64,000 bases of DNA from the NCBI RefSeq assembly GCF_023101665.1, contig NZ_CP082161.1, positions 6,572,001-6,636,000 of the forward strand, written 5' to 3'. The DNA is from Bradyrhizobium sp. 195. Lineage in GTDB: Bacteria; Pseudomonadota; Alphaproteobacteria; Rhizobiales; Xanthobacteraceae. The translations under genes and the position numbers were made by a program. The notes below the pieces were generated by a model that searched no databases, was not told the DNA's origin, and saw only the letters and a list, made by a program, of their open reading frames with translations. Below are positions 1 through 64,000 of the stretch, piece by piece. Each line of letters starts with the position of its first letter. Position 1 is the stretch's first letter.

Positions 1-37
1 TGCGACTGCCGTCGACGATGAAAACCGGTCGTGCCAT
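1..37 (-). CDS. Acetyl-CoA acyltransferase (thiolase), first codons only
   Basis: Only the first 12 codons lie inside the window; they read MARPVFIVDGSR, the usual N-terminus of FadA/FadI-type thiolases. The ATG overlaps the fadE stop codon by one base (TGATG), so the two genes are probably translationally coupled in a beta-oxidation operon. Thiolase performs the last step of the fatty-acid beta-oxidation cycle, releasing acetyl-CoA. The call rests on 12 residues and on context. Confidence 0.7.
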   Translation of the reverse strand, partial: MARPVFIVDGSR

Positions 38-2316
38 CAGCTCGCCGCCCTCTGGTCACCGAGTTCCTGGAAGAACTGATGCACGTCGCCGGATTTCCTG
101 TAAATCGGCGACAGCGCCTCCGGCGCAAAATCGTCGACCTCGATCACGTCAGTGACGGCTTTCCGGGCAACAGAGATTTGCTCGCCCTCGGCTTGCGTGA
201 TCACGCCTTTGGCGACCGCTTCCTCCCAGTCGCGAACATGCGCAGCGCGCATGCGCTTGGCGATGGCCTCCGTGGCTGCGACCAGCTTGAACGCGCGCTC
301 CAGCCGCGCAAAGCCGCCGTCGTCGTCGACCTGGGCCAGATCCGGCGTGAGGCGCTCGCGTGCTGCCGAGGGCTCCAGCACGATCCCAGCACACTGGTGC
401 ACGACGCGGTCGGAGGGGCCGAGCACGCGGGCGCCGAACGGCTGGACCACGAGCTTGAGGAAGGCAGCGACGAAGCGGTTCGGCAGATTGGCGAGGATCT
501 CGGCGAGCCGGTTCTCGATGGTTTTGAAGCCCGTCGCCATGCACCATTCCAGCGCGGCAAAGTCTTCCTTCTGCCGGCCTTCGTCCTGCCAGCGTTTTAG
601 CGCGGCAGAGAGCAAGTACAGCTCGGAGAGAATGTCGCCGAAACGCGCCGACAGCATCTCCTTGCGCTTGAGCGCGCCGCCCAGCGTCAGCAGCGCCATG
701 TCAGCGCAGAGCGCAAACGCCGCGGAGTAGCGCGAGAGCTGACGATAGAATGGCGTGGCGTCACCAGCATCGGGCGCCAGCGCGAACGCGCCAAAAGTCC
801 AGCTCCGGCCGAACGCGCGGAACAGCGTCCGGAAGCTGTGACCGACATGTTTCCAGAATGCTTTGTCGAATGCGGCGAGCCCACGCTCGCGATCGGAATC
901 GGCGAGCGCATTCATCTCGTCGAGCAGGTAAGGATGCGCGCGGATCGCGCCCTGTCCGAACACGATGAGGTTGCGGGTCAGGATGTTGGCGCCTTCGACC
1001 GTAATCCCGACTGGCACGGCGCGGTGGAGATTGCCGAGATAGTTTTGCGGGCCGTCGATCACGGCCTTGCCGCCATGGATGTCCATGGCGTCGTCGATCG
1101 CCGTGCGCATCCGCTCGGTCGCATGCAGCTTCATGATGCCGGAGATGACGGCGGGATGAACGCCGGCATTGAGCGCCGCGCAGGTCAGTCGCCGCGCCGC
1201 GTCCAGCTGATAGGCGGTGCCGACGATGCGCGCGAGCGGCTCCTCAACGCCTTCGAATTTGGAGATGGAGATGCCGAACTGCTCACGGATACGGGCATAG
1301 GCGCCGGTGGTGCGGGCCGCATAAGCGGCCCCCGCAGCAGAAAGCGACGGCAGCGAGATGCCGCGGCCGGCGGCGAGCGCGGTCATCAGCATCTTCCAGC
1401 CCTGCCCGAGGCGCGCCTGGCCACCAAGGACATAGTCGAGCGGAATGAAAACGTCGCGGCCCCAGTTCGGGCCGTTCTGGAACACCTGCATCGACGGCAG
1501 ATGGCGCTGCCCGATCTCGACGCCGGGCAAATTGGTCGGGATCAGCGCCACGGTGATGCCGAGCTCTTCCTGATTCCCGACGAGGTGATCGGGATCATAG
1601 GCCTTGAAGGCGAGTCCCAGGAGCGTCGCGACCGGGCCGAGCGTGATGTAGCGCTTGTGCCAGTTGAGCCTGAGGCCAACGACCTCGCGGCCCTCGAACT
1701 CGCCCTTGCAGATGATGCCGGTGTCGACCATCGAGGCAGCGTCGGAGCCGGCTTCGGGGCTGGTGAGGCCGAAGCAGGGAATCTCGCGGCCGTCAGCAAG
1801 CCGCGGCAGCCAGCGCGCCTGCTGCTCTTTCGTGCCGAAGCGCATCAGCAGCTCGCCGGGACCGAGTGAGTTCGGCACCATCACGGTCACGGCGGCTGCG
1901 ATCGAGCGCGTCGAGATTTTTCGCACGACTTCGGAATGCGCATAAGGCGAGAAGCCGAGGCCGCCAAATTCCTTCGGAATGATCATGCCGAAGAATTTTT
2001 CACGCTTGACGAAGTGCCAGACGTCCGGCGGCAGGTCACGCCATTCCCAGAAGATCTTCCACTCGTCGAGCATGGCGCAGAGCTCGTCGACGGGGCCGCT
2101 CAGGAACGCCTGCTCCTCGCTGGTCAGGGTCGCCTGCGGGATCTTCAGAAGCTTCGACCAGTCAGGGTTGCCCGTGAAGAGGTCGGCATCCCACCAGACG
2201 TCGCCCGCCTCTAGCGCCTCGCGCTCGGTGTCGGACATCGCCGGCAGCACGCCGCGCGCCCAAGAGAAGATCGGCTTTGTCAGGGTGTCGCGGCGGAAGC
2301 TCATGGCGGACCTCAT
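37..2316 (-). CDS. fadE: Acyl-CoA dehydrogenase, FadE type with DUF1974 tail
   Basis: 759 residues, similar in size to E. coli FadE (814). It should carry out the first, FAD-dependent step of fatty-acid beta-oxidation. The N-terminal and middle acyl-CoA dehydrogenase domains lie at about residues 75-300, with the substrate/FAD-binding motif LTSPEAGSDAA. The C-terminal helical domain follows and carries VEGANILTRN near residue 440; the Glu is the expected catalytic base. The remaining 300 or so residues resemble the FadE-specific DUF1974 extension. An in-frame ATG three codons downstream is an alternative start. It overlaps the thiolase start by one base. Confidence 0.92.
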   Translation of the reverse strand: MRSAMSFRRDTLTKPIFSWARGVLPAMSDTEREALEAGDVWWDADLFTGNPDWSKLLKIPQATLTSEEQAFLSGPVDELCAMLDEWKIFWEWRDLPPDVWHFVKREKFFGMIIPKEFGGLGFSPYAHSEVVRKISTRSIAAAVTVMVPNSLGPGELLMRFGTKEQQARWLPRLADGREIPCFGLTSPEAGSDAASMVDTGIICKGEFEGREVVGLRLNWHKRYITLGPVATLLGLAFKAYDPDHLVGNQEELGITVALIPTNLPGVEIGQRHLPSMQVFQNGPNWGRDVFIPLDYVLGGQARLGQGWKMLMTALAAGRGISLPSLSAAGAAYAARTTGAYARIREQFGISISKFEGVEEPLARIVGTAYQLDAARRLTCAALNAGVHPAVISGIMKLHATERMRTAIDDAMDIHGGKAVIDGPQNYLGNLHRAVPVGITVEGANILTRNLIVFGQGAIRAHPYLLDEMNALADSDRERGLAAFDKAFWKHVGHSFRTLFRAFGRSWTFGAFALAPDAGDATPFYRQLSRYSAAFALCADMALLTLGGALKRKEMLSARFGDILSELYLLSAALKRWQDEGRQKEDFAALEWCMATGFKTIENRLAEILANLPNRFVAAFLKLVVQPFGARVLGPSDRVVHQCAGIVLEPSAARERLTPDLAQVDDDGGFARLERAFKLVAATEAIAKRMRAAHVRDWEEAVAKGVITQAEGEQISVARKAVTDVIEVDDFAPEALSPIYRKSGDVHQFFQELGDQRAAS

Positions 2317-2456
2317 GCATCGGCGCGGTTGTCGGGCATTTTAGCGGAAACTGGCTGGCGGAGGCGAACACTTCGCCTGCAAAATTGACGCGGCCGGGCG
2401 GCCCCCGGACCATAACGGCCAGGGTGCGCGAGCAGTTCCGGGAGGAATAAGGAGCC

Positions 2457-2542
2457 GTAGCCCGGATGGAGCGAAGCGCAATCCGGGTAAGTCTATCCGC
2501 GAGGGAAGAATCCCGGATTACGCTGCGCTCCATCCGGGCTAC
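2457..2542. repeat. Palindromic intergenic repeat, family A (GTAGCCCGGATGGAGCG arms)
   Basis: The arms GTAGCCCGGATGGAGCG and CGCTCCATCCGGGCTAC are perfect inverted complements around a short centre, so the whole unit can form a long hairpin. It lies between fadE and the flavin reductase. Similar units are common in Bradyrhizobium genomes (recalled, not checked). No coding potential is seen. Confidence 0.8.
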
Positions 2543-2562
2543 GGGACATCGGGCGGCCCGGC

Positions 2563-3186
2563 CTAATCCGGCCGCACCATCTCGAACATGTTTTCCGGCT
2601 TGATCTCGAAATAATCGCCGCGGCGGCCGGCCCGGACGATCGGGCGGGCGGCGGCGGTCTGGTAGACGCCGTCCTTGATCATGGCCTTGTCGATGTGGAC
2701 GGCAACGACCTCGCCCAGCGTCAACCAGGCGTCGGCCTCCTTGCCGTCGGCGCCCTTGAGGCGGATGATGTCGGAGACCTTACACTCGAAGGCCACGGGG
2801 CTCTCGCCGACGCGCGGCACGTTGACGAGCTTGCCGGGCACGGCGGTGAGGCCCGCGATCTCGAACTCGTCGACTTCAGGGGCGACATGCGCCGCGGTCG
2901 CGTTCATGTGCTTGGCGAGATCCATCGTGGCGAGATTCCAGACGAACTCGCCGGTCTGCTGGATGTTTTCGACCGAGTCCTTCCAGTTGGTGGAAGAGAA
3001 GCCGATGATCGGCGGTACGTAGCAGAACGCATTGAAGAAGCTGTAGGGCGCGAGATTGACGTGGCCCTTGGTGTCGCGAGAGGAGATCCAGCCGATCGGC
3101 CGCGGCGCGATGATGGCGTTGAACGGATCGTGCTTGAGGCCGTGGCCCTTGGAGGGCTCGTAGAAGTACAGGTCTTTGTCGGTCAC
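2563..3186 (-). CDS. Flavin reductase family protein
   Basis: 207 residues from a GTG start. The motif FNAIIAPRPIGWISSRD near the N-terminus and the following NLAPYSFFNAF segment are typical of the FMN-binding split-barrel flavin reductase family, which reduces flavin with NAD(P)H or binds FMN in oxidoreductases. An upstream in-frame start exists, but it would translate through the palindromic repeat at 3208-3283, so the GTG at 3186 is preferred. The substrate or partner oxygenase cannot be told from the window. Confidence 0.85.
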   Translation of the reverse strand: MTDKDLYFYEPSKGHGLKHDPFNAIIAPRPIGWISSRDTKGHVNLAPYSFFNAFCYVPPIIGFSSTNWKDSVENIQQTGEFVWNLATMDLAKHMNATAAHVAPEVDEFEIAGLTAVPGKLVNVPRVGESPVAFECKVSDIIRLKGADGKEADAWLTLGEVVAVHIDKAMIKDGVYQTAAARPIVRAGRRGDYFEIKPENMFEMVRPD

Positions 3187-3207
3187 GCTGGCTTTTCCCT
3201 GATCGTT

Positions 3208-3283
3208 ATTGCGAGCGCAGCGAAGCAATCCAGAATCCCTCCGCGGAGACAATCTGGATTGCTTCGCTACGCTCGCAATGACG
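3208..3283. repeat. Palindromic intergenic repeat, family B (ATTGCGAGCG...CGCTCGCAATGAC)
   Basis: Inverted arms ATTGCGAGCGCAGCGAAGCA and its near-complement enclose an internal CAATCCAGA/TCTGGATTG pair. A second full copy lies at 44214-44322 and a degenerate one at 7201-7308. It forms a long imperfect hairpin and has no plausible gene. Confidence 0.85.
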
Positions 3284-3369
3284 GAGTGTGTTGATCCGTC
3301 TCAGCCGCCACCAGCCGGTCGGCCCGGGGGCAGCGCGGGGCATCTTATACGAGGAAATCCGCCCGCCCG

Positions 3370-3969
3370 TCAGTGGCGCGGCGACAGACCGGCGATGACG
3401 AAATCGATCATCTGGTCGATGTTCGGGCCCGGCTTGGTGGCACACTGGGCGATCATCTGGGGGTGGAAGAACCGCATCATCGCGGTGCATGAGCAGAGCG
3501 CAGCAAGTTCCAGGTCGGGCGCCTCGAACTCCCCGGAGGCCACGCCTTGGGCGATCACCCGGCCGATCATTCCGGCGACACATTCCATGTGGGTGACGCA
3601 GACGTCCCAATCCTCCTGCATCGCGATCTCGACCATCTCGTGCAACTTGCTGTCGCCGACATAGCGCTCGGTATTCATGCGATGAATGGTGGTGAGCAAC
3701 TCGCGGAAGCGCTCCGGCACCGGACCGGGCTTGGCCACGATCCGCTGCGCCTCCAGCTCGACCTCACCCATCAGGCCACGCGCCACCGACTGATGGATCG
3801 CCTTCTTCGATTCGAAGAAGCGATACACGTTGGCGGGGCTCATCCTGAGCTCCTTGGCGATGTCGCCGACCGTGGTCTTCTGATAGCCGATCTGGCGGAA
3901 CAGCCGCTCGGCCACCTCGAGAATACGATCCCGGGTGTCGCCTTCGATATGTTCCGAAATAAGGGCCAT
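3370..3969 (-). CDS. TetR/AcrR family regulator of the RND efflux operon
   Basis: 199 residues. An N-terminal TetR helix-turn-helix lies at about residues 12-58 (RDRILEVAERLF...TTVGDIAKELRMS...VYRFFESK). The rest is an all-helical ligand and dimerisation domain. It starts 33 bp after the stop of the RND pump and is on the same strand, so it is probably the last gene of the adaptor-pump-regulator operon and an autoregulated repressor of efflux. The effector is unknown. Confidence 0.9.
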   Translation of the reverse strand: MALISEHIEGDTRDRILEVAERLFRQIGYQKTTVGDIAKELRMSPANVYRFFESKKAIHQSVARGLMGEVELEAQRIVAKPGPVPERFRELLTTIHRMNTERYVGDSKLHEMVEIAMQEDWDVCVTHMECVAGMIGRVIAQGVASGEFEAPDLELAALCSCTAMMRFFHPQMIAQCATKPGPNIDQMIDFVIAGLSPRH

Positions 3970-4002
3970 CGATCAGGACTCGTTCGTCAACAGTCTTCTC
4001 AC

Positions 4003-7000
4003 TTATTCAGCCGCCTCAGCAAGCGGAATTGCGTGCGGGTCATCGCTCCCATGCTGCGGCGCGGCAGGCTGCTCGGGCGTGCCGGCCTCGTCCAGGCTCT
4101 TCCTGAACCACAGCGCATAGAGGCCTGGCAGGTACAAGAGCGTCAGGAATGTCGCGACGAACAGGCCGCCCATGATGGTGATCGCCATCGGGCCCCAGAA
4201 GGCCGAGCGCGACAGCGGGATCATGGCAAGGATGGCGGCGAGCGCCGTCAGCACCACCGGACGGGCGCGGCGGACGGTCGCCTCCACGATCGCCTCGCGC
4301 CTGGTGAGGCCGTGCGAAACGTCGGTCTCGATCTGGTCGACCAGGATCACCGTGTTGCGCATGATCATGCCGGCGAGCGCGATCAGGCCGAGCAGCGCCA
4401 CGAAGCCGAACGGGGCATTGGCGACGTTGAGGCCGAAGGAGGCGCCGACGATGCCGAGCGGCGCGGTGAGGAACACAAGGATCAGGCGCGAGAAGCTCTG
4501 AAGCTGGATCATCAGCAGCGTCAGCATCACCATGACCATCAGCGGGAAGAGGACGAAGATCGAGGCGTTGCCCTTGGCGGATTCCTCGAAAGCGCCGCCC
4601 GGCTCGATCCGGTAGGCCGGCTCGAGGTGATCAATGATCGGCTTCAGCTTCGGCGTGATCTGACCCGTGACGTCAGGCGCCTGCACGCCGTCGACGACGT
4701 CCGAGCGCACGGTGATGGCCATGTCGCGGTTACGCCGCCACATGATCGGCTCCTCGTGGGCATATTCGATCTTGGCGATCTGCTGCAGCGGCACGGCCAC
4801 GCCATTGCGCGAGGTAATGGTGAGATCACCGACGCCGCCGAGGTCGAGCCGTTCGGACGGAATTGCGCGCGCGACCACGGCCACCTTCTCGATGCCGTCG
4901 CGGATGGTCGTAACCTGCGCGCCCGAGATCAGCATCGCGAGCGCCTGTGAGACCTCCTGCGGGGTCAGGCCCATGGCGCGGGCGCGATCCTGATCGACGA
5001 CGAGCTTGAGGTAAGGCGACTGCTCGTTCCAGTCGAGCTGGACGTCCTTGACGCTCTTGTTCTGCCGCATGACGTCGCGAACCTGGTAGGCGATCTCGCG
5101 CACCTTGTTGGCGTCGGGACCGATCACGCGGAACTGGACGGGGAAGCCGACGGGCGGGCCGAAATTGAAGCGATCGACGCGCACGCGCGCCTCGGACAGA
5201 AAGCCCTCGGCAGCCGCGTTCTCGATCTTGGCCTTGATGCGCTCGCGCGCCTCGACGCCCTTGGCGACGATCACGATCTCGGCAAAGGCCTCGTTCGGCA
5301 GCTGCGGGTTGAGGCCGAGCCAGAAGCGCGGCGAGCCCTGGCCGACATAGGACGTATAGGTCTCGATGTCCTTGTCGTCCTTGAGCAGCGTTTCGGCCTG
5401 CTTTACCGCCTTCTCGGTCACGTTGAAGGCGGTGCCCTCGGGCAGGCGCAGCTGGAGGAACAGCTCGGGCCGCTCCGACAGCGGGAAGAACTGCTGCTGG
5501 ACCTGACCGAAGCCGACGACCGAGGCGATGAAGATGCCGACGGTCGCGACGACCACGGTGATGCGGTGGTTGACGCACCATTGCACGATGGCGCGCAGGC
5601 CGCGGTACATGCGGGTCTCGTAGACCGCGTGCGGATCGTGATTGTGGTGCGCCTTCATCTCCGGCAGCAGCTTGACGCCGATATAGGGCGTGAAGATCAC
5701 CGCCACGAACCAGGAGGCGACCAGCGCGATCGCCACGATCCAGAAGATGCTGCCGGCATATTCGCCGACCGCCGAATTGGCAAAGCCGATGGGGAGGAAG
5801 CCAGCGGCCGTGACCAGCGTTCCCGTGAGCATCGGAAACGCAGTCGATTCCCAGGCAAATGACGCCGCGCGCATGCGGTCCCAGCCCTGCTCCATCTTCA
5901 CCACCATCATCTCGACCGCGATGATGGCGTCGTCGACGAGCAGGCCGAGCGCGATGATCAGCGCACCCAGCGTGATGCGGTGCAGGTCGAGCGACATCAT
6001 GTTCATGACGACGAAGACGATGCCGAGCACCAGCGGCACCGAGAGCGCGACCACGATGCCGGTGCGCCAGCCCAGTGCCAGGAACGAGACGAATAGCACG
6101 ATGACGAGCGCTTCCATGAAGGAATGCACGAACTCGCCGACGGCGTGCTCGACCACCTTGGGCTGGTCGGCGATCAGCTTGACATCGACGCCCTGCGGGA
6201 CCGCCTTCATGAACTCGGCGGTCGCCTTCTCAACCTCCTTGCCGAGCTCGAGGATGTTGGCGCCCTTGGCGGTGACGACGCCGATACCGATCGCGGCCTT
6301 GCCTTCCTGACGGACGACGAAGCTCGGCGGATCGACATAGCCGTGGGTGACCGTGGCGATGTCGCCGAGGCGGAAGACGCGGCCGTTGCTCTCCACCGGG
6401 GTCTCGGCGACAGCCTTGGCGCCGTCGAGCGCACCGGTGACGCGCAGCGGCACGCGCTGCGAGGAGGTCTCGACCGTGCCGGCCGGCGTCACGTTGTTCT
6501 GCTTGGCGAGCGAATCGAACAACGCCTGCGGCGTGATGCCGAGCGTGGCGAGCTTGGCGTGGCTGAACTCGACGAAGATGCGCTCGTCCTGATTGCCGTA
6601 GACGTCGACCTTGGTCACACCCGACACCTTCAGCAGACGCTGGCGGAGGCCTTCGGAGACTTTCTTGAGCTGGGCATAGTCGGCGCCATCGCCGGTCATC
6701 ATGTAGAGGATGGAATCGACGTCCGAGAACTCGTCGTTGACGACGGGTCCGAGAATCCCTGAGGGCAGCTGGCCCTGAACGTCGACCAGCTTCTTGCGCA
6801 GCAGATAGAAGAGATAAGGCACGTCCTTCGGCGGCGTGTTGTCGCGGAACGTCACCTGCAGCGCGGTGAAGGCGGGCTTGGAATAGGTCTGCACCTTCTC
6901 GAAATAGGGCAGCTCCTGGATCTTCTTCTCGATGGGGTCGGCGACCTGCGTCTGCATTTCCTGCGCAGTCGCGCCGGGCCAGATCACGGAGACGTTGACC

Positions 7001-7140
7001 ACCTTCACCGTGAAGAACGGATCCTCGGCCCGGCCAAGCTTCTCATAGGAGAAGAAGCCGGCGACGCCGAGCACGATCATCAGGAAGAGAACCAGCGTCG
7101 GATGGCTGACGGCCCAGGCCGAAAGGTTGAAGCGCTTCAT
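4003..7140 (-). CDS. RND efflux transporter permease (AcrB/HAE1 type)
   Basis: 1045 residues, the normal length for a multidrug RND pump. One transmembrane helix at about residues 10-28 is followed by a large periplasmic loop, a helix bundle, a second periplasmic loop and a terminal bundle. The proton-relay segment GLLVDDAIIAVEMM in TM4 has the paired Asp residues expected of an active antiporter. It acts with the adaptor encoded upstream and with an outer-membrane TolC-like channel that is not in the window. The substrate is unknown. About 180 bp containing a degenerate palindromic repeat separate it from the adaptor gene. Confidence 0.93.
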   Translation of the reverse strand: MKRFNLSAWAVSHPTLVLFLMIVLGVAGFFSYEKLGRAEDPFFTVKVVNVSVIWPGATAQEMQTQVADPIEKKIQELPYFEKVQTYSKPAFTALQVTFRDNTPPKDVPYLFYLLRKKLVDVQGQLPSGILGPVVNDEFSDVDSILYMMTGDGADYAQLKKVSEGLRQRLLKVSGVTKVDVYGNQDERIFVEFSHAKLATLGITPQALFDSLAKQNNVTPAGTVETSSQRVPLRVTGALDGAKAVAETPVESNGRVFRLGDIATVTHGYVDPPSFVVRQEGKAAIGIGVVTAKGANILELGKEVEKATAEFMKAVPQGVDVKLIADQPKVVEHAVGEFVHSFMEALVIVLFVSFLALGWRTGIVVALSVPLVLGIVFVVMNMMSLDLHRITLGALIIALGLLVDDAIIAVEMMVVKMEQGWDRMRAASFAWESTAFPMLTGTLVTAAGFLPIGFANSAVGEYAGSIFWIVAIALVASWFVAVIFTPYIGVKLLPEMKAHHNHDPHAVYETRMYRGLRAIVQWCVNHRITVVVATVGIFIASVVGFGQVQQQFFPLSERPELFLQLRLPEGTAFNVTEKAVKQAETLLKDDKDIETYTSYVGQGSPRFWLGLNPQLPNEAFAEIVIVAKGVEARERIKAKIENAAAEGFLSEARVRVDRFNFGPPVGFPVQFRVIGPDANKVREIAYQVRDVMRQNKSVKDVQLDWNEQSPYLKLVVDQDRARAMGLTPQEVSQALAMLISGAQVTTIRDGIEKVAVVARAIPSERLDLGGVGDLTITSRNGVAVPLQQIAKIEYAHEEPIMWRRNRDMAITVRSDVVDGVQAPDVTGQITPKLKPIIDHLEPAYRIEPGGAFEESAKGNASIFVLFPLMVMVMLTLLMIQLQSFSRLILVFLTAPLGIVGASFGLNVANAPFGFVALLGLIALAGMIMRNTVILVDQIETDVSHGLTRREAIVEATVRRARPVVLTALAAILAMIPLSRSAFWGPMAITIMGGLFVATFLTLLYLPGLYALWFRKSLDEAGTPEQPAAPQHGSDDPHAIPLAEAAE

Positions 7141-7200
7141 CGCTCTCTCCGAAAAGACGATCCAGTTGCCAAAAACACGACAGCCACTCCATTCAACCCA

Positions 7201-7308
7201 TCATCGCGAGGCAGCGAAGCAATCCAGGGGGCTGGGCAGATTCTGGATCGCTTCGCCGCTTCAGCCTTCGCATTTGCGCTCGGGCCGAAACTCGCCTCGC
7301 AACGATGG
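7201..7308. repeat. Degenerate palindromic repeat, family B
   Basis: The arms CATCGCGAGG and CCTCGCAACGATG flank internal AAGCAATCCAG-like sequence shared with the copies at 3208 and 44214, but with more mismatches. It lies inside the efflux operon between adaptor and pump, where it could act as an mRNA hairpin. Confidence 0.65.
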
Positions 7309-7321
7309 AACTCGTAAAAAC

Positions 7322-8428
7322 TCAGAACGACAGTGACGACACGATCCGCACCCGCTGGCCTGGATCGAGCTTCTGCACGCCGAGGGCAACGATCTTGGCG
7401 CCCTCTTCCACACCGCCGGTGATGACGACGTCGCCGCTCTCGTAGGACTTCACCGTCACCGGCTTCAACGTGAGCGCACCGTTGTCGTCGACGACGTAGA
7501 AGGACGGCTTGCCGCCTTCATTGAACAGTGCCGACAGCGGCAGCCGCGCGACGCGCTCGGTCGCGGCGTCCGACAGCGTCAGCGTCGCAGTCATGCCGAG
7601 CGCGACCTTGTCGTCGGCCTCGGGCAGCGAGAACTTTGCCAGATAGGTGCGCGTGGCCGGATCGGCCGCCGGCGCGATCTCGCGCAGCTTGGCCGTGTAC
7701 TTCTTGCCCGGCTCGGACCACAGAGTGACGCTGGCGACACCCGACTTGGCGCGTCCGACCAGCGTCTCAGGGATCGCGACGACCGCTTCCTTTTCAGCAA
7801 AGCGGGCGACGCGGATCGAAGCCTGGCCCGCGGCGACCACCTGGCCGGGCTCGATCAGCGTTGTGGTGACGACGCCCCGGGCGTCGGCAACAAGCGCCGC
7901 GTAGGAAAGGGAATTTTTGCTCAGCTCGAGCGCGCGCTCGGCGCGGTTCAGGCGCGCGCGGGCCTCGTCGGCAGCGGCGCGGCTCGAATCCATCTGCGCA
8001 TCCGTGGTCCAGCCCTTGGCCTTCAGGTCCTTGGCGCGCTGCTCGGCGGCGGCAGCCTGGGCCAGCACGCCGGTCGCGGCGGTCTGTTCGGCCAGCGCCT
8101 GCTCGGCCTGGAGCTTCAGATCGACCTCGTCGAGGGTGGCCAGCGGCTGGCCGATCTCGACGGTCTGGCCGACTTCCACGAGGCGTTTTGCAACTTTACC
8201 GGCGACGCGGAAGCCGAGATCGCTCTCGATCCGGGGCCTGACGGTGCCGACGAAGCTGCGCTCCGGCGTTTCGGCATCATAATGCGCGGTTGCGACCAAA
8301 ACCGGCCGCGGGGGCTCGGCCTTCTCGGCAACGGTATCATTGCACCCGGCCAGCGAAGCTGCCATCAGGGCCAGCGATACTCCGGCCAACAGCTTGGAAT
8401 AGCTCGATAAAACCGACCGGACGAACAT
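7322..8428 (-). CDS. RND efflux periplasmic adaptor (membrane fusion lipoprotein)
   Basis: 368 residues from the ATG at 8428, chosen because AGGAG stands 9 bases upstream. A lipoprotein signal peptide ends in the lipobox LAGC (Cys 29), placing the protein on the periplasmic face of the inner membrane. The order is HlyD-like: barrel-sandwich half, alpha-helical hairpin rich in Ala/Glu/Gln at about residues 95-165, second barrel-sandwich half and beta-barrel. It should link the RND pump encoded next to an outer-membrane channel. A longer in-frame start 39 bases upstream lacks a ribosome site. Confidence 0.92.
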   Translation of the reverse strand: MFVRSVLSSYSKLLAGVSLALMAASLAGCNDTVAEKAEPPRPVLVATAHYDAETPERSFVGTVRPRIESDLGFRVAGKVAKRLVEVGQTVEIGQPLATLDEVDLKLQAEQALAEQTAATGVLAQAAAAEQRAKDLKAKGWTTDAQMDSSRAAADEARARLNRAERALELSKNSLSYAALVADARGVVTTTLIEPGQVVAAGQASIRVARFAEKEAVVAIPETLVGRAKSGVASVTLWSEPGKKYTAKLREIAPAADPATRTYLAKFSLPEADDKVALGMTATLTLSDAATERVARLPLSALFNEGGKPSFYVVDDNGALTLKPVTVKSYESGDVVITGGVEEGAKIVALGVQKLDPGQRVRIVSSLSF

Positions 8429-8565
8429 CGAAGGACACTCCTGCATCTCGGATGAGAGGAATGTCAACTAATCACTGATAAAAGTCAATAATCGTCAGTC
8501 ATCAGGAATGCGTGATCGTTAAGGGGTGGTAAGAATTGGGAGAACGGTTGCTGCGCGGTGCTATT

Positions 8566-8702
8566 GTAGGGTGGTAAAGCGAAGCGTGCCCCCGCACCGG
8601 GTGACACAAGGAAGATGGTGAGCACGGCGCGAAGAGCACCGTGCCTACGATCTCCTGGGTTGGAGAGAGGTGGTGGGCACGCTTGCGCTTTCCCCACCCT
8701 AC
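8566..8702. repeat. Palindromic intergenic repeat, family C (GTAGGGTGG...CCACCCTAC), long copy
   Basis: Outer arms GTAGGGTGG and CCCCACCCTAC with an inner GCGTGCC/GGCACGC pair. The unit is 137 bp, longer than its relatives at 10552, 17062 and 43930. It ends CCCACCCTACGG, the half-site combination recognised by the IS110 bridge RNA described at 17 kb. Confidence 0.8.
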
Positions 8703-8720
8703 GGGACCGTTTGCTCGGCT

Positions 8721-10061
8721 CTAACGGCCCTGCTCGACAAACTCGTGCTTGGTGTCATGGCCGCCCACGAACACCAAAATGCCGGCGATCAGCGGCAGCG
8801 CGGCGAGTACCAAGAGACCGGTCGAGGTCTGCCCCGTGGCTTCCTTGACCCAGCCGATCAGATAGGGCCCGCCGAAGCCGGCGAGATTGCCGATCGAGTT
8901 GATCAGGGCAATGCCACCGGCGGCCGCGGTGCCGGAGAGCCAGGCGGTCGGCAGGGTCCAGAACACGCCGAAGCAGCAGAACACGCCGATCGCGGCAACC
9001 GTCAGCACCACCATCGTCATGGTCGGATCGGTGAGATAGCTGGAGACGGCGAGCGCGACGGCGGTGAGCAGCAGCGGCGCACCGACATGCACCACGCGCT
9101 CGCGCGTGGCATCGGAATGCCGCGCCCACAGGATCATGGCGATGGTGCCGAACAGGTACGGGATCGCGGTGACGAAGCCGGTCTGTGCATTGGTCAGCCC
9201 GAACGCCTTGACGATCTGCGGCAGCCAGAACTGCATGCCGTAGAGCGCGCCGACGAAGCCGAAATAAATCAGGCTGAGCGCGATCACCTTGGACGAGGAC
9301 AGCGCTTCGCCCAGCGAGAAATGCTTCACCGCCTGCTTGGCGGCAATCTCCGAATCGAGCTTCGCCTTGAGCCAGGCCTTCTGCTCGGCCGAGAGCCAGT
9401 CCGCCTTCTCCGGCCTGTCGGTCAGATAGAACCAGGTGACGATGCCGAGCAGCACGGACGGGATGCCCTCGATGATGAACAGCCACTGCCAGCCCTTCAG
9501 CCCCATCATGCCGTCGAGCCCGAGCAAGAGGCCCGAGATCGGCGCACCGATCACGGTCGAGACCGGCACGGCGACGGCGAAGGCGGCGAGAAAGCGGGCG
9601 CGATATTCGGCCGGGTACCAATAGGTGAGATAGAGGATGATGCCAGGGAAGAAGCCGGCCTCGGCGACACCGAGCAGGAAGCGCAGGACATAGAAGCTGG
9701 TCACGCCGCTGACAAGCGCCATCAGGGCGGAGATGATGCCCCAAGTCACCATGATGCGGGCGATCCAGCGGCTGGCGCCGAATTTCTCCAGCGCCAGATT
9801 GCTCGGCACCTCGAAGATGAAATAGCCGATGAAGAAGATGCCGGCGCCCCAGGAGAAGATCAGCGGCGTGAATTTCAGTTCCGCGTTCATGGTCAGCGCG
9901 GCGAAGCCGAGATTGACGCGGTCGAGATAGGAGAAGAAGTAGGCCAGCACCAGGAACGGAATCAGGCGCCAGGAGATAGCGCGAATCGTCGACGTCTCGA
10001 TTTCGCTCTTGGCATTCTTGGCACCGCCGGCGGAACCGGCATAGGTGGTGGTCTGGCTCAT
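8721..10061 (-). CDS. MFS transporter, anion:cation symporter (ACS) type
   Basis: 446 residues with about 12 hydrophobic segments. The N-terminal stretch WRLIPFLVLAYFFSYLDRVNLGFAAL, with the YLDRVN motif in TM1, is characteristic of the ACS branch of the major facilitator superfamily, whose members import organic anions such as tartrate, phthalate or hydroxyphenylacetate. A central cytoplasmic loop falls at about residues 200-240. No catabolic gene adjoins it, so the substrate is not predictable. Confidence 0.9.
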   Translation of the reverse strand: MSQTTTYAGSAGGAKNAKSEIETSTIRAISWRLIPFLVLAYFFSYLDRVNLGFAALTMNAELKFTPLIFSWGAGIFFIGYFIFEVPSNLALEKFGASRWIARIMVTWGIISALMALVSGVTSFYVLRFLLGVAEAGFFPGIILYLTYWYPAEYRARFLAAFAVAVPVSTVIGAPISGLLLGLDGMMGLKGWQWLFIIEGIPSVLLGIVTWFYLTDRPEKADWLSAEQKAWLKAKLDSEIAAKQAVKHFSLGEALSSSKVIALSLIYFGFVGALYGMQFWLPQIVKAFGLTNAQTGFVTAIPYLFGTIAMILWARHSDATRERVVHVGAPLLLTAVALAVSSYLTDPTMTMVVLTVAAIGVFCCFGVFWTLPTAWLSGTAAAGGIALINSIGNLAGFGGPYLIGWVKEATGQTSTGLLVLAALPLIAGILVFVGGHDTKHEFVEQGR

Positions 10062-10127
10062 TGCTTTCCCCGGGTTGTTGCTTTTCTAGGGCTGGGCGCG
10101 GTTTTGAGCATCGCGGGCCAAGAGTCA

Positions 10128-10571
10128 ATGGAGCGAGCAATGCGCGCAGCGCAGTCGGATAAACCTGTTGCGCCGTGGACATCGCTGAGCCGCGCCGCCC
10201 TCGCCCTCGCGGTGATCGTCTGCGGATTGTCCCTGCGCTGGTACGGCTTTCCACTCGGCCTGCCTGCCTTCGTCGTGAAGTATGGCGGCTCGCTATTGTG
10301 GGCCACGATGGTGTTTCTGCTGGCCGGGGTCTTGCTGCCGCAGCTGTCGCGCAGCCAACTCGCTGCCATCGCGGCGATCATCGCAGTCGTCGTGGAATTC
10401 TCCCGGCTGATTCACACGCCATGGCTCGATGCATTCCGGCTGACGACGGCCGGCGCGCTGCTGCTCGGGCGCATCTTCTCGCTGTGGAATTTGGTGGCGT
10501 ATGCAGTGGGGATTGCGTTCGGCGTTTTGGCCGATCGGGTGACTACAGTGCGGTGGGCAAAGGCGCCTTAG
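10128..10571 (+). CDS. DUF2809-type small membrane protein
   Basis: 147 residues with four or five hydrophobic segments. The pattern LRWYGFPLGLPAFVVKYGGSLLWATMVF followed later by SRLIHTPWLDAFR and TTAGALLLGRIFSLWNLVAYAVG resembles DUF2809 proteins; the function is unknown. An ATG four codons downstream is an alternative start, and no strong ribosome site is seen before either. The last codons and the stop fall inside palindromic repeat C at 10552-10636, so the C-terminal residues VRWAKAP are repeat-encoded. Confidence 0.75.
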   Translation: MERAMRAAQSDKPVAPWTSLSRAALALAVIVCGLSLRWYGFPLGLPAFVVKYGGSLLWATMVFLLAGVLLPQLSRSQLAAIAAIIAVVVEFSRLIHTPWLDAFRLTTAGALLLGRIFSLWNLVAYAVGIAFGVLADRVTTVRWAKAP

Positions 10572-10636
10572 CGCCGTGCCCACGATTTCTCTCCACGTGA
10601 GACGGGCGTGGGCACGCTTCGCTTTGCCCACCCTAC
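10552..10636. repeat. Palindromic intergenic repeat, family C
   Basis: Starts GGTGGGCAAAGGCGCC and ends CTTTGCCCACCCTAC, with an inner CGTGCCCACG/CGTGGGCACG pair. It overlaps the end of the DUF2809 gene. The terminal GCCCACCCTACG is an intact version of the site into which the IS110 element inserted at 17150. Confidence 0.85.
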
Positions 10637-10666
10637 GAGACTGGATCGACCGGCTTGCCAGAGTGC

Positions 10667-10755
10667 GTAGGGTGGATTAGCGCAGCGTAATCCACCTCTT
10701 CTGCCTCCGCGGAGACACACAGTGGTGGGTTACGCCTTCGGCTAACCCACCCTAC
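10667..10755. repeat. Palindromic intergenic repeat, family C variant (GTAGGGTGGATTAGC)
   Basis: The outer arms GTAGGGTGG and CCACCCTAC match family C, but the inner sequence GATTAGCGCAGCGTAATCCACC pairs with GGTGGGTTACGCCTTCGGCTAACC. It lies 31 bp after the previous repeat, between two convergent genes. Confidence 0.8.
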
Positions 10756-10761
10756 AAAGAT

Positions 10762-11934
10762 CTACTCCGCCAGCTGAAACTGCTCGAAGCGATCAAGCTC
10801 ATCCTCGATCACCCGCTTGAGCTCCTTGCGCCCTGCCGTCTTCTTCCCCTGCCCGACCCAAGTCCATTTCTGCATCAGCAACTTCTTGGCCTGCCGGTCC
10901 GTCTTCAGGTCGAGCGCCGCGACGATCTCGTCGCCGACCAGCACCGGCAGCGCAAAATAGCCGAGCTTGCGTTTCGCCTTCGGGACATAGGCCTCGAACA
11001 GGTGGTTGTAACCGAAGATGAGATTGGTGCGCTTGCGCTGGATGATCAGGGGATCGAACGGCGAGAGGATGTGGACGAGATCGGGCGACACGTCATGCGG
11101 CTCGAGCGCGGCGGGCAAGGCCCAATGCTCCTGCTTGCCGGCGCCCTCAAGCGCGATCGGCACGAGTTCGCCGCGGCGGACGCGCGCGGCGATCAGGCTC
11201 GCGACCGCCTTCTTGCGCGGCGCATCGAGATGACAGATCGAATCGAGGCTCACCACCCCTTGCGACCGCAATGCGCGGTCGAGCAGATAGGACGAGATCT
11301 CCCTTGCCGAGGCGGGCCTCGGCAGCTTGTCCCAGCCGAAATGGCGCGTCATCAGCTCGTAAGTCTTGAGCATGCCCTGCCGCTCGCTGATGGTCACGGC
11401 GCCGGTATAGAAGGCAAGCTGCAACGCCCGCTTCGAGGGCTTGCGGCTCTGCCACAGATGCTCCTTCTCGGTGAGCACGTCGTCCTCGATGTCGCGGATC
11501 GTCAGTGGACCGGCACGCACCAGCCGCATCACCTTGCGCGTGTCGGCCGGCTTCACCGAGGCGAACCATTTGTGCCCCTCGCGGCGGTGCTCGCGCATCG
11601 CCGGCAGGAAGAAGCGGAAGTCGTCAGCCGGAACGTAAGAGAGCGCGTGCGTCCAATATTCGAACACGCGTTTGTCGACGCTCTGGGCGTGGCGCAGATC
11701 GGCGCGGCGGTAGGACGGGATACGGCTGAACAGGATATGGTGATGGCAGCGCTCGATGACGTTGATGGTGTCGATCTGCACATAGCCGAGATGAGCGACC
11801 GCGTCCGCGACGGCCTGCGCTCCGGCGCCGAACGGGGCGCGCTGATCCAGCCGCTGGGCGTGCAGCCAGATCTGCCGGGCCTGTGTCGTGGTGAGGGAGA
11901 GCAGTTTTGGCGCGCGGGACATTGCGGAAAGCAA
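10762..11934 (-). CDS. YcaQ/AlkX-like winged-helix DNA glycosylase family protein
   Basis: 390 residues. The N-terminal winged-helix region carries QID in the context YVQIDTINVIERCHHHILFSRIP; QxD is the catalytic motif of E. coli YcaQ, an interstrand-crosslink DNA glycosylase. The C-terminal part has SPFDPLI, the FGYNHLFEAYVP and KRKLGYFALPVL segments typical of the family. By homology it would unhook crosslinked or alkylated bases in DNA. An ATG four codons in (MSRAP) is an alternative start. It stands alone between repeats and a small convergent neighbourhood. Confidence 0.88.
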   Translation of the reverse strand: MLSAMSRAPKLLSLTTTQARQIWLHAQRLDQRAPFGAGAQAVADAVAHLGYVQIDTINVIERCHHHILFSRIPSYRRADLRHAQSVDKRVFEYWTHALSYVPADDFRFFLPAMREHRREGHKWFASVKPADTRKVMRLVRAGPLTIRDIEDDVLTEKEHLWQSRKPSKRALQLAFYTGAVTISERQGMLKTYELMTRHFGWDKLPRPASAREISSYLLDRALRSQGVVSLDSICHLDAPRKKAVASLIAARVRRGELVPIALEGAGKQEHWALPAALEPHDVSPDLVHILSPFDPLIIQRKRTNLIFGYNHLFEAYVPKAKRKLGYFALPVLVGDEIVAALDLKTDRQAKKLLMQKWTWVGQGKKTAGRKELKRVIEDELDRFEQFQLAE

Positions 11935-12024
11935 TGTAGCGGGATTCGCGCCAACGCAAACAACAGAGGCAAAGAAAACCGCGCTGCCATCTGCTGACAG
12001 CGCGGCCGATCAATCGACGCTCAA

Positions 12025-12270
12025 CTATTTCGCGCTCATCTTCTGCGCCTTGATGTAGTGCTTGCAGGCGCCACGCATATTGCCTTTGCTCATCTCGGTG
12101 TTGGCTGCAGCCATTTCCTTGGCCATCGCCTGCTTGGCGGGCGAATCCACGGTTCCCATCGCGGTCATCGACTTGCCGATCGCCTCGCCGGTACAGGGCT
12201 GCATCTTTGCCGCAGAAGCCGGCGAGGCCGCGAACGCGGCGAGCAGAACGGCCGAAAGCAACATCTTCAT
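12025..12270 (-). CDS. Small secreted protein of unknown function
   Basis: 81 residues. The ATG at 12270 is chosen because GGAGG lies 8 bases upstream and a clear signal peptide follows (MKMLLSAVLLAAFAASPASAA, cleavage near residue 21). The mature part is about 60 residues, Lys/Met/Ala-rich and helical, with two cysteines (PCTGEAI and GACKHY). It probably resides in the periplasm. I do not recognise the family. Confidence 0.75.
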   Translation of the reverse strand: MKMLLSAVLLAAFAASPASAAKMQPCTGEAIGKSMTAMGTVDSPAKQAMAKEMAAANTEMSKGNMRGACKHYIKAQKMSAK

Positions 12271-12390
12271 GGAATGTCTCCTCCGTAGAACGAAACCGGC
12301 GCCATGCCGGCCAACACGAGAGCCATTCTTCAGTGACAAGTTTTCAGGGAGAAGACATTTTCGTTGCTGCGCTGCCGTGCCAGCCCACAA

Positions 12391-12708
12391 TTAGCGTGCG
12401 GCTTTTGGGCGCTCCCCGAGGCTGCCCGTCGCAACATCCGGCTCGCACGACGCCTTGCCGCGCCCCTCCGACTGGCAACGATAGACGTTGCCGGTGAGAC
12501 GATCGACCAGCCACATGTTTTCCTCGGTCGGCCCCTCGAGGCCAACGTAGCGGGAGGTCATCCCCGTGATCAGCGTCGACAGCAGGATCGCCACCGCAAT
12601 CATCGCAGCGCCGATATAGATGGGCATCGAGTTCAGGAACACTGTCCGATCAGGCGGGCCGCTGCGATAGAGCTGATTGTCACGTTGGTAGTCGGTCGGC
12701 CTCGGCAC
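12391..12708 (-). CDS. Small single-span membrane protein, unknown function
   Basis: Read from a GTG at 12708 the product is 105 residues: a short polar N-terminus (PTDYQRDNQLYRSG), one hydrophobic segment PIYIGAAMIAVAILLSTLI, and a soluble C-terminus with WLVDRLTGNVYRCQ. Two cysteines are present. An internal ATG at 12627 would give a 78-residue form. The start is uncertain. No family is recognised, but the hydrophobic segment and sensible composition favour a real gene. Confidence 0.5.
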   Translation of the reverse strand: MPRPTDYQRDNQLYRSGPPDRTVFLNSMPIYIGAAMIAVAILLSTLITGMTSRYVGLEGPTEENMWLVDRLTGNVYRCQSEGRGKASCEPDVATGSLGERPKAAR

Positions 12709-12915
12709 TGGATGGAACTCAGCTCCCGTTCGCGGACGAATTGTTGAATGATTGAAGCGTGATAGGCGGGGATCTGGACGAATTCTTGTTCGCGCGCGGG
12801 CCGCGCGGCGACGCCTTTGCGACGATCGGCGCACGCGGGTTTCCGGAGACCCAGGGAGCCGGTTCGAAGCAGCGATCGCGGCAGAAAAGGGTGACCTCGG
12901 CACGGCCGGCATTGG

Positions 12916-12933
12916 ATGTGACCAAGATCACAT
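12916..12933. promoter_or_regulatory. Candidate CRP-type operator
   Basis: The sequence ATGTGA, six bases, TCACAT is a perfect match to the TGTGA-N6-TCACA form bound by CRP-family regulators. It lies 70 bp before the OmpA-type gene. A weak TTGAAC -35 element follows at 12942-12947. It is a single site, so chance occurrence cannot be excluded. Confidence 0.4.
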
Positions 12934-13003
12934 CAAGCTCTTTGAACCTGCCCTAGGCTCGCAGCATCAAATCGCTATCAGGCGTAACACCGAGGATAGG
13001 ACA

Positions 13004-13645
13004 ATGACCCGTTTTGATAAGTTCTTTGGACTGAAGGCGATGACTCTCACCGCCGCACTGTCGATGACGGCGGGCCTGGCCATGGCCGGTGACAACAACG
13101 TCTCCACCGACAAGATCCTGGATGCACTGAAGCCCAAGCCGGCCACCCGGGGCCTGTCCGTCGGTCCGCAGACCGACACGACGGCGCAGGCCAAGGAAGC
13201 GACCTTCCTGAACACCGTACGCAACCGCTCGACCCGGTCGCTTTCGACGGGCGAGCGCGAGCAGATTGCGGAACTCGCCGCGACCAAGCCGAAAATCGAC
13301 CTGGAGATCCAGTTCGACTACAACTCGGCCGACATCGCCAAGGCCTCGATGGCCTCGGTGCAGGCGCTCGGCAAGGCCCTGTCCGATCCGGCGCTCAAGG
13401 GCTCGACCTTCGTGGTCGCCGGCCATACCGACGCGACCGGTGGCGAAGAGTACAATCAAGGGCTCTCCGAGCGGCGCGCCGACACCATCAAGAAGTACTT
13501 GATGCAGAACTACGGCCTGAACGGCACCGATCTCGTCACTGTCGGTTACGGCGAGACCAAGCTGAAGGACACCGCCAACGGCGCCGACCCGATCAACCGC
13601 CGCGTCCAGGTCGTGAACATGGACACCAAGACCGCGTCGAAATAA
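13004..13645 (+). CDS. OmpA-family outer-membrane/peptidoglycan-associated protein
   Basis: 213 residues starting at an ATG preceded by AGGATAGG. A signal peptide (about residues 1-28, ending AMA) is followed by a 70-residue linker and a C-terminal OmpA-like domain (about 100-205). That domain has the peptidoglycan-binding GHTDATGGEEYNQGLSERRA motif and NRRVQVV, including the Asp and Arg that hold diaminopimelate. It probably tethers the envelope to peptidoglycan from the periplasm. No beta-barrel domain is present. A strong hairpin lies directly downstream. Confidence 0.9.
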   Translation: MTRFDKFFGLKAMTLTAALSMTAGLAMAGDNNVSTDKILDALKPKPATRGLSVGPQTDTTAQAKEATFLNTVRNRSTRSLSTGEREQIAELAATKPKIDLEIQFDYNSADIAKASMASVQALGKALSDPALKGSTFVVAGHTDATGGEEYNQGLSERRADTIKKYLMQNYGLNGTDLVTVGYGETKLKDTANGADPINRRVQVVNMDTKTASK

Positions 13646-13670
13646 GTTCTAGGCATTCATCGTAACAACC

Positions 13671-13699
13671 ACGCCGCCTGCCACCCTGGCAGGCGGCGT
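13671..13699. terminator. Bidirectional intrinsic-type terminator
   Basis: A 13-bp GC-rich stem (ACGCCGCCTGCCA/TGGCAGGCGGCGT) with a CCC loop sits between the OmpA gene and the convergent mannosyltransferase gene. The T-run after it is weak. Confidence 0.65.
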
Positions 13700-13701
13700 T
13701 A

Positions 13702-15069
13702 TCATATCCAGTTCTGGAACAGCATCAGCCGGCCGAATGTTCGCATGGAGATGCCGACGTAAGCTGCGGAAACCGGCAGCATCACCGCAAAGCCGGCCGC
13801 GGCGACGCCGACATAGGCCCACAGCAGCCAGCGCGGCAGCCCTTCCCGGCGCAGCACATAGACCAGCGCGAGCGACGCCGCGGTCGCGGCCGGCAGGTAA
13901 TAGTAGATGAAGCCGAGTGTGCGCGGCAGCAACGCCCAGGCGAGCCACGGCCCGAAATAGAACGCCGCGATCAGGAACGCATCCCAGCGCCGCGCCACGA
14001 TGAAATCGCGTAGCACCACAATGAGCGCGATCAGCGCCGGCCACAACACCAGCGGATTGCCGAGAAAGACGATCGCGGCGACGTTGTCCTCCGCGCTCTT
14101 GTCGAACAGGAACCAGACGGGACGAGCGAGCAGCGGCCAGGACGGCCACGAACTCATATAAGTGTGGCCGGCAATCGCGGTCGTCGTGTTGTCGGCGAAG
14201 ATCCGGCGCTGCGCCTCGACCAGGTCCGGCAGCGACAGGCCGTAGAGCGGAACGAAGGCGGCAAGGTAAGCCACGCCTGGCAGGACGGCGAAGCACAGCG
14301 CGACATGGTGCAGCCTGAAGCCGGGCCAGAGGTCCGGCCGATACCAGTCGTCCGGCTTCGCGTCGGCGAACAGGGTGCGCCAGCCCTGCATCAGACGGAT
14401 CACCGCAACGATGACGATACAGACGCCGAGCGGAAAAAGGCCGCTCCATTTGCAGGCTGCGGCCAGACCGAACAGGCCGCCGGCGAGCGCGAACAGCGCC
14501 TGCGGCCGCTCTCGTCGAAAACCATGCATGAAGGCCGCGGTCGCGAGCAGACCGAAGCCGAGCGCAAAGATATCGAGCATGGCGATGCGCGCCTGCACGT
14601 ACAGCATCTGGTTCAGCCCGGCGATCAGCGCCGCCGCGATGGCGGGCCCTTGCGCGGAGAACAGCGCGAGGCCGCACAGATAGATCGCGACGATCGCCAA
14701 TGCGCCGAGCAATGTCGCGGGATAGCGCCAGCCGAGCGCGTTGTCGCCAAACGCCGCGATCGAGGCCGCGATCAGTTCCTTTCCCAGCGGCGGATGCATC
14801 GGATTGAGCATCGGCTGCGACATCGCCGGTGCCAGCATCTGCCGCGCCGCCGGCACGTAGTGCACCTCGTCGAAGACGAATTTCTCCGGTGTCGTCAGTC
14901 CGATCAGGAGCGCAAGATGAGCGACCAGGAAAATTGCGACAGCAATGACTGTGCTCCGCGACATCTTTGGAACTGCGGACGGTTCAAGCGGCTGCTGTGG
15001 GGATGTTTTGCGTGGCAAATTTGCGTCACCGCGGACAAAAAAAGAGATCGCGATTTTCATTGAACGCAT
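13702..15069 (-). CDS. Dolichyl-phosphate-mannose-protein mannosyltransferase family (GT39/PMT) membrane protein
   Basis: 455 residues with about ten transmembrane segments. The first periplasmic loop contains FDEVHYVPAARQML, the Asp-Glu motif of PMT/GT39 and related ArnT-type enzymes, followed by MHPPLGKELIAASI. Such enzymes move a sugar from a polyprenyl-phosphate donor to protein or lipid on the outer face of the inner membrane. The first ATG has GAGG four bases upstream; internal starts near residue 36 lack one. It is divergent from the FecR gene. The acceptor is unknown. Confidence 0.85.
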   Translation of the reverse strand: MRSMKIAISFFVRGDANLPRKTSPQQPLEPSAVPKMSRSTVIAVAIFLVAHLALLIGLTTPEKFVFDEVHYVPAARQMLAPAMSQPMLNPMHPPLGKELIAASIAAFGDNALGWRYPATLLGALAIVAIYLCGLALFSAQGPAIAAALIAGLNQMLYVQARIAMLDIFALGFGLLATAAFMHGFRRERPQALFALAGGLFGLAAACKWSGLFPLGVCIVIVAVIRLMQGWRTLFADAKPDDWYRPDLWPGFRLHHVALCFAVLPGVAYLAAFVPLYGLSLPDLVEAQRRIFADNTTTAIAGHTYMSSWPSWPLLARPVWFLFDKSAEDNVAAIVFLGNPLVLWPALIALIVVLRDFIVARRWDAFLIAAFYFGPWLAWALLPRTLGFIYYYLPAATAASLALVYVLRREGLPRWLLWAYVGVAAAGFAVMLPVSAAYVGISMRTFGRLMLFQNWI

Positions 15070-15183
15070 TCTGCCTCAACTGTCACTAAGCATAGCGCAC
15101 GTCCCGCGCTGCTTGTGATAAATTCGCCACATCGCAAGCATGCGCAATCCGGTACGATCAGGGACATATCGATCGGTTGCGAA

Positions 15184-15885
15184 ATGAATTTGCATTTCTG
15201 GTTTTTCTCCACCCTGTTGTCGGCCGCATTATGTGCGGCGCCTTGCGCGCTGGCACAGACGCGCGTCGGCGAAGCCGTCGTGATCCAGAACGAAGTGGTG
15301 CGCGTGACCGCGACCACGACGCCGATCAGCGTCGGCGACAGCATGCTGCGCGACGAGACCGTGCGCACCGGCGCCGACAGCGCGGCGCGCTTCGTGATGG
15401 CCGACAGCACCAATCTGTCGCTCGGGCCGAGCGCCACGCTCAAGCTCGACCGCACCGTGTTCAACGACGAGCGCAGCTATCGCGACGTCGCGATCCGCAT
15501 GACCACCGGCGCATTCCGTTTCGTCACCGGACACTCCGAGAAGACCGCCTACAAGATCACGACGCCGCTTGCGACCATCGGCGTGCGGGGCACCACGCTC
15601 GATATCCTCTCGCAGCGCGGCCGCTCCGTCGTCGTGCTTCAGGACGGCGCGGCCAGCGTCTGCACGAAGAGCTCCCAGTGCGTGCAACTCACTCAGCCTG
15701 GCGACACCGCGATCATCACCTCGACCGGCGGCAAGGTGAGCATCACCAAGTCCAGTACGCCGCCCTGGACCTTCGCCGCCAACTGCGCAGCGAGCGCCGG
15801 GCTGTGCGCGGTCAACCAGTACGCCGGCGCCTCGCCGACCATCACGCCCGCCGTCCAGGACGACGGCATGCTGTGCGGGCGTTGA
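15184..15885 (+). CDS. FecR-domain exported protein
   Basis: 233 residues. A signal peptide covers about residues 1-24 (MNLHFWFFSTLLSAALCAAP). A FecR-type domain follows, with SVGDSMLRDETVRTGADSAARFVMAD and the characteristic ITTPLATIGVRGTTLDI. It lacks the N-terminal membrane anchor and cytoplasmic anti-sigma part of classical FecR and no FecI-like sigma factor is nearby, so an exported structural or signalling role is more likely. The C-terminus has several cysteines. It is two bases from the next gene, indicating an operon. Confidence 0.85.
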   Translation: MNLHFWFFSTLLSAALCAAPCALAQTRVGEAVVIQNEVVRVTATTTPISVGDSMLRDETVRTGADSAARFVMADSTNLSLGPSATLKLDRTVFNDERSYRDVAIRMTTGAFRFVTGHSEKTAYKITTPLATIGVRGTTLDILSQRGRSVVVLQDGAASVCTKSSQCVQLTQPGDTAIITSTGGKVSITKSSTPPWTFAANCAASAGLCAVNQYAGASPTITPAVQDDGMLCGR

Positions 15886-15887
15886 CA

Positions 15888-17042
15888 ATGGCGAAGTTCA
15901 ACGTCAGCCGCCTCATCCTTGCCGCTGTGCTGACCGCAACCGCGGCGTTTGCGCTTGTCGCATTGAATGCCCGCCCGGCGGCTGCGCAGGCGGCGGAGTG
16001 CGAGTCCGGGTGCGGTGAACCGAATCCCAATCCGTCCCCGACCTATTCTCCGTCCCCGTATCCGTCACCCACTCCTACGCCCTCCCCATCGCCGAGCCCC
16101 TATCCGTCGCCCTCGCCGAGCCCGTATCCTCCGCCGTCCGGACCCACCGGCGCCGATTCCAGCGGCAATTCGATCGGCGGCCTCGCGGGCCAGCGCTTCA
16201 ACCAGATGATCACCAACCGGGTGCTCGGCACGGTTCTGCTCGGCGTCAACGAGCAGGTCAATTGCAGCGACTGCATCAGCGCATTCGGCTCGGCCGGCTC
16301 GTTCTCGGCCGGCATCCACGGCCGCAAGGAGCTGACCAACAATCTGTCGCTGCTCGCCGGCATCGCCTACACGCACTACAACGAGGGCGGCTACAAGATC
16401 ACGAGCGCGCCGATCGGTGCGTTCGCGCTGCGCTACGACTTCACCGATTGGGGCTCCTCGCGCCCGTTCTTCGACGTCGGAACGATCCTGACGCCGTGGG
16501 AGAAGGCGCGCTACACCCGCAGCTACAACACCAGTCTCGGTCCGGTGAGCGTGACCAGTTCGACCAACGCCTCGAACTACGCCGTCTACGGCCGCGCCGG
16601 CTGGATGAGCCGCGTGTCGCCGCGCGACGAGGTCGCAGCTTCGATCGAGGTCTGGCAGCTCTGGCAGCGCGTGTCGGGCTATACCGACAGCACGGTGGCC
16701 TTCAATCCGTTCGACGCCACCATCGCAACCGGCACCGACCGCACCAGCCTGGTCAAGATCGGCGGCCAGTGGACGCATCTCTACAGCAGCAACATCGAGG
16801 CCAACATCAACGGCGGCTGGGTGCAGTCGTTTGCGAGCCACAGCGGCATCGTCGCGACCGTGACCGGCAACGGCGTGGTGGTGCCGACCATGGGCAACCA
16901 GGGCTGGTTCGAATATGGCGGCCGCCTCGGCTTCCGCGTGCAAAAGGGCTGGGTCGTGGATCTCTTCGCCAACGGCACGCTGGGCCCGCAGCCGGTCGGC
17001 AACACCATCCACGGCGGCGTGGGGCTGCGGATCAATTACTGA
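15888..17042 (+). CDS. Outer-membrane beta-barrel protein with Pro/Ser/Tyr-rich linker
   Basis: 384 residues. A signal peptide (about 1-37, ending AAAQA) is followed by a short Cys-containing segment (CESGCGEPNPNP) and a low-complexity linker of roughly 40 residues at about 44-85 built from PSP, PSPSPYPSP and PTPTP units. The rest is a barrel-like domain of alternating strands ending in the C-terminal aromatic residue Tyr (GVGLRINY), as in autotransporter-type and other outer-membrane barrels. Translated two bases after the FecR gene, so both probably work together at the cell surface. No large passenger domain exists. Confidence 0.8.
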   Translation: MAKFNVSRLILAAVLTATAAFALVALNARPAAAQAAECESGCGEPNPNPSPTYSPSPYPSPTPTPSPSPSPYPSPSPSPYPPPSGPTGADSSGNSIGGLAGQRFNQMITNRVLGTVLLGVNEQVNCSDCISAFGSAGSFSAGIHGRKELTNNLSLLAGIAYTHYNEGGYKITSAPIGAFALRYDFTDWGSSRPFFDVGTILTPWEKARYTRSYNTSLGPVSVTSSTNASNYAVYGRAGWMSRVSPRDEVAASIEVWQLWQRVSGYTDSTVAFNPFDATIATGTDRTSLVKIGGQWTHLYSSNIEANINGGWVQSFASHSGIVATVTGNGVVVPTMGNQGWFEYGGRLGFRVQKGWVVDLFANGTLGPQPVGNTIHGGVGLRINY

Positions 17043-17061
17043 TGCGCCTGGGCGTGCTCTC

Positions 17062-17150
17062 GTAGGGTGGGCAAAGCGAAAGCGTGCCCACCACCTCTCT
17101 CAAACGGAAACAGATCGTGGGCACGGCGCATGCGCGCCTTTGCCCACCCT
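17062..17150. repeat. Palindromic repeat family C, interrupted by IS110
   Basis: Starts GTAGGGTGGGCAAAGCG and runs to TTTGCCCACCCT, where family members normally continue ACG. The missing ACGG is found at 18321-18324, immediately after the IS110 element. This establishes the insertion point and the CT core. Confidence 0.9.
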
Positions 17151-17357
17151 TGTAATAGCGCGATCGTTTATTCTCGACCCGTTCCATGAGGAATGGCCTG
17201 CCGCGGTTTGCACCCCGCGACAGGCCGCTGGCGATCGGATCGAGCCCACCCAGAGCAGTTTGTGGCTGCCCCGTAGCGTGATCGCGTCAGCACCTTCATC
17301 GGACCCGGATGGTTGCCGGAACAACTTGGTTCGCTTCACAAGGCAGGGTCGACGAAG
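17151..17357 (+). ncRNA. IS110 bridge RNA (seekRNA), both guide loops readable
   Basis: A 5' stem-loop is formed by 17196-17206 with 17215-17225. The target loop is closed by 17227-17236 pairing with 17280-17291 (GCTGGCGATC and GATCGC..CAGC). In it, GCCCACCC (17244-17251) equals the left target plus the first core base. CCGTAG (17271-17276) is the complement of the core and right target, CTACGG. The donor loop is closed by 17294-17306 with 17346-17357. In it, ATGGTTGC (17309-17316) equals the right end of the element, and ACAAG (17338-17342) is the complement of core plus left end, CTTGT. This is the IS621 arrangement. Exact RNA ends are inferred. Confidence 0.85.
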
Positions 17358-18305
17358 ATGACACAGACTAACATAACGACGGCCGGGATCGATACGTCCA
17401 AGGCTAAACTGGACATCGCGGTTCATGGTCGAACCGAACGCTGGCAGGTCGCCAATGCTTTACCGGGTTGGCGCGCTCTGGCAGCAAACCTGGCCAAGGC
17501 CGGCGTCACGCGGATCGGGATCGAGGCCACTGGCGGCTATGAACGTGGCGTGGTGGAGCATTTGCGATCGGCCGGTTTTACCGTGCTGTTGCTGCAGCCG
17601 CTTCAGGTCAAGGCCTTCGCCAAGGTCCATTTGCGCCGGGCCAAGAACGATGCGCTCGACGCCGTATTGATCGCCGCCTGTGCTGCGGCGCTCGATCCCC
17701 CTGAGATCGCGCCGGATCCGCGATTGACGGAATTGGCCGACTATCTGACCTTCCTTGAGCAGATCGAGGAAGATATCCGGCGCTTCAAGACGCGTCTCGA
17801 GCACATCGACGAGCCTGCGTTGCGACGCATCGTCAACAGCGACATCGCCCGGTTGAAGGCACGCAAGGCCGCGCAGATTCGTGACATTGCCAAGCGCCTT
17901 CGTGCCCACGACGCCCTAGCCATGCGGCTCAAGCTGGTGCTGAGCATTCCCGGCATCGGCGAGCGGACGGCGCTGGCGATCGTCATCCGCATGCCCGAAC
18001 TCGGACGCGTCAGCCGGGAGCAAGCCGCAGCCCTGGCCGGGCTGGCTCCCTTCGATTCCGACAGCGGACAGCACAGAGGACAGCGCAAGATCGCCGGAGG
18101 CCGCAGCCGCCTACGGCGCTCCCTGTTCGCCGCGGCCCTTCCAGCTGCCTTCCGCTGGAACAAGGCCTTGATCGCGCTCTATGCACGCCTCATGGCAAGG
18201 GGCAAAGTCCACAACGCAGCACTAATCGCCTGCGCCAGGAAACTCCTGATCTACGCCAATACTGTCGTACAACGCGGCACGCCCTGGACCGAAAAAGTCG
18301 CCTAG
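17358..18305 (+). CDS. IS110-family transposase (DEDD recombinase)
   Basis: 315 residues from the ATG at 17358. The N-terminal RuvC-like DEDD domain shows Asp 12 in GIDTSKAKLDIA, Glu in GIEATGGYE and the Asp pair in KNDALDA. The C-terminal Transposase_20 domain has PGIGERTALAI and the APFDSDSGQHRGQRKI segment that holds the catalytic serine of the family. It recombines circular donor and target DNA under guidance of the bridge RNA encoded just upstream. A longer in-frame start at 17313 would lie inside the donor loop and is rejected. The gene appears intact. Confidence 0.95.
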   Translation: MTQTNITTAGIDTSKAKLDIAVHGRTERWQVANALPGWRALAANLAKAGVTRIGIEATGGYERGVVEHLRSAGFTVLLLQPLQVKAFAKVHLRRAKNDALDAVLIAACAAALDPPEIAPDPRLTELADYLTFLEQIEEDIRRFKTRLEHIDEPALRRIVNSDIARLKARKAAQIRDIAKRLRAHDALAMRLKLVLSIPGIGERTALAIVIRMPELGRVSREQAAALAGLAPFDSDSGQHRGQRKIAGGRSRLRRSLFAAALPAAFRWNKALIALYARLMARGKVHNAALIACARKLLIYANTVVQRGTPWTEKVA

Positions 18306-18338
18306 CCTTTAATGGTTGCTACGGCACCTGTGTCGGCG

Positions 18339-18827
18339 TCACGCCGCCGACTTGCCTTCGAACGCGCGGCGCAACGCATCCACGTCGAGCTTCACCATCT
18401 TCATCATGGCCTGCATGGCGCGCGAGGCCGCGGCCCTGTCGGGGCTCGACAGGAACTCGAACATCACTTTCGGAACCACCTGCCAGGCGACGCCCCAGCG
18501 ATCCCTGAGCCAGCCGCACTGCTCTGCCTTGCCGCCATGGGCGAGGAAGGCGTCCCAAACACTGTCGACCTGGGCCTGATCGTCGCAATGGATCATCAGC
18601 GAAATTGCGTGGGTGTACTCCATCTTCATGCCGCCGTTGAGCGCGACCAGCGGCTGGCCGGCCACCGTGAACTCGACGACGAGCACGGAGCCTTCCTTGC
18701 CGGAGGGGTTGTCGGACACATTGCGCTGGACGTGCGTGACTGCCGAATTCGGCACGAGCGAGGTGTAGAACTTCGCGGCTTCCTCGGCATCGCCGTTGAA
18801 CCACATGCAGGGTACAAGCTTGGACAT
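18339..18827 (-). CDS. VOC family protein, PhnB-like
   Basis: 162 residues from an ATG with AGGAG upstream (18827). It has the PhnB/3-dmu-9-3-methyltransferase type signature: LVPCMWFNGDAEEAAKFYTSLVPNS at the N-terminus, SVLVVEFTVAGQPLVALNGG in the middle and CGWLRDRWGVAWQVVP near the C-terminus. It is a soluble cytoplasmic protein of the vicinal oxygen chelate fold; the substrate is unknown. A second VOC gene is encoded 41 bp upstream on the same strand, probably cotranscribed. Confidence 0.85.
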   Translation of the reverse strand: MSKLVPCMWFNGDAEEAAKFYTSLVPNSAVTHVQRNVSDNPSGKEGSVLVVEFTVAGQPLVALNGGMKMEYTHAISLMIHCDDQAQVDSVWDAFLAHGGKAEQCGWLRDRWGVAWQVVPKVMFEFLSSPDRAAASRAMQAMMKMVKLDVDALRRAFEGKSAA

Positions 18828-18868
18828 TGTGAGTGCTCCTCTTCGGTTGAGCGTTCGGAGGGCGGCGA

Positions 18869-19297
18869 TCAGGAATTTGCCATGGCGGGCTGCGGCGGGA
18901 CGGCCGCCATGTCCAGCCAGTTCACACCCCACATGTGGCCGTCCGGATCCTCGAAGCTACGGCCGTACATGAAGCTATACTCGTCCTTCGGGCTGGGATC
19001 GGCGACCCCGCCCGCCGCCTCGGCCTTGTCGACGATCGTGTCAACCTCGTTGCGGCTGTCGGCGGAAATGCAGAACAGCGCCTGGTTCGAGGTCTTTGCA
19101 TCCGCGATCGGCTTCGGCGTGAAGTGGCGGAATTTGTCGTGGGTCGTCAGCATCACGTAGATGGCCTCGGAAAAGACCATGCAGCTCGCCGTGTCGTCGG
19201 AAAATTGCGGGTTCCGAGTCGCACCGACCGCCTCATAGAAGGTGGTCGCGCGCTTGAGGTCGGTCACCGGCAGATTGAGGAAAATCATCCTGGGCAT
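18869..19297 (-). CDS. VOC family protein (glyoxalase/bleomycin-resistance type)
   Basis: 142 residues; the ATG at 19297 has AGGAG eight bases before it. The N-terminal MIFLNLPVTDLKRATTFYEAVGA and the C-terminal SFEDPDGHMWGVNWLDM are the two half-signatures of the glyoxalase/dioxygenase superfamily; the central FTPKPIADAKTSNQALFCISADS links them. The reaction is unknown. It lies upstream of and parallel to the PhnB-like gene. Confidence 0.85.
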   Translation of the reverse strand: MPRMIFLNLPVTDLKRATTFYEAVGATRNPQFSDDTASCMVFSEAIYVMLTTHDKFRHFTPKPIADAKTSNQALFCISADSRNEVDTIVDKAEAAGGVADPSPKDEYSFMYGRSFEDPDGHMWGVNWLDMAAVPPQPAMANS

Positions 19298-19415
19298 CGG
19301 AGGCTCCTTGGGCGGGTTCTGCCCAAGGACGGACGGGGCGGCAGCCATCCGACACCGCCTCCGAATATTTTTTCTGCCGGCTCTGCCGCGCAGAACCGGC
19401 GGGGATCGTCAGACC

Positions 19416-19928
19416 CTACTTCTTCTCGTTCGGATCCCGGTGAATGGGATCGACCCACAGCACCGTTTCGGGCTTCTCGACCGGCTTGATGTCGAGGTTG
19501 ATCGCCACCGCCTCGCCATCGCTGCGCACCAGTACGCATTCCAGCACCTCGTCGGGACTGGCGTTGATCTCCTGGTGCGGCACGTAAGGCGGGACGAAAA
19601 TGAAATCGCCGGGGCCTGCCTCCGCGGTGAATTGCAGGCTCTCGCCCCAGCGCATCCGCGCCTTGCCCTTCACGACATAGATGACGCTTTCGAGATGACC
19701 GTGATGATGGGCGCCGGTCTTGGCATCCGGCTTGATGCTGACGGTGCCCGCCCACAATTTCTGTGCGCCGACGCGCGCGAAATTGATCGCGGCCGCGCGG
19801 TCCATGCCTGCCGTCGAGGGCACGTTGGTGTCGAGCTGGTTGCCGGGAACGACGCGCACGCCGTCATGTTTCCAGCGATCGTCGTGATCGTGGTCATGGT
19901 GGGAATGCGAATGATCATGGCCGGTCAT
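19416..19928 (-). CDS. Cupin-domain protein with His/Asp-rich N-terminus
   Basis: 170 residues from the ATG at 19928. The first 17 residues are almost only His, Asp and Ser (HDHSHSHHDHDHDD), a likely metal-binding tail. A cupin domain follows, with motif 1 GAHHHGHLESVIYVVKGKARMRWG and motif 2 GDFIFVPPYVPHQE. The expected metal-binding His and Glu residues are present. It is a soluble cytoplasmic protein of unknown reaction. It is divergent from csbD across a 128-bp intergenic region. Confidence 0.85.
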   Translation of the reverse strand: MTGHDHSHSHHDHDHDDRWKHDGVRVVPGNQLDTNVPSTAGMDRAAAINFARVGAQKLWAGTVSIKPDAKTGAHHHGHLESVIYVVKGKARMRWGESLQFTAEAGPGDFIFVPPYVPHQEINASPDEVLECVLVRSDGEAVAINLDIKPVEKPETVLWVDPIHRDPNEKK

Positions 19929-20000
19929 GGGACTTGCTTTCTGTTGGTTCCGTGCGCGGCAAACTAACCCGAAGCTGCGCCCGCGAGCCATAGCAAAATC

Positions 20001-20025
20001 GGAACCCTCGTAGCCGCGGGACGTT
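20001..20025 (+). promoter_or_regulatory. EcfG-type (general stress response) promoter of csbD
   Basis: GGAAC at 20001-20005, a 16-base spacer and CGTT at 20022-20025 match the EcfG sigma-factor promoter used by the PhyR-NepR-EcfG general stress response in Bradyrhizobium and relatives. It ends 31 bp before the csbD start codon. CsbD homologues are classical stress-induced genes, which supports the call. Confidence 0.75.
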
Positions 20026-20056
20026 GGCTTTGCGAACCAAGTGAAAGGAGAGTTTC

Positions 20057-20275
20057 ATGGGTAGCACGACCGACAAGATCAAGGGCAACGCCAACGAAGC
20101 CATCGGCAAGGCCAAGCAAGGCATCGGTGAAGCCACCGGTTCCGACCGCATGAAGGGCGAAGGCGCAGTTCAGGAAGTGAAGGGCAAGGGCCAGCAGGCC
20201 ATGGGCGATGCCAAGGACGCCGCGAAGGAAGCGATGGATCGCGCCGCGGCAGCCGCAAAGCGCGCGACGGAGTGA
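20057..20275 (+). CDS. csbD: CsbD family stress protein
   Basis: 72 residues, the usual size. It has the CsbD signature: [43 protein letters not shown]. Charged and helical, with Ala/Lys-rich C-terminus; cytoplasmic, of unknown biochemical role but typically one of the most strongly stress-induced transcripts. AAGGAG stands 7 bases before the ATG. An EcfG-type promoter lies upstream and a textbook terminator downstream, so it is a monocistronic unit. Confidence 0.93.
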
Positions 20276-20299
20276 CGCGCGAGCAAGCTTGAGAACGAA

Positions 20300-20326
20300 A
20301 AGACCGGCCGAAAGGCCGGTCTTTTT
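20300..20326 (+). terminator. Intrinsic terminator of csbD
   Basis: A 10-bp stem AAGACCGGCC/GGCCGGTCTT with a GAAA tetraloop is followed by a T-run, 25 bp after the csbD stop codon. Confidence 0.9.
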
Positions 20327-20346
20327 GTTTGCGCTCTCGTGGCACC

Positions 20347-20427
20347 GTCATTCCGGGGCGGTGCGAGAGCACCGAACCCGGAATCTCGAGATTCCGGGTC
20401 TGGTCCTTCGGACCATCCCGGAATGAC
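20347..20427. repeat. Palindromic intergenic repeat, family D (GTCATTCCGGG arms)
   Basis: The arms GTCATTCCGGGG and CCCGGAATGAC enclose GAACCCGGAATCTCGAGATTCCGGGTCTGG, itself palindromic. It lies between csbD and the convergent FKBP gene. Units of this type are frequent in alphaproteobacteria (recalled). Confidence 0.8.
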
Positions 20428-20437
20428 GGCTACGCCG

Positions 20438-20902
20438 TCACTTCACCGCGAGCAATTCCACGTCGAACATCAGCGTTGCGTTCGGCGGGATCACGCCGCC
20501 GGCACCGCGGGCGCCGTAGCCGAGTTGCGGCGGGATGATCAGCGTGCGCTTGCCGCCAACCTTCATGGAGGCAACGCCCTCGTCCCAGCCGGCGATGACG
20601 CGGCCCTTGCCGATGGGGAATTCGAACGGCTCCTTGCGATCGACGGAGCTATCGAATTTCTTGCCCTTCTGGCCGTTCTCATAGAGCCAGCCGGTATAGT
20701 GCATCACGCAGATCTGGCCGGCCTGGGGCGAAGCACCGGTGCCGACGGTGGAATCGATGATCTGCAAGCCTGAAGCTGTGGTCATGGTCTTTCCTGCGGT
20801 CTGGGCCGAGGCCGTGGTGGAAACGAAATGCGACACGCCTGCGATCACCGTGATCGCGAGTGCCGACATCAGGGTGAGGAGCGCGCGCTGGAAACGCTGC
20901 AT
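20438..20902 (-). CDS. FKBP-type peptidyl-prolyl cis-trans isomerase, exported
   Basis: 154 residues. A signal peptide covers about residues 1-34 (ending ASA), then a single FKBP domain with VMHYTGWLYENGQKGKKFDSS, FPIGKGRVIAGWDEG and PPQLGYGARGAGGVIPPNATLMFDVELL; the active-site Tyr, Phe, Asp, Trp and terminal Phe are present. It should catalyse proline isomerisation in periplasmic protein folding. Its ribosome site lies in the 3' arm of a hairpin (20907-20931). Confidence 0.92.
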   Translation of the reverse strand: MQRFQRALLTLMSALAITVIAGVSHFVSTTASAQTAGKTMTTASGLQIIDSTVGTGASPQAGQICVMHYTGWLYENGQKGKKFDSSVDRKEPFEFPIGKGRVIAGWDEGVASMKVGGKRTLIIPPQLGYGARGAGGVIPPNATLMFDVELLAVK

Positions 20903-20906
20903 AAGG

Positions 20907-20931
20907 CACCTTCCGTTTGAGGCGGAAGGTG
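20907..20931 (-). promoter_or_regulatory. Hairpin covering the FKBP ribosome binding site
   Basis: The arms CACCTTCCG and CGGAAGGTG (9 bp, 7-base loop) lie 5 bases before the FKBP start codon. On the minus strand the second arm contains GGAAGG, the ribosome site. It could serve as a terminator for paoC, but there is no T-run, so an RNA switch or thermometer is possible. Confidence 0.45.
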
Positions 20932-20962
20932 TCTAGCGCAACGCGGGTAGGGTTTCCACCCC

Positions 20963-23251
20963 TCAGACCTCGATATTTTCCAGCCGGACCGGGAGCTTGC
21001 GGATGCGCTGGCCGGTGGCGTGGTGGATCGCGTTGCAGATCGCAGCATTGGTGCCGACATTGGCGAGTTCGCCGAGTCCTTTGACGCCTGCCGGGTTGAT
21101 ATGATCGTCCTGCTCGGAGAGCATGATCACCTCGACGCCCGGGACGTCCGCATTCACCGGCACGAGGTAGTCGGCAAGATTGTCGTTGACGTAGCGCGCA
21201 TTGCGCTCGTCGATTTCCGTCGCCTCCAGCATCGCCGAAGACATGCCCCAGATCAGGCCGCCCATCAGCTGGCTGCGCGCCGTGCGCGGGTTCATGATGC
21301 GGCCGCCGGCGAAGGCCCCGACCAGGCGGGGGCAGCGAATCTCGTGCGTGAAGCGGTTGACGCGGACCTCAACGAACTCCGCGCCGAAGGCATAGGCAAT
21401 TTGGTCCTTCATCTGGTGGCCACCGACCAACCGGACTTGCCCGCTGTGCATGGCCTTGAACGAATCGAGCGGCGCACCTTCCGGCTTCCACTCGCCATAT
21501 TCCTCGACCACGCCGACGCCGAGGGCATCGAACGCCTTCTCGATATCGAGCGGACGATCGCTCTTGGCGGCTCGGGTCGCCGGCGCCTGGCTGATGCCGA
21601 CGGTCTCTTTGGCCTTGTCTGTGAGGCTGTCAGGCATCATTGCCTTGAACAGGCGCTGGCGAATCTGATCGCACACCATCATCACCGCCGAGCAGGTGCT
21701 CGCGGTCGAGTTCGATCCGCCGGCAACCGGTGCCGGTGGCAGATCGCTGTCACCCATGAAGACGGCGACTTTCTCGAGGGGCACGCCGAGCCGCTCGGCC
21801 GCGGTCTGGGCGATCACCGTGTAGGCACCGGTGCCGATCTCGTGACCGGCAATCTCGACACGGGTCCGGCCGTCACGCTGCAGGCGCACGCGCGCGGCAG
21901 ACGGCGCCATCTGCGTCGGATAGCAGGTGGCGGCACAGCCATAGCCGATCAGCCAGTCGCCGTCCGACATCGATTTCGGCTGCGGCGAGCGCTGCGCCCA
22001 GCCGAACGCCTTGGCGGCCTCGTCGAAACAGGCCATCAGCGAGCGCGAAGTATAGGGCTTGCCGCCGATCGGCTCGACGGTGGTATCGTTGATGCGGCGA
22101 AGCTCGACCGGATCCATGTTCAGCTTCAACGCGAGCTCATCCATCGCGCTCTCCAGCGCGAACAGATACGGCACCTCCGGCGGCGAGCGCATGAAGCCGG
22201 GGGTGTTGCGATCGGCGCGCACGATCGAGACGAGGCTGGCGACGTTCGGACAGGCATAAAGCCGCGTCGTCGTCTTGGTGCCGCCGACGCAATAGGCGTC
22301 GGGACGCGAGGAGACTTCAGCCCCCTCATGCCTCAAAGCGAGCAGCTTGCCGTCCCGGCTGGCGCCAAGCTTGATCTCGTGCCGAGTCTCGGCGCGATGC
22401 GTCGTGATGGTAAACCCCTGGTCGCGGGTCGGGACCAGCTTGATCGGTCGGTTCAAGCGCTTGGCAATGCCCGCGATGATGGCGGTCCGCGGCGTCATCG
22501 AGCCGCGCGAACCAAAACCGCCGCCAACATAGGGATTGACCACGCGCACCTTGTCGGCGTCGATGCCGAGCTGCTCGGCAACGCCGTTCTTCAGGCCGTA
22601 GACGAACTGGCTACCCTCATAGATGACGAGGTTGCCGCCCATCCACACGCAGCTGGTCGAGAACAGCTCCATCGGATTGTGATGCTGCGTCGGCGTCTCG
22701 TAGGAGGCGGTTACCTTGACCTCGGCCGCGTCGAACGCCTTGGCGAAATCGCCGACCTCGGGGTCTTCCTTGAACTGGGCACTCTGCCCCTTCGCGGCTG
22801 CCGTGGTTGTCCCGGGCGAGTCGAACGTGGCACTCGGTGCGGTGGCGGTGTAGCTGACTTTGACCCGGTTGGCCGCCTCGCGCGCGGCCTCATAACTTTC
22901 CGCGACGACGACAGCGATGATCTGGCCGTCATGGGCGATATCGGCCGACTTCAGCGGCTGGATCGTCGTGCCCGCATAACCGCCATTGCTGAACAGCTTC
23001 GACTCCTTCAGCTTCGGTGCGTTCTCGTGGGTGACGATATCAATCACGCCGCGGACACGCTTGGCGCCATCGAGATCGAAACCGTCGATGCGCCCCCTGG
23101 CAATCGCACTGGTGACCAGGAATGCATAAGCCGGATTGTCCAGCGGCATGTCGGAGGCGTAGGTCGCGCGCCCCGTGACTTTTGCGGCAGCATCATAGCG
23201 CGGCACCGGCTTGCCCATATTCACCTTCGGCTCGGGAGCTGCAGCGGTCAT
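20963..23251 (-). CDS. paoC: PaoC-type aldehyde oxidoreductase, molybdopterin-binding subunit
   Basis: 762 residues, close to E. coli PaoC (732). It is the large molybdenum-cofactor subunit of the xanthine dehydrogenase family. The first domain includes KVTGRATYASDMP; the cofactor-binding half has GGGFGSRG and GHEIGTGAYTVIAQ. Near the C-terminus KGLGELANVG holds the Glu expected to activate the metal-bound hydroxyl. It overlaps paoB by 4 bases (ATGA). By homology it oxidises aldehydes in the periplasm, exported in complex with the Tat-carrying PaoA. Confidence 0.88.
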   Translation of the reverse strand: MTAAAPEPKVNMGKPVPRYDAAAKVTGRATYASDMPLDNPAYAFLVTSAIARGRIDGFDLDGAKRVRGVIDIVTHENAPKLKESKLFSNGGYAGTTIQPLKSADIAHDGQIIAVVVAESYEAAREAANRVKVSYTATAPSATFDSPGTTTAAAKGQSAQFKEDPEVGDFAKAFDAAEVKVTASYETPTQHHNPMELFSTSCVWMGGNLVIYEGSQFVYGLKNGVAEQLGIDADKVRVVNPYVGGGFGSRGSMTPRTAIIAGIAKRLNRPIKLVPTRDQGFTITTHRAETRHEIKLGASRDGKLLALRHEGAEVSSRPDAYCVGGTKTTTRLYACPNVASLVSIVRADRNTPGFMRSPPEVPYLFALESAMDELALKLNMDPVELRRINDTTVEPIGGKPYTSRSLMACFDEAAKAFGWAQRSPQPKSMSDGDWLIGYGCAATCYPTQMAPSAARVRLQRDGRTRVEIAGHEIGTGAYTVIAQTAAERLGVPLEKVAVFMGDSDLPPAPVAGGSNSTASTCSAVMMVCDQIRQRLFKAMMPDSLTDKAKETVGISQAPATRAAKSDRPLDIEKAFDALGVGVVEEYGEWKPEGAPLDSFKAMHSGQVRLVGGHQMKDQIAYAFGAEFVEVRVNRFTHEIRCPRLVGAFAGGRIMNPRTARSQLMGGLIWGMSSAMLEATEIDERNARYVNDNLADYLVPVNADVPGVEVIMLSEQDDHINPAGVKGLGELANVGTNAAICNAIHHATGQRIRKLPVRLENIEV

Positions 23252-24270
23252 GATCGGATCTCCATCGTTACGGCCTGCTGGAGCGCGCGCGCCACTACGC
23301 GCTTGCCGAGCGCGATCTTGAAGCTGTTGTGCCGACGGCCCTTGGCGTCTGCGAAGGCGGCATCCGCGACGCGCTGCGCCAGGCCGTCATCGAACTTCTG
23401 CCCCTTCAACACTGCCTCCGCCTCTCGCGCGCGCCAGGGCACGGTGGCGACGCCGCCAAGGGCGATCCGCACGTCCCTGATTGTGCCCTCTTGTACGTCG
23501 AGCGCGACCGCAGCCGACGACAGCGCGAACTCATAGGATTGCCGGTCGCGCGCCTTCAGGTACACCGAACGCGGCCAGCGGCCGGAGATGGAGAAGGCCG
23601 AGATCAGCTCGCCCGGCCGAAGCGTCGTCTCGATGTCGGGCGTATTGCCGGGCGCCTTGTGTAACTCTGCGAACGGCATTTTGCGCGTGCCGGATCTGCC
23701 GGTGATCTCGACCATGGCGTCGAGCGCGATCAGGGCCTGGGCAAAATCGCCGGGATAGGTCGCAATGCATTGATCGGAGGCGCCGAGCACGGCATGCATG
23801 CGGTTGACGCCGTCCATGGCGGCACAGCCGGAGCCGGGATTGCGCTTGTTGCAATTCCCATAGGAGACATCGCGGAAATAGCTGCAACGCGTCCGCTGCA
23901 TCACGTTGCCGCCGAGCGTCGCCATATTGCGCAGCTGGGCGCTCGCGGCGAGCTTCAGCGAATTTGCGATCACCGGGTAGTGGCGCTGGATCTCCTCATG
24001 CGCGGCGACATCCGACATCTTCGCGAGCGCGCCGAGGCGGAGGCCGTCGCCCTTGGGCTCGATTGCCGACCAACCGTCCGCAAGCGGATTGATATCGACG
24101 ACCGAGGTCGGCCGCATCACGTCGAGCTTCATCAAGTCGATCAACGTGGTGCCGCCCGCAAGCGGCTGCGCTGCAGCCTTGGTCAACGCATCGTTCGACG
24201 CCGCGGCGGCGCTGAGCGCCTGCAGGGCCACGGTCGGATCTGTTGCCCTTTGATACGAGAAAGGTCGCAT
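23248..24270 (-). CDS. paoB: PaoB-type FAD-binding subunit
   Basis: 340 residues. It is the FAD domain of the xanthine dehydrogenase family, with AGGTTLIDLMKLDVMRP for the FAD and NMATLGGNVMQRTRC. The cysteine-rich insert RCSYFRDVSYGNCNKRNPGSGC followed by SDQCIATYPGDF closely resembles the loop that binds an extra [4Fe-4S] cluster in E. coli PaoB. It should relay electrons between the molybdenum and iron-sulfur subunits. The start is 4 bases after paoA. Confidence 0.88.
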   Translation of the reverse strand: MRPFSYQRATDPTVALQALSAAAASNDALTKAAAQPLAGGTTLIDLMKLDVMRPTSVVDINPLADGWSAIEPKGDGLRLGALAKMSDVAAHEEIQRHYPVIANSLKLAASAQLRNMATLGGNVMQRTRCSYFRDVSYGNCNKRNPGSGCAAMDGVNRMHAVLGASDQCIATYPGDFAQALIALDAMVEITGRSGTRKMPFAELHKAPGNTPDIETTLRPGELISAFSISGRWPRSVYLKARDRQSYEFALSSAAVALDVQEGTIRDVRIALGGVATVPWRAREAEAVLKGQKFDDGLAQRVADAAFADAKGRRHNSFKIALGKRVVARALQQAVTMEIRS

Positions 24271-24274
24271 GCGT

Positions 24275-24889
24275 CTAGCCTTTCATGATCTCGGGCGCGG
24301 CCTGCTTCACGGCCGCAACGATGTTGGGATAGGCAGCGCAGCGGCAGATGTTGCCGCTCATATATTCGCGGATGTCGGCCTCGCTCCCCGCATGCCCCTC
24401 CTTGACGCAGGCCACGGCTGACATGATCTGGCCGGGCGTACAGTAGCCGCATTGGAATGCATCGTTGTCCACAAAGGCCTGCTGCATCGGATGCAGGCGG
24501 TCGTCGGTGGCGAGGCCCTCGATCGTCGTGATCTCCTGCCCTTCCGCGGCGAGTGCGAGCGTGAGACACGACACCACCCGCCGGTCGTCGATCAGCACGG
24601 TGCAGGCGCCGCACTGGCCATGGTCGCATCCCTTCTTGCTGCCGGTGAGCTTGAGATGTTCGCGCAGCGCGTCGAGCACCGTGGTGCGGGCATCAATGCT
24701 CAGGCGCTTGTCCTTGCCGTTGACCCGAAGGGTGACGTCGACGGGAAGCGACGGATCCTGTGCGACCGGGGCCCTGGCCTCCTCTGCGGCGGCGCGCGCC
24801 GTCATCGGGACGAGCGCACTGCCAGCGGCGCCGGCCATGAAGGCGCGCCGATCGAATGCTGATTGCCTGGAACTTGATTTGTCGGACAT
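24275..24889 (-). CDS. paoA: PaoA-type [2Fe-2S] subunit with Tat signal
   Basis: 204 residues from the ATG at 24889, which has GGAGG 5 bases upstream. A twin-arginine signal (FDRRAFMAGAAGSALVP) occupies about residues 10-35. The ferredoxin domain has CDHGQCGACTVLIDDRRVVSC for the first cluster, and the C-terminal domain has CGYCTPGQ and CRC for the second. It is the electron-transfer subunit that probably carries the whole paoABC complex to the periplasm. First gene of the operon. Confidence 0.9.
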   Translation of the reverse strand: MSDKSSSRQSAFDRRAFMAGAAGSALVPMTARAAAEEARAPVAQDPSLPVDVTLRVNGKDKRLSIDARTTVLDALREHLKLTGSKKGCDHGQCGACTVLIDDRRVVSCLTLALAAEGQEITTIEGLATDDRLHPMQQAFVDNDAFQCGYCTPGQIMSAVACVKEGHAGSEADIREYMSGNICRCAAYPNIVAAVKQAAPEIMKG

Positions 24890-24979
24890 CGACGCCTCCG
24901 CCGCTTCTTGCCAAGCAGCGCACGCCTGCACCGCCCATCGCCCCTTAACCTGAAGCGATGAGCTCCGTTCCGAACGAGA

Positions 24980-25011
24980 AAGGGCGATGCAGAAATTGCC
25001 GCATCGCCCTT
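24980..25011 (-). terminator. Terminator downstream of gamma-glutamyltransferase
   Basis: An 11-bp stem AAGGGCGATGC/GCATCGCCCTT with a 10-base loop lies 44 bp past the ggt stop. On the minus strand it is followed by TTCTCGTT, a short U-rich stretch. Confidence 0.65.
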
Positions 25012-25054
25012 CGTCAACTTTTCCTGATCTTGTGCGGGGAACTCGCGCGCGCGA

Positions 25055-26641
25055 TCAGTACCCCAACGCGCAGCCGTCCTTGCGCGGATCGGAACCGCCG
25101 GTCAGCGTGCCCTTGTCCCAATCGATCCAGATTGCCTGAGCGCCGCCGAGCGGACCGACCACGCTGGTCGTCTTGTGGCCGAGCTTCTTCAGGCCTTCGA
25201 CGATCGCAGCCGGCACGCTGTCCTCGAGCTGATACTGGCCCTCGTAGTGCAGACCGCGCGGCATATCGATCGCCTCCTGCACGTCGCAGCCATAGTCGAG
25301 GATGTTGGTCACGACGCGGGTCTGGCCGACCGGCTGGTACTGTCCGCCCATCACCGCGAACGGCATTACGGAGCGGCCGTCCTTGGTGAGCAGGCTCGGC
25401 ATGATCGTGTGCAGCGGGCGCTTGCCACCGGCGATACAGTTGGGGTGGCCGGGCTGAATGCGGAAGCCGCCGGCGCGGTTCTGGAACAAGACGCCGGTCT
25501 TGTTCGAGACGATCGCCGAGCCGAACGAATGCGCGATCGAGTTGATGAACGAGCAGACGTTGCGGTCCTTGTCCACGACGGTGATGTAGATGGTCGAGGG
25601 ATTCATCGGCGGCGCAACGTTCGGCAGGTCGAGCATGCCGTCCATGCGAATCTTGGCGATGTGCTCGTCGCAGAACTCCTTGGCAAGGATCTTGGCGACC
25701 TCGATCTGCATGTGCTCAGGGTCGGCGACATGCAGCTCGCGATGCATGTAGGCGATGCGCGCAGCTTCCGCCTCGAGATGAAAGCGCTCGATGCTGAGCG
25801 GCGCGTATTTCGTCAGGTCGAACCGCGACAGGATGTTGAGCATCAGCAGCATGGTGAGGCCGGGTCCGTTCGGCGGGCACTGCCAGACATCGTAGCCCTT
25901 GTACATGGTGCCGATCGGTGACGTCGTCTCGGTGGTGTGCGCGGCGAAATCGTCGAGCGTGTGCAGGCCGCCGATCCCGCGCAAAGTCTCGACCATGTCT
26001 TCCGCGATCGTGCCCTTGTAGAAGGCATCGCGGCCGTCCTTGGCGATCGCGCGCAGCGTCTTGCCGAGCTCGGCCTGGCGGATGAAGTCGCCGGCCACCG
26101 GCGACTTGCCGCCCGGCAACAAATAACGCACGGTGTTGGTGCCACCCTTCAGCTTCTCGAACTGGTTCTTCCAGTCGAAAGCGATGCGGGGCGCGACGAC
26201 GTAGCCTTCCTCGGCCGCCTTGATCGCGGGCTGCAGCAGCCGGTCGAAGCCGAACTTGCCGTGATCGCGCAAGACGGTCGCGAAGGCGTCGACCACACCG
26301 GGAATCGACACCGCATGCGCCGAGGTCAACGGCACGGAGTTGATCTTGCGTTCGAGATACCAGTCGGCGTTTGCCGCCTTCGGCGCGCGGCCGGAGCCGT
26401 TATAGGCGATGATCTTGCCCTCACCCCGCGGCTGGATCAGCGCAAAGCAGTCGCCGCCGATGCCGGTCGATTGCGGCTCGATCACGCCGAGCAGGGCCGA
26501 GCCGGCGACCGCGGCATCCACCGCCGTGCCGCCCTCACGCAGCACCTCGATCGCTGCGAGCGAGGCCTGCGGGTGCGAGGTCGCTACCATCGCGTTGGTG
26601 GCGTGGACCGTGGACCTGCCGGGGAAATGGAAGTTTCTCAT
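25055..26641 (-). CDS. ggt: Gamma-glutamyltransferase / acylase family protein, no signal peptide
   Basis: 528 residues, Ntn-hydrolase GGT family. Near the N-terminus are NAMVATSHPQASLAAIEVLREGGTAVDAAVA and GIGGDCFALI; the self-processing site is in NPSTIYITVVD, where the Thr before IYI is the expected nucleophile. The binding segment KRPLHTIMPSLL is present. Family members cleave gamma-glutamyl bonds (glutathione) or acyl side chains; the absence of a signal peptide suggests cytoplasmic action, so a role other than periplasmic glutathione recycling is possible. Confidence 0.88.
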   Translation of the reverse strand: MRNFHFPGRSTVHATNAMVATSHPQASLAAIEVLREGGTAVDAAVAGSALLGVIEPQSTGIGGDCFALIQPRGEGKIIAYNGSGRAPKAANADWYLERKINSVPLTSAHAVSIPGVVDAFATVLRDHGKFGFDRLLQPAIKAAEEGYVVAPRIAFDWKNQFEKLKGGTNTVRYLLPGGKSPVAGDFIRQAELGKTLRAIAKDGRDAFYKGTIAEDMVETLRGIGGLHTLDDFAAHTTETTSPIGTMYKGYDVWQCPPNGPGLTMLLMLNILSRFDLTKYAPLSIERFHLEAEAARIAYMHRELHVADPEHMQIEVAKILAKEFCDEHIAKIRMDGMLDLPNVAPPMNPSTIYITVVDKDRNVCSFINSIAHSFGSAIVSNKTGVLFQNRAGGFRIQPGHPNCIAGGKRPLHTIMPSLLTKDGRSVMPFAVMGGQYQPVGQTRVVTNILDYGCDVQEAIDMPRGLHYEGQYQLEDSVPAAIVEGLKKLGHKTTSVVGPLGGAQAIWIDWDKGTLTGGSDPRKDGCALGY

Positions 26642-26839
26642 CGAATTTCTTGCTCTCTTGGCCGGGAATGCGCGCGCCGCGCCGTCTTAGGAAAAACCGG
26701 GTCTACATGACACATTCCAGCCGGCCGGGGCAATGCTGGCATACCAGGAAATGGCTGCCATCCGCTGGGCGTATAGACCTTTCGCGGCCAGCGGCCATGC
26801 GGGTTTTCTGAGCGGCGATCGCCTGCTAAACGAGCCGCC

Positions 26840-27622
26840 ATGTCTGATCCGAATTCGGTCACCAAGGTCGCCGCCTTCTATCAATTCGCCGCCCTCCCGG
26901 ATTACCGCGAGCTGCGCGAGCCGCTGCGCGCGTTCTGCGCCGGCCTTAAGCTAAAAGGCAGCGTGCTGCTCGCGCAGGAGGGCATCAACGGCACGCTCGC
27001 CGGCGCGCCGGTGGCGATCGACGCCCTCGCTGATGAGCTGGCGCACGGCGACATGTTCGGCGGCCGGCTCGACGATCTCGAATTGAAATTCTCGACCGCC
27101 GAGGCGATGCCGTTCGGGCGGCTCAAGGTGCGCCTGAAGAAGGAGATCGTCACGCTTGGCGATGAGGCAGCCGATCCAACCCGCCAGGTCGGCACCTACG
27201 TCGATGCGAGCGAATGGAACGCGCTGATCTCTGCGCCCGACACGCTGCTGCTCGACACCCGCAACGCCTTCGAGGTGGCGATGGGCACGTTCGAGGGCGC
27301 CGTCGATCCCGGCATCAGGAGCTTTGGCCAGTTCAAGGATTATGCCGAAGCTGCGCTTGATCCCGCAAAGCACCGCAGGATCGCGATGTTCTGCACCGGC
27401 GGCATCCGCTGCGAGAAGGCGAGCGCGCATCTGCTCGCGCGCGGCTTTGCCGAGGTCTATCACCTCAAGGGCGGCATCCTCAAATATCTGGAAGAGGTGC
27501 CGGAGGCGCAGAGCCGCTGGCGCGGCGAATGCTTCGTGTTCGACGAGCGCGTCGCGCTCGGCCACGGTTTGCGCGAGCGGAACTTGCTGGAACAAGATAT
27601 GGGGCAAGGCCGTGACGAATGA
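26840..27622 (+). CDS. trhO: tRNA uridine 5-oxyacetic acid synthesis rhodanese-type hydroxylase TrhO
   Basis: 260 residues, the short alphaproteobacterial version of YceA/TrhO (E. coli 350). An N-terminal ferredoxin-like UPF0176 domain includes [16 protein letters not shown]; the rhodanese domain holds [16 protein letters not shown] and the catalytic cysteine in [13 protein letters not shown]. TrhO hydroxylates U34 of certain tRNAs. Its last 11 bases overlap the start of the slyX-like gene, implying coupled translation. Confidence 0.9.
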
Positions 27623-27830
27623 GATCAAGAGTCTGGGCGAGCGCATCGACACGCTGGAGACGCGGCTCGCCTATCAGGACGACACGATCGAGACGCTGAA
27701 CCAGACCATCACCGCGCAGTGGAAGCAGATCGATCTGCTGACGCGGAAGATCGCGGAGCTCGGCGAGCGGCTGCAGGAAGCCGAGGCCAATGCGCCTGGT
27801 CCCGCCAACGAGCCTCCGCCGCATTATTGA
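27612..27830 (+). CDS. slyX: SlyX family protein
   Basis: 72 residues from a GTG that overlaps trhO. The product is a coiled coil with the SlyX pattern: [40 protein letters not shown], ending in a Pro-rich tail (EPPPHY). The biochemical role of SlyX is not established. Length and ending agree well with the family; the non-ATG start is supported by GGGGCAAGG just upstream and by the lack of an in-frame ATG at the right place. Confidence 0.88.
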
Positions 27831-27833
27831 GCT

Positions 27834-27965
27834 CTCGTGCCCCGGGCGCAGCGCAGCGCCCTTAGCGATGCGCTGCTGAACCGGGGCCCACTATAGTGGC
27901 GAAGACAGAGCCTGGGTCCCGGCTCAGCGCCGCACCGTTTCACGCTGCGTCGCATCCGGGACACG
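27834..27965. repeat. Palindromic intergenic repeat, family E (CTCGTGCCCCGGG arms)
   Basis: The outer arms CTCGTGCCCCGGGCG and CATCCGGGACACGA surround an inner GCGCTGCTGAACCGGGGCCCA and TGGGTCCCGGCTCAGCGC pair. It lies between slyX and the convergent cyclase gene and fills almost the whole gap. Confidence 0.75.
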
Positions 27966-27986
27966 ATGGCTGTTACAGCGGCCGTC

Positions 27987-29894
27987 TTACTGGCCGGATG
28001 CCCTGGGCAGCAGGAGGTCCACGACCTCGACGGACATCATCAGGCGGTCGCGGCCTGCGTCCTTGGCGGCGTAGAGCGCCCGGTCGGCAGCTTCAACCAG
28101 CGAGGTCACGCCGGCCGTGCGCTCCAGCGCCGGCCGGCAGGTCGCGCCGCCGAGCGAGGCGGTGACGCATCCAGACGCTTGATTGCTGCTATGAACGAGG
28201 CCGGCCTCGTGAATGGCAGTGCGGATCCGTTCGCCGATCCGGGCGCAGCCGGCGGCATCGGTATTCGGCAGAAGCATGGCGAATTCCTCGCCGCCATAGC
28301 GCGCCGCCAGATCACCGGCGCGCTGCGTCTCGGCCGCGATGATCTTTGCGACCAGGCGCAGGCAGGCATCGCCCGCGGGATGGCCGTATTCGTCGTTATA
28401 GGCCTTGAAGTGATCCACATCGATCATGAGCAAAGCGAGGCTGGAGCGATCGCGATAGGCGCGCGCCCATTCCTCCTTCAGCCGCTCGTCGAAGCGGCGG
28501 CGATTGGCAAGGCCGGTGAGGCTGTCCTCGATCGCAAGCGTCTCGAGCCTGGTTTCCAGCTTCTTGTGCTCGGTGATGTCGCGGGAGATCGCGACCACCC
28601 CGTCGACGCGGCCATTGTCCTTGCGCGTCACCCGCATGGTCGATTCGAGCCAGACTTCGCCGTTGTCCCGGTGCGAGTTGCGGTAGGTGAGGCGCGCCTC
28701 CTCCCTCTCGCCACGTTTCATGGCGTCGACGATCGTCTGGACCTCCGGCAGATCCTCCGGATTGATGCCCGCCAGTGCCGGCGTGCCCATCAACTGATTG
28801 GCGCGCCAGCCGACGACGCGCGCGGACGAGGGCGAGACATAGCGCAGCCGCTCGTCGAGCCCGATGCGGGTCACCATGTCGCTGGAGCCTTCCGCGAGCA
28901 GGCGGAAATGCGCCTCCTTCTCGGTCAGGGCCGCGGCCATGCGCTGGCCCCGCTGCAACTGCCGCACCAGCACCGCGCCGATGACCGCAATCAGCATCAC
29001 CAGCGCGATGACGTAGAGCATGCGGGAGATTGCCGAGGCGCGCCAGGGCGCCAGCAGTTCGGCCTTGTCGACGGTGGCGAGCAGGAGGAGCGGATAGCGG
29101 CTGCTGCGCTTGAAGAAGCTGACGCGCTCGGCGCCGTCCAGCGGCGACTTGAAATGATAGGCGCCGCTCGGCCGCTGCAGGCTGGCGTCGCGGAACAAGG
29201 GCTTGTCGGAAACACTGCGTCCGACGAATGTCTCGTTGCTGGGATTGCGCGCGATCATCAGGCCGTCGCCATGCGTGAGCGACACCGAGCTGTTGCGGCC
29301 GATCTCGAACTGTTCGTAGAAATGCGAAAGATATTTCGAGCTGATGGTGGCGAGCACGACGCCGCCGAAGCTGCCGTCCGGCTTGTTGAAGCGGCGCGAC
29401 AGGGTGACCACCCATTCACCGTCGAGCAAGCTCTTCACGGGGCGGCCCAGATAGGCCTCGCGCTTGGGTGAGAGCTGGTGATGGCGGAAGAAGGCATCGT
29501 CGGTGAGGGTCGAACCGATCGTGCCGGGCGAGGTCAGCCAATTGCCCTGATCGTCGATGATGGCGAGGCTGTGGATGCGCTCGATCGCCTTCTTGCGCGC
29601 ATCCAGCAGGGTGCGCAGTTTCGCGATCGTGGCAGGCCCGGCGCCGTCCATCTCCAGCCGGCTGACGACGCCGACGACACCGGAATCCAGGAGATCGAGG
29701 CTGTCCTCGGCATGCTGTGTCAGCGAACGCGCGACGTTCGCCATCTCGGTCTCGGCACCCCTCAGCACTGCATCGCGCGCGGCCCATTCGCGCCAGCCAC
29801 TGACGCCGAGGATGGTCACGCAGGTGAGCACGACGAACGCCGCCGCGCGCAGCGGCAGGCGACTCCATCCAGCTCGTTGGCTAACAGCGTTCAT
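27987..29894 (-). CDS. Membrane diguanylate cyclase, Cache-PAS-GGDEF
   Basis: 635 residues. TM1 at about 13-33, a periplasmic double-Cache sensor (about 40-290), TM2 around 295-315, a PAS domain (about 330-450) and a GGDEF domain (about 455-625). The active-site loop is RYGGEEF near residue 530, a functional variant, and RxxD (RAGD) five residues before it is an intact inhibitory I-site. It should make cyclic di-GMP in response to a periplasmic ligand, with product feedback. It is monocistronic. Confidence 0.92.
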   Translation of the reverse strand: MNAVSQRAGWSRLPLRAAAFVVLTCVTILGVSGWREWAARDAVLRGAETEMANVARSLTQHAEDSLDLLDSGVVGVVSRLEMDGAGPATIAKLRTLLDARKKAIERIHSLAIIDDQGNWLTSPGTIGSTLTDDAFFRHHQLSPKREAYLGRPVKSLLDGEWVVTLSRRFNKPDGSFGGVVLATISSKYLSHFYEQFEIGRNSSVSLTHGDGLMIARNPSNETFVGRSVSDKPLFRDASLQRPSGAYHFKSPLDGAERVSFFKRSSRYPLLLLATVDKAELLAPWRASAISRMLYVIALVMLIAVIGAVLVRQLQRGQRMAAALTEKEAHFRLLAEGSSDMVTRIGLDERLRYVSPSSARVVGWRANQLMGTPALAGINPEDLPEVQTIVDAMKRGEREEARLTYRNSHRDNGEVWLESTMRVTRKDNGRVDGVVAISRDITEHKKLETRLETLAIEDSLTGLANRRRFDERLKEEWARAYRDRSSLALLMIDVDHFKAYNDEYGHPAGDACLRLVAKIIAAETQRAGDLAARYGGEEFAMLLPNTDAAGCARIGERIRTAIHEAGLVHSSNQASGCVTASLGGATCRPALERTAGVTSLVEAADRALYAAKDAGRDRLMMSVEVVDLLLPRASGQ

Positions 29895-30067
29895 GCGGCA
29901 GAGTTCTCCGATGTTTCGGAACCTCTGCCGCTTCTGTTATTGAACTCTGAAAGTACCGCCGGAATAGGCCGCAATAGGCCCGTTTTCCGTAGTCGTACGG
30001 ACGCTCGGGATCAGCGCATCGCTAACAGGATATTAGCAAGCTGATCGGAATCCGGCGTCGGCCTCCG

Positions 30068-30358
<291 letters not shown>

Positions 30359-30389
30359 TCAGGAGCCATAACCCTGTTCAGGACCATTC

Positions 30390-31424
30390 GTGCCCCAATC
30401 TGCAAAAAGGCCCTTCATCGATGTGCTCTCCGGCCAGCGCCAGAGCATTCCGCCCATGTGGATGATGCGGCAGGCCGGCCGCTATCTGCCGGAATATCGC
30501 GAGGTGCGCGCGAAGGCCGGCGGGTTCCTCGATCTCTGCTTCAATCCGGAGCTTGCGGCCGAGGTGACGCTGCAACCGATCCGCAGATTCGGCTTCGATG
30601 CCGCGATCATCTTCTCGGATATTCTGGTCATCCCCTATGCGCTCGGACGCTCGGTCCGGTTCGAGGTCGGCGAGGGCCCGCGGCTGGATCCGCTGGATGA
30701 TCCCGCCAAGGTCGCGACGCTGGCACCGCGCGCCGATCTCGGCAAACTCGCGCCGGTGTTCGAGGCGCTCAAGCTCGTGCGCGGCGCGCTGGACCCTGAG
30801 GTCGCGCTGATCGGCTTCTGCGGCGCGCCGTGGACGGTCGCGACCTACATGGTTGCCGGCCAAGGCACGCCCGACCAGGGGCCGGCACGAATGATGGCCT
30901 ACCGGCATCCGGAGGCGTTCGCCAAGATCATCGACGTGCTGGTCGAGAGCTCAATCGAATATCTGCTGGCGCAGCTCGCCGCCGGCGCCAATGCCTTGCA
31001 GATCTTCGACACCTGGGCCGGCGTGCTGCCGCCGGTCGAATTCGCGCGCTGGTCGGTCGAACCGACGCGACGCATCGTGGAGGGTGTGCGGGCCAAGGTG
31101 CCGGATGCGAAGATCATCGGCTTCCCGCGCGGCGCCGGCGCTCAGCTGCCTGCTTACGTCGAGGCAACCGGCGTCAACGCCGTCAGCATCGACTGGACCG
31201 CGGAGCCCGCCTTGATCCGCGAGCGCGTCCAGAGCAAGGTCGCCGTGCAGGGCAATCTCGATCCGCTGGTGCTGATCACGGGCGGCGCCGCGCTCGACCG
31301 CGCGGTCGACAACGTGTTGGCCAATTTTGCGCAAGGGCGCCTGATCTTCAACCTCGGCCACGGCATCCAGCCGGAAACGCCGATCGCCCATGTCGAGCAG
31401 ATGATCAAGCGCGTGCGGGGCTGA
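30390..31424 (+). CDS. hemE: Uroporphyrinogen decarboxylase
   Basis: 344 residues from a GTG with AGGA upstream. The family signature [17 protein letters not shown] near residue 20 holds the substrate-binding Arg residues, and [19 protein letters not shown] supplies the catalytic Asp. [13 protein letters not shown] and [12 protein letters not shown] follow in order. It converts uroporphyrinogen III to coproporphyrinogen III in the cytoplasm for heme and bacteriochlorophyll synthesis. It is convergent with a hemC-like gene. Confidence 0.96.
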
Positions 31425-31498
31425 GGGACGAGCGGCCTTTCCACCCGTCATGGCCGGGCCTGTCCCGACCATCCACGTCGTGTAATTTCGCAAGGCAG

Positions 31499-32479
31499 CT
31501 AGCGCGGCCGGCTGCGCTCGATGATCTCGGCGGCACCCTTACCCAGCAGATCCAGACCCACCGCACGGCCGAGCTCGCGCGGGCGATTGGCGGGACCCGC
31601 GCGCGAGGCCTCGATGATGGTGTTGCCGGAGAGATCGAGCACCGATGCGGTGAGCGACATCTGATCGCCCGCGATGGTCGAGAAGCCCGCCACCGGCGAA
31701 TTGCAGTGGCCGTTCAGCACCCACAAGACCTCGCGCTCGGCATCCGCGCTGGCATGCGCGGCGGGATCGTCGATCGATGACAGGATCTGCCGCGTCTGCC
31801 AGTCCTGCGCTGCGCATTCGACTGCGACGATGCCCTGCCCCGCCGCGGGCAGCATCTCCGCCGCGGCGAATTCGTAGGCGATACGGCCGGCGAGGCCGAC
31901 GCGGTCGAGGCCCGAGCGCGCCATGATCAGCGCGTCGGCCGGGCCCACGGCGCCGCCATCCGGCAGGCGCTGCTTTTCGCCATTGTCGAGTTTTCGCACG
32001 CGCGTATCGGCCGCGCCGCGAAAATGGATCACCTCGACATCGGGAAACAGTCTGTGCGCATAGGCCGCGCGGCGCACGGCATTGGTGCCGATCTTGAACC
32101 CCTTGCCACCTGACCGACGCAGCGCTTCCAATGTCACGCCGTCGCGTAGCACCAGGGCATCACCAGGCGGATCGCGCGACAGCGTGGCGCCGATGACGAG
32201 GCCCGGCGTGTCCTCGTTGCCCGGCATGTCCTTCAGCGAGTGCATCGCCGCCTGCAATTCGCCCGACAGCACGGCAGCGCGGATCTGCGCCACGAAGGCG
32301 CCGCCCTTGCCGCCATGGGGCAACAGCTTGCTGGTCTGGTCGAGATCGCCCGTGGTGTCGAACTTGACGATCTCGACGTCGAGACCGGGCACGGCGGCGG
32401 TCAGGCGGCGCGCGATCTCTTCCGTCTGTGCCAGCGCCATCGCGCTCTTGCGTGTGCCGATCCGAAGTCGAATAGCCAA
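31499..32479 (-). CDS. hemC: Porphobilinogen deaminase-like protein, divergent HemC
   Basis: 326 residues. Active-site features are kept: HSLKDMP (catalytic Asp), AVRRAA (Arg pair), RGAADTRV, and LNGHCNSP with the Cys that holds the dipyrromethane cofactor. But several segments differ from canonical HemC: GTNAVRR replaces GTSSLRR, RGAADTR replaces RGNVxTR, and RDPPGDALV replaces the RExxRDAF segment. It is probably hydroxymethylbilane synthase or a paralogue. Convergent with hemE. Confidence 0.85.
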   Translation of the reverse strand: MAIRLRIGTRKSAMALAQTEEIARRLTAAVPGLDVEIVKFDTTGDLDQTSKLLPHGGKGGAFVAQIRAAVLSGELQAAMHSLKDMPGNEDTPGLVIGATLSRDPPGDALVLRDGVTLEALRRSGGKGFKIGTNAVRRAAYAHRLFPDVEVIHFRGAADTRVRKLDNGEKQRLPDGGAVGPADALIMARSGLDRVGLAGRIAYEFAAAEMLPAAGQGIVAVECAAQDWQTRQILSSIDDPAAHASADAEREVLWVLNGHCNSPVAGFSTIAGDQMSLTASVLDLSGNTIIEASRAGPANRPRELGRAVGLDLLGKGAAEIIERSRPR

Positions 32480-32504
32480 GCTGTCGTCCTTTCACTGCGC
32501 GAGA

Positions 32505-34130
32505 TTACCGCGCATCCTCCAATATCATGTCGGAGGCCTTTTCGGCGATCATGATGATCGGCGCGTTGGTGTTCCCGGACACGAGGTCCGGCATGACCGA
32601 ACCGTCGACGACGCGAAGGCCTTCGAGGCCCCTCACCTTCAGCCGCTGGTCAACCACCGCGAGCGCATCATTGCCCATACGACAGGTCGAGGTCGGATGA
32701 TAGATCGTGCTGCCGCGCTCGCGGCAATAATCCAGCAGCTCGGCATCCGTGGATACCTTCGCGCCGGGATCGTACTCGCTGACCACAAAGGGCTTCATCG
32801 CCGGCGCGTTCAGGATCTGGCGCAGGATCTTCAGGCCTTCGACGTTGGTGGTGCGGTCGGTCTCGGTCGACATGTAATTGATGCGGATTTCCGGCGGCAC
32901 GCTTGGGTCGGCGCTCTTGATGCGCAAGGTTCCGCGGCTTTCGGGACGGAGCTGACAGACCGACGCAGTGAAGCCGGAAAAGTCGTGCAACTTCTCGCCC
33001 ATCTTGTCGGTCGAGAACGGCAGGAAATGCACCTGGATGTCGGGCGATGCCAGCCGCGGGCTGGTCTTGAAGAACGCGCCCGCGGTGCCGGCCGCGATGG
33101 TCAGCCAACCCTTCCGGAACAGCGCATAGCGCGCGCCGGCCATGGTACGGCGGAGCGGATGATTGACGGTGTCGTTTAGCGTGATCTTCTGCGAGCAGCG
33201 CATGACGATGCGGACCTGCATGTGGTCCTGGAGGTCGTGACCGACGCCCGGCGCGTCCAGCACGACATCGATGCCATGCTTGCGCAGGAGATCGGCGGGA
33301 CCGACACCGGAGAGCTGCAGCAGCTGCGGCGAGTTGTAGGCTCCGCTCGACAGCACGATCTCCTTGCGGGCCCGGGCGCGGCGGGTTTGCACGCCTTGTC
33401 GATATTCGACGCCGACGGCGCGGCGGCCCTCGAACAGCACGCGCTGGCCGAGCGCTCCAGTTTCGATCTTGAGGTTGCCGCGGGACTTTGCCGGGCCGAG
33501 ATAGGCCACCGAGGTCGAGGCGCGGCGGCCGTTGCGCGTCGTGGTCTGGAACAGGCCGACGCCTTCTTGCGTGGCGCCGTTGAAATCGAGGTTGTAGGGC
33601 AGACCGGTCTCGACCGCGGCGTCGATGAAGGCTTTCGACAGCGGATCGGTCACGACCATGTTGGACACCGGCAGCGGACCGCCGCTGCCATGATACTGAT
33701 CGGCCCCCCGCGACTGGTTCTCGGCCTTCTTGAAATAGGGCAGCACGTCGTCATAGCCCCAGCCCGTGTTGCCGAGCTGGCGCCAGCGGTCATAATCCTC
33801 GTGCTGGCCGCGGACATAGAGCAGGCCGTTGATCGAGCTCGATCCGCCCAGCGTCTTGCCGCGCGGCTGAAACACCTGGCGGCCCTTCAGCTCGGGCTCC
33901 GGCTCGGTCTGGTACATCCAGTTGACGGACTTCTCCTTGAACAGTTTGCCGTAGCCGAGCGGGACGTGGATCCAGATGTTGGAATCCTTCGGGCCGGCCT
34001 CCAGCAGGAGCACAGTGTGCCTGCCGCTCGCCGAGAGCCGATTGGCGAGAACGCAGCCGGCGGAGCCTGCGCCGACGATGATGTAGTCGAATTCGGGATC
34101 GCTTGGTGCGAGGGAAGAATTTGCAGTCAT
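32505..34130 (-). CDS. GMC-family FAD oxidoreductase (choline dehydrogenase-like)
   Basis: 541 residues. The Rossmann segment DYIIVGAGSAGCVLANRLS binds FAD, followed by GGSSSINGLLYVRGQHEDYDRW (GMC signature 1) and GAYNSPQLLQLSGVGP (signature 2). The C-terminus has YHPTSTCRMG, with the catalytic His. These enzymes oxidise alcohols such as choline, long-chain alcohols or polyethylene glycol; the substrate here is unknown. It is divergent from nothing nearby but lies 54 bp past a TetR gene on the same strand that may control it. Confidence 0.92.
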   Translation of the reverse strand: MTANSSLAPSDPEFDYIIVGAGSAGCVLANRLSASGRHTVLLLEAGPKDSNIWIHVPLGYGKLFKEKSVNWMYQTEPEPELKGRQVFQPRGKTLGGSSSINGLLYVRGQHEDYDRWRQLGNTGWGYDDVLPYFKKAENQSRGADQYHGSGGPLPVSNMVVTDPLSKAFIDAAVETGLPYNLDFNGATQEGVGLFQTTTRNGRRASTSVAYLGPAKSRGNLKIETGALGQRVLFEGRRAVGVEYRQGVQTRRARARKEIVLSSGAYNSPQLLQLSGVGPADLLRKHGIDVVLDAPGVGHDLQDHMQVRIVMRCSQKITLNDTVNHPLRRTMAGARYALFRKGWLTIAAGTAGAFFKTSPRLASPDIQVHFLPFSTDKMGEKLHDFSGFTASVCQLRPESRGTLRIKSADPSVPPEIRINYMSTETDRTTNVEGLKILRQILNAPAMKPFVVSEYDPGAKVSTDAELLDYCRERGSTIYHPTSTCRMGNDALAVVDQRLKVRGLEGLRVVDGSVMPDLVSGNTNAPIIMIAEKASDMILEDAR

Positions 34131-34184
34131 CTGTTGCTAGTCTTCTTGTTGCTGTGGACGTTTCCGTTTCGTCACTTAGCACAA

Positions 34185-34775
34185 TCATTCCCGCACGCGC
34201 AGCGCCTCGACCAGCGACTTGAACGCACGGGCATATTCCGCGCCCGCCCTTGCGATATCCGTGCGTCCGGCGCAGGCGACCGCGGCCTCCGTCACCGCGC
34301 CGAGCAGCAGCCGCGCCAGCGGCTCGACCGGCTGGCGCGCGATCAGACCGGCCTCCATCGCGGCCGCGATCGCACGCGGCAGCTTGCCGCCAAAGTGTTT
34401 TGCGTCGATTTCGCGCCAGCGCTCCCAGCCGAGCACGGCCGGGCCGTCGCGCAGGATGATCTGGCCGGTCGGGCCCTTCGCCGTCGCGGCAAAATAGTGC
34501 TGAGTGCCGGCGACCATCGCAGCGAGCACGTCCTTCTCGGCGCGCGCGGCGCCGTCGATCTCCACGACGAGGTCACGTGAGACCTGGTCGAACACGGCTT
34601 CGAACACCGCCTCCTTGTTCCTGAAGTGATGATAGACCGCGCCCTTGGCGATGCGGGCTCCGTCCGCGATTTCGTCCATGGTGGTGGCGGCAAAGCCTTG
34701 CGTCCCGAACAGGCGGCGCGCCGCCGTCAGGATCGCTTCCAATGTCGCCGCCCGCCGCTCCGCCTGTTTCGCCAT
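34185..34775 (-). CDS. TetR/AcrR family transcriptional regulator
   Basis: 196 residues. The N-terminal helix-turn-helix lies at about residues 10-55 (TLEAILTAARRLFGTQGFAATTMDEIADGARIAKGAVYHHFRNK). The C-terminal helical domain is of the AcrR_C/AefR sort. It is divergent from the SnoaL-like gene; overlapping palindromes ACCGAC/GTCGGT between them are the likely operator. It may control both the GMC oxidoreductase downstream and the divergent gene. Effector unknown. Confidence 0.9.
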   Translation of the reverse strand: MAKQAERRAATLEAILTAARRLFGTQGFAATTMDEIADGARIAKGAVYHHFRNKEAVFEAVFDQVSRDLVVEIDGAARAEKDVLAAMVAGTQHYFAATAKGPTGQIILRDGPAVLGWERWREIDAKHFGGKLPRAIAAAMEAGLIARQPVEPLARLLLGAVTEAAVACAGRTDIARAGAEYARAFKSLVEALRVRE

Positions 34776-34813
34776 GGCTCTCTCGTCTAGTAGAATTCGA
34801 ACTATGCAGCCAG

Positions 34814-34842
34814 TTGACTTTTCGACTGCCGGTCGGTATTTA
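34814..34842 (+). promoter_or_regulatory. Sigma-70-type promoter of the SnoaL-like gene
   Basis: TTGACT at 34814-34819 and TATTTA at 34837-34842 with a 17-base spacer make a good -35/-10 pair. The operator palindromes at 34832-34858 cover the -10 region and start site, which is what a repressor such as the adjacent TetR protein would use. Confidence 0.65.
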
Positions 34843-34858
34843 CCGACTATCAGTCGGT
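34832..34858. promoter_or_regulatory. Overlapping TetR-type operators
   Basis: Two perfect inverted repeats share an arm: GTCGGT-ATTT-ACCGAC (34832-34847) and ACCGAC-TATCA-GTCGGT (34842-34858). They lie between the divergent tetR and SnoaL-like genes and cover the -10 element. Confidence 0.7.
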
Positions 34859-34877
34859 TTTAATCGTGAGGTGCGCC

Positions 34878-35243
34878 ATGCCGAGCCGTGACATCGTCGA
34901 AGCCTTTGCGAAGCGGCTGGAGACCGGAGATTTCATCGGCGCGATCGAGCAGTTCTACACACCTGATGCCGCGACCTATGAGAACAATGCCGAGCCGACG
35001 GTGGGGCGCGACAAGCTCGTCGCCAAGGAGCGCGGCGTGCTGGCGGCTTCGAAGGAGGTCAAGGCCGTGCGCATCGGGCCAAGCCTGATCGAAGGCGACC
35101 ATGTCGCGACGCGCTGGACCTTCAGCTTCACCAACGCCGAAGGGATCACGCGGACGCTGGACGAGATCGCCTGGCAGACCTGGCGGGGCGACAAGCTGAT
35201 CGAGGAACGGTTCTATTACGATCCGAAGCAGCTCGGGCGGTGA
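34878..35243 (+). CDS. SnoaL/NTF2-like protein
   Basis: 121 residues from an ATG with GAGG six bases upstream; a GTG 12 bases earlier is less likely. The pattern RDIVEAFAKRLETGDFIGAIEQFYTPDAATYENN, DHVATRWTFSFT and DEIAWQTWRGDKLIEERFYYDPKQL is typical of SnoaL-like folds of the NTF2 superfamily, small cytoplasmic proteins that isomerise or hydrolyse diverse substrates. Regulated by the divergent TetR gene. Function unknown. Confidence 0.83.
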   Translation: MPSRDIVEAFAKRLETGDFIGAIEQFYTPDAATYENNAEPTVGRDKLVAKERGVLAASKEVKAVRIGPSLIEGDHVATRWTFSFTNAEGITRTLDEIAWQTWRGDKLIEERFYYDPKQLGR

Positions 35244-35261
35244 CTGCGCCTCTCAAACACA

Positions 35262-35344
35262 GGTGTCATCACCCGGCTTGACCGGGCGATCGAGACGATT
35301 GTGATTGAATCGATAAGCCGCGGCGTACTGGATGCCCCGCCTAC
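35262..35344. repeat. Palindromic repeat, family F, left part, split by IS481
   Basis: Begins GGTGTCATCACCCGGC and runs into GATGCCCCGC then CTAC, where the IS481 element follows. The matching GCGGGGCATGAC lies at 36618-36629 beyond the element. A related complete copy is at 44358-44463. Confidence 0.85.
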
Positions 35345-36613
35345 TGTTTAGTCCGGAGACATGGCTGACACCTGTTCGGACACATCACTGACAGGTTGGC
35401 CATTGGTCAAGTCGATCGATGCGACCTGCCAGCTGGCGAAGAAGATGCCGTAATGGCCATCGCGGTCCAGCGGCCGGATGGCGAGGCGCTCGCGGGCGAA
35501 GGCCTGGGGAACCTTCCAGAAGCGCCCCTTGAAGGAGATGTAGGGTCTTGTCGATGAGACTCTGCGCACGATCTCACCGCTGTCGTATTCGACGATCGGA
35601 ACGCGAGCCGGCATGGCACGGGTGCTCGGCCGGAAGCGATCGGCGGGGACGTGCATATCGAGGCCCTGGTGGGGACGTTCCAGATTGTAGACTGGCCGCC
35701 AGGCGTCGAAGGCGCGCTGGACCTCCGGCAGAGTGCGGAAGCGACGCATGGCAAGAACCTCGGCCTTCAGGGTGCGATGGAAGCGTTCGTTCTTGCCGCG
35801 CGCCTGCGGGTGACAGGGCCTGGCATGCACCACCCTGACACCGAGCTTGAGCAGCCACACCTTCAGCCCGGTCCAACGAACACCTGACGTATCGCCCCAC
35901 GGTGAGCCGTTGTCGGTGTAGAAAGCCTCCGGCAGGCCGTAGCAGCGGAACGTCGTCGTCAGATGATCCTGCACGGTAAGACGCTGCTCGTCGGCGCAGG
36001 CCTTCAGGCACAGGACATAGCGCGAGTGATCGTCGACAATTGTCAGCGGATGACATCGCGTCCCGTTGGCGAGCGGCAGGTGTCCCTTGAAGTCCATCTG
36101 CCACAGCAGGTTAGGAGCTTCCTTCTCGAAGCGATGCCCCGGATTGGGCGGTGCATTCTCGCTTGGCTTGACCCGACCGTGCCGACACAGGATCTGGTGC
36201 ACCGTTGACGGCACGGGCACCGTCTGCCCGCGCCGCTTCAGGCAGTGAGCGATCTTCCGCGCTCCCCAAGCCGGATGCTTGTCCCGCACGGCCAGAACCT
36301 GTGCCTCGACCGCAGCCTCACTGCGCTTGGGCATCGCATGCGGGCAACGGCAGCGGTCGGCCAGCTCTCGATCGCCAGCCTGCCAGCGCCGCAGCCATTT
36401 GTAGCCCACGTCAGGGCTGATGTTGAACCGTCGGCACAACTCGCGCCGATTGGCGCCCTCCTGCAAAGCCAGCCGCACGAACTCGTGACGCTGATCCATT
36501 GCTGACACCTCACTCCAGGGCATGGACGGCCTCCCGAATCGGACCAATCCAGCCAATGTTGATGTGTCAGCTATGTCTCCGAACACCCGTCAGTGATCTG
36601 TCCGGGCTAAACA
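35345..36613 (-). mobile_element. IS481-family insertion sequence, complete
   Basis: 1269 bp. Terminal inverted repeats start TGTTTAG at both ends (left TGTTTAGTCCGGA, right read inward TGTTTAGCCCGGA), then diverge in places. A perfect 4-bp duplication CTAC flanks it (35341-35344 and 36614-36617). It carries one DDE transposase whose stop codon lies in the left end. Intact ends, gene and duplication suggest recent transposition. Confidence 0.93.
35348..36523 (-). CDS. IS481-family transposase
   Basis: 391 residues from the ATG at 36523, chosen because GGGAGG lies six bases upstream and IS481 proteins often begin MPW. An N-terminal helix-turn-helix occupies about residues 8-60 (LALQEGANRRELCRRFNI...GYKWLRRW). 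The DDE catalytic core has Asp in LLWQMDFKGHLP, Asp in FYTDNGSPWG and Glu in GKNERFHRTLKAE, all present. A non-ATG start at 36586 would read into the terminal repeat and is less likely. Confidence 0.95.
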   Translation of the reverse strand: MPWSEVSAMDQRHEFVRLALQEGANRRELCRRFNISPDVGYKWLRRWQAGDRELADRCRCPHAMPKRSEAAVEAQVLAVRDKHPAWGARKIAHCLKRRGQTVPVPSTVHQILCRHGRVKPSENAPPNPGHRFEKEAPNLLWQMDFKGHLPLANGTRCHPLTIVDDHSRYVLCLKACADEQRLTVQDHLTTTFRCYGLPEAFYTDNGSPWGDTSGVRWTGLKVWLLKLGVRVVHARPCHPQARGKNERFHRTLKAEVLAMRRFRTLPEVQRAFDAWRPVYNLERPHQGLDMHVPADRFRPSTRAMPARVPIVEYDSGEIVRRVSSTRPYISFKGRFWKVPQAFARERLAIRPLDRDGHYGIFFASWQVASIDLTNGQPVSDVSEQVSAMSPD

Positions 36614-36617
36614 CTAC

Positions 36618-36629
36618 GCGGGGCATGAC
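36618..36629. repeat. Palindromic repeat, family F, right remnant
   Basis: GCGGGGCATGAC is the complement of the GTCATGCCCCGC-type arm ending at 35340; it is the half of the hairpin displaced by IS481. Confidence 0.8.
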
Positions 36630-36673
36630 AGCGGAGTTAGTCGCGAACCACCGTAACCCCGCCGCGCCGCATT

Positions 36674-36696
36674 TGTATCGATTTGTTAGCGATACA
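36674..36696. promoter_or_regulatory. Inverted repeat upstream of the GGDEF-EAL gene
   Basis: TGTATCG (36674-36680), nine bases, CGATACA (36690-36696). It could be an operator. It lies 111 bp before the start at 36807. No adjacent regulator is known. Confidence 0.3.
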
Positions 36697-36806
36697 CCGA
36701 TTCGAACACGCAGAAGTGGTCGTAGCGAACCTCGCAAACGGGGATAATTCATAGATCGTCAAAGGTTTGCAGCGAATTCTCCCGGATCGAGCCGGACAAA
36801 CGGCCG

Positions 36807-38783
36807 ATGTTAGGCTCTGGGATGCGGACTCAAACGACCAGCTATCTCGCGCGGCTGTTCGCCGGCGATCTGTCGGCCTTTGGCGGTCCCGCAACCGACG
36901 AGGCCGTGGCCGGCCATATCCGCGCCGAACAGATGTCGCTTGTGCTCGGCTATTCGGTGGGCATCATGCTCGCCAATGCCTGCAACGCCATCGTGCTCGC
37001 CATCGCGCTGTGGCAGTCGCCGGACAGGATACCTGCCCTGATCTGGGCGGTCGCCGTGGCCGCCGCCGCAATCGGATTCGGCGTCCAATCCCGCGCCGCG
37101 CGTCGCATCACAAAACCGCAATTCGTCTCGCGCCGCGCCATGCATCGGCTCGTGCGAAATGCCTTCGTCCTCGGAGCGGCCTGGGGCATCGTCCCAGTCA
37201 CCTTTTTCGCCGATGCCTCGACCGGCGGGCAGCTCGTCATCACCTGCCTGTGCTCGGGCATGCTGGCCGGCGGTGCGCTCGCCTTCGCCACCATCCCGAT
37301 CGCGGCCATCGCCTTCACGGCGCCCATCTTCCTCGGCATCGCCATCTGCCTCGGCAGGAACGGCGATCTCGCCTTCCTGCTGATCGCCTTCCTCGTCGTG
37401 GTCTACGGCAGCGTGCTGCTGCGGGGCGTGTTCGTCAATTCGATCGCGTTCGCGCGGCGCGTGATCCGCCAGATCGAGGCGGAGCGGACGGTCCGGCTGG
37501 ATCCTCTGACTCATCTGCCCAACCGCGTCGCCTTCAACGAAACGCTCGATGCCGCCCTGAGGCGGCTCGCTTTGTCCGGCGAGGAGTTCGCGGTACTCCT
37601 GCTCGATCTCGATCGCTTCAAGGAGGTCAACGACAAGTTCGGCCATCCTGCCGGCGACGAATTCCTGGTCCAGGTCGCAGGCCGCCTGCAGCGCTGCACG
37701 CGCGCGGCCGAACATGTCGCACGCATCGGCGGCGACGAATTCGCGCTGGTCATGAACAATCTGACGCGGCCGGAAGATGCACTCGAAATCGCCGAGCGCT
37801 TCGTCGCAGCCTTCGAGGAGCCGTTCCAGATCGAGGGCCGCCAGATCGTGGGCGCGACCAGCGTCGGCATCGTGCTGGCACCGCGCGACGGCACCACGTC
37901 GCTCGACGTCATGAAGAATGCTGACGCCGCGCTCTACCGCGCCAAGAAGGCGGGGCCGGGCACGATCCGCTTCTTCGAGGAAGCCGACGACAGGGTCTCA
38001 CGCGATCGCAAGGCGCTGCAATCAGACCTCGCCGGCGCGATCGCGCGAAACGAGCTGTTCCTCGTGTTTCAACCGTTCCTCGATCTCGACGAAAGCCGGA
38101 TCACCGGCTTCGAGGCGTTGCTCCGCTGGCAACATCCGGAGCGTGGGCTGGTGCCGCCGAGCGAATTCATCCCGATTGCGGAGGAGACCGGGCTGATCCA
38201 CGAGATCGGCGAATGGGCCATCCGCCGCGCCTGCGCGACGGTTGCCAAGTGGCCGAACGAGATCAGGGTCGCCGTGAATTTCTCCGCGGCGCAGTTTCAC
38301 AACGCCGGCATCCTCCAGACCATCGTGCAGGCGCTCAGCGACGCCAAGATCGCCCCGCACCGGCTCGAGATCGAGATCACTGAATCGATGCTGCTGTCGA
38401 AATACGGCTCGGCCGAGTCGGTCTTGAACGCGCTGCTGCAGCTCGGCGTCACCGTGGCGCTGGACGATTTCGGGACGGGCTTCTCCTCCCTCACCTATTT
38501 GCGCAAGCTGCCGTTCAGCCGGATCAAGATCGATCAGTCCTTCATCCGCGACATGCTGGTGCAGCCCGACTGCGCCGCCATCGTGAAATCGGTGATCGGT
38601 CTTGCGCGTGACCTGCGCATCGGTGTCGTCGCCGAGGGAGTCGAGACCGCCGACCAGCTCGAATATCTGCGCCAGATCAGTTGCGACGAGGCGCAGGGCT
38701 ATCTGATCAGCCGGCCGGTGTCGGCGGATAGCGTGCTGGCGCTGCTGGAGACGAAGAAGTATCGGGCGATTTACGCGGCGTAG
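36807..38783 (+). CDS. Membrane GGDEF-EAL protein (cyclic di-GMP turnover)
   Basis: 658 residues. Five or six hydrophobic segments in about residues 40-215 form a membrane sensor of unknown ligand. A GGDEF domain (about 235-390) has RIGGDEFAL near residue 308. An EAL domain (about 400-650) has FEALLRW near 436, NFSAAQF, EITESMLL and DDFGTGFSSL. Both active sites look intact; the inhibitory I-site is RAAE instead of RxxD, so cyclase feedback is probably lost. It could make or break cyclic di-GMP. Confidence 0.92.
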   Translation: MLGSGMRTQTTSYLARLFAGDLSAFGGPATDEAVAGHIRAEQMSLVLGYSVGIMLANACNAIVLAIALWQSPDRIPALIWAVAVAAAAIGFGVQSRAARRITKPQFVSRRAMHRLVRNAFVLGAAWGIVPVTFFADASTGGQLVITCLCSGMLAGGALAFATIPIAAIAFTAPIFLGIAICLGRNGDLAFLLIAFLVVVYGSVLLRGVFVNSIAFARRVIRQIEAERTVRLDPLTHLPNRVAFNETLDAALRRLALSGEEFAVLLLDLDRFKEVNDKFGHPAGDEFLVQVAGRLQRCTRAAEHVARIGGDEFALVMNNLTRPEDALEIAERFVAAFEEPFQIEGRQIVGATSVGIVLAPRDGTTSLDVMKNADAALYRAKKAGPGTIRFFEEADDRVSRDRKALQSDLAGAIARNELFLVFQPFLDLDESRITGFEALLRWQHPERGLVPPSEFIPIAEETGLIHEIGEWAIRRACATVAKWPNEIRVAVNFSAAQFHNAGILQTIVQALSDAKIAPHRLEIEITESMLLSKYGSAESVLNALLQLGVTVALDDFGTGFSSLTYLRKLPFSRIKIDQSFIRDMLVQPDCAAIVKSVIGLARDLRIGVVAEGVETADQLEYLRQISCDEAQGYLISRPVSADSVLALLETKKYRAIYAA

Positions 38784-38820
38784 GCACGATTGGGGCCTTG
38801 TTGCCGGCGACGCGGGAGGT

Positions 38821-38947
38821 GCGCTCCCTCCCCCGCTGGCGGGGGAGGGCTGGGGAGAGGGTAGCTCCGCAGCGGGAGTCCCCCAGAGGAGAGAACCCTC
38901 ACCCGCGCCTTCGGCGCGACCTCTCCCGCAAGCGGGAGAGGTGGAGC
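38821..38947. repeat. Composite inverted repeat, family G (CTCCCTCCCCCGC...)
   Basis: GCTCCCTCCCCCGCTGGCGGGGGAGGG is one small palindrome; CTCTCCCGCAAGCGGGAGAG is another; the outer flanks CTCCCTCCCCC and GGGAGAGGTGGAGC are partly complementary. GCGCCTTCGGCGC lies between them. Related units are widespread in alphaproteobacterial genomes (recalled). It separates the GGDEF-EAL gene from vanB. Confidence 0.7.
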
Positions 38948-38984
38948 CCGCGGCGGCGTCCATTTTTCCCAAACAAGCTCTCAG

Positions 38985-39965
38985 TTAAATCGTATCCGCG
39001 CGCAGCAGCGTGTCCACGGTAATCGTGCCGCGTGCGCGGGAGACGCAGGCGCAGATCTTCTGGTTGCTTTGCTTCTGATGATCGCTGAAGAAGACGTCGC
39101 GATGGTCGATCTCGCCGTCGACCGCGACCACGTCGATGGCGCAGAGGCCGCATTCGCCGCGCTTGCAATCGTACATCACGTCATGGCCGCTGGCATTGAG
39201 CACGTCCAGCATCGAGCGTTCCCGCGGGATCTCGAGCTCGACATCGGATCCCTTCAGGCGCACGCGAAACGTCTCGGTCGGCAGCGTGCCGCTGGAGCCA
39301 AAGGTCTCGTAGCGGAGATCGGGGAGCGGATGGCCGGCGCCGATCCAGGCGTGACGCGCGGCGTCGAGCATCCGCATCGGACCACAGAACAGCGCCAGCG
39401 CGCCCTTGGGGAGCGACGCGAACAGCGCATCGAGATCGAGCCGCCGGCCTTCGTCGCTGGCGTGAACGACCAGGCGATCTCCAAGCATCGCGGCGAGATC
39501 GTCGAGATAGGCGGCCTCGCCGCGCGAGCGCACCGCATAATGCAGCGTGACGTCGGCCCCGCGCCGCGCCAGTGCCTGCGCGGCGCCGAGGATCGGGGTG
39601 ATGCCGATGCCACCGGCGATCAGGCAGTAGCGTTCGCGCGCCCAGTCGACTGCAAGCAGCGAGGCGGGCTGCGTGATGTCGAGCCGCGCGCCCGGCGCGA
39701 GTTGCCACATGTAGCGCGAGCCGCCGCGGGAATCATCCGTGCGGCGCACCGCTATCTTGAAGCCTTGCGAGGTGGCCTCACCGACCAGCGAATAGGATCG
39801 CGTCTCCGGAAGACCGTCGATGGTGACGCTGACATTGATGTGGCTGCCGACCGGATAGGCCGCGCCGTCGAACTGATCGGGGCGGATCAGGAATTCGCGG
39901 ATGCCGGGTGCGAGATCGCGGGTCGAGACCAGCGTCGCGGGAATCCAGGTTTCGATGAAGCGCAT
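38985..39965 (-). CDS. vanB: VanB-type reductase (NAD/FMN and [2Fe-2S] ferredoxin)
   Basis: 326 residues from the ATG at 39965 with GAGGG eight bases upstream. An FMN-binding domain (RSYSLVGEAT), an NAD domain with LIAGGIGITPIL near residue 125, then a plant-type ferredoxin domain with CKRGECGLCAIDVV and the fourth Cys in KICACVSR. It is the electron-supplying partner of the VanA-type Rieske oxygenase in the same operon. Substrate specificity is inferred by family only. Confidence 0.88.
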   Translation of the reverse strand: MRFIETWIPATLVSTRDLAPGIREFLIRPDQFDGAAYPVGSHINVSVTIDGLPETRSYSLVGEATSQGFKIAVRRTDDSRGGSRYMWQLAPGARLDITQPASLLAVDWARERYCLIAGGIGITPILGAAQALARRGADVTLHYAVRSRGEAAYLDDLAAMLGDRLVVHASDEGRRLDLDALFASLPKGALALFCGPMRMLDAARHAWIGAGHPLPDLRYETFGSSGTLPTETFRVRLKGSDVELEIPRERSMLDVLNASGHDVMYDCKRGECGLCAIDVVAVDGEIDHRDVFFSDHQKQSNQKICACVSRARGTITVDTLLRADTI

Positions 39966-39976
39966 GGCGGCTGCCC

Positions 39977-40729
39977 TCAATCGGTTGCGGTTTTGATCAG
40001 CGCGAGCGCCGGCAAGAGGTCCAGATGGGTCCGGTTGCGCAGCGCAAGCCGCAGGTTTCGCACCGCGAGCCGCGCGTGTTCGCGCATGACCGCTTCGGCG
40101 CGCGCACCCTCGCGGTTCTCGATGGCGTCGATCACGACGCGATGGTGCTCCTGGCCGATGATCAGGATCTGCTGCGCCTCGGGGAGCGCGGATTGCGCCA
40201 TCACGAAGCCGCTCGGGGATGCAAAAGGCAGCGCGGAGGCGCGATCGATCTGGCGGATCAAGGGCGGGCTGCGCGACAATTCGGTGAGCAGGGCGTGGAA
40301 GCGCGCATTCAGCGCGACATAGGACGAGAAGGCCTCAATCGAGATCGGCACCTGGCGCAACAGCTCGTCGATCGCGGCGAGGCACTCCTTCAGCGGCTCC
40401 AGCTCACGCGCCGAGACGCCGCGCTCGGCGGCAAAGCGCGCGGCGAGGCCTTCGAGCGTGCCGCGCAGCTCGATGGAATCGGAGATGTCGCGCTCCGAAA
40501 ACGCCTTCACCATGAAGCCGCCGGAAGGGATCGCTTCCAGCAGCCCCTCCTCCTCCAACCGCACCAGCGCCATGCGCACCGGGGTGCGCGAGGCGCCGGT
40601 CGTCTCCACCGCCTGGAGCTCGGAGATGCGCTCGCCGGGGCGCAAGGCGCCCGACAGAATCTGGTCGCGCAGCGCGAGCTGCGCCTTCACGGTCTGCGAG
40701 ACAGAGCGGTCGACTTCACGCTCGGCCAT
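39977..40729 (-). CDS. GntR-family (FCD) regulator of the vanAB-type operon
   Basis: 250 residues. Winged helix at about residues 10-75 (LRDQILSGALRPGERISELQAVETTGASRTPVRMALVRLEEEGLL); FCD ligand domain follows with the metal-binding NARFH and EHHRVVIDAIENREG motifs. It sits between vanA (3 bp gap) and vanB (11 bp), on the same strand. VanR-type regulators bind TTGTATACAA-like sites; such sites lie upstream of vanA at 41811 and 41886. Confidence 0.92.
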   Translation of the reverse strand: MAEREVDRSVSQTVKAQLALRDQILSGALRPGERISELQAVETTGASRTPVRMALVRLEEEGLLEAIPSGGFMVKAFSERDISDSIELRGTLEGLAARFAAERGVSARELEPLKECLAAIDELLRQVPISIEAFSSYVALNARFHALLTELSRSPPLIRQIDRASALPFASPSGFVMAQSALPEAQQILIIGQEHHRVVIDAIENREGARAEAVMREHARLAVRNLRLALRNRTHLDLLPALALIKTATD

Positions 40730-40732
40730 GTT

Positions 40733-41782
40733 CTACTCCGCGGCCTGAAGATGCTGCGGCCCGTTTTCCTTCGCCACCATCCTGTCGATCAGCTTGCGCG
40801 TCCACATCGCGCCGGCGTCGATGTTGAGGTTGTAGAAGATGCGGTCGGGGTTCTCGTCCATGGCGCGCTGCTGCGCCTCGAGGATCAGCTCGTCCTCGTG
40901 GAAGATGCCGGAGACGCCCTCGCGGATCTCGGTGGTGATGCGCTGCTCGTCGAGCTGATAGTTGCGCACGAAGGCCCAGAAATAGTGACAGGTCTTCTCG
41001 GTCTCCGGCGTGATGGTGTTGAGCACGAAGCCGTTGACGCCCTGCGATCGGTCGCCTTCGGGCGCGCCGGTGCCGGTCGGCGCGACGCCGACGTCGATCG
41101 CGATCGTGCATGGTGCTTCAAAACGGATGATCTGCCAGCGATCGACGAGACCGGTCTTGCCGAGCTGCTTGGCCCAGAACGGCGGCGGCTCGATGCCGCG
41201 CATCCAGCGCGTCACCGTGACCGTCTTCTCGCCATGGGTGACGTCGAACGGGGCCTCGGCGACCGCCTCGTTGCCGATCGAGGAGCCGTGCACGAACGTC
41301 TCATGGGTGAGGTCCATGAGATTGTCGAGCACGAGGCGATAGTCGCATTTGACATGGATGGTCTTGCCGTCGCCGGCCCAGGCCGGATCGTGATTCCAGT
41401 GCATGTCGGGGACCAGCGCGGGATCGGCCAGCGCGGGATCGCCCATCCAGAGCCAGATGTAGCGGTGGCGCTCGACCACGGGATAGGCGCGGACGCAGGC
41501 CGACGGGTTGATGGTCTCCTGCGAGGGCATGAAGGTGCAGCGACCTTGCGCGTTGTATTTCAGGCCGTGATAGCCGCAGACGACGGTGTCGCCTTCGAGC
41601 CGCCCCTTGGACAGCGGCACCAGGCGGTGCCAGCAGGCATCTTCCAGCGCAGCGACCGAACCGTCGGCCTTGCGGTACATCACGACATGCTTGCCGCAGA
41701 TCGTCCGCGGCAGCAGCGCCGGCTTCACCTCGGCGTCCCAGGCGGCGGCGTACCAGGCGTTCATCGGGAAGGGCTTTGTCAC
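40733..41782 (-). CDS. vanA: VanA-type Rieske oxygenase (vanillate O-demethylase family)
   Basis: 349 residues from GTG (GGGAG seven bases before). The N-terminal Rieske domain has CWHRLVPLSKG and CGYHGL for the [2Fe-2S] cluster. The mononuclear iron site has DNLMDLTHETFVH near residue 170. It removes methyl groups from O-methoxylated aromatics such as vanillate, using electrons from the VanB-type protein. The first gene of the vanA-gntR-vanB operon. The exact substrate is not proven. Confidence 0.88.
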   Translation of the reverse strand: MTKPFPMNAWYAAAWDAEVKPALLPRTICGKHVVMYRKADGSVAALEDACWHRLVPLSKGRLEGDTVVCGYHGLKYNAQGRCTFMPSQETINPSACVRAYPVVERHRYIWLWMGDPALADPALVPDMHWNHDPAWAGDGKTIHVKCDYRLVLDNLMDLTHETFVHGSSIGNEAVAEAPFDVTHGEKTVTVTRWMRGIEPPPFWAKQLGKTGLVDRWQIIRFEAPCTIAIDVGVAPTGTGAPEGDRSQGVNGFVLNTITPETEKTCHYFWAFVRNYQLDEQRITTEIREGVSGIFHEDELILEAQQRAMDENPDRIFYNLNIDAGAMWTRKLIDRMVAKENGPQHLQAAE

Positions 41783-41810
41783 GGTCTCACTCCCTCGGCT
41801 TATGAATACG

Positions 41811-41822
41811 TTGTGTATACAA
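41811..41822. promoter_or_regulatory. GntR/VanR-type operator 1
   Basis: TTGTGTATACAA, a one-mismatch palindrome of the TTGTATACAA type. It overlaps the -10 element TATTGT of the vanA promoter, so binding should repress. Confidence 0.62.
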
Positions 41823-41846
41823 TAACGCGGGAATGGAATCGTTCAA
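41819..41846 (-). promoter_or_regulatory. Promoter of the vanA operon
   Basis: On the minus strand TTGAAC (41846-41841), a 16-base spacer and TATTGT (41824-41819). The start lies 37 bp before the vanA GTG. Confidence 0.55.
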
Positions 41847-41884
41847 GGGTAAATGTGATGTACTATAATACCTAGCTGCCCTGA

Positions 41885-41895
41885 TTTGTATACAT
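41885..41895. promoter_or_regulatory. GntR/VanR-type operator 2
   Basis: TTTGTATACAT is a second copy of the GTATAC core 75 bp upstream of operator 1. Two sites could allow looping by a dimer of dimers. Confidence 0.5.
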
Positions 41896-41907
41896 CGAAC
41901 TCCCAGT

Positions 41908-42007
41908 CGTCGCCCGCAGGCGGGCGATCCAGTACTCCGCGGCGGAAATTGTCTGTCCAAATGACAGCCGCGGAGTACTGGATTCCCCGCTTTCGCGGGG
42001 AATGACG
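41908..42007. repeat. Palindromic intergenic repeat, family F variant
   Basis: The arms around CCAGTACTCCGCGG and CCGCGGAGTACTGG are perfect complements; the right side ends GATTCCCCGCTTTCGCGGGGAATGAC, itself a hairpin. It lies between the vanA regulatory region and pgm and accounts for most of this 303-bp gap together with the operators. Confidence 0.8.
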
Positions 42008-42086
42008 GTGGTGACTGCGGCCCGGGCGGAAGATGCAGCAAGGGCGCCCTCGCCGCGGCAGATCGAGAATCGTACGGGCTCGGCAC

Positions 42087-43733
<1,647 letters not shown>

Positions 43734-43929
43734 TGAAGTACCTCGTCCTGTCGCAAGAGATCACGGGGATACCATAGCATCGGCCGGGCCCCCGCCAAGG
43801 GCACAACACGCGCGATGGGGGAGGCGTTCCTTGGGTAGGTGGCTGCAGCGAAAGCCCCGATCTCCCAGAGAAGCGTCATGAGGCGGCAGCATCGCGATGC
43901 TCCAATGCACATCCGGACACGCAGTGCCG

Positions 43930-44018
43930 TAGGGTGGGCAAAGCGGAGCGTGCCCACGTATCTTTCGCGGTCGAGAGAGATCGTGGGCACGGCGCAAGAG
44001 CGCCTTTGCCCACCCTAC
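43930..44018. repeat. Palindromic intergenic repeat, family C
   Basis: GTAGGGTGGGCAAAGCGGAG at the left and CTTTGCCCACCCTAC at the right, with an inner GCGTGCCCACG and CGTGGGCACGGC pair. It is the best intact match to the element split by IS110 at 17150. Confidence 0.88.
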
Positions 44019-44035
44019 GATATCTGCAGGTCCCG

Positions 44036-44093
44036 CATCCTGAGGTGCGAAGCTTGCAATGCGAGAGCGTTGCAAGCGAAGCCTCGAAGGATG
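44036..44093. repeat. Inverted repeat CATCCT...GGATG with internal GCTTGCAACGC-like pair
   Basis: CATCCTGAGGTGCGAAGCTTGCAATGC pairs imperfectly with GCGTTGCAAGCGAAGCCTCGAAGGATG. A long hairpin in the intergenic region; no gene. Confidence 0.7.
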
Positions 44094-44213
44094 AACGGCC
44101 GAGATTAGCCGGGCCCTTCGAGGTTTGCCCAAGGGGCGACCACCCCGAGCGACAACGGCTTCGCCGTTGCGCGAGGGTGACGGGGATGGATTGACGCTCG
44201 CCACCTCCACATC

Positions 44214-44322
44214 GTCATTGCGAGCGAAGCGAAGCAATCCAGAGTCTCTCCGCTGAGGGATTCTGGATTGCTTCCGCCTTCGCCAAGGCCTCGGCGGACA
44301 AGTCGCTACGCTCGCAATGACG
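44214..44322. repeat. Palindromic intergenic repeat, family B, long copy
   Basis: GTCATTGCGAGCGAAGCG at the left and CGCTACGCTCGCAATGAC at the right, sharing GAAGCAATCCAGA with the copy at 3208. An extra 30-bp insert (CGCCTTCGCCAAGGCCTCGGCGGAC) is present in the right arm. Confidence 0.85.
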
Positions 44323-44357
44323 GAGGATGAGGTGACAAGTTGCTTCCCCAAGTGACC

Positions 44358-44463
44358 TGTCATTCCCCGCGAAAGCGGGGAATCCAGTACGCCGCGGCTT
44401 CTCGGTTCGATCACGACCGTCTCTGGAATACTGGATCGCCCGGTTGAACCGGGCGATGACACC
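44358..44463. repeat. Palindromic intergenic repeat, family F
   Basis: TGTCATTCCCCGCGAAAGCGGGGAATCC at the left, CCAGTACGCCGCGGCTT in the middle and CGCCCGGTTGAACCGGGCGATGACACC at the right. Related to the repeat at 35262 that was split by IS481. Confidence 0.83.
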
Positions 44464-45238
44464 GCGTGTGTGGCGGCAGACATGGCTCTTCGACCTCGCG
44501 GCTTGTTTCGCCCGAGCTTTGCTTCGTCTTCGTCCCTCTAAATCCAAGAGGGCGCAGGGAAGGCCGGGTGCCGGCAGGCACCCGCGGTCCGCTGCGCGAA
44601 ATGCACACGCAGGAAGAACCGCACAGCAGCATACAGGTGATGCCGATCACTCGGCCTTCCCTGCGCGGTGGTCGGACGGCTTATGCCGTGATCTCCCGGG
44701 AGCCGAACTTTCCTTCTGGCCTCCCTCGCCCCGCGAATTGGATGATGCAGTCTGCCCGGTTGGGCTCGCTCGCACCTTCGCAAGAACTTGACCGTGGCAA
44801 CGACGGCCAGGACCACACGGTTTTGCCGTACGCACGTTCGCTGGTCACCACATTATCCCCCGGCCTTGTCGACGTTGCCGAGAGAATTTGGCGAGACGAA
44901 CTGAACAGCGCCGCTCGTCTGCACGAAGCCTCGGGCTCACAGGGACTACCCGCCCTGCCCGCACCTCTCATGCCGACGCTGCTGCGTCCACCGCAAGCCC
45001 GGCTCGCGATGCGTGACGACACAAGATCGCCCCTCTTGGTGAGCCGGGATGAACGACACATACGTCAAAACCGAATTTCGGTAAAGTGGAATATTTTTGT
45101 GGGGGTGGATTGACAGAGGGCGACACAGGCCGGCGCCCGTCGCGTCATCCTGAGGACGACGGCGATAGCTGCGAGGTCACGGTTCAAGTCAGGAGATCAT
45201 GCTATGCTTCCCGCCATCGTGGCCCTCCGAATCGTTCC
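44464..45238. other. Intergenic region with a 15-bp inverted repeat; probably non-coding
   Basis: No convincing gene is seen. GCGCAGGGAAGGCCG (44552-44566) and CGGCCTTCCCTGCGC (44652-44666) are perfect complements 85 bases apart, enclosing GCAGCATACAGGTGATGCCGATC. Open frames here contain TAYAVISREPNFPSG-type strings that I recall from hypothetical proteins in other rhizobia, which suggests a conserved mobile or structured sequence rather than a protein. The rest (44670-45238) has nothing recognisable. Confidence refers to a structured element being present. Confidence 0.4.
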
Positions 45239-46375
45239 ATGGCTCTCCTGCGCAAGCTGCTTCTGCTGATCGCCGGCCTCCTCGTGGCCGGTACGCCGGC
45301 GCCTGCCGCGGAGTTCTATACCGAGGATCTGCGCATCCCCATGGCCGAGGCCGGGCCGCAGGGGTTGGAGGCGTTTCTGGTCCGCCCTGCCGGGACGAAG
45401 CGCTATCCGCTCGCGCTGCTCAGCCACGGCTCGCCGCGCAGCTTCGACGACCGCGCGACCATGTCGGCGCACAAATATTACGGCATCGCGCTCGAATATG
45501 CCCGGCGCGGCTTTGCGGCGCTGATCGTGCTGCGGCGCGGCTATGGCACTTCGCCTGGCGGGCGCGTCGATAGCGTCGGCGGTTGCGCGAAGGCCGCTTA
45601 TTTGCCGGCGGCCGCGGTCGCGGTAGCGGACTTACGCGCCGCGATCGATGCGATGGCGCGCCGGGCTGACGTCACGACAACAGGCATGATCGCGGCCGGC
45701 CATTCCGCCGGCGGGCTCGCCACTGTCGCGCTCACCGCGCAGGCGCCGCCCGGACTAGTCGCCGCGATCAGCTTCGCCGGCGGCCGCGGCTCGCGCGACG
45801 ACGACGACGTCTGCAATCCGGATGGGCTGGTGCAGGCCTTCACCAGCTTCGGCAAGACCTCGCGCGTACCGATGCTCTGGGTCTATGCGACCAACGATTC
45901 GTATTTCGGCCCCGACCTCGCACGCCGTCTCCATGACGGATTTCGCGCCAGTGGCGGCAACGCGACATTCATCGCGGCGCCGGCTTACGGCGACGACGGC
46001 CACTACCTCTATTCGGTTGCGGGCCGTCCGCAATGGACGCCCTATGTCGACGCCTTCCTGCGCGAGCGCGCCCTCGCCAGCCGCGACATCCTGAGCCCGC
46101 CCGATTCCTTGCCGCCGCCGCGCCAGCTCAACGAGGCCGCGCGGGCCGAGTTTGCGCGCTATCTCGCCAGCACGCTGCCGCACAAGGCTTTCGCGGTGTC
46201 GCCAAACGGCGGCTATGGCTGGCGCGCGGGACGCGTGACGGCTGACGAGGCCCAGCGCGACTCGCTGGCGGCCTGCATGAAATGGTCGCCGACCTGCACG
46301 CTCTATGCGATCGACGACCATCTGGCCGGCCCCTCGCAACCGACGTCCACCGATCAGAGCGCCCGCGCGCGCTAG
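45239..46375 (+). CDS. Exported alpha/beta hydrolase with C-terminal extension
   Basis: 378 residues from the ATG that starts a signal peptide (MALLRKLLLLIAGLLVAGTPAPAAE). A dienelactone-hydrolase-like fold follows: LALLSHGSP (oxyanion), nucleophile Ser in AAGHSAGGLATVAL, and His in YGDDGHYLY. The last 60 or so residues (KAFAVSPNGGYGWRAG ... LAACMKWSPTC) resemble a DUF4189-like segment with two Cys. It probably hydrolyses esters in the periplasm. No adjacent gene indicates the substrate. Confidence 0.82.
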   Translation: MALLRKLLLLIAGLLVAGTPAPAAEFYTEDLRIPMAEAGPQGLEAFLVRPAGTKRYPLALLSHGSPRSFDDRATMSAHKYYGIALEYARRGFAALIVLRRGYGTSPGGRVDSVGGCAKAAYLPAAAVAVADLRAAIDAMARRADVTTTGMIAAGHSAGGLATVALTAQAPPGLVAAISFAGGRGSRDDDDVCNPDGLVQAFTSFGKTSRVPMLWVYATNDSYFGPDLARRLHDGFRASGGNATFIAAPAYGDDGHYLYSVAGRPQWTPYVDAFLRERALASRDILSPPDSLPPPRQLNEAARAEFARYLASTLPHKAFAVSPNGGYGWRAGRVTADEAQRDSLAACMKWSPTCTLYAIDDHLAGPSQPTSTDQSARAR

Positions 46376-46427
46376 TCGCCGTGCGCTGGAGGCCGGTTTG
46401 TTAACTCCGGAGCTCTATGGAAGACTC

Positions 46428-47234
46428 ATGCTGTGGGATCTGGCACGCTTCAATCTCGACGCGACGTGGAGACACGTGGTGCTCGTCCTGCTGCTGTCGG
46501 CCCCGATCGGCGCACACGCCGGCGACGGCAACATGGACAAGCCGCGCGCGCCGTCGGCGATCCCGAGCGGCGGGGCGCAGCTCGGTGCCGGCGAGACGCC
46601 GTCATCCCGGGCCATGATCCGGAAGATCATCGAGCGGGAAACCGCGAGCACCAATTTACCGGCCGATATCGCCGAAGCCGTCGTCTTCGTCGAAAGCGGA
46701 TACAATCCAGCTATGATCGGCAACGTCGGTGAAATCGGCCTGATGCAGGTGCGGCCCGAGACGGCGGCGATGCTGGGCTTCCGGGGCACCGACGCGGAGC
46801 TCGCCGAACCCGACATCAATATCCACTATGGGGTGCTTTATCTCAGCCGGGCCTGGCGCTTGGCGGGCGGGGACATCTGCCGCGCCCTCATGAAATACCG
46901 GGCAGGCCATGGTGAAGAAGAGATGACGCCGCGGTCGCAGGTCTATTGCAACCGGGCCCGTAACCGTCTTGTCGCCATGAATTCGAAGGCCCTAGACGGC
47001 GAGGTCGCGGCCGTGCCGGATCCGGCGCCCCGGCCAACGCCCGCAGCTCAAGCGGCGGCTCCGGCCAAACCGGCGAGCCGTCCGAAGGTGGCGCTGCAGC
47101 CCAAAGCCGTCTATGCCCGCTATCGCCAAGGCACCGCGGCCGCCAGCCGCGCCTATTGGGCCGCGCACGAGGCTAGGGTCAGCCAGATCAAGGCTCGGAT
47201 CGAGGCACGATGGAAGCGCGTCGCCTCGCGATGA
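46428..47234 (+). CDS. Lytic transglycosylase (SLT domain)
   Basis: 268 residues from the ATG at 46428 with GGAAG upstream; the first hydrophobic stretch VVLVLLLSAPIGAHAG is the signal peptide. The SLT domain (about residues 60-165) has the catalytic Glu in VVFVESGYNPAMIG, then GEIGLMQVRPETAAMLG and a MKYRAGHG segment. It should cleave the glycan strands of peptidoglycan in the periplasm. A Pro/Ala-rich linker and a helical Arg/Lys-rich tail follow. Confidence 0.9.
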   Translation: MLWDLARFNLDATWRHVVLVLLLSAPIGAHAGDGNMDKPRAPSAIPSGGAQLGAGETPSSRAMIRKIIERETASTNLPADIAEAVVFVESGYNPAMIGNVGEIGLMQVRPETAAMLGFRGTDAELAEPDINIHYGVLYLSRAWRLAGGDICRALMKYRAGHGEEEMTPRSQVYCNRARNRLVAMNSKALDGEVAAVPDPAPRPTPAAQAAAPAKPASRPKVALQPKAVYARYRQGTAAASRAYWAAHEARVSQIKARIEARWKRVASR

Positions 47235-47253
47235 AGATATGCTCTATTGTTTG

Positions 47254-47321
47254 AGCATGATCTCTTCGGAAAACCGCTGCACACTTTGCGCTCACGCGGC
47301 CCTTCGGGTCCGGATCATGCT
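47254..47321. repeat. Palindromic repeat AGCATGATC...GATCATGCT
   Basis: AGCATGATC (47254-47262) and GATCATGCT (47313-47321) flank TCTTCGGAAAACCGCTGCACAC, a string common in Bradyrhizobium intergenic repeats (recalled). It lies between the transglycosylase and the convergent response regulator and may act as a terminator. Confidence 0.65.
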
Positions 47322-48137
47322 CTACAGCCGCTCGCTGAGCGCGAGCTTGTAGCCGACGCCGGTGACGGTCGCGATCACGGGCGTGCCGCTGCCGACGAGC
47401 TTGCGGCGCAGCCGCGCCACCAGCGCGTCGACCGTGCGGATGTCGACCTCGGCCTGACGATTGCTGACGACCTCGATCAGATAGTCGCGGCTGAGCGGCC
47501 GTCCGTCGGCGCCGACCAGCGCGGCGAGCAGATCGAATTCGGCGCGCGTCAGCGCCACCGGCTTGCCGTCGCTGCCGAGCAATTCGCGCCGGGTCAGGTC
47601 GATGATCCAGTCGCCGAAGGCGATCGAATTGTGGTTGCGGGCTGCCTTGCGGTCGAGCGAGCGCCGCCGCAGCACGCTGCGTGCGCGCGCGAGCAGGTCG
47701 CGCAGATTGATCGGCTTGGTGACGTAGTGATCGCCGGCGATCTCGAGGCCGAGGATGCGATCGACGTCGGTGTCGCGGCGCGTCACGAAGATGATGCCCG
47801 CATTGCTGGTCGCCTGGATCTCCTTGGCGAGCTCGAAGCCGTCGCCGTCGGGTAGCTGCAGATCGAGGAAGACGAGGTCGGTGCGCGCGCGCAGCGCCTG
47901 GCGGCATTCCGCGCAGGAGCCGGCGCCGACCACGTCGAAATTGTTCTCGCTGAAATAGCCGACCAGCATGGTCCGCGTCACCGGATCGTCCTCGACGACG
48001 ATCAGCCGCTCGCGGCCGGCGGGACGCACTTCCTGACGTGCGGAATCAACCACGGTCTTGGGTATCCTGTGTGCCTGCGACCCGACCTGGCGATCCATCT
48101 CGCCGCGCAATGCGCCGTCATGTGAACGTACATTCAC
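47322..48137 (-). CDS. OmpR/PhoB-family response regulator, no adjacent kinase
   Basis: 271 residues. A 35-residue N-terminal extension, then a receiver domain (about 45-155) with VVEDD, phospho-acceptor Asp in VFLDLQLPDGDG, Thr in IFVTRR and Lys in VTKPINLRDLL. The winged-helix DNA-binding domain (about 170-268) has LTRAEFDLLAAL and VDALVARLRRKL, ending TVTGVGYKL. It should bind DNA as a phosphorylated dimer. No histidine kinase adjoins it. The start is uncertain; methionine 14 is an alternative. Confidence 0.92.
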   Translation of the reverse strand: MNVRSHDGALRGEMDRQVGSQAHRIPKTVVDSARQEVRPAGRERLIVVEDDPVTRTMLVGYFSENNFDVVGAGSCAECRQALRARTDLVFLDLQLPDGDGFELAKEIQATSNAGIIFVTRRDTDVDRILGLEIAGDHYVTKPINLRDLLARARSVLRRRSLDRKAARNHNSIAFGDWIIDLTRRELLGSDGKPVALTRAEFDLLAALVGADGRPLSRDYLIEVVSNRQAEVDIRTVDALVARLRRKLVGSGTPVIATVTGVGYKLALSERL

Positions 48138-48412
48138 GACTTGTTCGAGCCCCCGAAATTAGCCGCCGGAATATTAGGCGGGTTGCGACGCGCAAACAAT
48201 ATTGCTCATGATCCTCAACCATTAAGTATGAATTGGCCCACAATTCTCAATCCGCGCATCAAGCGCAGGATGGCCTGGGTCGCGAAAGCCCACCCGGACA
48301 TTCGGCATCGGACTCAACCGCCGGTTAACGTAAAAAAGGCCTTCGGCTTCGGAAGGCCCGGCCGCACCTCTATTGTCCCGCCTACAAGATGCGAAACCAC
48401 GGAGCAAGCGTG

Positions 48413-49573
48413 ATGCAGGGGCAGGCCCGGTTGGCTGCCGGTCGAACCGAGCAAGGCACGGCGCCGTTCGCCCGTTCGCACACGCTCGATGTCCTGCGGG
48501 GCCTTGCCATTGCCGGGGTGATGGCAATCCACGTCTCGCAGGCATTTCCGTCCAACATTCACGCGGTCGATTTCGCCTTCATGTGCGGCTGGACCGGCGT
48601 CAACGTGTTCTACTTCGTCAGCGCCATGACGATGTGCCTGATGTGGACGCAGCGCAGCGGCGAGACGAATGCGACCGGCAAATTCTACATCCGCCGGTTC
48701 CTGCGCATCGCGCCGCTGTTCTGGCTGGCGATCCCGGTCTACCTCGCCATCAACGGCACCGGACCAAGCGCCAACGCGCCCAATGGCATCGGGCCTGTTC
48801 AGCTGATCCTGACCGCGACCTTCCTGCACGGCTTCTGGCCGGACAGCGTCAACAGCGTGGTGCCGGGCGACTGGTCGATCGCGGCGGAGATGACCTTCTA
48901 TCTCGTCTTCCCGCTTCTGATCACTGCGTTCGGGTCGCGCCGCCATCTCTATGTTGCGCTGGCGATCGTGCTGCATCTCGTCAATGTCATCCTGTTCAAG
49001 CCGTGGGCCTTCGCGCTGTTCTCGGCCTATTACGGCCCCGGCCACGAGGCATTCGTCTGGACCACGCTCCACATCAGCTTCCTGAACCAGCTGCCGGTCT
49101 TCCTGATCGGATGCGCGCTGTTCTTCGCGCTGCGCGACGGCTTCGCCCGGTCCGACGCCGCGATCTTCGCGGCCTTCATCGCACTGTCCTTTGCGGCCGA
49201 CCGCGCGACCGGCTCGCATGAATTCAACTATCTGATGATCAACCTCGTGCTCGGCGCGCTGGTGGCCGGCTGCATCAAGCTTGCCATCCGCTTCCAGCCG
49301 CTCGAGGCGCTCGGCCGCAACTCCTATTCAATGTATCTGTCGCACTTCGCGGTGATCTATGGGCTGCGTCAGCTCTGGCCGCTCGCCGATGGGCTGGTCT
49401 CGCTGCTCATCGCCTATGTCGTCACCGCCGCGCTGAGCTATCTCGTCGCGCGCGCGACATGGCATCTGGTCGAACGGCACGCGCAGAACCTGGCGCATCG
49501 CCTGACAAAAGCGGGACCGGGCCGATCAAGCCTCCGGCCGACCATTGCCGCCACGGCGGCCGGCATGCGCTGA
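48413..49573 (+). CDS. Acyltransferase 3 family membrane protein (OafA-like)
   Basis: 386 residues with about ten transmembrane segments. The ATG at 48413 is chosen for GGAG nine bases upstream; one 24 bases earlier is possible. The motif HTLDVLRGLAIAGVMAIHV holds the catalytic His and Arg, followed by RRFLRIAPLFWLAI. NSYSMYLSHFAVIYGL near the C-terminus is the usual last helix signature. It transfers acyl groups to surface sugars or lipids at the inner membrane. The preceding 275 bp has no gene. Confidence 0.9.
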   Translation: MQGQARLAAGRTEQGTAPFARSHTLDVLRGLAIAGVMAIHVSQAFPSNIHAVDFAFMCGWTGVNVFYFVSAMTMCLMWTQRSGETNATGKFYIRRFLRIAPLFWLAIPVYLAINGTGPSANAPNGIGPVQLILTATFLHGFWPDSVNSVVPGDWSIAAEMTFYLVFPLLITAFGSRRHLYVALAIVLHLVNVILFKPWAFALFSAYYGPGHEAFVWTTLHISFLNQLPVFLIGCALFFALRDGFARSDAAIFAAFIALSFAADRATGSHEFNYLMINLVLGALVAGCIKLAIRFQPLEALGRNSYSMYLSHFAVIYGLRQLWPLADGLVSLLIAYVVTAALSYLVARATWHLVERHAQNLAHRLTKAGPGRSSLRPTIAATAAGMR

Positions 49574-49666
49574 ACGCGCCTGCTCCATCCCTGCCGGCCT
49601 GATGCGGCTTGCTTCATTGCCGCCATCGCATCTACTGTGAAGAACCTTCACGATGGAGTGGGCACC

Positions 49667-50515
49667 ATGGAGGTCATACTGCTCGGCACCGGCGGCCCGC
49701 GCCCGGACCCGCGCCGCATGGCAACGGCCACGCTGATCAGGCTCGGCGACGAGAATATCCTGTTCGACGCCGGCCGCGGCGTCATGGTGCAGCTCAGCAA
49801 GGCCGGCGTTCCGCTCGGCGCCATCAACACGGTCTTTCTCACGCACCATCATTTCGACCACATCGGCGACCTCTACGACGTGATGCTGAATTCATGGATG
49901 CACGGGCGCAAGGACGAGCTGCGCATCTATGGACCGCCGGATACCGAGCGACTCGTCCACACGCTGGTCACGCAGGTCTACGACAAGGACATCACCTGGC
50001 GGGATAAGGGCGAACCGACCTTCGGCGGCTGGAAACCCGTTGTCGCAACGGACATCGTACCGGGTCCCATTCTCAACACCGGGCGCTGGAAGATCAGCGC
50101 CGAGCTGGTCTCGCATGGCGACGGCCTCGACATGCCGCCCGCCTTCCTCGCGCGCTGGATGTGTCTCGGTTACCGCTTCGAAGCGGAGGGCAAGGTCATT
50201 GCGATTTCCGGCGACACTGTCCCCTGCCCCGGGCTCGAGCGGCTGGCGCAGGGAGCCGACCTGCTGGTTCAGTGCTGCTTTCTCGCGACACCGGAGATCA
50301 ACAACGAGCACCTGCGCCGCCTTGCGCAATTCACCATCGCCTGCGGCGATACCGTCGGCAAGATCGCGGCCAAGGCCGGCGTCAAGAAGCTCGCGCTGAC
50401 CCACCACCGGCCGCGCACCGACGATGCCATGCTGGACGCGCTGCTTGCGGATGTCAGGCAGGACTACGCGGGGCCGGTCGTGCTCGGCGAGGATCTCACG
50501 CGCATCGAGGTCTGA
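49667..50515 (+). CDS. MBL-fold metallo-hydrolase (RNase Z-like)
   Basis: 282 residues; the ATG has GGAG eight bases upstream. MEVILLGTGGPRPDPRRMATATLIRLGDENILFDAGRG, the metal site THHHFDHIGDLYD, then the SGDT and ALTHHRP motifs are those of the metallo-beta-lactamase superfamily, with organisation close to RNase Z/arylsulfatase-type members. It binds two zinc or iron ions; substrate unknown. Cytoplasmic. Confidence 0.9.
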   Translation: MEVILLGTGGPRPDPRRMATATLIRLGDENILFDAGRGVMVQLSKAGVPLGAINTVFLTHHHFDHIGDLYDVMLNSWMHGRKDELRIYGPPDTERLVHTLVTQVYDKDITWRDKGEPTFGGWKPVVATDIVPGPILNTGRWKISAELVSHGDGLDMPPAFLARWMCLGYRFEAEGKVIAISGDTVPCPGLERLAQGADLLVQCCFLATPEINNEHLRRLAQFTIACGDTVGKIAAKAGVKKLALTHHRPRTDDAMLDALLADVRQDYAGPVVLGEDLTRIEV

Positions 50516-50542
50516 GGGCCATCGATCAGCTCGCGATCGAGC

Positions 50543-51430
50543 TCAGGACGAGCCGACCTCGATCCGGAACGACAAGCTCTCTTCCGCGCCCGGTGCGATG
50601 TGCATCAGGCCCGGCTTGTCACTGAACTCGCCGTCGAAGCCGGCGGGACTGGCATAACCACGCCAGGGCTCGATGCAGAGGAACGGCGCGCCCGATGGTT
50701 TCGACCAGACACCGAGTTCACGAAAGCCGCGCCACGACATTTTCAGCCAGGGGCCGCTGGACGCAGCATAGCGGACTGCGTTGCTCTCGATCCGGTCGAA
50801 AATGACAGCGTCGTCGCGGAACAGGGATTCGGACAAGGGAAGCACGGCACCTTTGACCGGGCTCGGCTCCGTTGCCGGGCGCAGCAATCCGCCCTCGAGA
50901 CGGCGGACGGGAGACGACTCCGCGCCCGCGAAGGTCAGCGCGCAGCTCTCCTTGGCAAGTCCCGGCTGGAGCGGCCAGTTGAACGCGGGATGACCGCCGA
51001 TCGACACCGGCAACGTCTCCTTGCCGGTGTTGGCGATCGTGAGCGTCAGGTCGAGGCCGGCATCATCGAGCGTATAGATTGCGGTCAGCCGGAACGCGAA
51101 CGGATAGAGCGCGCGCGTCGTCTCGCTGTCTTGGAGCACCAGCGTGCAGCGGCTCTCGCCGCGCTCCGCCCATGCAAAGCGGCTGTCGCGCGCAAAGCCG
51201 TGCTGGGTCATCCGATACGTCTTGCCCCGGTGCCGCAATTCGTCCTTGGCGAGGCGCCCGACGATCGGAAACAGCAACGGCGCATGGCGCGGCCATTCCG
51301 GCCCCGCCTGCCAGACGAATTCGACGCCGCCCCCGTCCTTCAGCGAGCACAGTTCGGCGCCGTGCGCCTTGACGGTTGCGGTGAGCCCGCCGCTGCGGAG
51401 GGAGTGGCTGTCATCGCTCATGCGCGACAT
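50543..51430 (-). CDS. Aldose 1-epimerase family protein
   Basis: 295 residues. The pattern LTATVKAHGAELCSLKD, FVWQAGPEWPRHAPLLFPIVGRL, TYRMTQHGFARDSRF, GGHPAFNWPL and LCIEPWRG is that of LacX/YeaD-like epimerases, with the His pair and final Glu of the active site present. It should interconvert anomers of a sugar or sugar phosphate. An ATG three codons inward (MSDDSHS) is an alternative start. Convergent with the MBL gene. Confidence 0.9.
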   Translation of the reverse strand: MSRMSDDSHSLRSGGLTATVKAHGAELCSLKDGGGVEFVWQAGPEWPRHAPLLFPIVGRLAKDELRHRGKTYRMTQHGFARDSRFAWAERGESRCTLVLQDSETTRALYPFAFRLTAIYTLDDAGLDLTLTIANTGKETLPVSIGGHPAFNWPLQPGLAKESCALTFAGAESSPVRRLEGGLLRPATEPSPVKGAVLPLSESLFRDDAVIFDRIESNAVRYAASSGPWLKMSWRGFRELGVWSKPSGAPFLCIEPWRGYASPAGFDGEFSDKPGLMHIAPGAEESLSFRIEVGSS

Positions 51431-51604
51431 CTACACCTCGCCCTCACATGCAGCAAGGCGGCGCCAGCCATGCAGCCGGCGCCTCAGCGCCCTGCAGAGC
51501 AGCGTCATATTTCTGTACCTAACGGTTGCTCCCTTGCAGTTCGTCCGCCGCCAAGCTTTTTCGGAAACGCGGCCCGGATCCCCGAGAACAATTCTGGTAG
51601 CCAA

Positions 51605-52708
51605 TTGAAATTCTTCATCAACGGCCGCTTTCTGTCGCAAAGCCTCACCGGCGTTCAGCGTTATGCCGCCGAAATCGTCAAGGCGATCGACGCGCAGCTG
51701 GCGTCGGAGCAAACGCCCGCCTCGCTGCGGAACGCAGACTGGCAGTTGCTGGCGCCCGTGGATGCAAGCGAAGACCTTCACCTCGAGCGAATCAAGATTC
51801 GGACCGTCGGCCGCTTGCGCGGGCACGCCTGGGATCAAATCGATCTGGCCCGCGCCGCTGCGGGCGGCCGCTTGATCAGTCTGGCCAATTCCGGCCCGGT
51901 GTTCCATCGCGACCACATTGTCGTGATCCACGACGCACAGGTTTTTCGCAGGCCCGACTTCTTCAACTGGCGCTATTTGGCGGTTCACCGCACAATGGGC
52001 CGGCTGCTCGCCCGACATGCAGGCATCGCAACCGTGTCGGCTTTTTCGCGCAAAGAGCTTGCCGAGGTGCTGAATCTGTCGGCAATGGGGATCCCGGTCT
52101 TCCCCAACAGCGCAGAACATTTCGCCAAGACGAAGCCAGATCCCGGCATCATTGCCAGACTTGGGATTCAGCCACAGAAATTCTTCCTCTATGTGGGCTC
52201 GAGAACCAAGAACAAGAATCTCTCCGTCGCAATCCGCGCCGTCCAATTGCTCGATCGGGCCGACGTTCCGCTGGTCATCGTCGGCGGCGACAACAGCAAG
52301 GTCTTTCAGGACAATTCTGGCGACGGGGCTTCCGGCCTGCTGCTGGCCGGACGCCTGACGGACGGCGAGATCGCGGCGCTCTATGCGCATGCATCGGCAT
52401 TCGTGTTCCCCTCGCTCTACGAGGGGTTTGGCGTGCCGCCGCTCGAAGCCATGATCTTCGGCTGTGCGGTCATCGCCTCGACCGCCGACGCGGTCGTTGA
52501 GACCTGTGGCGATGCAGCTGCGTATTTTCGCGCCAGCGATGCCGAAGCATTGAAGCAGCTCATGCTCGAAAGATTGGCAACCGGCGCCATCTCTGATCAG
52601 GAACGCATGAGGCAGCAGGATCGCGTTGCATTCTATTCTTGGAAGAAATCGGCGAAGGCTCTGCTCGATCATCTCGCAGGTCCGGCGAATGTCGCCAGCG
52701 CGGCATGA
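51605..52708 (+). CDS. GT4-family glycosyltransferase
   Basis: 367 residues from a TTG (LKFFINGRFLSQSLTGVQRYAAEIV), the usual N-terminus of such enzymes; an ATG further upstream would add unconserved residues, so the start is uncertain. The GT-B C-terminal half holds FFLYVGSRTKNKNLSVAIRA and SLYEGFGVPPLEAMIFGCAVIAS, with the Glu pair of retaining GT4 enzymes. It adds a sugar in the cytoplasm to the exopolysaccharide lipid carrier. First gene of the exopolysaccharide locus. Confidence 0.88.
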   Translation: MKFFINGRFLSQSLTGVQRYAAEIVKAIDAQLASEQTPASLRNADWQLLAPVDASEDLHLERIKIRTVGRLRGHAWDQIDLARAAAGGRLISLANSGPVFHRDHIVVIHDAQVFRRPDFFNWRYLAVHRTMGRLLARHAGIATVSAFSRKELAEVLNLSAMGIPVFPNSAEHFAKTKPDPGIIARLGIQPQKFFLYVGSRTKNKNLSVAIRAVQLLDRADVPLVIVGGDNSKVFQDNSGDGASGLLLAGRLTDGEIAALYAHASAFVFPSLYEGFGVPPLEAMIFGCAVIASTADAVVETCGDAAAYFRASDAEALKQLMLERLATGAISDQERMRQQDRVAFYSWKKSAKALLDHLAGPANVASAA

Positions 52709-52924
52709 AATTTAGACGCAACTCGCCTATCGCGTGCAAAAGCTCCCGCACAAACGTCTCGCAACTCGCCTGCCGCTGCATAGTTCCATGAAACTTTTTT
52801 GTTTTTGTAACGACTTCACGCATGCGAAAGGCTTGGCGCAACATCACCACATCACTGCCCCATTATCGCTACGTATTCGAGGAACTGTATCTCGCACTAG
52901 CGAACACTAGAACAGGGATACAGG

Positions 52925-54103
52925 ATGTCCGTCTCTCCGACGCAGCCTTATGCAAGGCAAACGATGAAAGTGCTGCACATCGCCGAGACGATTCGGGGCG
53001 GGATTGCGAGCTACCTGAACGAGTTGCATCCACAGCAACAGGCCAGTTTCGGCGCCGAGAACGTGCACTATGTCGTGCCCTCGGATCATCGCCGCGATCT
53101 TCCCGCGGTCGATGACAACCAGATTACGACGTTCGAACGATCCGGCCGCAGCGTCGCCGGACTATTCCAGATGTTTCGCGCGAGCATGCAGGCACTCGAT
53201 GCCTTCAAGCCGGACGTGGTGCATCTGCATTCTTCGTTTGCAGGCCTCGTGCTCCGCCCCGCGCTTGCGACCCGCTCGGACGGTCCGCGCGTGGTTTATT
53301 GCCCGCACGGCTGGGCATTTACGCGCGAGACCGGCCGCCTCAGTCATGTGGTGACGAAGGCGGCGGAGAACCTTCTCGCGCGGACGTCGGACCGAATCAT
53401 CTGCATCTCCAGCGACGAGTTCAACGAAGCGGTCCGCGCGGGAATTCCGGCTGACCGTCTTACCCTCGTTCATAACGGCATCTCGAAGAGCCGCACGCCG
53501 CAGCCCGTCGCGGCGGACTGGACCTCCAAGAAGGTCAAGGTCCTCTTCATCGGACGCCTGGACCGCCAGAAGGGATTCGATCTCCTGATCGAAGCGGCGC
53601 GCACGCTCGAAGATGTGCTTGATATCCGCATGATCGGCGCCTCCGTCGTCAACAAGTACGAAGGTCCGAGCGTCCCGTCGAACGTGGCCCTGCTGGGCTG
53701 GCTCGACCGCCCGACCATCGAGACCCAGCTCGAAGCCGCCGATCTCGTCGTGATCCCGTCACGATGGGAGGCCTTTGGCCTCGTTGCCCTGGAAGCGATG
53801 CGCGCCGCAAAACCCATCCTGGCATTCCGCAGCGGCGCGTTGCCCGAGATCGTCGTCGACGGCGTCACCGGCGTGCTTTGCGAACCCGTCGCCGTTCAGC
53901 CGCTCGTTGATGGTTTCCGGCGAGCGCTCGATTTCGACCTCAAGGTGCTGGGACAGCGCGGCTACGACCGGTTCAAACAGCTTTATGACGTTCAGAAGAC
54001 GCATGGACAGTTGCAGCAGGTCTATGCCGAGCTCCTGCATGACGACCGGACGCCGGTCGAGGCAAAGGCGGCACTGCAATCGGATCTCTCCAAGAATTTC
54101 TGA
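52925..54103 (+). CDS. GT4-family glycosyltransferase
   Basis: 392 residues. KVLHIAETIRGGIASYLNEL opens a GT-B fold; KVLFIGRLDRQKGFDLLIEAA and SRWEAFGLVALEAMRAAKPILAF are the donor-binding half, with the Glu-x7-Glu. An ATG 39 bases in (MKVLHIAE) is a plausible alternative start. Its stop overlaps the start of the next gene by one base (TGATG). Confidence 0.92.
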   Translation: MSVSPTQPYARQTMKVLHIAETIRGGIASYLNELHPQQQASFGAENVHYVVPSDHRRDLPAVDDNQITTFERSGRSVAGLFQMFRASMQALDAFKPDVVHLHSSFAGLVLRPALATRSDGPRVVYCPHGWAFTRETGRLSHVVTKAAENLLARTSDRIICISSDEFNEAVRAGIPADRLTLVHNGISKSRTPQPVAADWTSKKVKVLFIGRLDRQKGFDLLIEAARTLEDVLDIRMIGASVVNKYEGPSVPSNVALLGWLDRPTIETQLEAADLVVIPSRWEAFGLVALEAMRAAKPILAFRSGALPEIVVDGVTGVLCEPVAVQPLVDGFRRALDFDLKVLGQRGYDRFKQLYDVQKTHGQLQQVYAELLHDDRTPVEAKAALQSDLSKNF

Positions 54104-55440
54104 TGGCTCTACCGCTCCCACGCACTTTGGTTCGCGGCAGCTTCCGCCTTGCGAGCCTCATCGCAGCCATTTTCCTGCCGGTTTCCGTCTGCGCGCAGCA
54201 GGCTCAACCGCTCGATGCCCGATTCCTGCTGGGGGTCGGCACGCATCAGGGGCTGGGTGGTCCGGTGAGCGCGCGCGGATACGTCCCTTCGGAGAACGTC
54301 GCGCAGATCAAGCAACTCGGCCTCAACGCTTTCCGCGACGATTTTCCCTGGTCCGATTTCGAAGTGGGCGGACGCCGGATGGGGTTTACGCCCAGGCTCG
54401 GCAGGCTCGAGTCCCAAGTCAGATCCGGCGTCGCGCGTCCCCTTCTGATCCTCGCGTTCGGCCACCATCTGGTGCCGAATTCGTCGCCACCGACGACCGA
54501 TGAAGCGCGACAGCGGTTTGCCGACTATGCTGCTGCGGCAGCGCAATCGGTCGTGGCGCAGCATCCACTTTTCGAGCTCTGGAACGAATGGAATCTGGCG
54601 GCGAAGAAGGACGCCGCATTCTCACCCGAAAACTATCTGGCGCTCGCACAAGTCGCGCGGCCAGCGGTCAAGCGGGTCGCGCCGCATGCGCCTTTCCTGG
54701 TCGGAGCTCTCGGCGACGATCCGGGCTGGACATGGACGGAGAAGATGCTGCGGACCGGCATCCTTCAGTACGCGGACGGCGCCTCGATCCATCTCTACAA
54801 TTTCTGCATGGGCCCAAGCAAACGCACCTCGGCCGAAATCATCGACCGCGTCACGGCGTTTCACCGTCTCGTCGGCCAGGCGAGCGGAAACCCCGATTTT
54901 CCGATCTATATCACCGAGACGGGCTGGACCACGGCGACCAACAAATGCGGCGTCAGCGAGCAGGCCCAGGCCGACAATACGGCGCAGCTCATCTTGTGGG
55001 CAGCGACCGCGACGCGCTGGCTCAAGGGCATGTGGCTCTACGAGCTCAAGGACAGTGGAAAGAATCCATCGGAACTGGAGGACAATTTCGGGCTCTATCG
55101 TTTCGACAATTCGCCAAAGCCGGTTGCCTGTGCCGCCCAGGGCGCCTGGGCCTTCGTTCGCTCCAGCCTGAGTGCCGAACGACGCGAGCTCGCCAGCGGG
55201 GTCGTGTCGATCAACGCATCAACGGCTTCCGGCGGCAGAGTTGCGGTCTGGTCCGAGGCTCCGGATCGACGCTACGAAATCCGGCTCAAGGGCGACCAAC
55301 CAGGCGCAAGCTTTGCGATGCCGTGCGACCAGACGGCAAAGCCTGCGTCCGGGGTCTGGATCCCCGTCTCGAGCACACCGGTCCTGATTGCAGCCAATGA
55401 CAGTGCCGTTCCCGCCCTGGAGATAAGGCCGGCGCGGTAG
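54103..55440 (+). CDS. Exported clan-A type glycoside hydrolase in the exopolysaccharide locus
   Basis: 445 residues. A signal peptide covers about 1-32. A TIM-barrel-like domain of clan GH-A follows: acid/base Glu 162 in FELWNEWN, nucleophile Glu 272 in IYITETGWT. Afterwards GMWLYELKDSGKNPSELEDNFGLYR and a small C-terminal beta domain. Such enzymes near polysaccharide genes trim or release the polymer, like PslG in Pseudomonas. Specificity unknown. Translationally coupled to the preceding glycosyltransferase. Confidence 0.85.
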   Translation: MALPLPRTLVRGSFRLASLIAAIFLPVSVCAQQAQPLDARFLLGVGTHQGLGGPVSARGYVPSENVAQIKQLGLNAFRDDFPWSDFEVGGRRMGFTPRLGRLESQVRSGVARPLLILAFGHHLVPNSSPPTTDEARQRFADYAAAAAQSVVAQHPLFELWNEWNLAAKKDAAFSPENYLALAQVARPAVKRVAPHAPFLVGALGDDPGWTWTEKMLRTGILQYADGASIHLYNFCMGPSKRTSAEIIDRVTAFHRLVGQASGNPDFPIYITETGWTTATNKCGVSEQAQADNTAQLILWAATATRWLKGMWLYELKDSGKNPSELEDNFGLYRFDNSPKPVACAAQGAWAFVRSSLSAERRELASGVVSINASTASGGRVAVWSEAPDRRYEIRLKGDQPGASFAMPCDQTAKPASGVWIPVSSTPVLIAANDSAVPALEIRPAR

Positions 55441-55474
55441 ACGCGATTTTTTTTGCAGACATGAGGTTGACGCG

Positions 55475-56752
55475 ATGAAAGTTCTTTTGACATCCACGCT
55501 TTATCCGACGCCTCAGGCCCCAAAGATCGTCGGCGGCGCAGAGATCTTCGCGCGGCGTTTCGCCGAGGGCCTGGCGCAGCGCGGTGACGAAGTGGAAGTG
55601 ATCCGGGCCGCATCCTCGCCCGAGCAGGCGCGCGAAAGCTGCAACGGCATCAACGTCTATTCCGCGCCGGTGCAGAACATCTACATGCCCTTCACGGAGC
55701 AGAAGAACGTCGCGCTGCGCAGCATCTGGCATGCCGTCGACGACTGGCAGATGCAGGCGCCCCTGATCGCGGAGCGCATCCGGGCTTTCAAACCGGACGT
55801 GTTGCACTCCAACAATTTGTCGGGCCTCACCACCGCGATCTGGCGCGTTGCCGCCCAGCTCGGCGTTCCCGTGCTCCATACGCTTCACGACTATTATCTG
55901 ACCTGCCCGCGCTGCTCGCGCTTCGAGAAGGGACGGTCCTGCGAGCACACCTGCACGAGCTGCGGAATTCTGACCTTTCATCGCAGGCGTGCCACGCATT
56001 GGCTCAGTGCCGTGGTCGGCGTGAGCGAGCGCGTCCTGTCCATTCACACCGAGATGGGCATGTTCTCGGAGACGCCGATCCGCACCGTGATCCGCAACGC
56101 CTCCACCGAGCCGCCGCGTGAGCCCTATCCTCGTCCGGTCTGCACCACGGAAGTGACGTTCGGATTCATCGGCCGCCTCACGGAGGAAAAGGGCATCGAC
56201 AATCTGATGCGGGCGCTGGCTCTGCTGCCCCCGGATCGCATCCGCATGTTGATCGCCGGCCGTGTCAGCGACGAGGAGCAACGACGCCTCAGGACGCTCG
56301 CGCCGGATGCGCGGATCGAATTCATGGGCTTCGTGGTGCCCGACGATTTCTACAAGCAAGTGGACGTGGTGATCGCCCCCTCGATCTGGCACGACCCTGG
56401 CCCGCTGGTCGTCGCCGACGCCAAGGCGGCCGGCAGGCCGCTGCTCGGAACGCGCTTCGGCGGCATGCCCGAGGTCATCGAGCACGGCATCACGGGCTGG
56501 CTGACTGAAGCCGATCCGCAATCCCTGGCCAAGAGCATGCTCGCGGTCGCAGCCGATCCGCACAAGATCGACGAGATCAGCCGGCGCCTCATCGCCGATA
56601 CCAACAAGTGGATATTTTCCGACGTGCTGTCTTCATACAAGAACCTGTATGAACAATTGCGCGAACAGCGGATGTCGCACCTGCGCGCAGCCACAACCGA
56701 AACGCCGCAGGGAGCGGCGGTCGTCGGCAAGGAGCGCCTCATTCCGCGATGA
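55475..56752 (+). CDS. GT4-family glycosyltransferase
   Basis: 425 residues. N-terminal MKVLLTSTLYPTPQAPKIVGGAEIFARRFAEGLAQRG; Cys-rich insert HDYYLTCPRCSRF...CEHTCTSCGI at about 140-170, typical of a GT4 subset; then FGFIGRLTEEKGIDNLMRAL and APSIWHDPGPLVVADAKAAGRPLLG. It should transfer a sugar to the growing exopolysaccharide repeat. The last four bases overlap the flippase start (ATGA). Confidence 0.92.
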   Translation: MKVLLTSTLYPTPQAPKIVGGAEIFARRFAEGLAQRGDEVEVIRAASSPEQARESCNGINVYSAPVQNIYMPFTEQKNVALRSIWHAVDDWQMQAPLIAERIRAFKPDVLHSNNLSGLTTAIWRVAAQLGVPVLHTLHDYYLTCPRCSRFEKGRSCEHTCTSCGILTFHRRRATHWLSAVVGVSERVLSIHTEMGMFSETPIRTVIRNASTEPPREPYPRPVCTTEVTFGFIGRLTEEKGIDNLMRALALLPPDRIRMLIAGRVSDEEQRRLRTLAPDARIEFMGFVVPDDFYKQVDVVIAPSIWHDPGPLVVADAKAAGRPLLGTRFGGMPEVIEHGITGWLTEADPQSLAKSMLAVAADPHKIDEISRRLIADTNKWIFSDVLSSYKNLYEQLREQRMSHLRAATTETPQGAAVVGKERLIPR

Positions 56753-58140
56753 CACGCCTCCTCGCGATGGCGGGCTACGTCTATCAGAGCGCCGCGGCGA
56801 TCATCCTGATCTTCGCGATCAGCCATCTGCTGCCCGCTGCCGACTACACCAGCTTTTCGCTCGCGCTGGCCTCGAGCCAATTGCTCTGCGTGCTGATGTT
56901 CGAGTGGCTGCAACTCGCCGGACTGCGTTTCCTGGCCGCAGCCGGGGAGAACGAGGCGGCCCGGCTGAGGTGGTCGCTGTTTGCAGCAGGCCTGTCGAGT
57001 GCGGGCGCGCTCGTCGTGGTCGGGAGCTGCGCATCCGTGGCCAGCGCGCTCCCGACCGGGATTATCGCGCTAGGACTGGGCATATCCGTGCTTCAGGGCT
57101 TGACGGATCTCTACTTCCTGTCGGTCCGTCTGTCCGACCGGCTGGGCGTCGCGTCCTCTCTTCTTGCGCTGCGTGCCACCGCGCTTCTGGTAGGCGCCGC
57201 CGTGGGAGGAGCGATTTCGGGGACGGCTGAAGCTGCGCTGCTCGGGATTGCGTCGGGTCACATGCTGGGGCTCGTCGCGGGCCTCGTCTCGTATCGCACG
57301 CCGCTGGAACGCGCCTCGTTGCAGGCGATGCTGACCGACTGGAAGACCTTCGCCCGCTACGGCATGCTCGCGGCGGGCGCATCGGTCATCCATTTGTCGG
57401 TGCCGGTGCTGCTCCGTGTCATCATCATCGGCCGGCTGGGCGCAACGGGGGCAGGTGCCGGATTTTCGATCGCGCTCGACCTGCTGCAGCGTCCGTTCTG
57501 GGTCCTCAACGCCGCAATTCACACCGTGAGCTATCCCGAATTGGTCAAGGACTTCGAACACGGGACCGCCGTGAAGTCGGTTCAATCGGCGCGGCGGATG
57601 TTCGAATTCATGATCTGCACGACCCTCGTGCTGCTCGGCGGCCTGGTCGGCTTCATTCCGGATGCAGCCCGTATCCTGGTGCCGCGGGAGAGCCTTGACG
57701 GCTTCCTGGCGACGGCGCCCACGGTAGCCGCCTTCTATTTCCTGCACACACATCTCCAGGCCACCATCGCGGTGGTTCCACACCTGGAGAAGCTCGCGAC
57801 CAGGCTGGTGCTCGTCGCGGCCGGCCAGCTCGCGATCGTCGCAGCCGTCGCGCTGGTCGCAGTATGGGCCGGCCTGTCGCCGCGACAGGCAGTCGGCTGC
57901 GCTTCGCTCGCCACCCTCGCAACGATCCTGATCGCGCTCGGTCCGACCCTGCGGTTCGAGGCATTCCCGCGCTGGCCGTTGGTCATGCAGGCATTGGTGG
58001 CCGCAATCCTGATCGGATCGCTCGGCTCGATGCCGACGGAGCCCGCGACATGGCTCGCCGGCAAGATCGTGATCGCCGCGATTGCGACGGCGATCATCGG
58101 GTGGCGCGGAGATTTTCTGCTGCTGGCCCGCCGCAGCTGA
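56749..58140 (+). CDS. Polysaccharide flippase-like membrane protein (Wzx/MVF type)
   Basis: 463 residues with about 12-14 hydrophobic segments and few charged ones, start MTRLLAMAGYVYQSAAAIILIFAISHLL. The size and pattern match Wzx or O-antigen flippases, which move the lipid-linked repeat unit across the inner membrane. Overlaps the preceding glycosyltransferase by four bases. It is the end of the co-oriented run before a 527-bp gap. Confidence 0.82.
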   Translation: MTRLLAMAGYVYQSAAAIILIFAISHLLPAADYTSFSLALASSQLLCVLMFEWLQLAGLRFLAAAGENEAARLRWSLFAAGLSSAGALVVVGSCASVASALPTGIIALGLGISVLQGLTDLYFLSVRLSDRLGVASSLLALRATALLVGAAVGGAISGTAEAALLGIASGHMLGLVAGLVSYRTPLERASLQAMLTDWKTFARYGMLAAGASVIHLSVPVLLRVIIIGRLGATGAGAGFSIALDLLQRPFWVLNAAIHTVSYPELVKDFEHGTAVKSVQSARRMFEFMICTTLVLLGGLVGFIPDAARILVPRESLDGFLATAPTVAAFYFLHTHLQATIAVVPHLEKLATRLVLVAAGQLAIVAAVALVAVWAGLSPRQAVGCASLATLATILIALGPTLRFEAFPRWPLVMQALVAAILIGSLGSMPTEPATWLAGKIVIAAIATAIIGWRGDFLLLARRS

Positions 58141-58667
58141 TTCGTCGCGAGCAGCCCGATGCCATCACATGGAGTGAACGGCTGAGCCATGGGGCGAAGG
58201 GCTGCAGTTCCTGCGCGGAACCGTTGCGTGTCATGCTCCGGGATTCTACTGGTACAACCAAAGCGATAAAATCTATTAAATTGCTCGCCGACGAAAAATA
58301 AAGGCATCTGCCGGCTTCCTGTGCAGTCCGATAGTGAGGACGGAGACTGGGGTTAGCTTTACTGGCCGCAACTCCGAGCACCACGATGCCTGTGGCACGC
58401 TCAAGCCGAAGCGTTCTCGCAAGGGCACGCGCACATATATTCAGCAGTGCAATTGTTGAAAATCACGAAAGCGCCTTCCTCACGTCATCCTGCCCCGGCA
58501 TCGCATTCCTATTCTGCTGCAAAGAGCGAATCTGTTCCTGCACAAGGAACCCCACTTCGCTCGCGATTTGTAGCTTCTATTTTTATCTGAAATTCACACT
58601 CGACACAGAAGCTTGAACGCAAATCCCTGCGAGCAATTTTGCTCGCGCTGAAAAACTCGAGTGTGCA
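58141..58667 (+). promoter_or_regulatory. 527-bp intergenic region before the secreted hydrolase
   Basis: No gene seen. A stretch around 58255-58300 is unusually AT-rich. A perfect hairpin GCGAGCAA/TTGCTCGC (58629-58646) lies 21 bp before the start at 58668, where no clear Shine-Dalgarno sequence precedes the ATG. The region probably holds the promoter and leader of the large hydrolase gene. Confidence 0.4.
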
Positions 58668-61600
58668 ATGTCAGACCAGACCATCCTGTCCGCCAGCGGC
58701 TTCATCAACTCCATCGGCGTCAACACGCACGCCGGATTCGGGTGGACCGGCTACAACAATCTCGCGCTGATGGTCGATGACCTCGAATATCTCGGCGTCA
58801 CCCATCTCCGCGACGCGATGGGGACCAGCCCGGCCGCGCAGCCCGTCGTCGACGGGCTGGCCGCTGCCGGCTACAAATTCGACTTCCTGGTGTCGTCCGC
58901 CCTGCCTCAGACAGGCACGGTCGGGCTGCAGAACTACATCGCCTCGCTCCAGAAATTCGTGACGAGCCATGCGGGCAGCATCAGCGCCATCGAGGGGCTT
59001 AACGAAGCCAATCACCAGCCCTTCAGCTACAACGGCAGCTCGAGCCTCACGGCCGCGGCTCAGTTCCAGAGCGCGCTCTATCAGGCCGTCAATGCCAACG
59101 CCGCGCTCGGCAGCATCCCCGTCTACAATCTGTCATTGGCCTACAACGATCCGCAAGGCTACAGCAAGCTCGGCGACATGTCGGGCTCCGTCGACTACGC
59201 CAACGCCCACGCCTATGTCAGCACCAGCCTCAATCCGAGCAGCTCCATTGCGGAAACGCTGAGCGCCGTCATGACCGCGGCGCCGGGAAAGCCCGTCGTG
59301 ATCACGGAAACCGGCTACACCACGCAAGCCAACACCCAATATCTCGGCGTCAACGAGACGGTGCAGGCCAAGTCGATCCTGAATACGCTGGCTGATGCCT
59401 ACAAGGCCGGCGTCAGCGCGACTTATCTCTACGAACTGTTCGACCGCGACTCGTCCGCCGGCAATACCAATCCCGAAGCCAATTTCGGACTGTTCAACTC
59501 CGACGGGACGCCGAAGCTCGCCGCGACGGCCATTCACAACCTGACGACCATTCTGGCCGACGACGGCAAGGGCGGCCTGCAGCCGACTGATCCCTTGAAC
59601 TACACCCTGAGCAACATGCCTGCGTCGGGCAACAGCATGGTGCTCGGCAAGAGCAACGGCGCCTACGAGCTCGTCGTGTGGGCGGAGCCGAAGCTCTGGA
59701 AGGACGCCAACGACACCGAGATTTCCAATCCGACCGAGACCGTCACGGTGAACCTCGGTGGCGTGCATCATTCGGTGAAGGTGTATGACACCCTGACGGG
59801 AACCACGGCGATCGCCAGCTACACCGACGTCAGCACGATCACCATCCCGGTCAGCGATCACCCGCTGATCATCGAGATCGACGCGCCCCCGACCACTTCG
59901 ACTCCGCCGGACACCCGGACCAGCATCACCGGCACGGCTGCCGAGATCGTACCGCAACTGTCAGACCTGAGCGAGTCGACCGCGCTGCAGACCATCACGC
60001 TGACCGACTCGCACGTGCTGCCGGTCGCCTCCAAGGCGACCATGGACTACATCATTGCCCACTACGGCAGCGCTCTCTCCAAGATCCAGGGCGGATACTC
60101 GTTCTCGGTGACGAATGCTGCCGCGACCTGGAGCAACACGAAGACCTATAACGCCAGCGGAACGCTTCTGTCGAAGTCGGATACCGGTCTGAATTCGAGC
60201 GGACAGCCGACCTCGACCACCGTCGCCTACACCGACGGCTCCAAGGACCTGATCAGCTACACCAATGGCGTGCAGACGAAATTCGTTCATGTCGGCACCG
60301 ACGCAACCAGGACCACCGATACCTACAACACGGCCGGAATCCTCCTGAGCGAGGTCGTCCAGAAGTCCGACGGCTATTACTCCACCACGCTGTACACGAG
60401 CGGCGTGAAGACGGCCGCCTACGTCAAGAATGCCGACGGTTCGCAGGACAACTATACCTACGGCATCACCGGCAAGAGCTTCACCACCCAGGTGCAGCAT
60501 CTCGACGCCTCGGGGAAGGTCACCTCGGTGACCCGCAGCCATGCCGACGGCTCGCTGGATTCGACGCAAGTCTACAACAGCGACGGCAGCAGCGTGATCA
60601 CCACCTATAGCGCCACGGGCGTCAAGCTGGTCGAGACGGCCTATCATGCCGATCACAGCAAGGACGTCTGGACCTACAATATCAAGGGCCAGAGCTACGC
60701 GACCGAGCACGACGTCTACAATTCGACCGGCTTCCTCACCAGCCTGACGCGGCTGCACGGCGACGGCAGCCTCGCCTTCAAGCTGGTCCAGACGCCCGAC
60801 GGCACCAAGACGACCGATTGGTACAATGCCGCCGGCAGCCTCACCAGCGAGGTCGTGCAGAAGGCGGACGGCTATACCTCGACGACGGTCTACAGCAACG
60901 GCGTCAAGACCAATACCTATGTCAAGAATGCCGATGGCAGCCAGGACAACTACGCCTTTGGCATCACCGGCCAGAGCTACACCACGCTGATCCAGCACGT
61001 CGATCCGTCCGGCAAGGTCACCGCCGTGACCCGCAAGCATGCCGACGGCACGCTCGACTATACCCAGGTCATCAACAGCGATGGCAGCAGCGTCGTCACC
61101 AACTATGACGCTGCGGGAACGCGGACGAAGGAAACCGACTATCACGCCGATGGCAGCAAGGACGTTTTCCTCTTCAACATCACCGGCCAGACCTACACGA
61201 CCGAGCACGACATCTACGATGCGACCGGCTTCCTCACCACGCTGATCCGCAAGCACGCCGACGGCAGCATGGCGTTCAAGCTGGTGCAGAGCGCCGATGG
61301 GACCAAGACCACGGACTGGTACGACGCCAACGGCGTCCTCACCAGCGAGGTGCTCCAGAAGCCAAGCGGCTACAGCGCGACCACGGTGTACACCAATGGC
61401 GTGAAGACTGCGGCTTACATCACCAACGCCGACATGAGTCACGACAACTATAGCTACAACATCACCGGCCAGAGCTACACCACGCAGTACCAGCACCTCG
61501 ATCCGACCGGCCAGACGACGGAGGTGACCCGCTGGCACGCCGACGGCTCGCTCGACTACACTCAGGTCGTCAACGACGACGGCAGCAGCGTGGTCACCAA

Positions 61601-62576
61601 CTACGATACAGCCGGCGTCAAGAAGACGGAGACCGACTACCACGCCGATGGGTCGAAGGACGTCTTCCAGTTCCACATCGTCGGCCAGACCTATACGAAC
61701 GAGCACGACAGCTACGATTCGACCGGCTTCCTCACCGATATCGTTCGCACCCACGCCGACAACAGCCTGGCCTTCACGCTGGAGCAGAGCGCCGACGGCA
61801 CCAAAACCTCCGACTGGTACGACGCCAACGGCGTCATCACCAGCGAGGTGACGACCAAGAGCGATGGTTACAGCTCTACGACCGTCTATAACAGCGGCGT
61901 GAAGAGCGCTGCCTATATCAAGAATGCGGATGGCACGTCGGACAACTGGAATTACAACATCACCGGGCAGTCCTACACCACCCAGCATCAACACCTCGAT
62001 GCCTCGGGCAAGATGGTCGAGCTCACCCGGACCCACGCCGACGGCACCCTGGACTATACCCAGGTCATCCACGACGACGGCAGCAAGCTGACCGACATCT
62101 ACAACAGCGCCGGCAACAAGACCCAGGAGATCGCCAACAACGCCGACGGATCGAAGGACGTCTTCCTGTTCAACTTCAACGGACAGACCGGAACGACGCA
62201 GCACGAGAATTACAACTCCGCCAGCGCGCTCCAATTCTTCGATCAGAGCAAGACCGACGGCACCCACAACGTCACGGCCGTCGCCAGCGGCGTAACGATC
62301 CACGGCGGCGCCGGCAACGACGTGTTCTCGGCGGCACCCAGCGCAACAACGGTGGCTTACGATCACGGCCAGGACCAGATCCTCAATTTCCAGGCCGGCG
62401 ATGGCACAACTCACGACGTGGTCCAGATCTCGAAGCTGCTCGCCGCGGACTACAGTCACCTGCAAATGACGCAGTCCGGCACGAACGCGCTCATCACGTT
62501 CTCGGCCAATGATTCGATCCTGCTGAAGAACGTCTATGTCTCCAGCCTGACGAGCCACGACTTCTTGTTCGTCTGA
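58668..62576 (+). CDS. Large secreted glycoside hydrolase with 166-residue repeats and RTX-like C-terminus
   Basis: 1302 residues without an N-terminal signal peptide. Residues 1-400 are a clan GH-A-like hydrolase: Asn112-Glu113 in EGLNEANH, Glu214 in VVITETGYTT, YLYELFDRD and NFGLFNSDGTPK, shared with the protein at 54103. A Pro/Thr linker (about 405-420) follows. Residues 625-1122 hold three exact 166-residue units (498 bp) of YNSDGSSV...HADGSKDV type, flanked by partial units. At 1207-1222 GGAGNDVFS begins a single RTX-like motif; the last 90 residues look like a type I secretion signal. No secretion ABC transporter is nearby. Confidence 0.85.
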   Translation: MSDQTILSASGFINSIGVNTHAGFGWTGYNNLALMVDDLEYLGVTHLRDAMGTSPAAQPVVDGLAAAGYKFDFLVSSALPQTGTVGLQNYIASLQKFVTSHAGSISAIEGLNEANHQPFSYNGSSSLTAAAQFQSALYQAVNANAALGSIPVYNLSLAYNDPQGYSKLGDMSGSVDYANAHAYVSTSLNPSSSIAETLSAVMTAAPGKPVVITETGYTTQANTQYLGVNETVQAKSILNTLADAYKAGVSATYLYELFDRDSSAGNTNPEANFGLFNSDGTPKLAATAIHNLTTILADDGKGGLQPTDPLNYTLSNMPASGNSMVLGKSNGAYELVVWAEPKLWKDANDTEISNPTETVTVNLGGVHHSVKVYDTLTGTTAIASYTDVSTITIPVSDHPLIIEIDAPPTTSTPPDTRTSITGTAAEIVPQLSDLSESTALQTITLTDSHVLPVASKATMDYIIAHYGSALSKIQGGYSFSVTNAAATWSNTKTYNASGTLLSKSDTGLNSSGQPTSTTVAYTDGSKDLISYTNGVQTKFVHVGTDATRTTDTYNTAGILLSEVVQKSDGYYSTTLYTSGVKTAAYVKNADGSQDNYTYGITGKSFTTQVQHLDASGKVTSVTRSHADGSLDSTQVYNSDGSSVITTYSATGVKLVETAYHADHSKDVWTYNIKGQSYATEHDVYNSTGFLTSLTRLHGDGSLAFKLVQTPDGTKTTDWYNAAGSLTSEVVQKADGYTSTTVYSNGVKTNTYVKNADGSQDNYAFGITGQSYTTLIQHVDPSGKVTAVTRKHADGTLDYTQVINSDGSSVVTNYDAAGTRTKETDYHADGSKDVFLFNITGQTYTTEHDIYDATGFLTTLIRKHADGSMAFKLVQSADGTKTTDWYDANGVLTSEVLQKPSGYSATTVYTNGVKTAAYITNADMSHDNYSYNITGQSYTTQYQHLDPTGQTTEVTRWHADGSLDYTQVVNDDGSSVVTNYDTAGVKKTETDYHADGSKDVFQFHIVGQTYTNEHDSYDSTGFLTDIVRTHADNSLAFTLEQSADGTKTSDWYDANGVITSEVTTKSDGYSSTTVYNSGVKSAAYIKNADGTSDNWNYNITGQSYTTQHQHLDASGKMVELTRTHADGTLDYTQVIHDDGSKLTDIYNSAGNKTQEIANNADGSKDVFLFNFNGQTGTTQHENYNSASALQFFDQSKTDGTHNVTAVASGVTIHGGAGNDVFSAAPSATTVAYDHGQDQILNFQAGDGTTHDVVQISKLLAADYSHLQMTQSGTNALITFSANDSILLKNVYVSSLTSHDFLFV
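60540..62033 (+). repeat. Three 498-bp tandem units in the secreted hydrolase gene
   Basis: Units start at 60540, 61038 and 61536, exactly 498 bp apart, with a partial unit beginning again at 62034. Each codes for 166 residues starting HADG(S/T)LD. The sequences differ in many codons, so the repeats are old and kept in frame. Confidence 0.92.
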
Positions 62577-62615
62577 GTCCGACGAAATACTGCCCAGACG
62601 CGCGCCACGTCGCTG

Positions 62616-62648
62616 GGGGGCCGGGACCATGCAGGGGTCCCGGCCCCC
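62616..62648 (+). terminator. Intrinsic-type terminator after the secreted hydrolase
   Basis: A 13-bp perfect stem GGGGGCCGGGACC/GGTCCCGGCCCCC with a 7-base loop, followed by AATTCTTTAT, 39 bp after the stop codon. Confidence 0.75.
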
Positions 62649-62830
62649 AATTCTTTATCGGGCGCCTGCCTCATCGATGAGCAGAGAGCTGATTGCCATC
62701 CGCAATTGGATGGGCCCCATGAATTCTGACGACTTGCCGCGATTGCGCCGCATCGACCCGCGCGCTTGCGAACTTGCGTCACAATTCGCCTCTAGAAGAA
62801 ACACGAACCGCGCAAGGACTCCGAGGCCCG

Positions 62831-63958
62831 ATGCAAGCCAGTGAAGCAAGACGTTTTGTCGTTCTCGACTTCTACCGCTTCGTCGCCGCGCTCGGGGTCT
62901 TCATCTTCCACCTGAAGCTGATCGACACGGGGATCTCGCCGGCCTGGAACGGGTCCTACGGCCTGTTCGTGGACATGTTCTTCATCCTGTCCGGCTTCGT
63001 GATCTCCTACTCCTATCCGTCCGATGCGCGCGGCATGCGCGCCTATTCCCGTTTCATGATCCGCCGCATCGCGCGGATCTATCCGCTGCACCTGCTGAGC
63101 CTGCTCATCTTCGTGGTGCTGATCGGCGTCGGTCTGGAGCGTACCGCGCGGTCGACCCCGCTGGACTTCCTGTATAACGTGCTGCTGCTGCAGGCCTGGG
63201 GCGTCACCGATCACCTCAGCTTCAACTCGCCATCCTGGTCGATCAGCGCGGAATTCTTCTGCTATCTGATCTTCCCGCTCTTGATGCTGTTTGCGCGCAA
63301 GCTGCATCCCCTTGGGTTGGCCGCAATCGTCGCGGCGCTGTATCTGGTCCTGGCGCACGGCCATTTGCCGATCTGGCAGGAACGGTCGCAGATGTACGGG
63401 GCCAATTACGACTACGGCATGCTCCGCGCGCTGCCGAGCTTCCTGAACGGCATCCTGCTCGCGATCCTGTTCCGGTTGTCGCAGCCCTACCGGCAGAAGC
63501 GTGTGGTGTTCGCCGGCATCGCCATGTTCGGCATCTCCGTGCTCGTCCTCAACGTCTTCGCCAAGCCGGACCTTGCCATTCTGCTGTTCTCCTGCGCCAT
63601 TCTGCTGACCGCAGTCGGCGAAAGCGCCTTCGCCGAATTCCCCGGCGCCCGCCTGCTTGGACGGCTCGGCAACACCTCGTACGCCATCTACATGCTGCAC
63701 GATGCCGTTCTGATTGCCGTGTTCAAGCCGCTATGGACCTGGCTCGGATTGCGCCCGGATCAGTTCGGCCTCTTCGCCCTTGCCTGCTGCGTGGTGCTGA
63801 CAATCGTCGCAGACCGCACCTACGCCTATTTCGAGAATCCCGCGCGGCGCCTGCTCAATCGCTTGGCCGACACCGCGCCGGTATCCCCCCGCAAGGTCCG
63901 GCCGGTGACGGCCGAGACGTCCATGCGCTTCGAGAACACGGAGCGGGCGGTCAACTGA
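62831..63958 (+). CDS. Acyltransferase 3 family membrane protein
   Basis: 375 residues from the ATG with GAGG four bases upstream. RRFVVLDFYRFVAALGVFIFHLKL holds the catalytic Arg and His; then FVDMFFILSGFVISYSY and RRIARIYPLHLLSLL, and near the end GNTSYAIYMLHDAVLIAV. About ten transmembrane helices. It should O-acylate the exopolysaccharide or its lipid-linked precursor. Similar in type to the protein at 48413 but not closely so. Last complete gene of the window. Confidence 0.9.
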   Translation: MQASEARRFVVLDFYRFVAALGVFIFHLKLIDTGISPAWNGSYGLFVDMFFILSGFVISYSYPSDARGMRAYSRFMIRRIARIYPLHLLSLLIFVVLIGVGLERTARSTPLDFLYNVLLLQAWGVTDHLSFNSPSWSISAEFFCYLIFPLLMLFARKLHPLGLAAIVAALYLVLAHGHLPIWQERSQMYGANYDYGMLRALPSFLNGILLAILFRLSQPYRQKRVVFAGIAMFGISVLVLNVFAKPDLAILLFSCAILLTAVGESAFAEFPGARLLGRLGNTSYAIYMLHDAVLIAVFKPLWTWLGLRPDQFGLFALACCVVLTIVADRTYAYFENPARRLLNRLADTAPVSPRKVRPVTAETSMRFENTERAVN

Positions 63959-64000
63959 CGCCGCTCCGGAAACATCGGGGCTGCTCAGGCGACCTTGCCG

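Follow-up and report, generated by a model that had tools for sequence, protein, structure and literature searches.

Bridge RNAs, the insertion of IS110 elements into REPs and retargeting in nature have all been published (PMC11208160, PMC1525189, PMC11187229), and the system that most resembles the locus described here is IS621 of E. coli. This IS110-group element has a CT core and a 177-nt RNA encoded in its left end, in which the target-binding loop precedes the donor-binding loop and the left guides measure 8-9 nt and the right guides 4-7 nt; its promoter spans the joined element ends, its recombinase combines DEDD residues with a serine, and it inserts into REP sequences at CT-AC within the target ATCAGGCCTAC (PMC11208160). 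In the same study, Durrant et al. examined ncRNA-target pairs in their thousands (PMC11208160), and a handshake scheme of four bases has been described for IS621, with covariation reported for two positions, 81 with donor position 7 and 166 with target position 7 (PMC11208158). Natural retargeting through a change of guide bases has already been described for the seekRNA elements ISEc21/ISMch6 (IS110) and ISEc11/ISXne4 (IS1111) (PMC11187229). Other IS110-family elements, namely ISPpu9, ISPpu10, ISPa11 and ISRm19, reside in REPs in 7/7, 7/7, 6/6 and 4/4 copies, respectively (PMC1525189, Table 2), and differ from the element reported here in their genera and REPs. IS110 elements are known to be common in Bradyrhizobium, with copy counts, given without a target, for soybean bradyrhizobia (PMC10127595). 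Bradyrhizobium REPs tagged with GTAG have likewise been described, as has cleavage of the GTAG motif by an E. coli RAYT (PMC3733652).

The window analysed here, a 64,000-nucleotide stretch of the Bradyrhizobium sp. 195 genome, contains a 1170-bp insertion sequence with the core CT (17151 to 18320, one core copy counted; this and the features below lie on the + strand unless noted) that is, with a probability of roughly 0.93, a Bradyrhizobium IS110-group element moving by bridge-RNA-guided recombination. The left core (17149 to 17150) was delimited from the copies in the same genome, the junction matches and the empty site in relatives, and the right core (18319 to 18320) from the copies and the junction matches. 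The genome carries five copies, four of which, the window copy included, are identical, and one has two substitutions. Contigs attributed to Bradyrhizobium sp. Rc3b, B. lablabi and B. sacchari carry near relatives. Between a non-coding left end of 207 bp (17151 to 17357), which holds the predicted bridge RNA, and a right end of 13 bp (18306 to 18318) with the terminal ATGGTTG lies a gene for a recombinase of 315 amino acids (17358 to 18305). Domain search of this protein produced hits to PF01548 (9.6e-22) and PF02371 (1.3e-17), and its relatives in the PDB are ISCro4 (9t56; 1.5e-25), the best-scoring solved relative, compared through the PDB row and the alignment only, and IS621 (5e-23). Alignment to IS621, whose catalytic residues were taken from PMC11208158, gave, read by eye, D12, E56, D98 and D101 as the DEDD residues and S236 as the serine. 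An N-terminal DEDD RuvC domain is combined with a C-terminal Transposase_20 domain with a conserved serine (residues by eye), a long non-coding left end with a short right end, and insertion at a short core with no target duplication beyond it, as seen from the empty orthologous sites; the long, RNA-holding right end of the IS1111 group, whose members carry subterminal inverted repeats of 7-17 bp, is absent, the right end here being 13 bp. The element belongs to the IS110 group and is a new example of an already described kind, differing from IS621 in its host, in its GCCCACC guide for a Bradyrhizobium REP, in the 13-bp right end and in the protein, which is only distantly alike (5e-23). Among relatives with 50-55% identity, the located right end spans 217-265 bp. 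TTA/TAA occur on either side of the joined ends (by eye only), a candidate for the 2-3 bp subterminal inverted repeat characteristic of IS110 elements. An Rfam search of the whole window at the gathering score returned no matches.

The insertion target is a GTAG-tagged REP pair (17061 to 17148, no strand assigned), the first arm of which starts with CGTAGGGTGGGC (17061 to 17072) and the second arm of which ends with CGCCTTTGCCCACC at 17148 and resumes as CT ACG at 18319 to 18323. The palindromic repeat begins with GTAG and the insertion point lies at its end, where CTAC, the core together with the AC that follows it, is complementary to the GTAG foot. The IS621 target ATCAGGCCTAC is built on the same geometry (PMC11208160). 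The pattern GCCCACCCTACG has 248 exact sites in the genome (120 + 128) versus one for the reversed pattern, and among the matches listed the repeat sites often form inverted pairs about 80 bp apart. One Y1 transposase gene was found in the genome, and copies of the repeat flank it on both sides within a 3.3-kb stretch, an arrangement known as a REPtron. The window also holds repeat ends at 43928 to 44019 (an inverted pair), 10626 to 10637 (a single exact site) and 8692 to 8703 (a site with one mismatch). The possibility raised in the preliminary description that copies with the same guides would lie in unrelated flanks was not borne out, all five copies in the genome sharing the target CGCCTTTGCCCACC-CT-ACG. 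A preference for one arm of the repeat was considered and rejected: the five own copies all sit in CCTTTGCCCACC, but the 52 copies in GCCCACC are distributed over CCTTT (32), GCTTT (19) and GTTTT (1).

Sequence flanking the element on its right is matched, often only partially, in 113 of 117 genomes of the genus, and 20 loci were fetched, one of which is the locus itself. The gene on the left flank is present in all 19 other orthologous loci, and in nine of these the repeat runs uninterrupted through GCCCACCCT followed by AC (by eye); the rest comprise one variant repeat, six diverged repeats and three loci without a repeat in the 130 bases read. Relatives with 52-54% identical proteins are inserted in the orthologous repeat pair in two genomes, in G055 (L116) in the same arm as the window element and in G017 (L107) in the other arm and the opposite orientation. 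Given that these two insertions and that of the window element are separate events, the repeat pair has been struck at least three times and is a recurrent landing site.

Four segments of the left end match the junctions of the element in the order of IS621, as the preliminary description had proposed, and each string occurs once in 17151 to 17357 and fits the real junctions. The left target guide GCCCACCC (17244 to 17251) equals the left target plus the C of the core, and the right target guide CCGTAG (17271 to 17276) is the complement of the core plus the right target (CTACGG). The left donor guide ATGGTTGC (17309 to 17316) equals the right end plus the C of the core, and the right donor guide ACAAG (17338 to 17342) is the complement of the core plus the left end (CTTGT). 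The right-target match had been given as six bases, of which the five of CTACG are common to all five own copies and the sixth (G) is present in only three. At mock junctions, placed at the 3280 CT dinucleotides that the window has outside the element, single matches arose at rates of 0.9% for the 8-mer, 7.2% for the 6-mer and 26% for the 5-mer, so that 7.4e-8 ordered quadruple matches are expected by chance if independence is assumed. Furthermore, both handshake pairs for which covariation has been reported in IS621 can form here: C17277 could pair with donor position 7 (G18318) and G17343 with target position 7 (C17148), while the remaining two handshake positions comprise one G-T wobble and one C-C mismatch. 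Among the relatives, the donor ATGGTTG is nearly invariant and the donor guides hardly vary, the single variant (G086) matching its guide in part. Likewise, the GTAG of the right target guide is invariant in the 22 aligned left ends and almost the whole of its target is equally constant, which leaves no covariation to be read there.

With the ends of the element joined, the sequence reads TTGCTT, 17 bases and TATTCT, a pattern that would constitute a promoter in which the predicted -10 box (17169 to 17174) lies 17 bases from a -35 box present only in the joined state, half of the latter being supplied by the TTG of the right end (18316 to 18318). All 23 near elements have TAnnnT at the -10 distance, and the six distant elements printed all lack it there. 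If the 5' end is placed at 17181, seven bases beyond the -10 box from which it was chosen, the predicted bridge RNA spans 17181 to 17357 and, at 177 nt, equals the IS621 RNA in length (PMC11208160). It would consist of 5' stem-loops (17181 to 17226), with compensatory changes in 8 of the 12 pairs of the long helix; a target-binding loop (17227 to 17291) with an outer stem of 5 + 5 pairs, drawn from the consensus fold and covariation; and a donor-binding loop (17294 to 17357) that appears in both the consensus and the transcript folds.

The preliminary description had both loops closed by stems of about 10 pairs, which agrees with the 5 + 5 pairs of the target loop in the consensus and with the 11 pairs of the donor loop in the transcript fold, and fails for the donor loop in the consensus, where it has 5. 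It had also proposed folding the entire left end. The minimum-energy fold of 17151 to 17357 (z -0.77, matched or bettered by 49 of 200 shuffles) recovers the 5' stem-loop and the target stem, and in it the 3' strand of the donor stem pairs with the leader, so the closed donor stem is absent. The outcome that the preliminary description had named as refuting, a minimum-energy fold lacking both internal loops, thus occurred in part for this interval. The fold of the 177-nt transcript has three domains, retains both outer stems and leaves the guides partly paired (z -0.84, 41 of 200 shuffles). Because the fold energies are no better than those of shuffles, we dropped thermodynamic stability as support, and the structure rests on stem covariation. 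Over the 40 pairs counted in 22 of the 23 left ends (that of G024 was left out for a run of N), for a structure partly set by hand, 97.9% of the cells are paired and 11 pairs are changed on both sides, and none of 500 shuffles was as high on either measure. The count of further pair types did not exceed that of shuffles, 479 of 500 being at least as high. Sliding the stems by 1 to 3 columns drops the pairing to 25-51%. The compensatory changes fall mostly in the 5' stem, and none affects both sides in the donor outer stem. Consensus folding favours base pairs between GCTG and the right guide's GTAG, which are invariant and offer no covariation to read, and in the single-sequence folds the inner loops are only partly open.

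The most informative check is whether changes in the guides track changes in the flanks, as had been suggested at the outset, and among the relatives they do. The near set comprises 23 elements with 78 copies, and a broader set of 36 elements, 13 of them distant, covers 16 target classes; the copies of the relatives were sampled in part, with 120 stretches fetched besides the loci given by the search (e.g., 8 of 10 copies in G047). Of 53 copies with guides of the GCCCACC type, 52 sit in GCCCACC and one in the same repeat one C short. The 24 copies with ACCCATC guides are found in ACCCATC (18), ACCCACC (5) and GGTCATC (1), and none is in GCCCACC; the ACCCACC target could be read by the ACCCATC guide through a G-U wobble. 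The sole CGCCGCC guide belongs to a copy in a CGCCGCC target. If targets were chosen blindly among the exact unoccupied repeats, the probability that none of the 24 copies with ACCCATC guides would fall in GCCCACC is about 10^-18 (copies taken as independent), and the corresponding joint probability for the GCCCACC guides is 10^-5.5 over 52 copies (independence assumed, the copy one base short scored as a match and L127 omitted). GCCCACC repeats outnumber ACCCATC repeats in four of the six genomes with ACCCATC guides. The proposal that guides track whichever repeat is commonest in the host was discarded, given that G101 has 53 exact GCCCACC sites versus 13 ACCCATC sites and yet harbours ACCCATC guides. 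To the right of the core, AC is present in 76 of the 77 copies with a located right end, 69 of them reading ACG; right ends were found by the known end motif, and L194 is the one copy among the 78 without a located right end.

Across the 36 elements and 16 classes, the summed best match of each target anywhere in the left end gave an own-guide score of 106 versus 93.1 +- 2.6 for shuffled assignments, and 1 of 100,000 permutations was as high; the target of each element was the per-column consensus of its copies, and the tie between the two copies of G075 fell on the odd copy. In the underlying matrix, a foreign left end outscores the own one in 9 of 16 rows, the better one in the row of the window element (G121) being aimed at the same repeat. 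On the transposase tree, the guide type changes six times, with at least five changes forced by starred branches, and the observed target shifts in the same way as the guide in five of five independent tree pairs (p 0.0625, the minimum possible for five pairs). The seekRNA elements offer a precedent for retargeting, from which the present case differs in that two REP families have been exchanged for one another at least five times inside one element group.

Several copies stand apart. L086 (G075) has the guide TACCCATC and the right flank ACG and is located in GGTCATC, reflecting either an off-target insertion or a later change. In L097 (G023a), the left target guide is TGCCACCC and the copy sits in TGCCCACC; perhaps the guide was altered after insertion. 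L127, on a contig that is labelled as a Luteimonas MAG and is probably misbinned, is 85% identical and lies in a GCCCACC repeat of the Bradyrhizobium type. The copy L066 (G066, Bradyrhizobium sp. Rc3b), 94% identical, no longer has its left junction and, by inspection, is a remnant. The table of 23 elements and 78 copies omits G066, which lacks its left junction, G110, where the contig ends, the partial G014, G079, G111 and L132, additional incomplete copies in G093, G113 and G017, and both G194 and G522, for which the left-end pattern was either not found or not tried. From G194, one copy out of four was read separately by eye, as was a copy on a Defluviicoccus plasmid, and their guides and targets match at only about 5 of 7 positions. 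A class-wide draw of 385 genomes contained, besides the own genome, two with hits at E <= 1e-50, both about 39-41% identical. In the distant IS110 elements L179-L181 (G118), L182-L187 (G004, G010) and L245-L253 (G909), the left ends hold strings resembling the targets of these same elements (TCATCC, TGGGTCC and TCGTCC), and to the eye these targets resemble segments of palindromes tagged with CGTC, as though separate lineages had adopted different REP superfamilies.

These counts bear on the alternative that REP hairpins or the GTAG foot are recognised directly by the recombinase and that the guide-like matches are relics of captured flanks. REP targeting was once treated as a property of the transposase (PMC1525189), and the near-universal CT-AC (76 of 77 copies) speaks for such recognition; yet in a relative whose protein is 86% identical, the REP family targeted differs together with two bases of the guide, and in G055, where unoccupied ACCCATC sites are more numerous than GCCCACC sites (11 vs 7), six of the six fetched copies nevertheless occupy GCCCACC, matching the guide. 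We therefore regard recognition by the protein as very improbable. Still less credit can be given to the view that the left-end RNA merely regulates expression of the recombinase in the manner of the ISPpu9 small RNAs, for which regulatory RNAs reported in the IS110 family provide a precedent (PMC8450116; mentioned in PMC11208160), because covariation of RNA and target across 16 classes is unexplained by regulation. Chance matches within GC-rich sequence would account for lone 5- and 6-base matches, which are frequent (26% and 7%), but not for an ordered quadruple with an expectation of 7.4e-8 or for guide-target covariation among relatives, and can be set aside as exceedingly improbable.

Collectively, the protein, the layout, the core, the ends, the empty site, the predicted junction promoter, the RNA length and the covariation of guide and target agree in supporting the IS621-type bridge RNA advanced in the preliminary description. 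Under bridge-RNA-guided recombination on the model of IS621, excision would join the ends of the element into a circle and create the promoter (TTGCTT, 17 bases, TATTCT), from which the 177-nt RNA would be transcribed out of the left end. The first loop of this RNA would pair with both strands of the REP, GCCCACC on one side and the core plus AC(G) on the other, and the second loop with the joined element ends; the recombinase would then cut beside the CT core and, by strand exchange, insert the circle into the REP at that point. The left guide would in this way read the stem of one REP family and the right guide CTAC, the complement of the GTAG foot.

Among the literature matches listed, in a search whose scope left out subscription papers, preprints and ISfinder, we found no description of this element, no report of repeated switching between two REP families, and neither a link of bridge RNA to RAYT nor a mention that the core plus the right guide coincides with the RAYT foot. 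It is possible, although we consider it rather doubtful, that these elements are REP-specialised IS110 parasites, in which a fixed, GTAG-reading right guide is directed at the tetranucleotide cut by the RAYT and a swappable, stem-reading left guide has moved from one REP family to another on at least five occasions. Insertion parts the stem from the foot and, on this proposal, should remove the REP from the reach of the RAYT, such that the two mobile systems would be rivals for a single site of four letters.

If this proposal is true, IS110 targeting and the RAYT/REP system would be linked, a connection that is testable. The small protein of 315 amino acids and the 13-bp right end make the element a compact candidate for programmable recombination. 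One orthologous locus has been seen empty, occupied by the window element and, separately, by two relatives, and the repeated switches of the left guide amount to a natural experiment on the importance of individual guide positions and wobbles. The family offers, in a genus of nitrogen fixers, a natural code of guides and targets that can be read.
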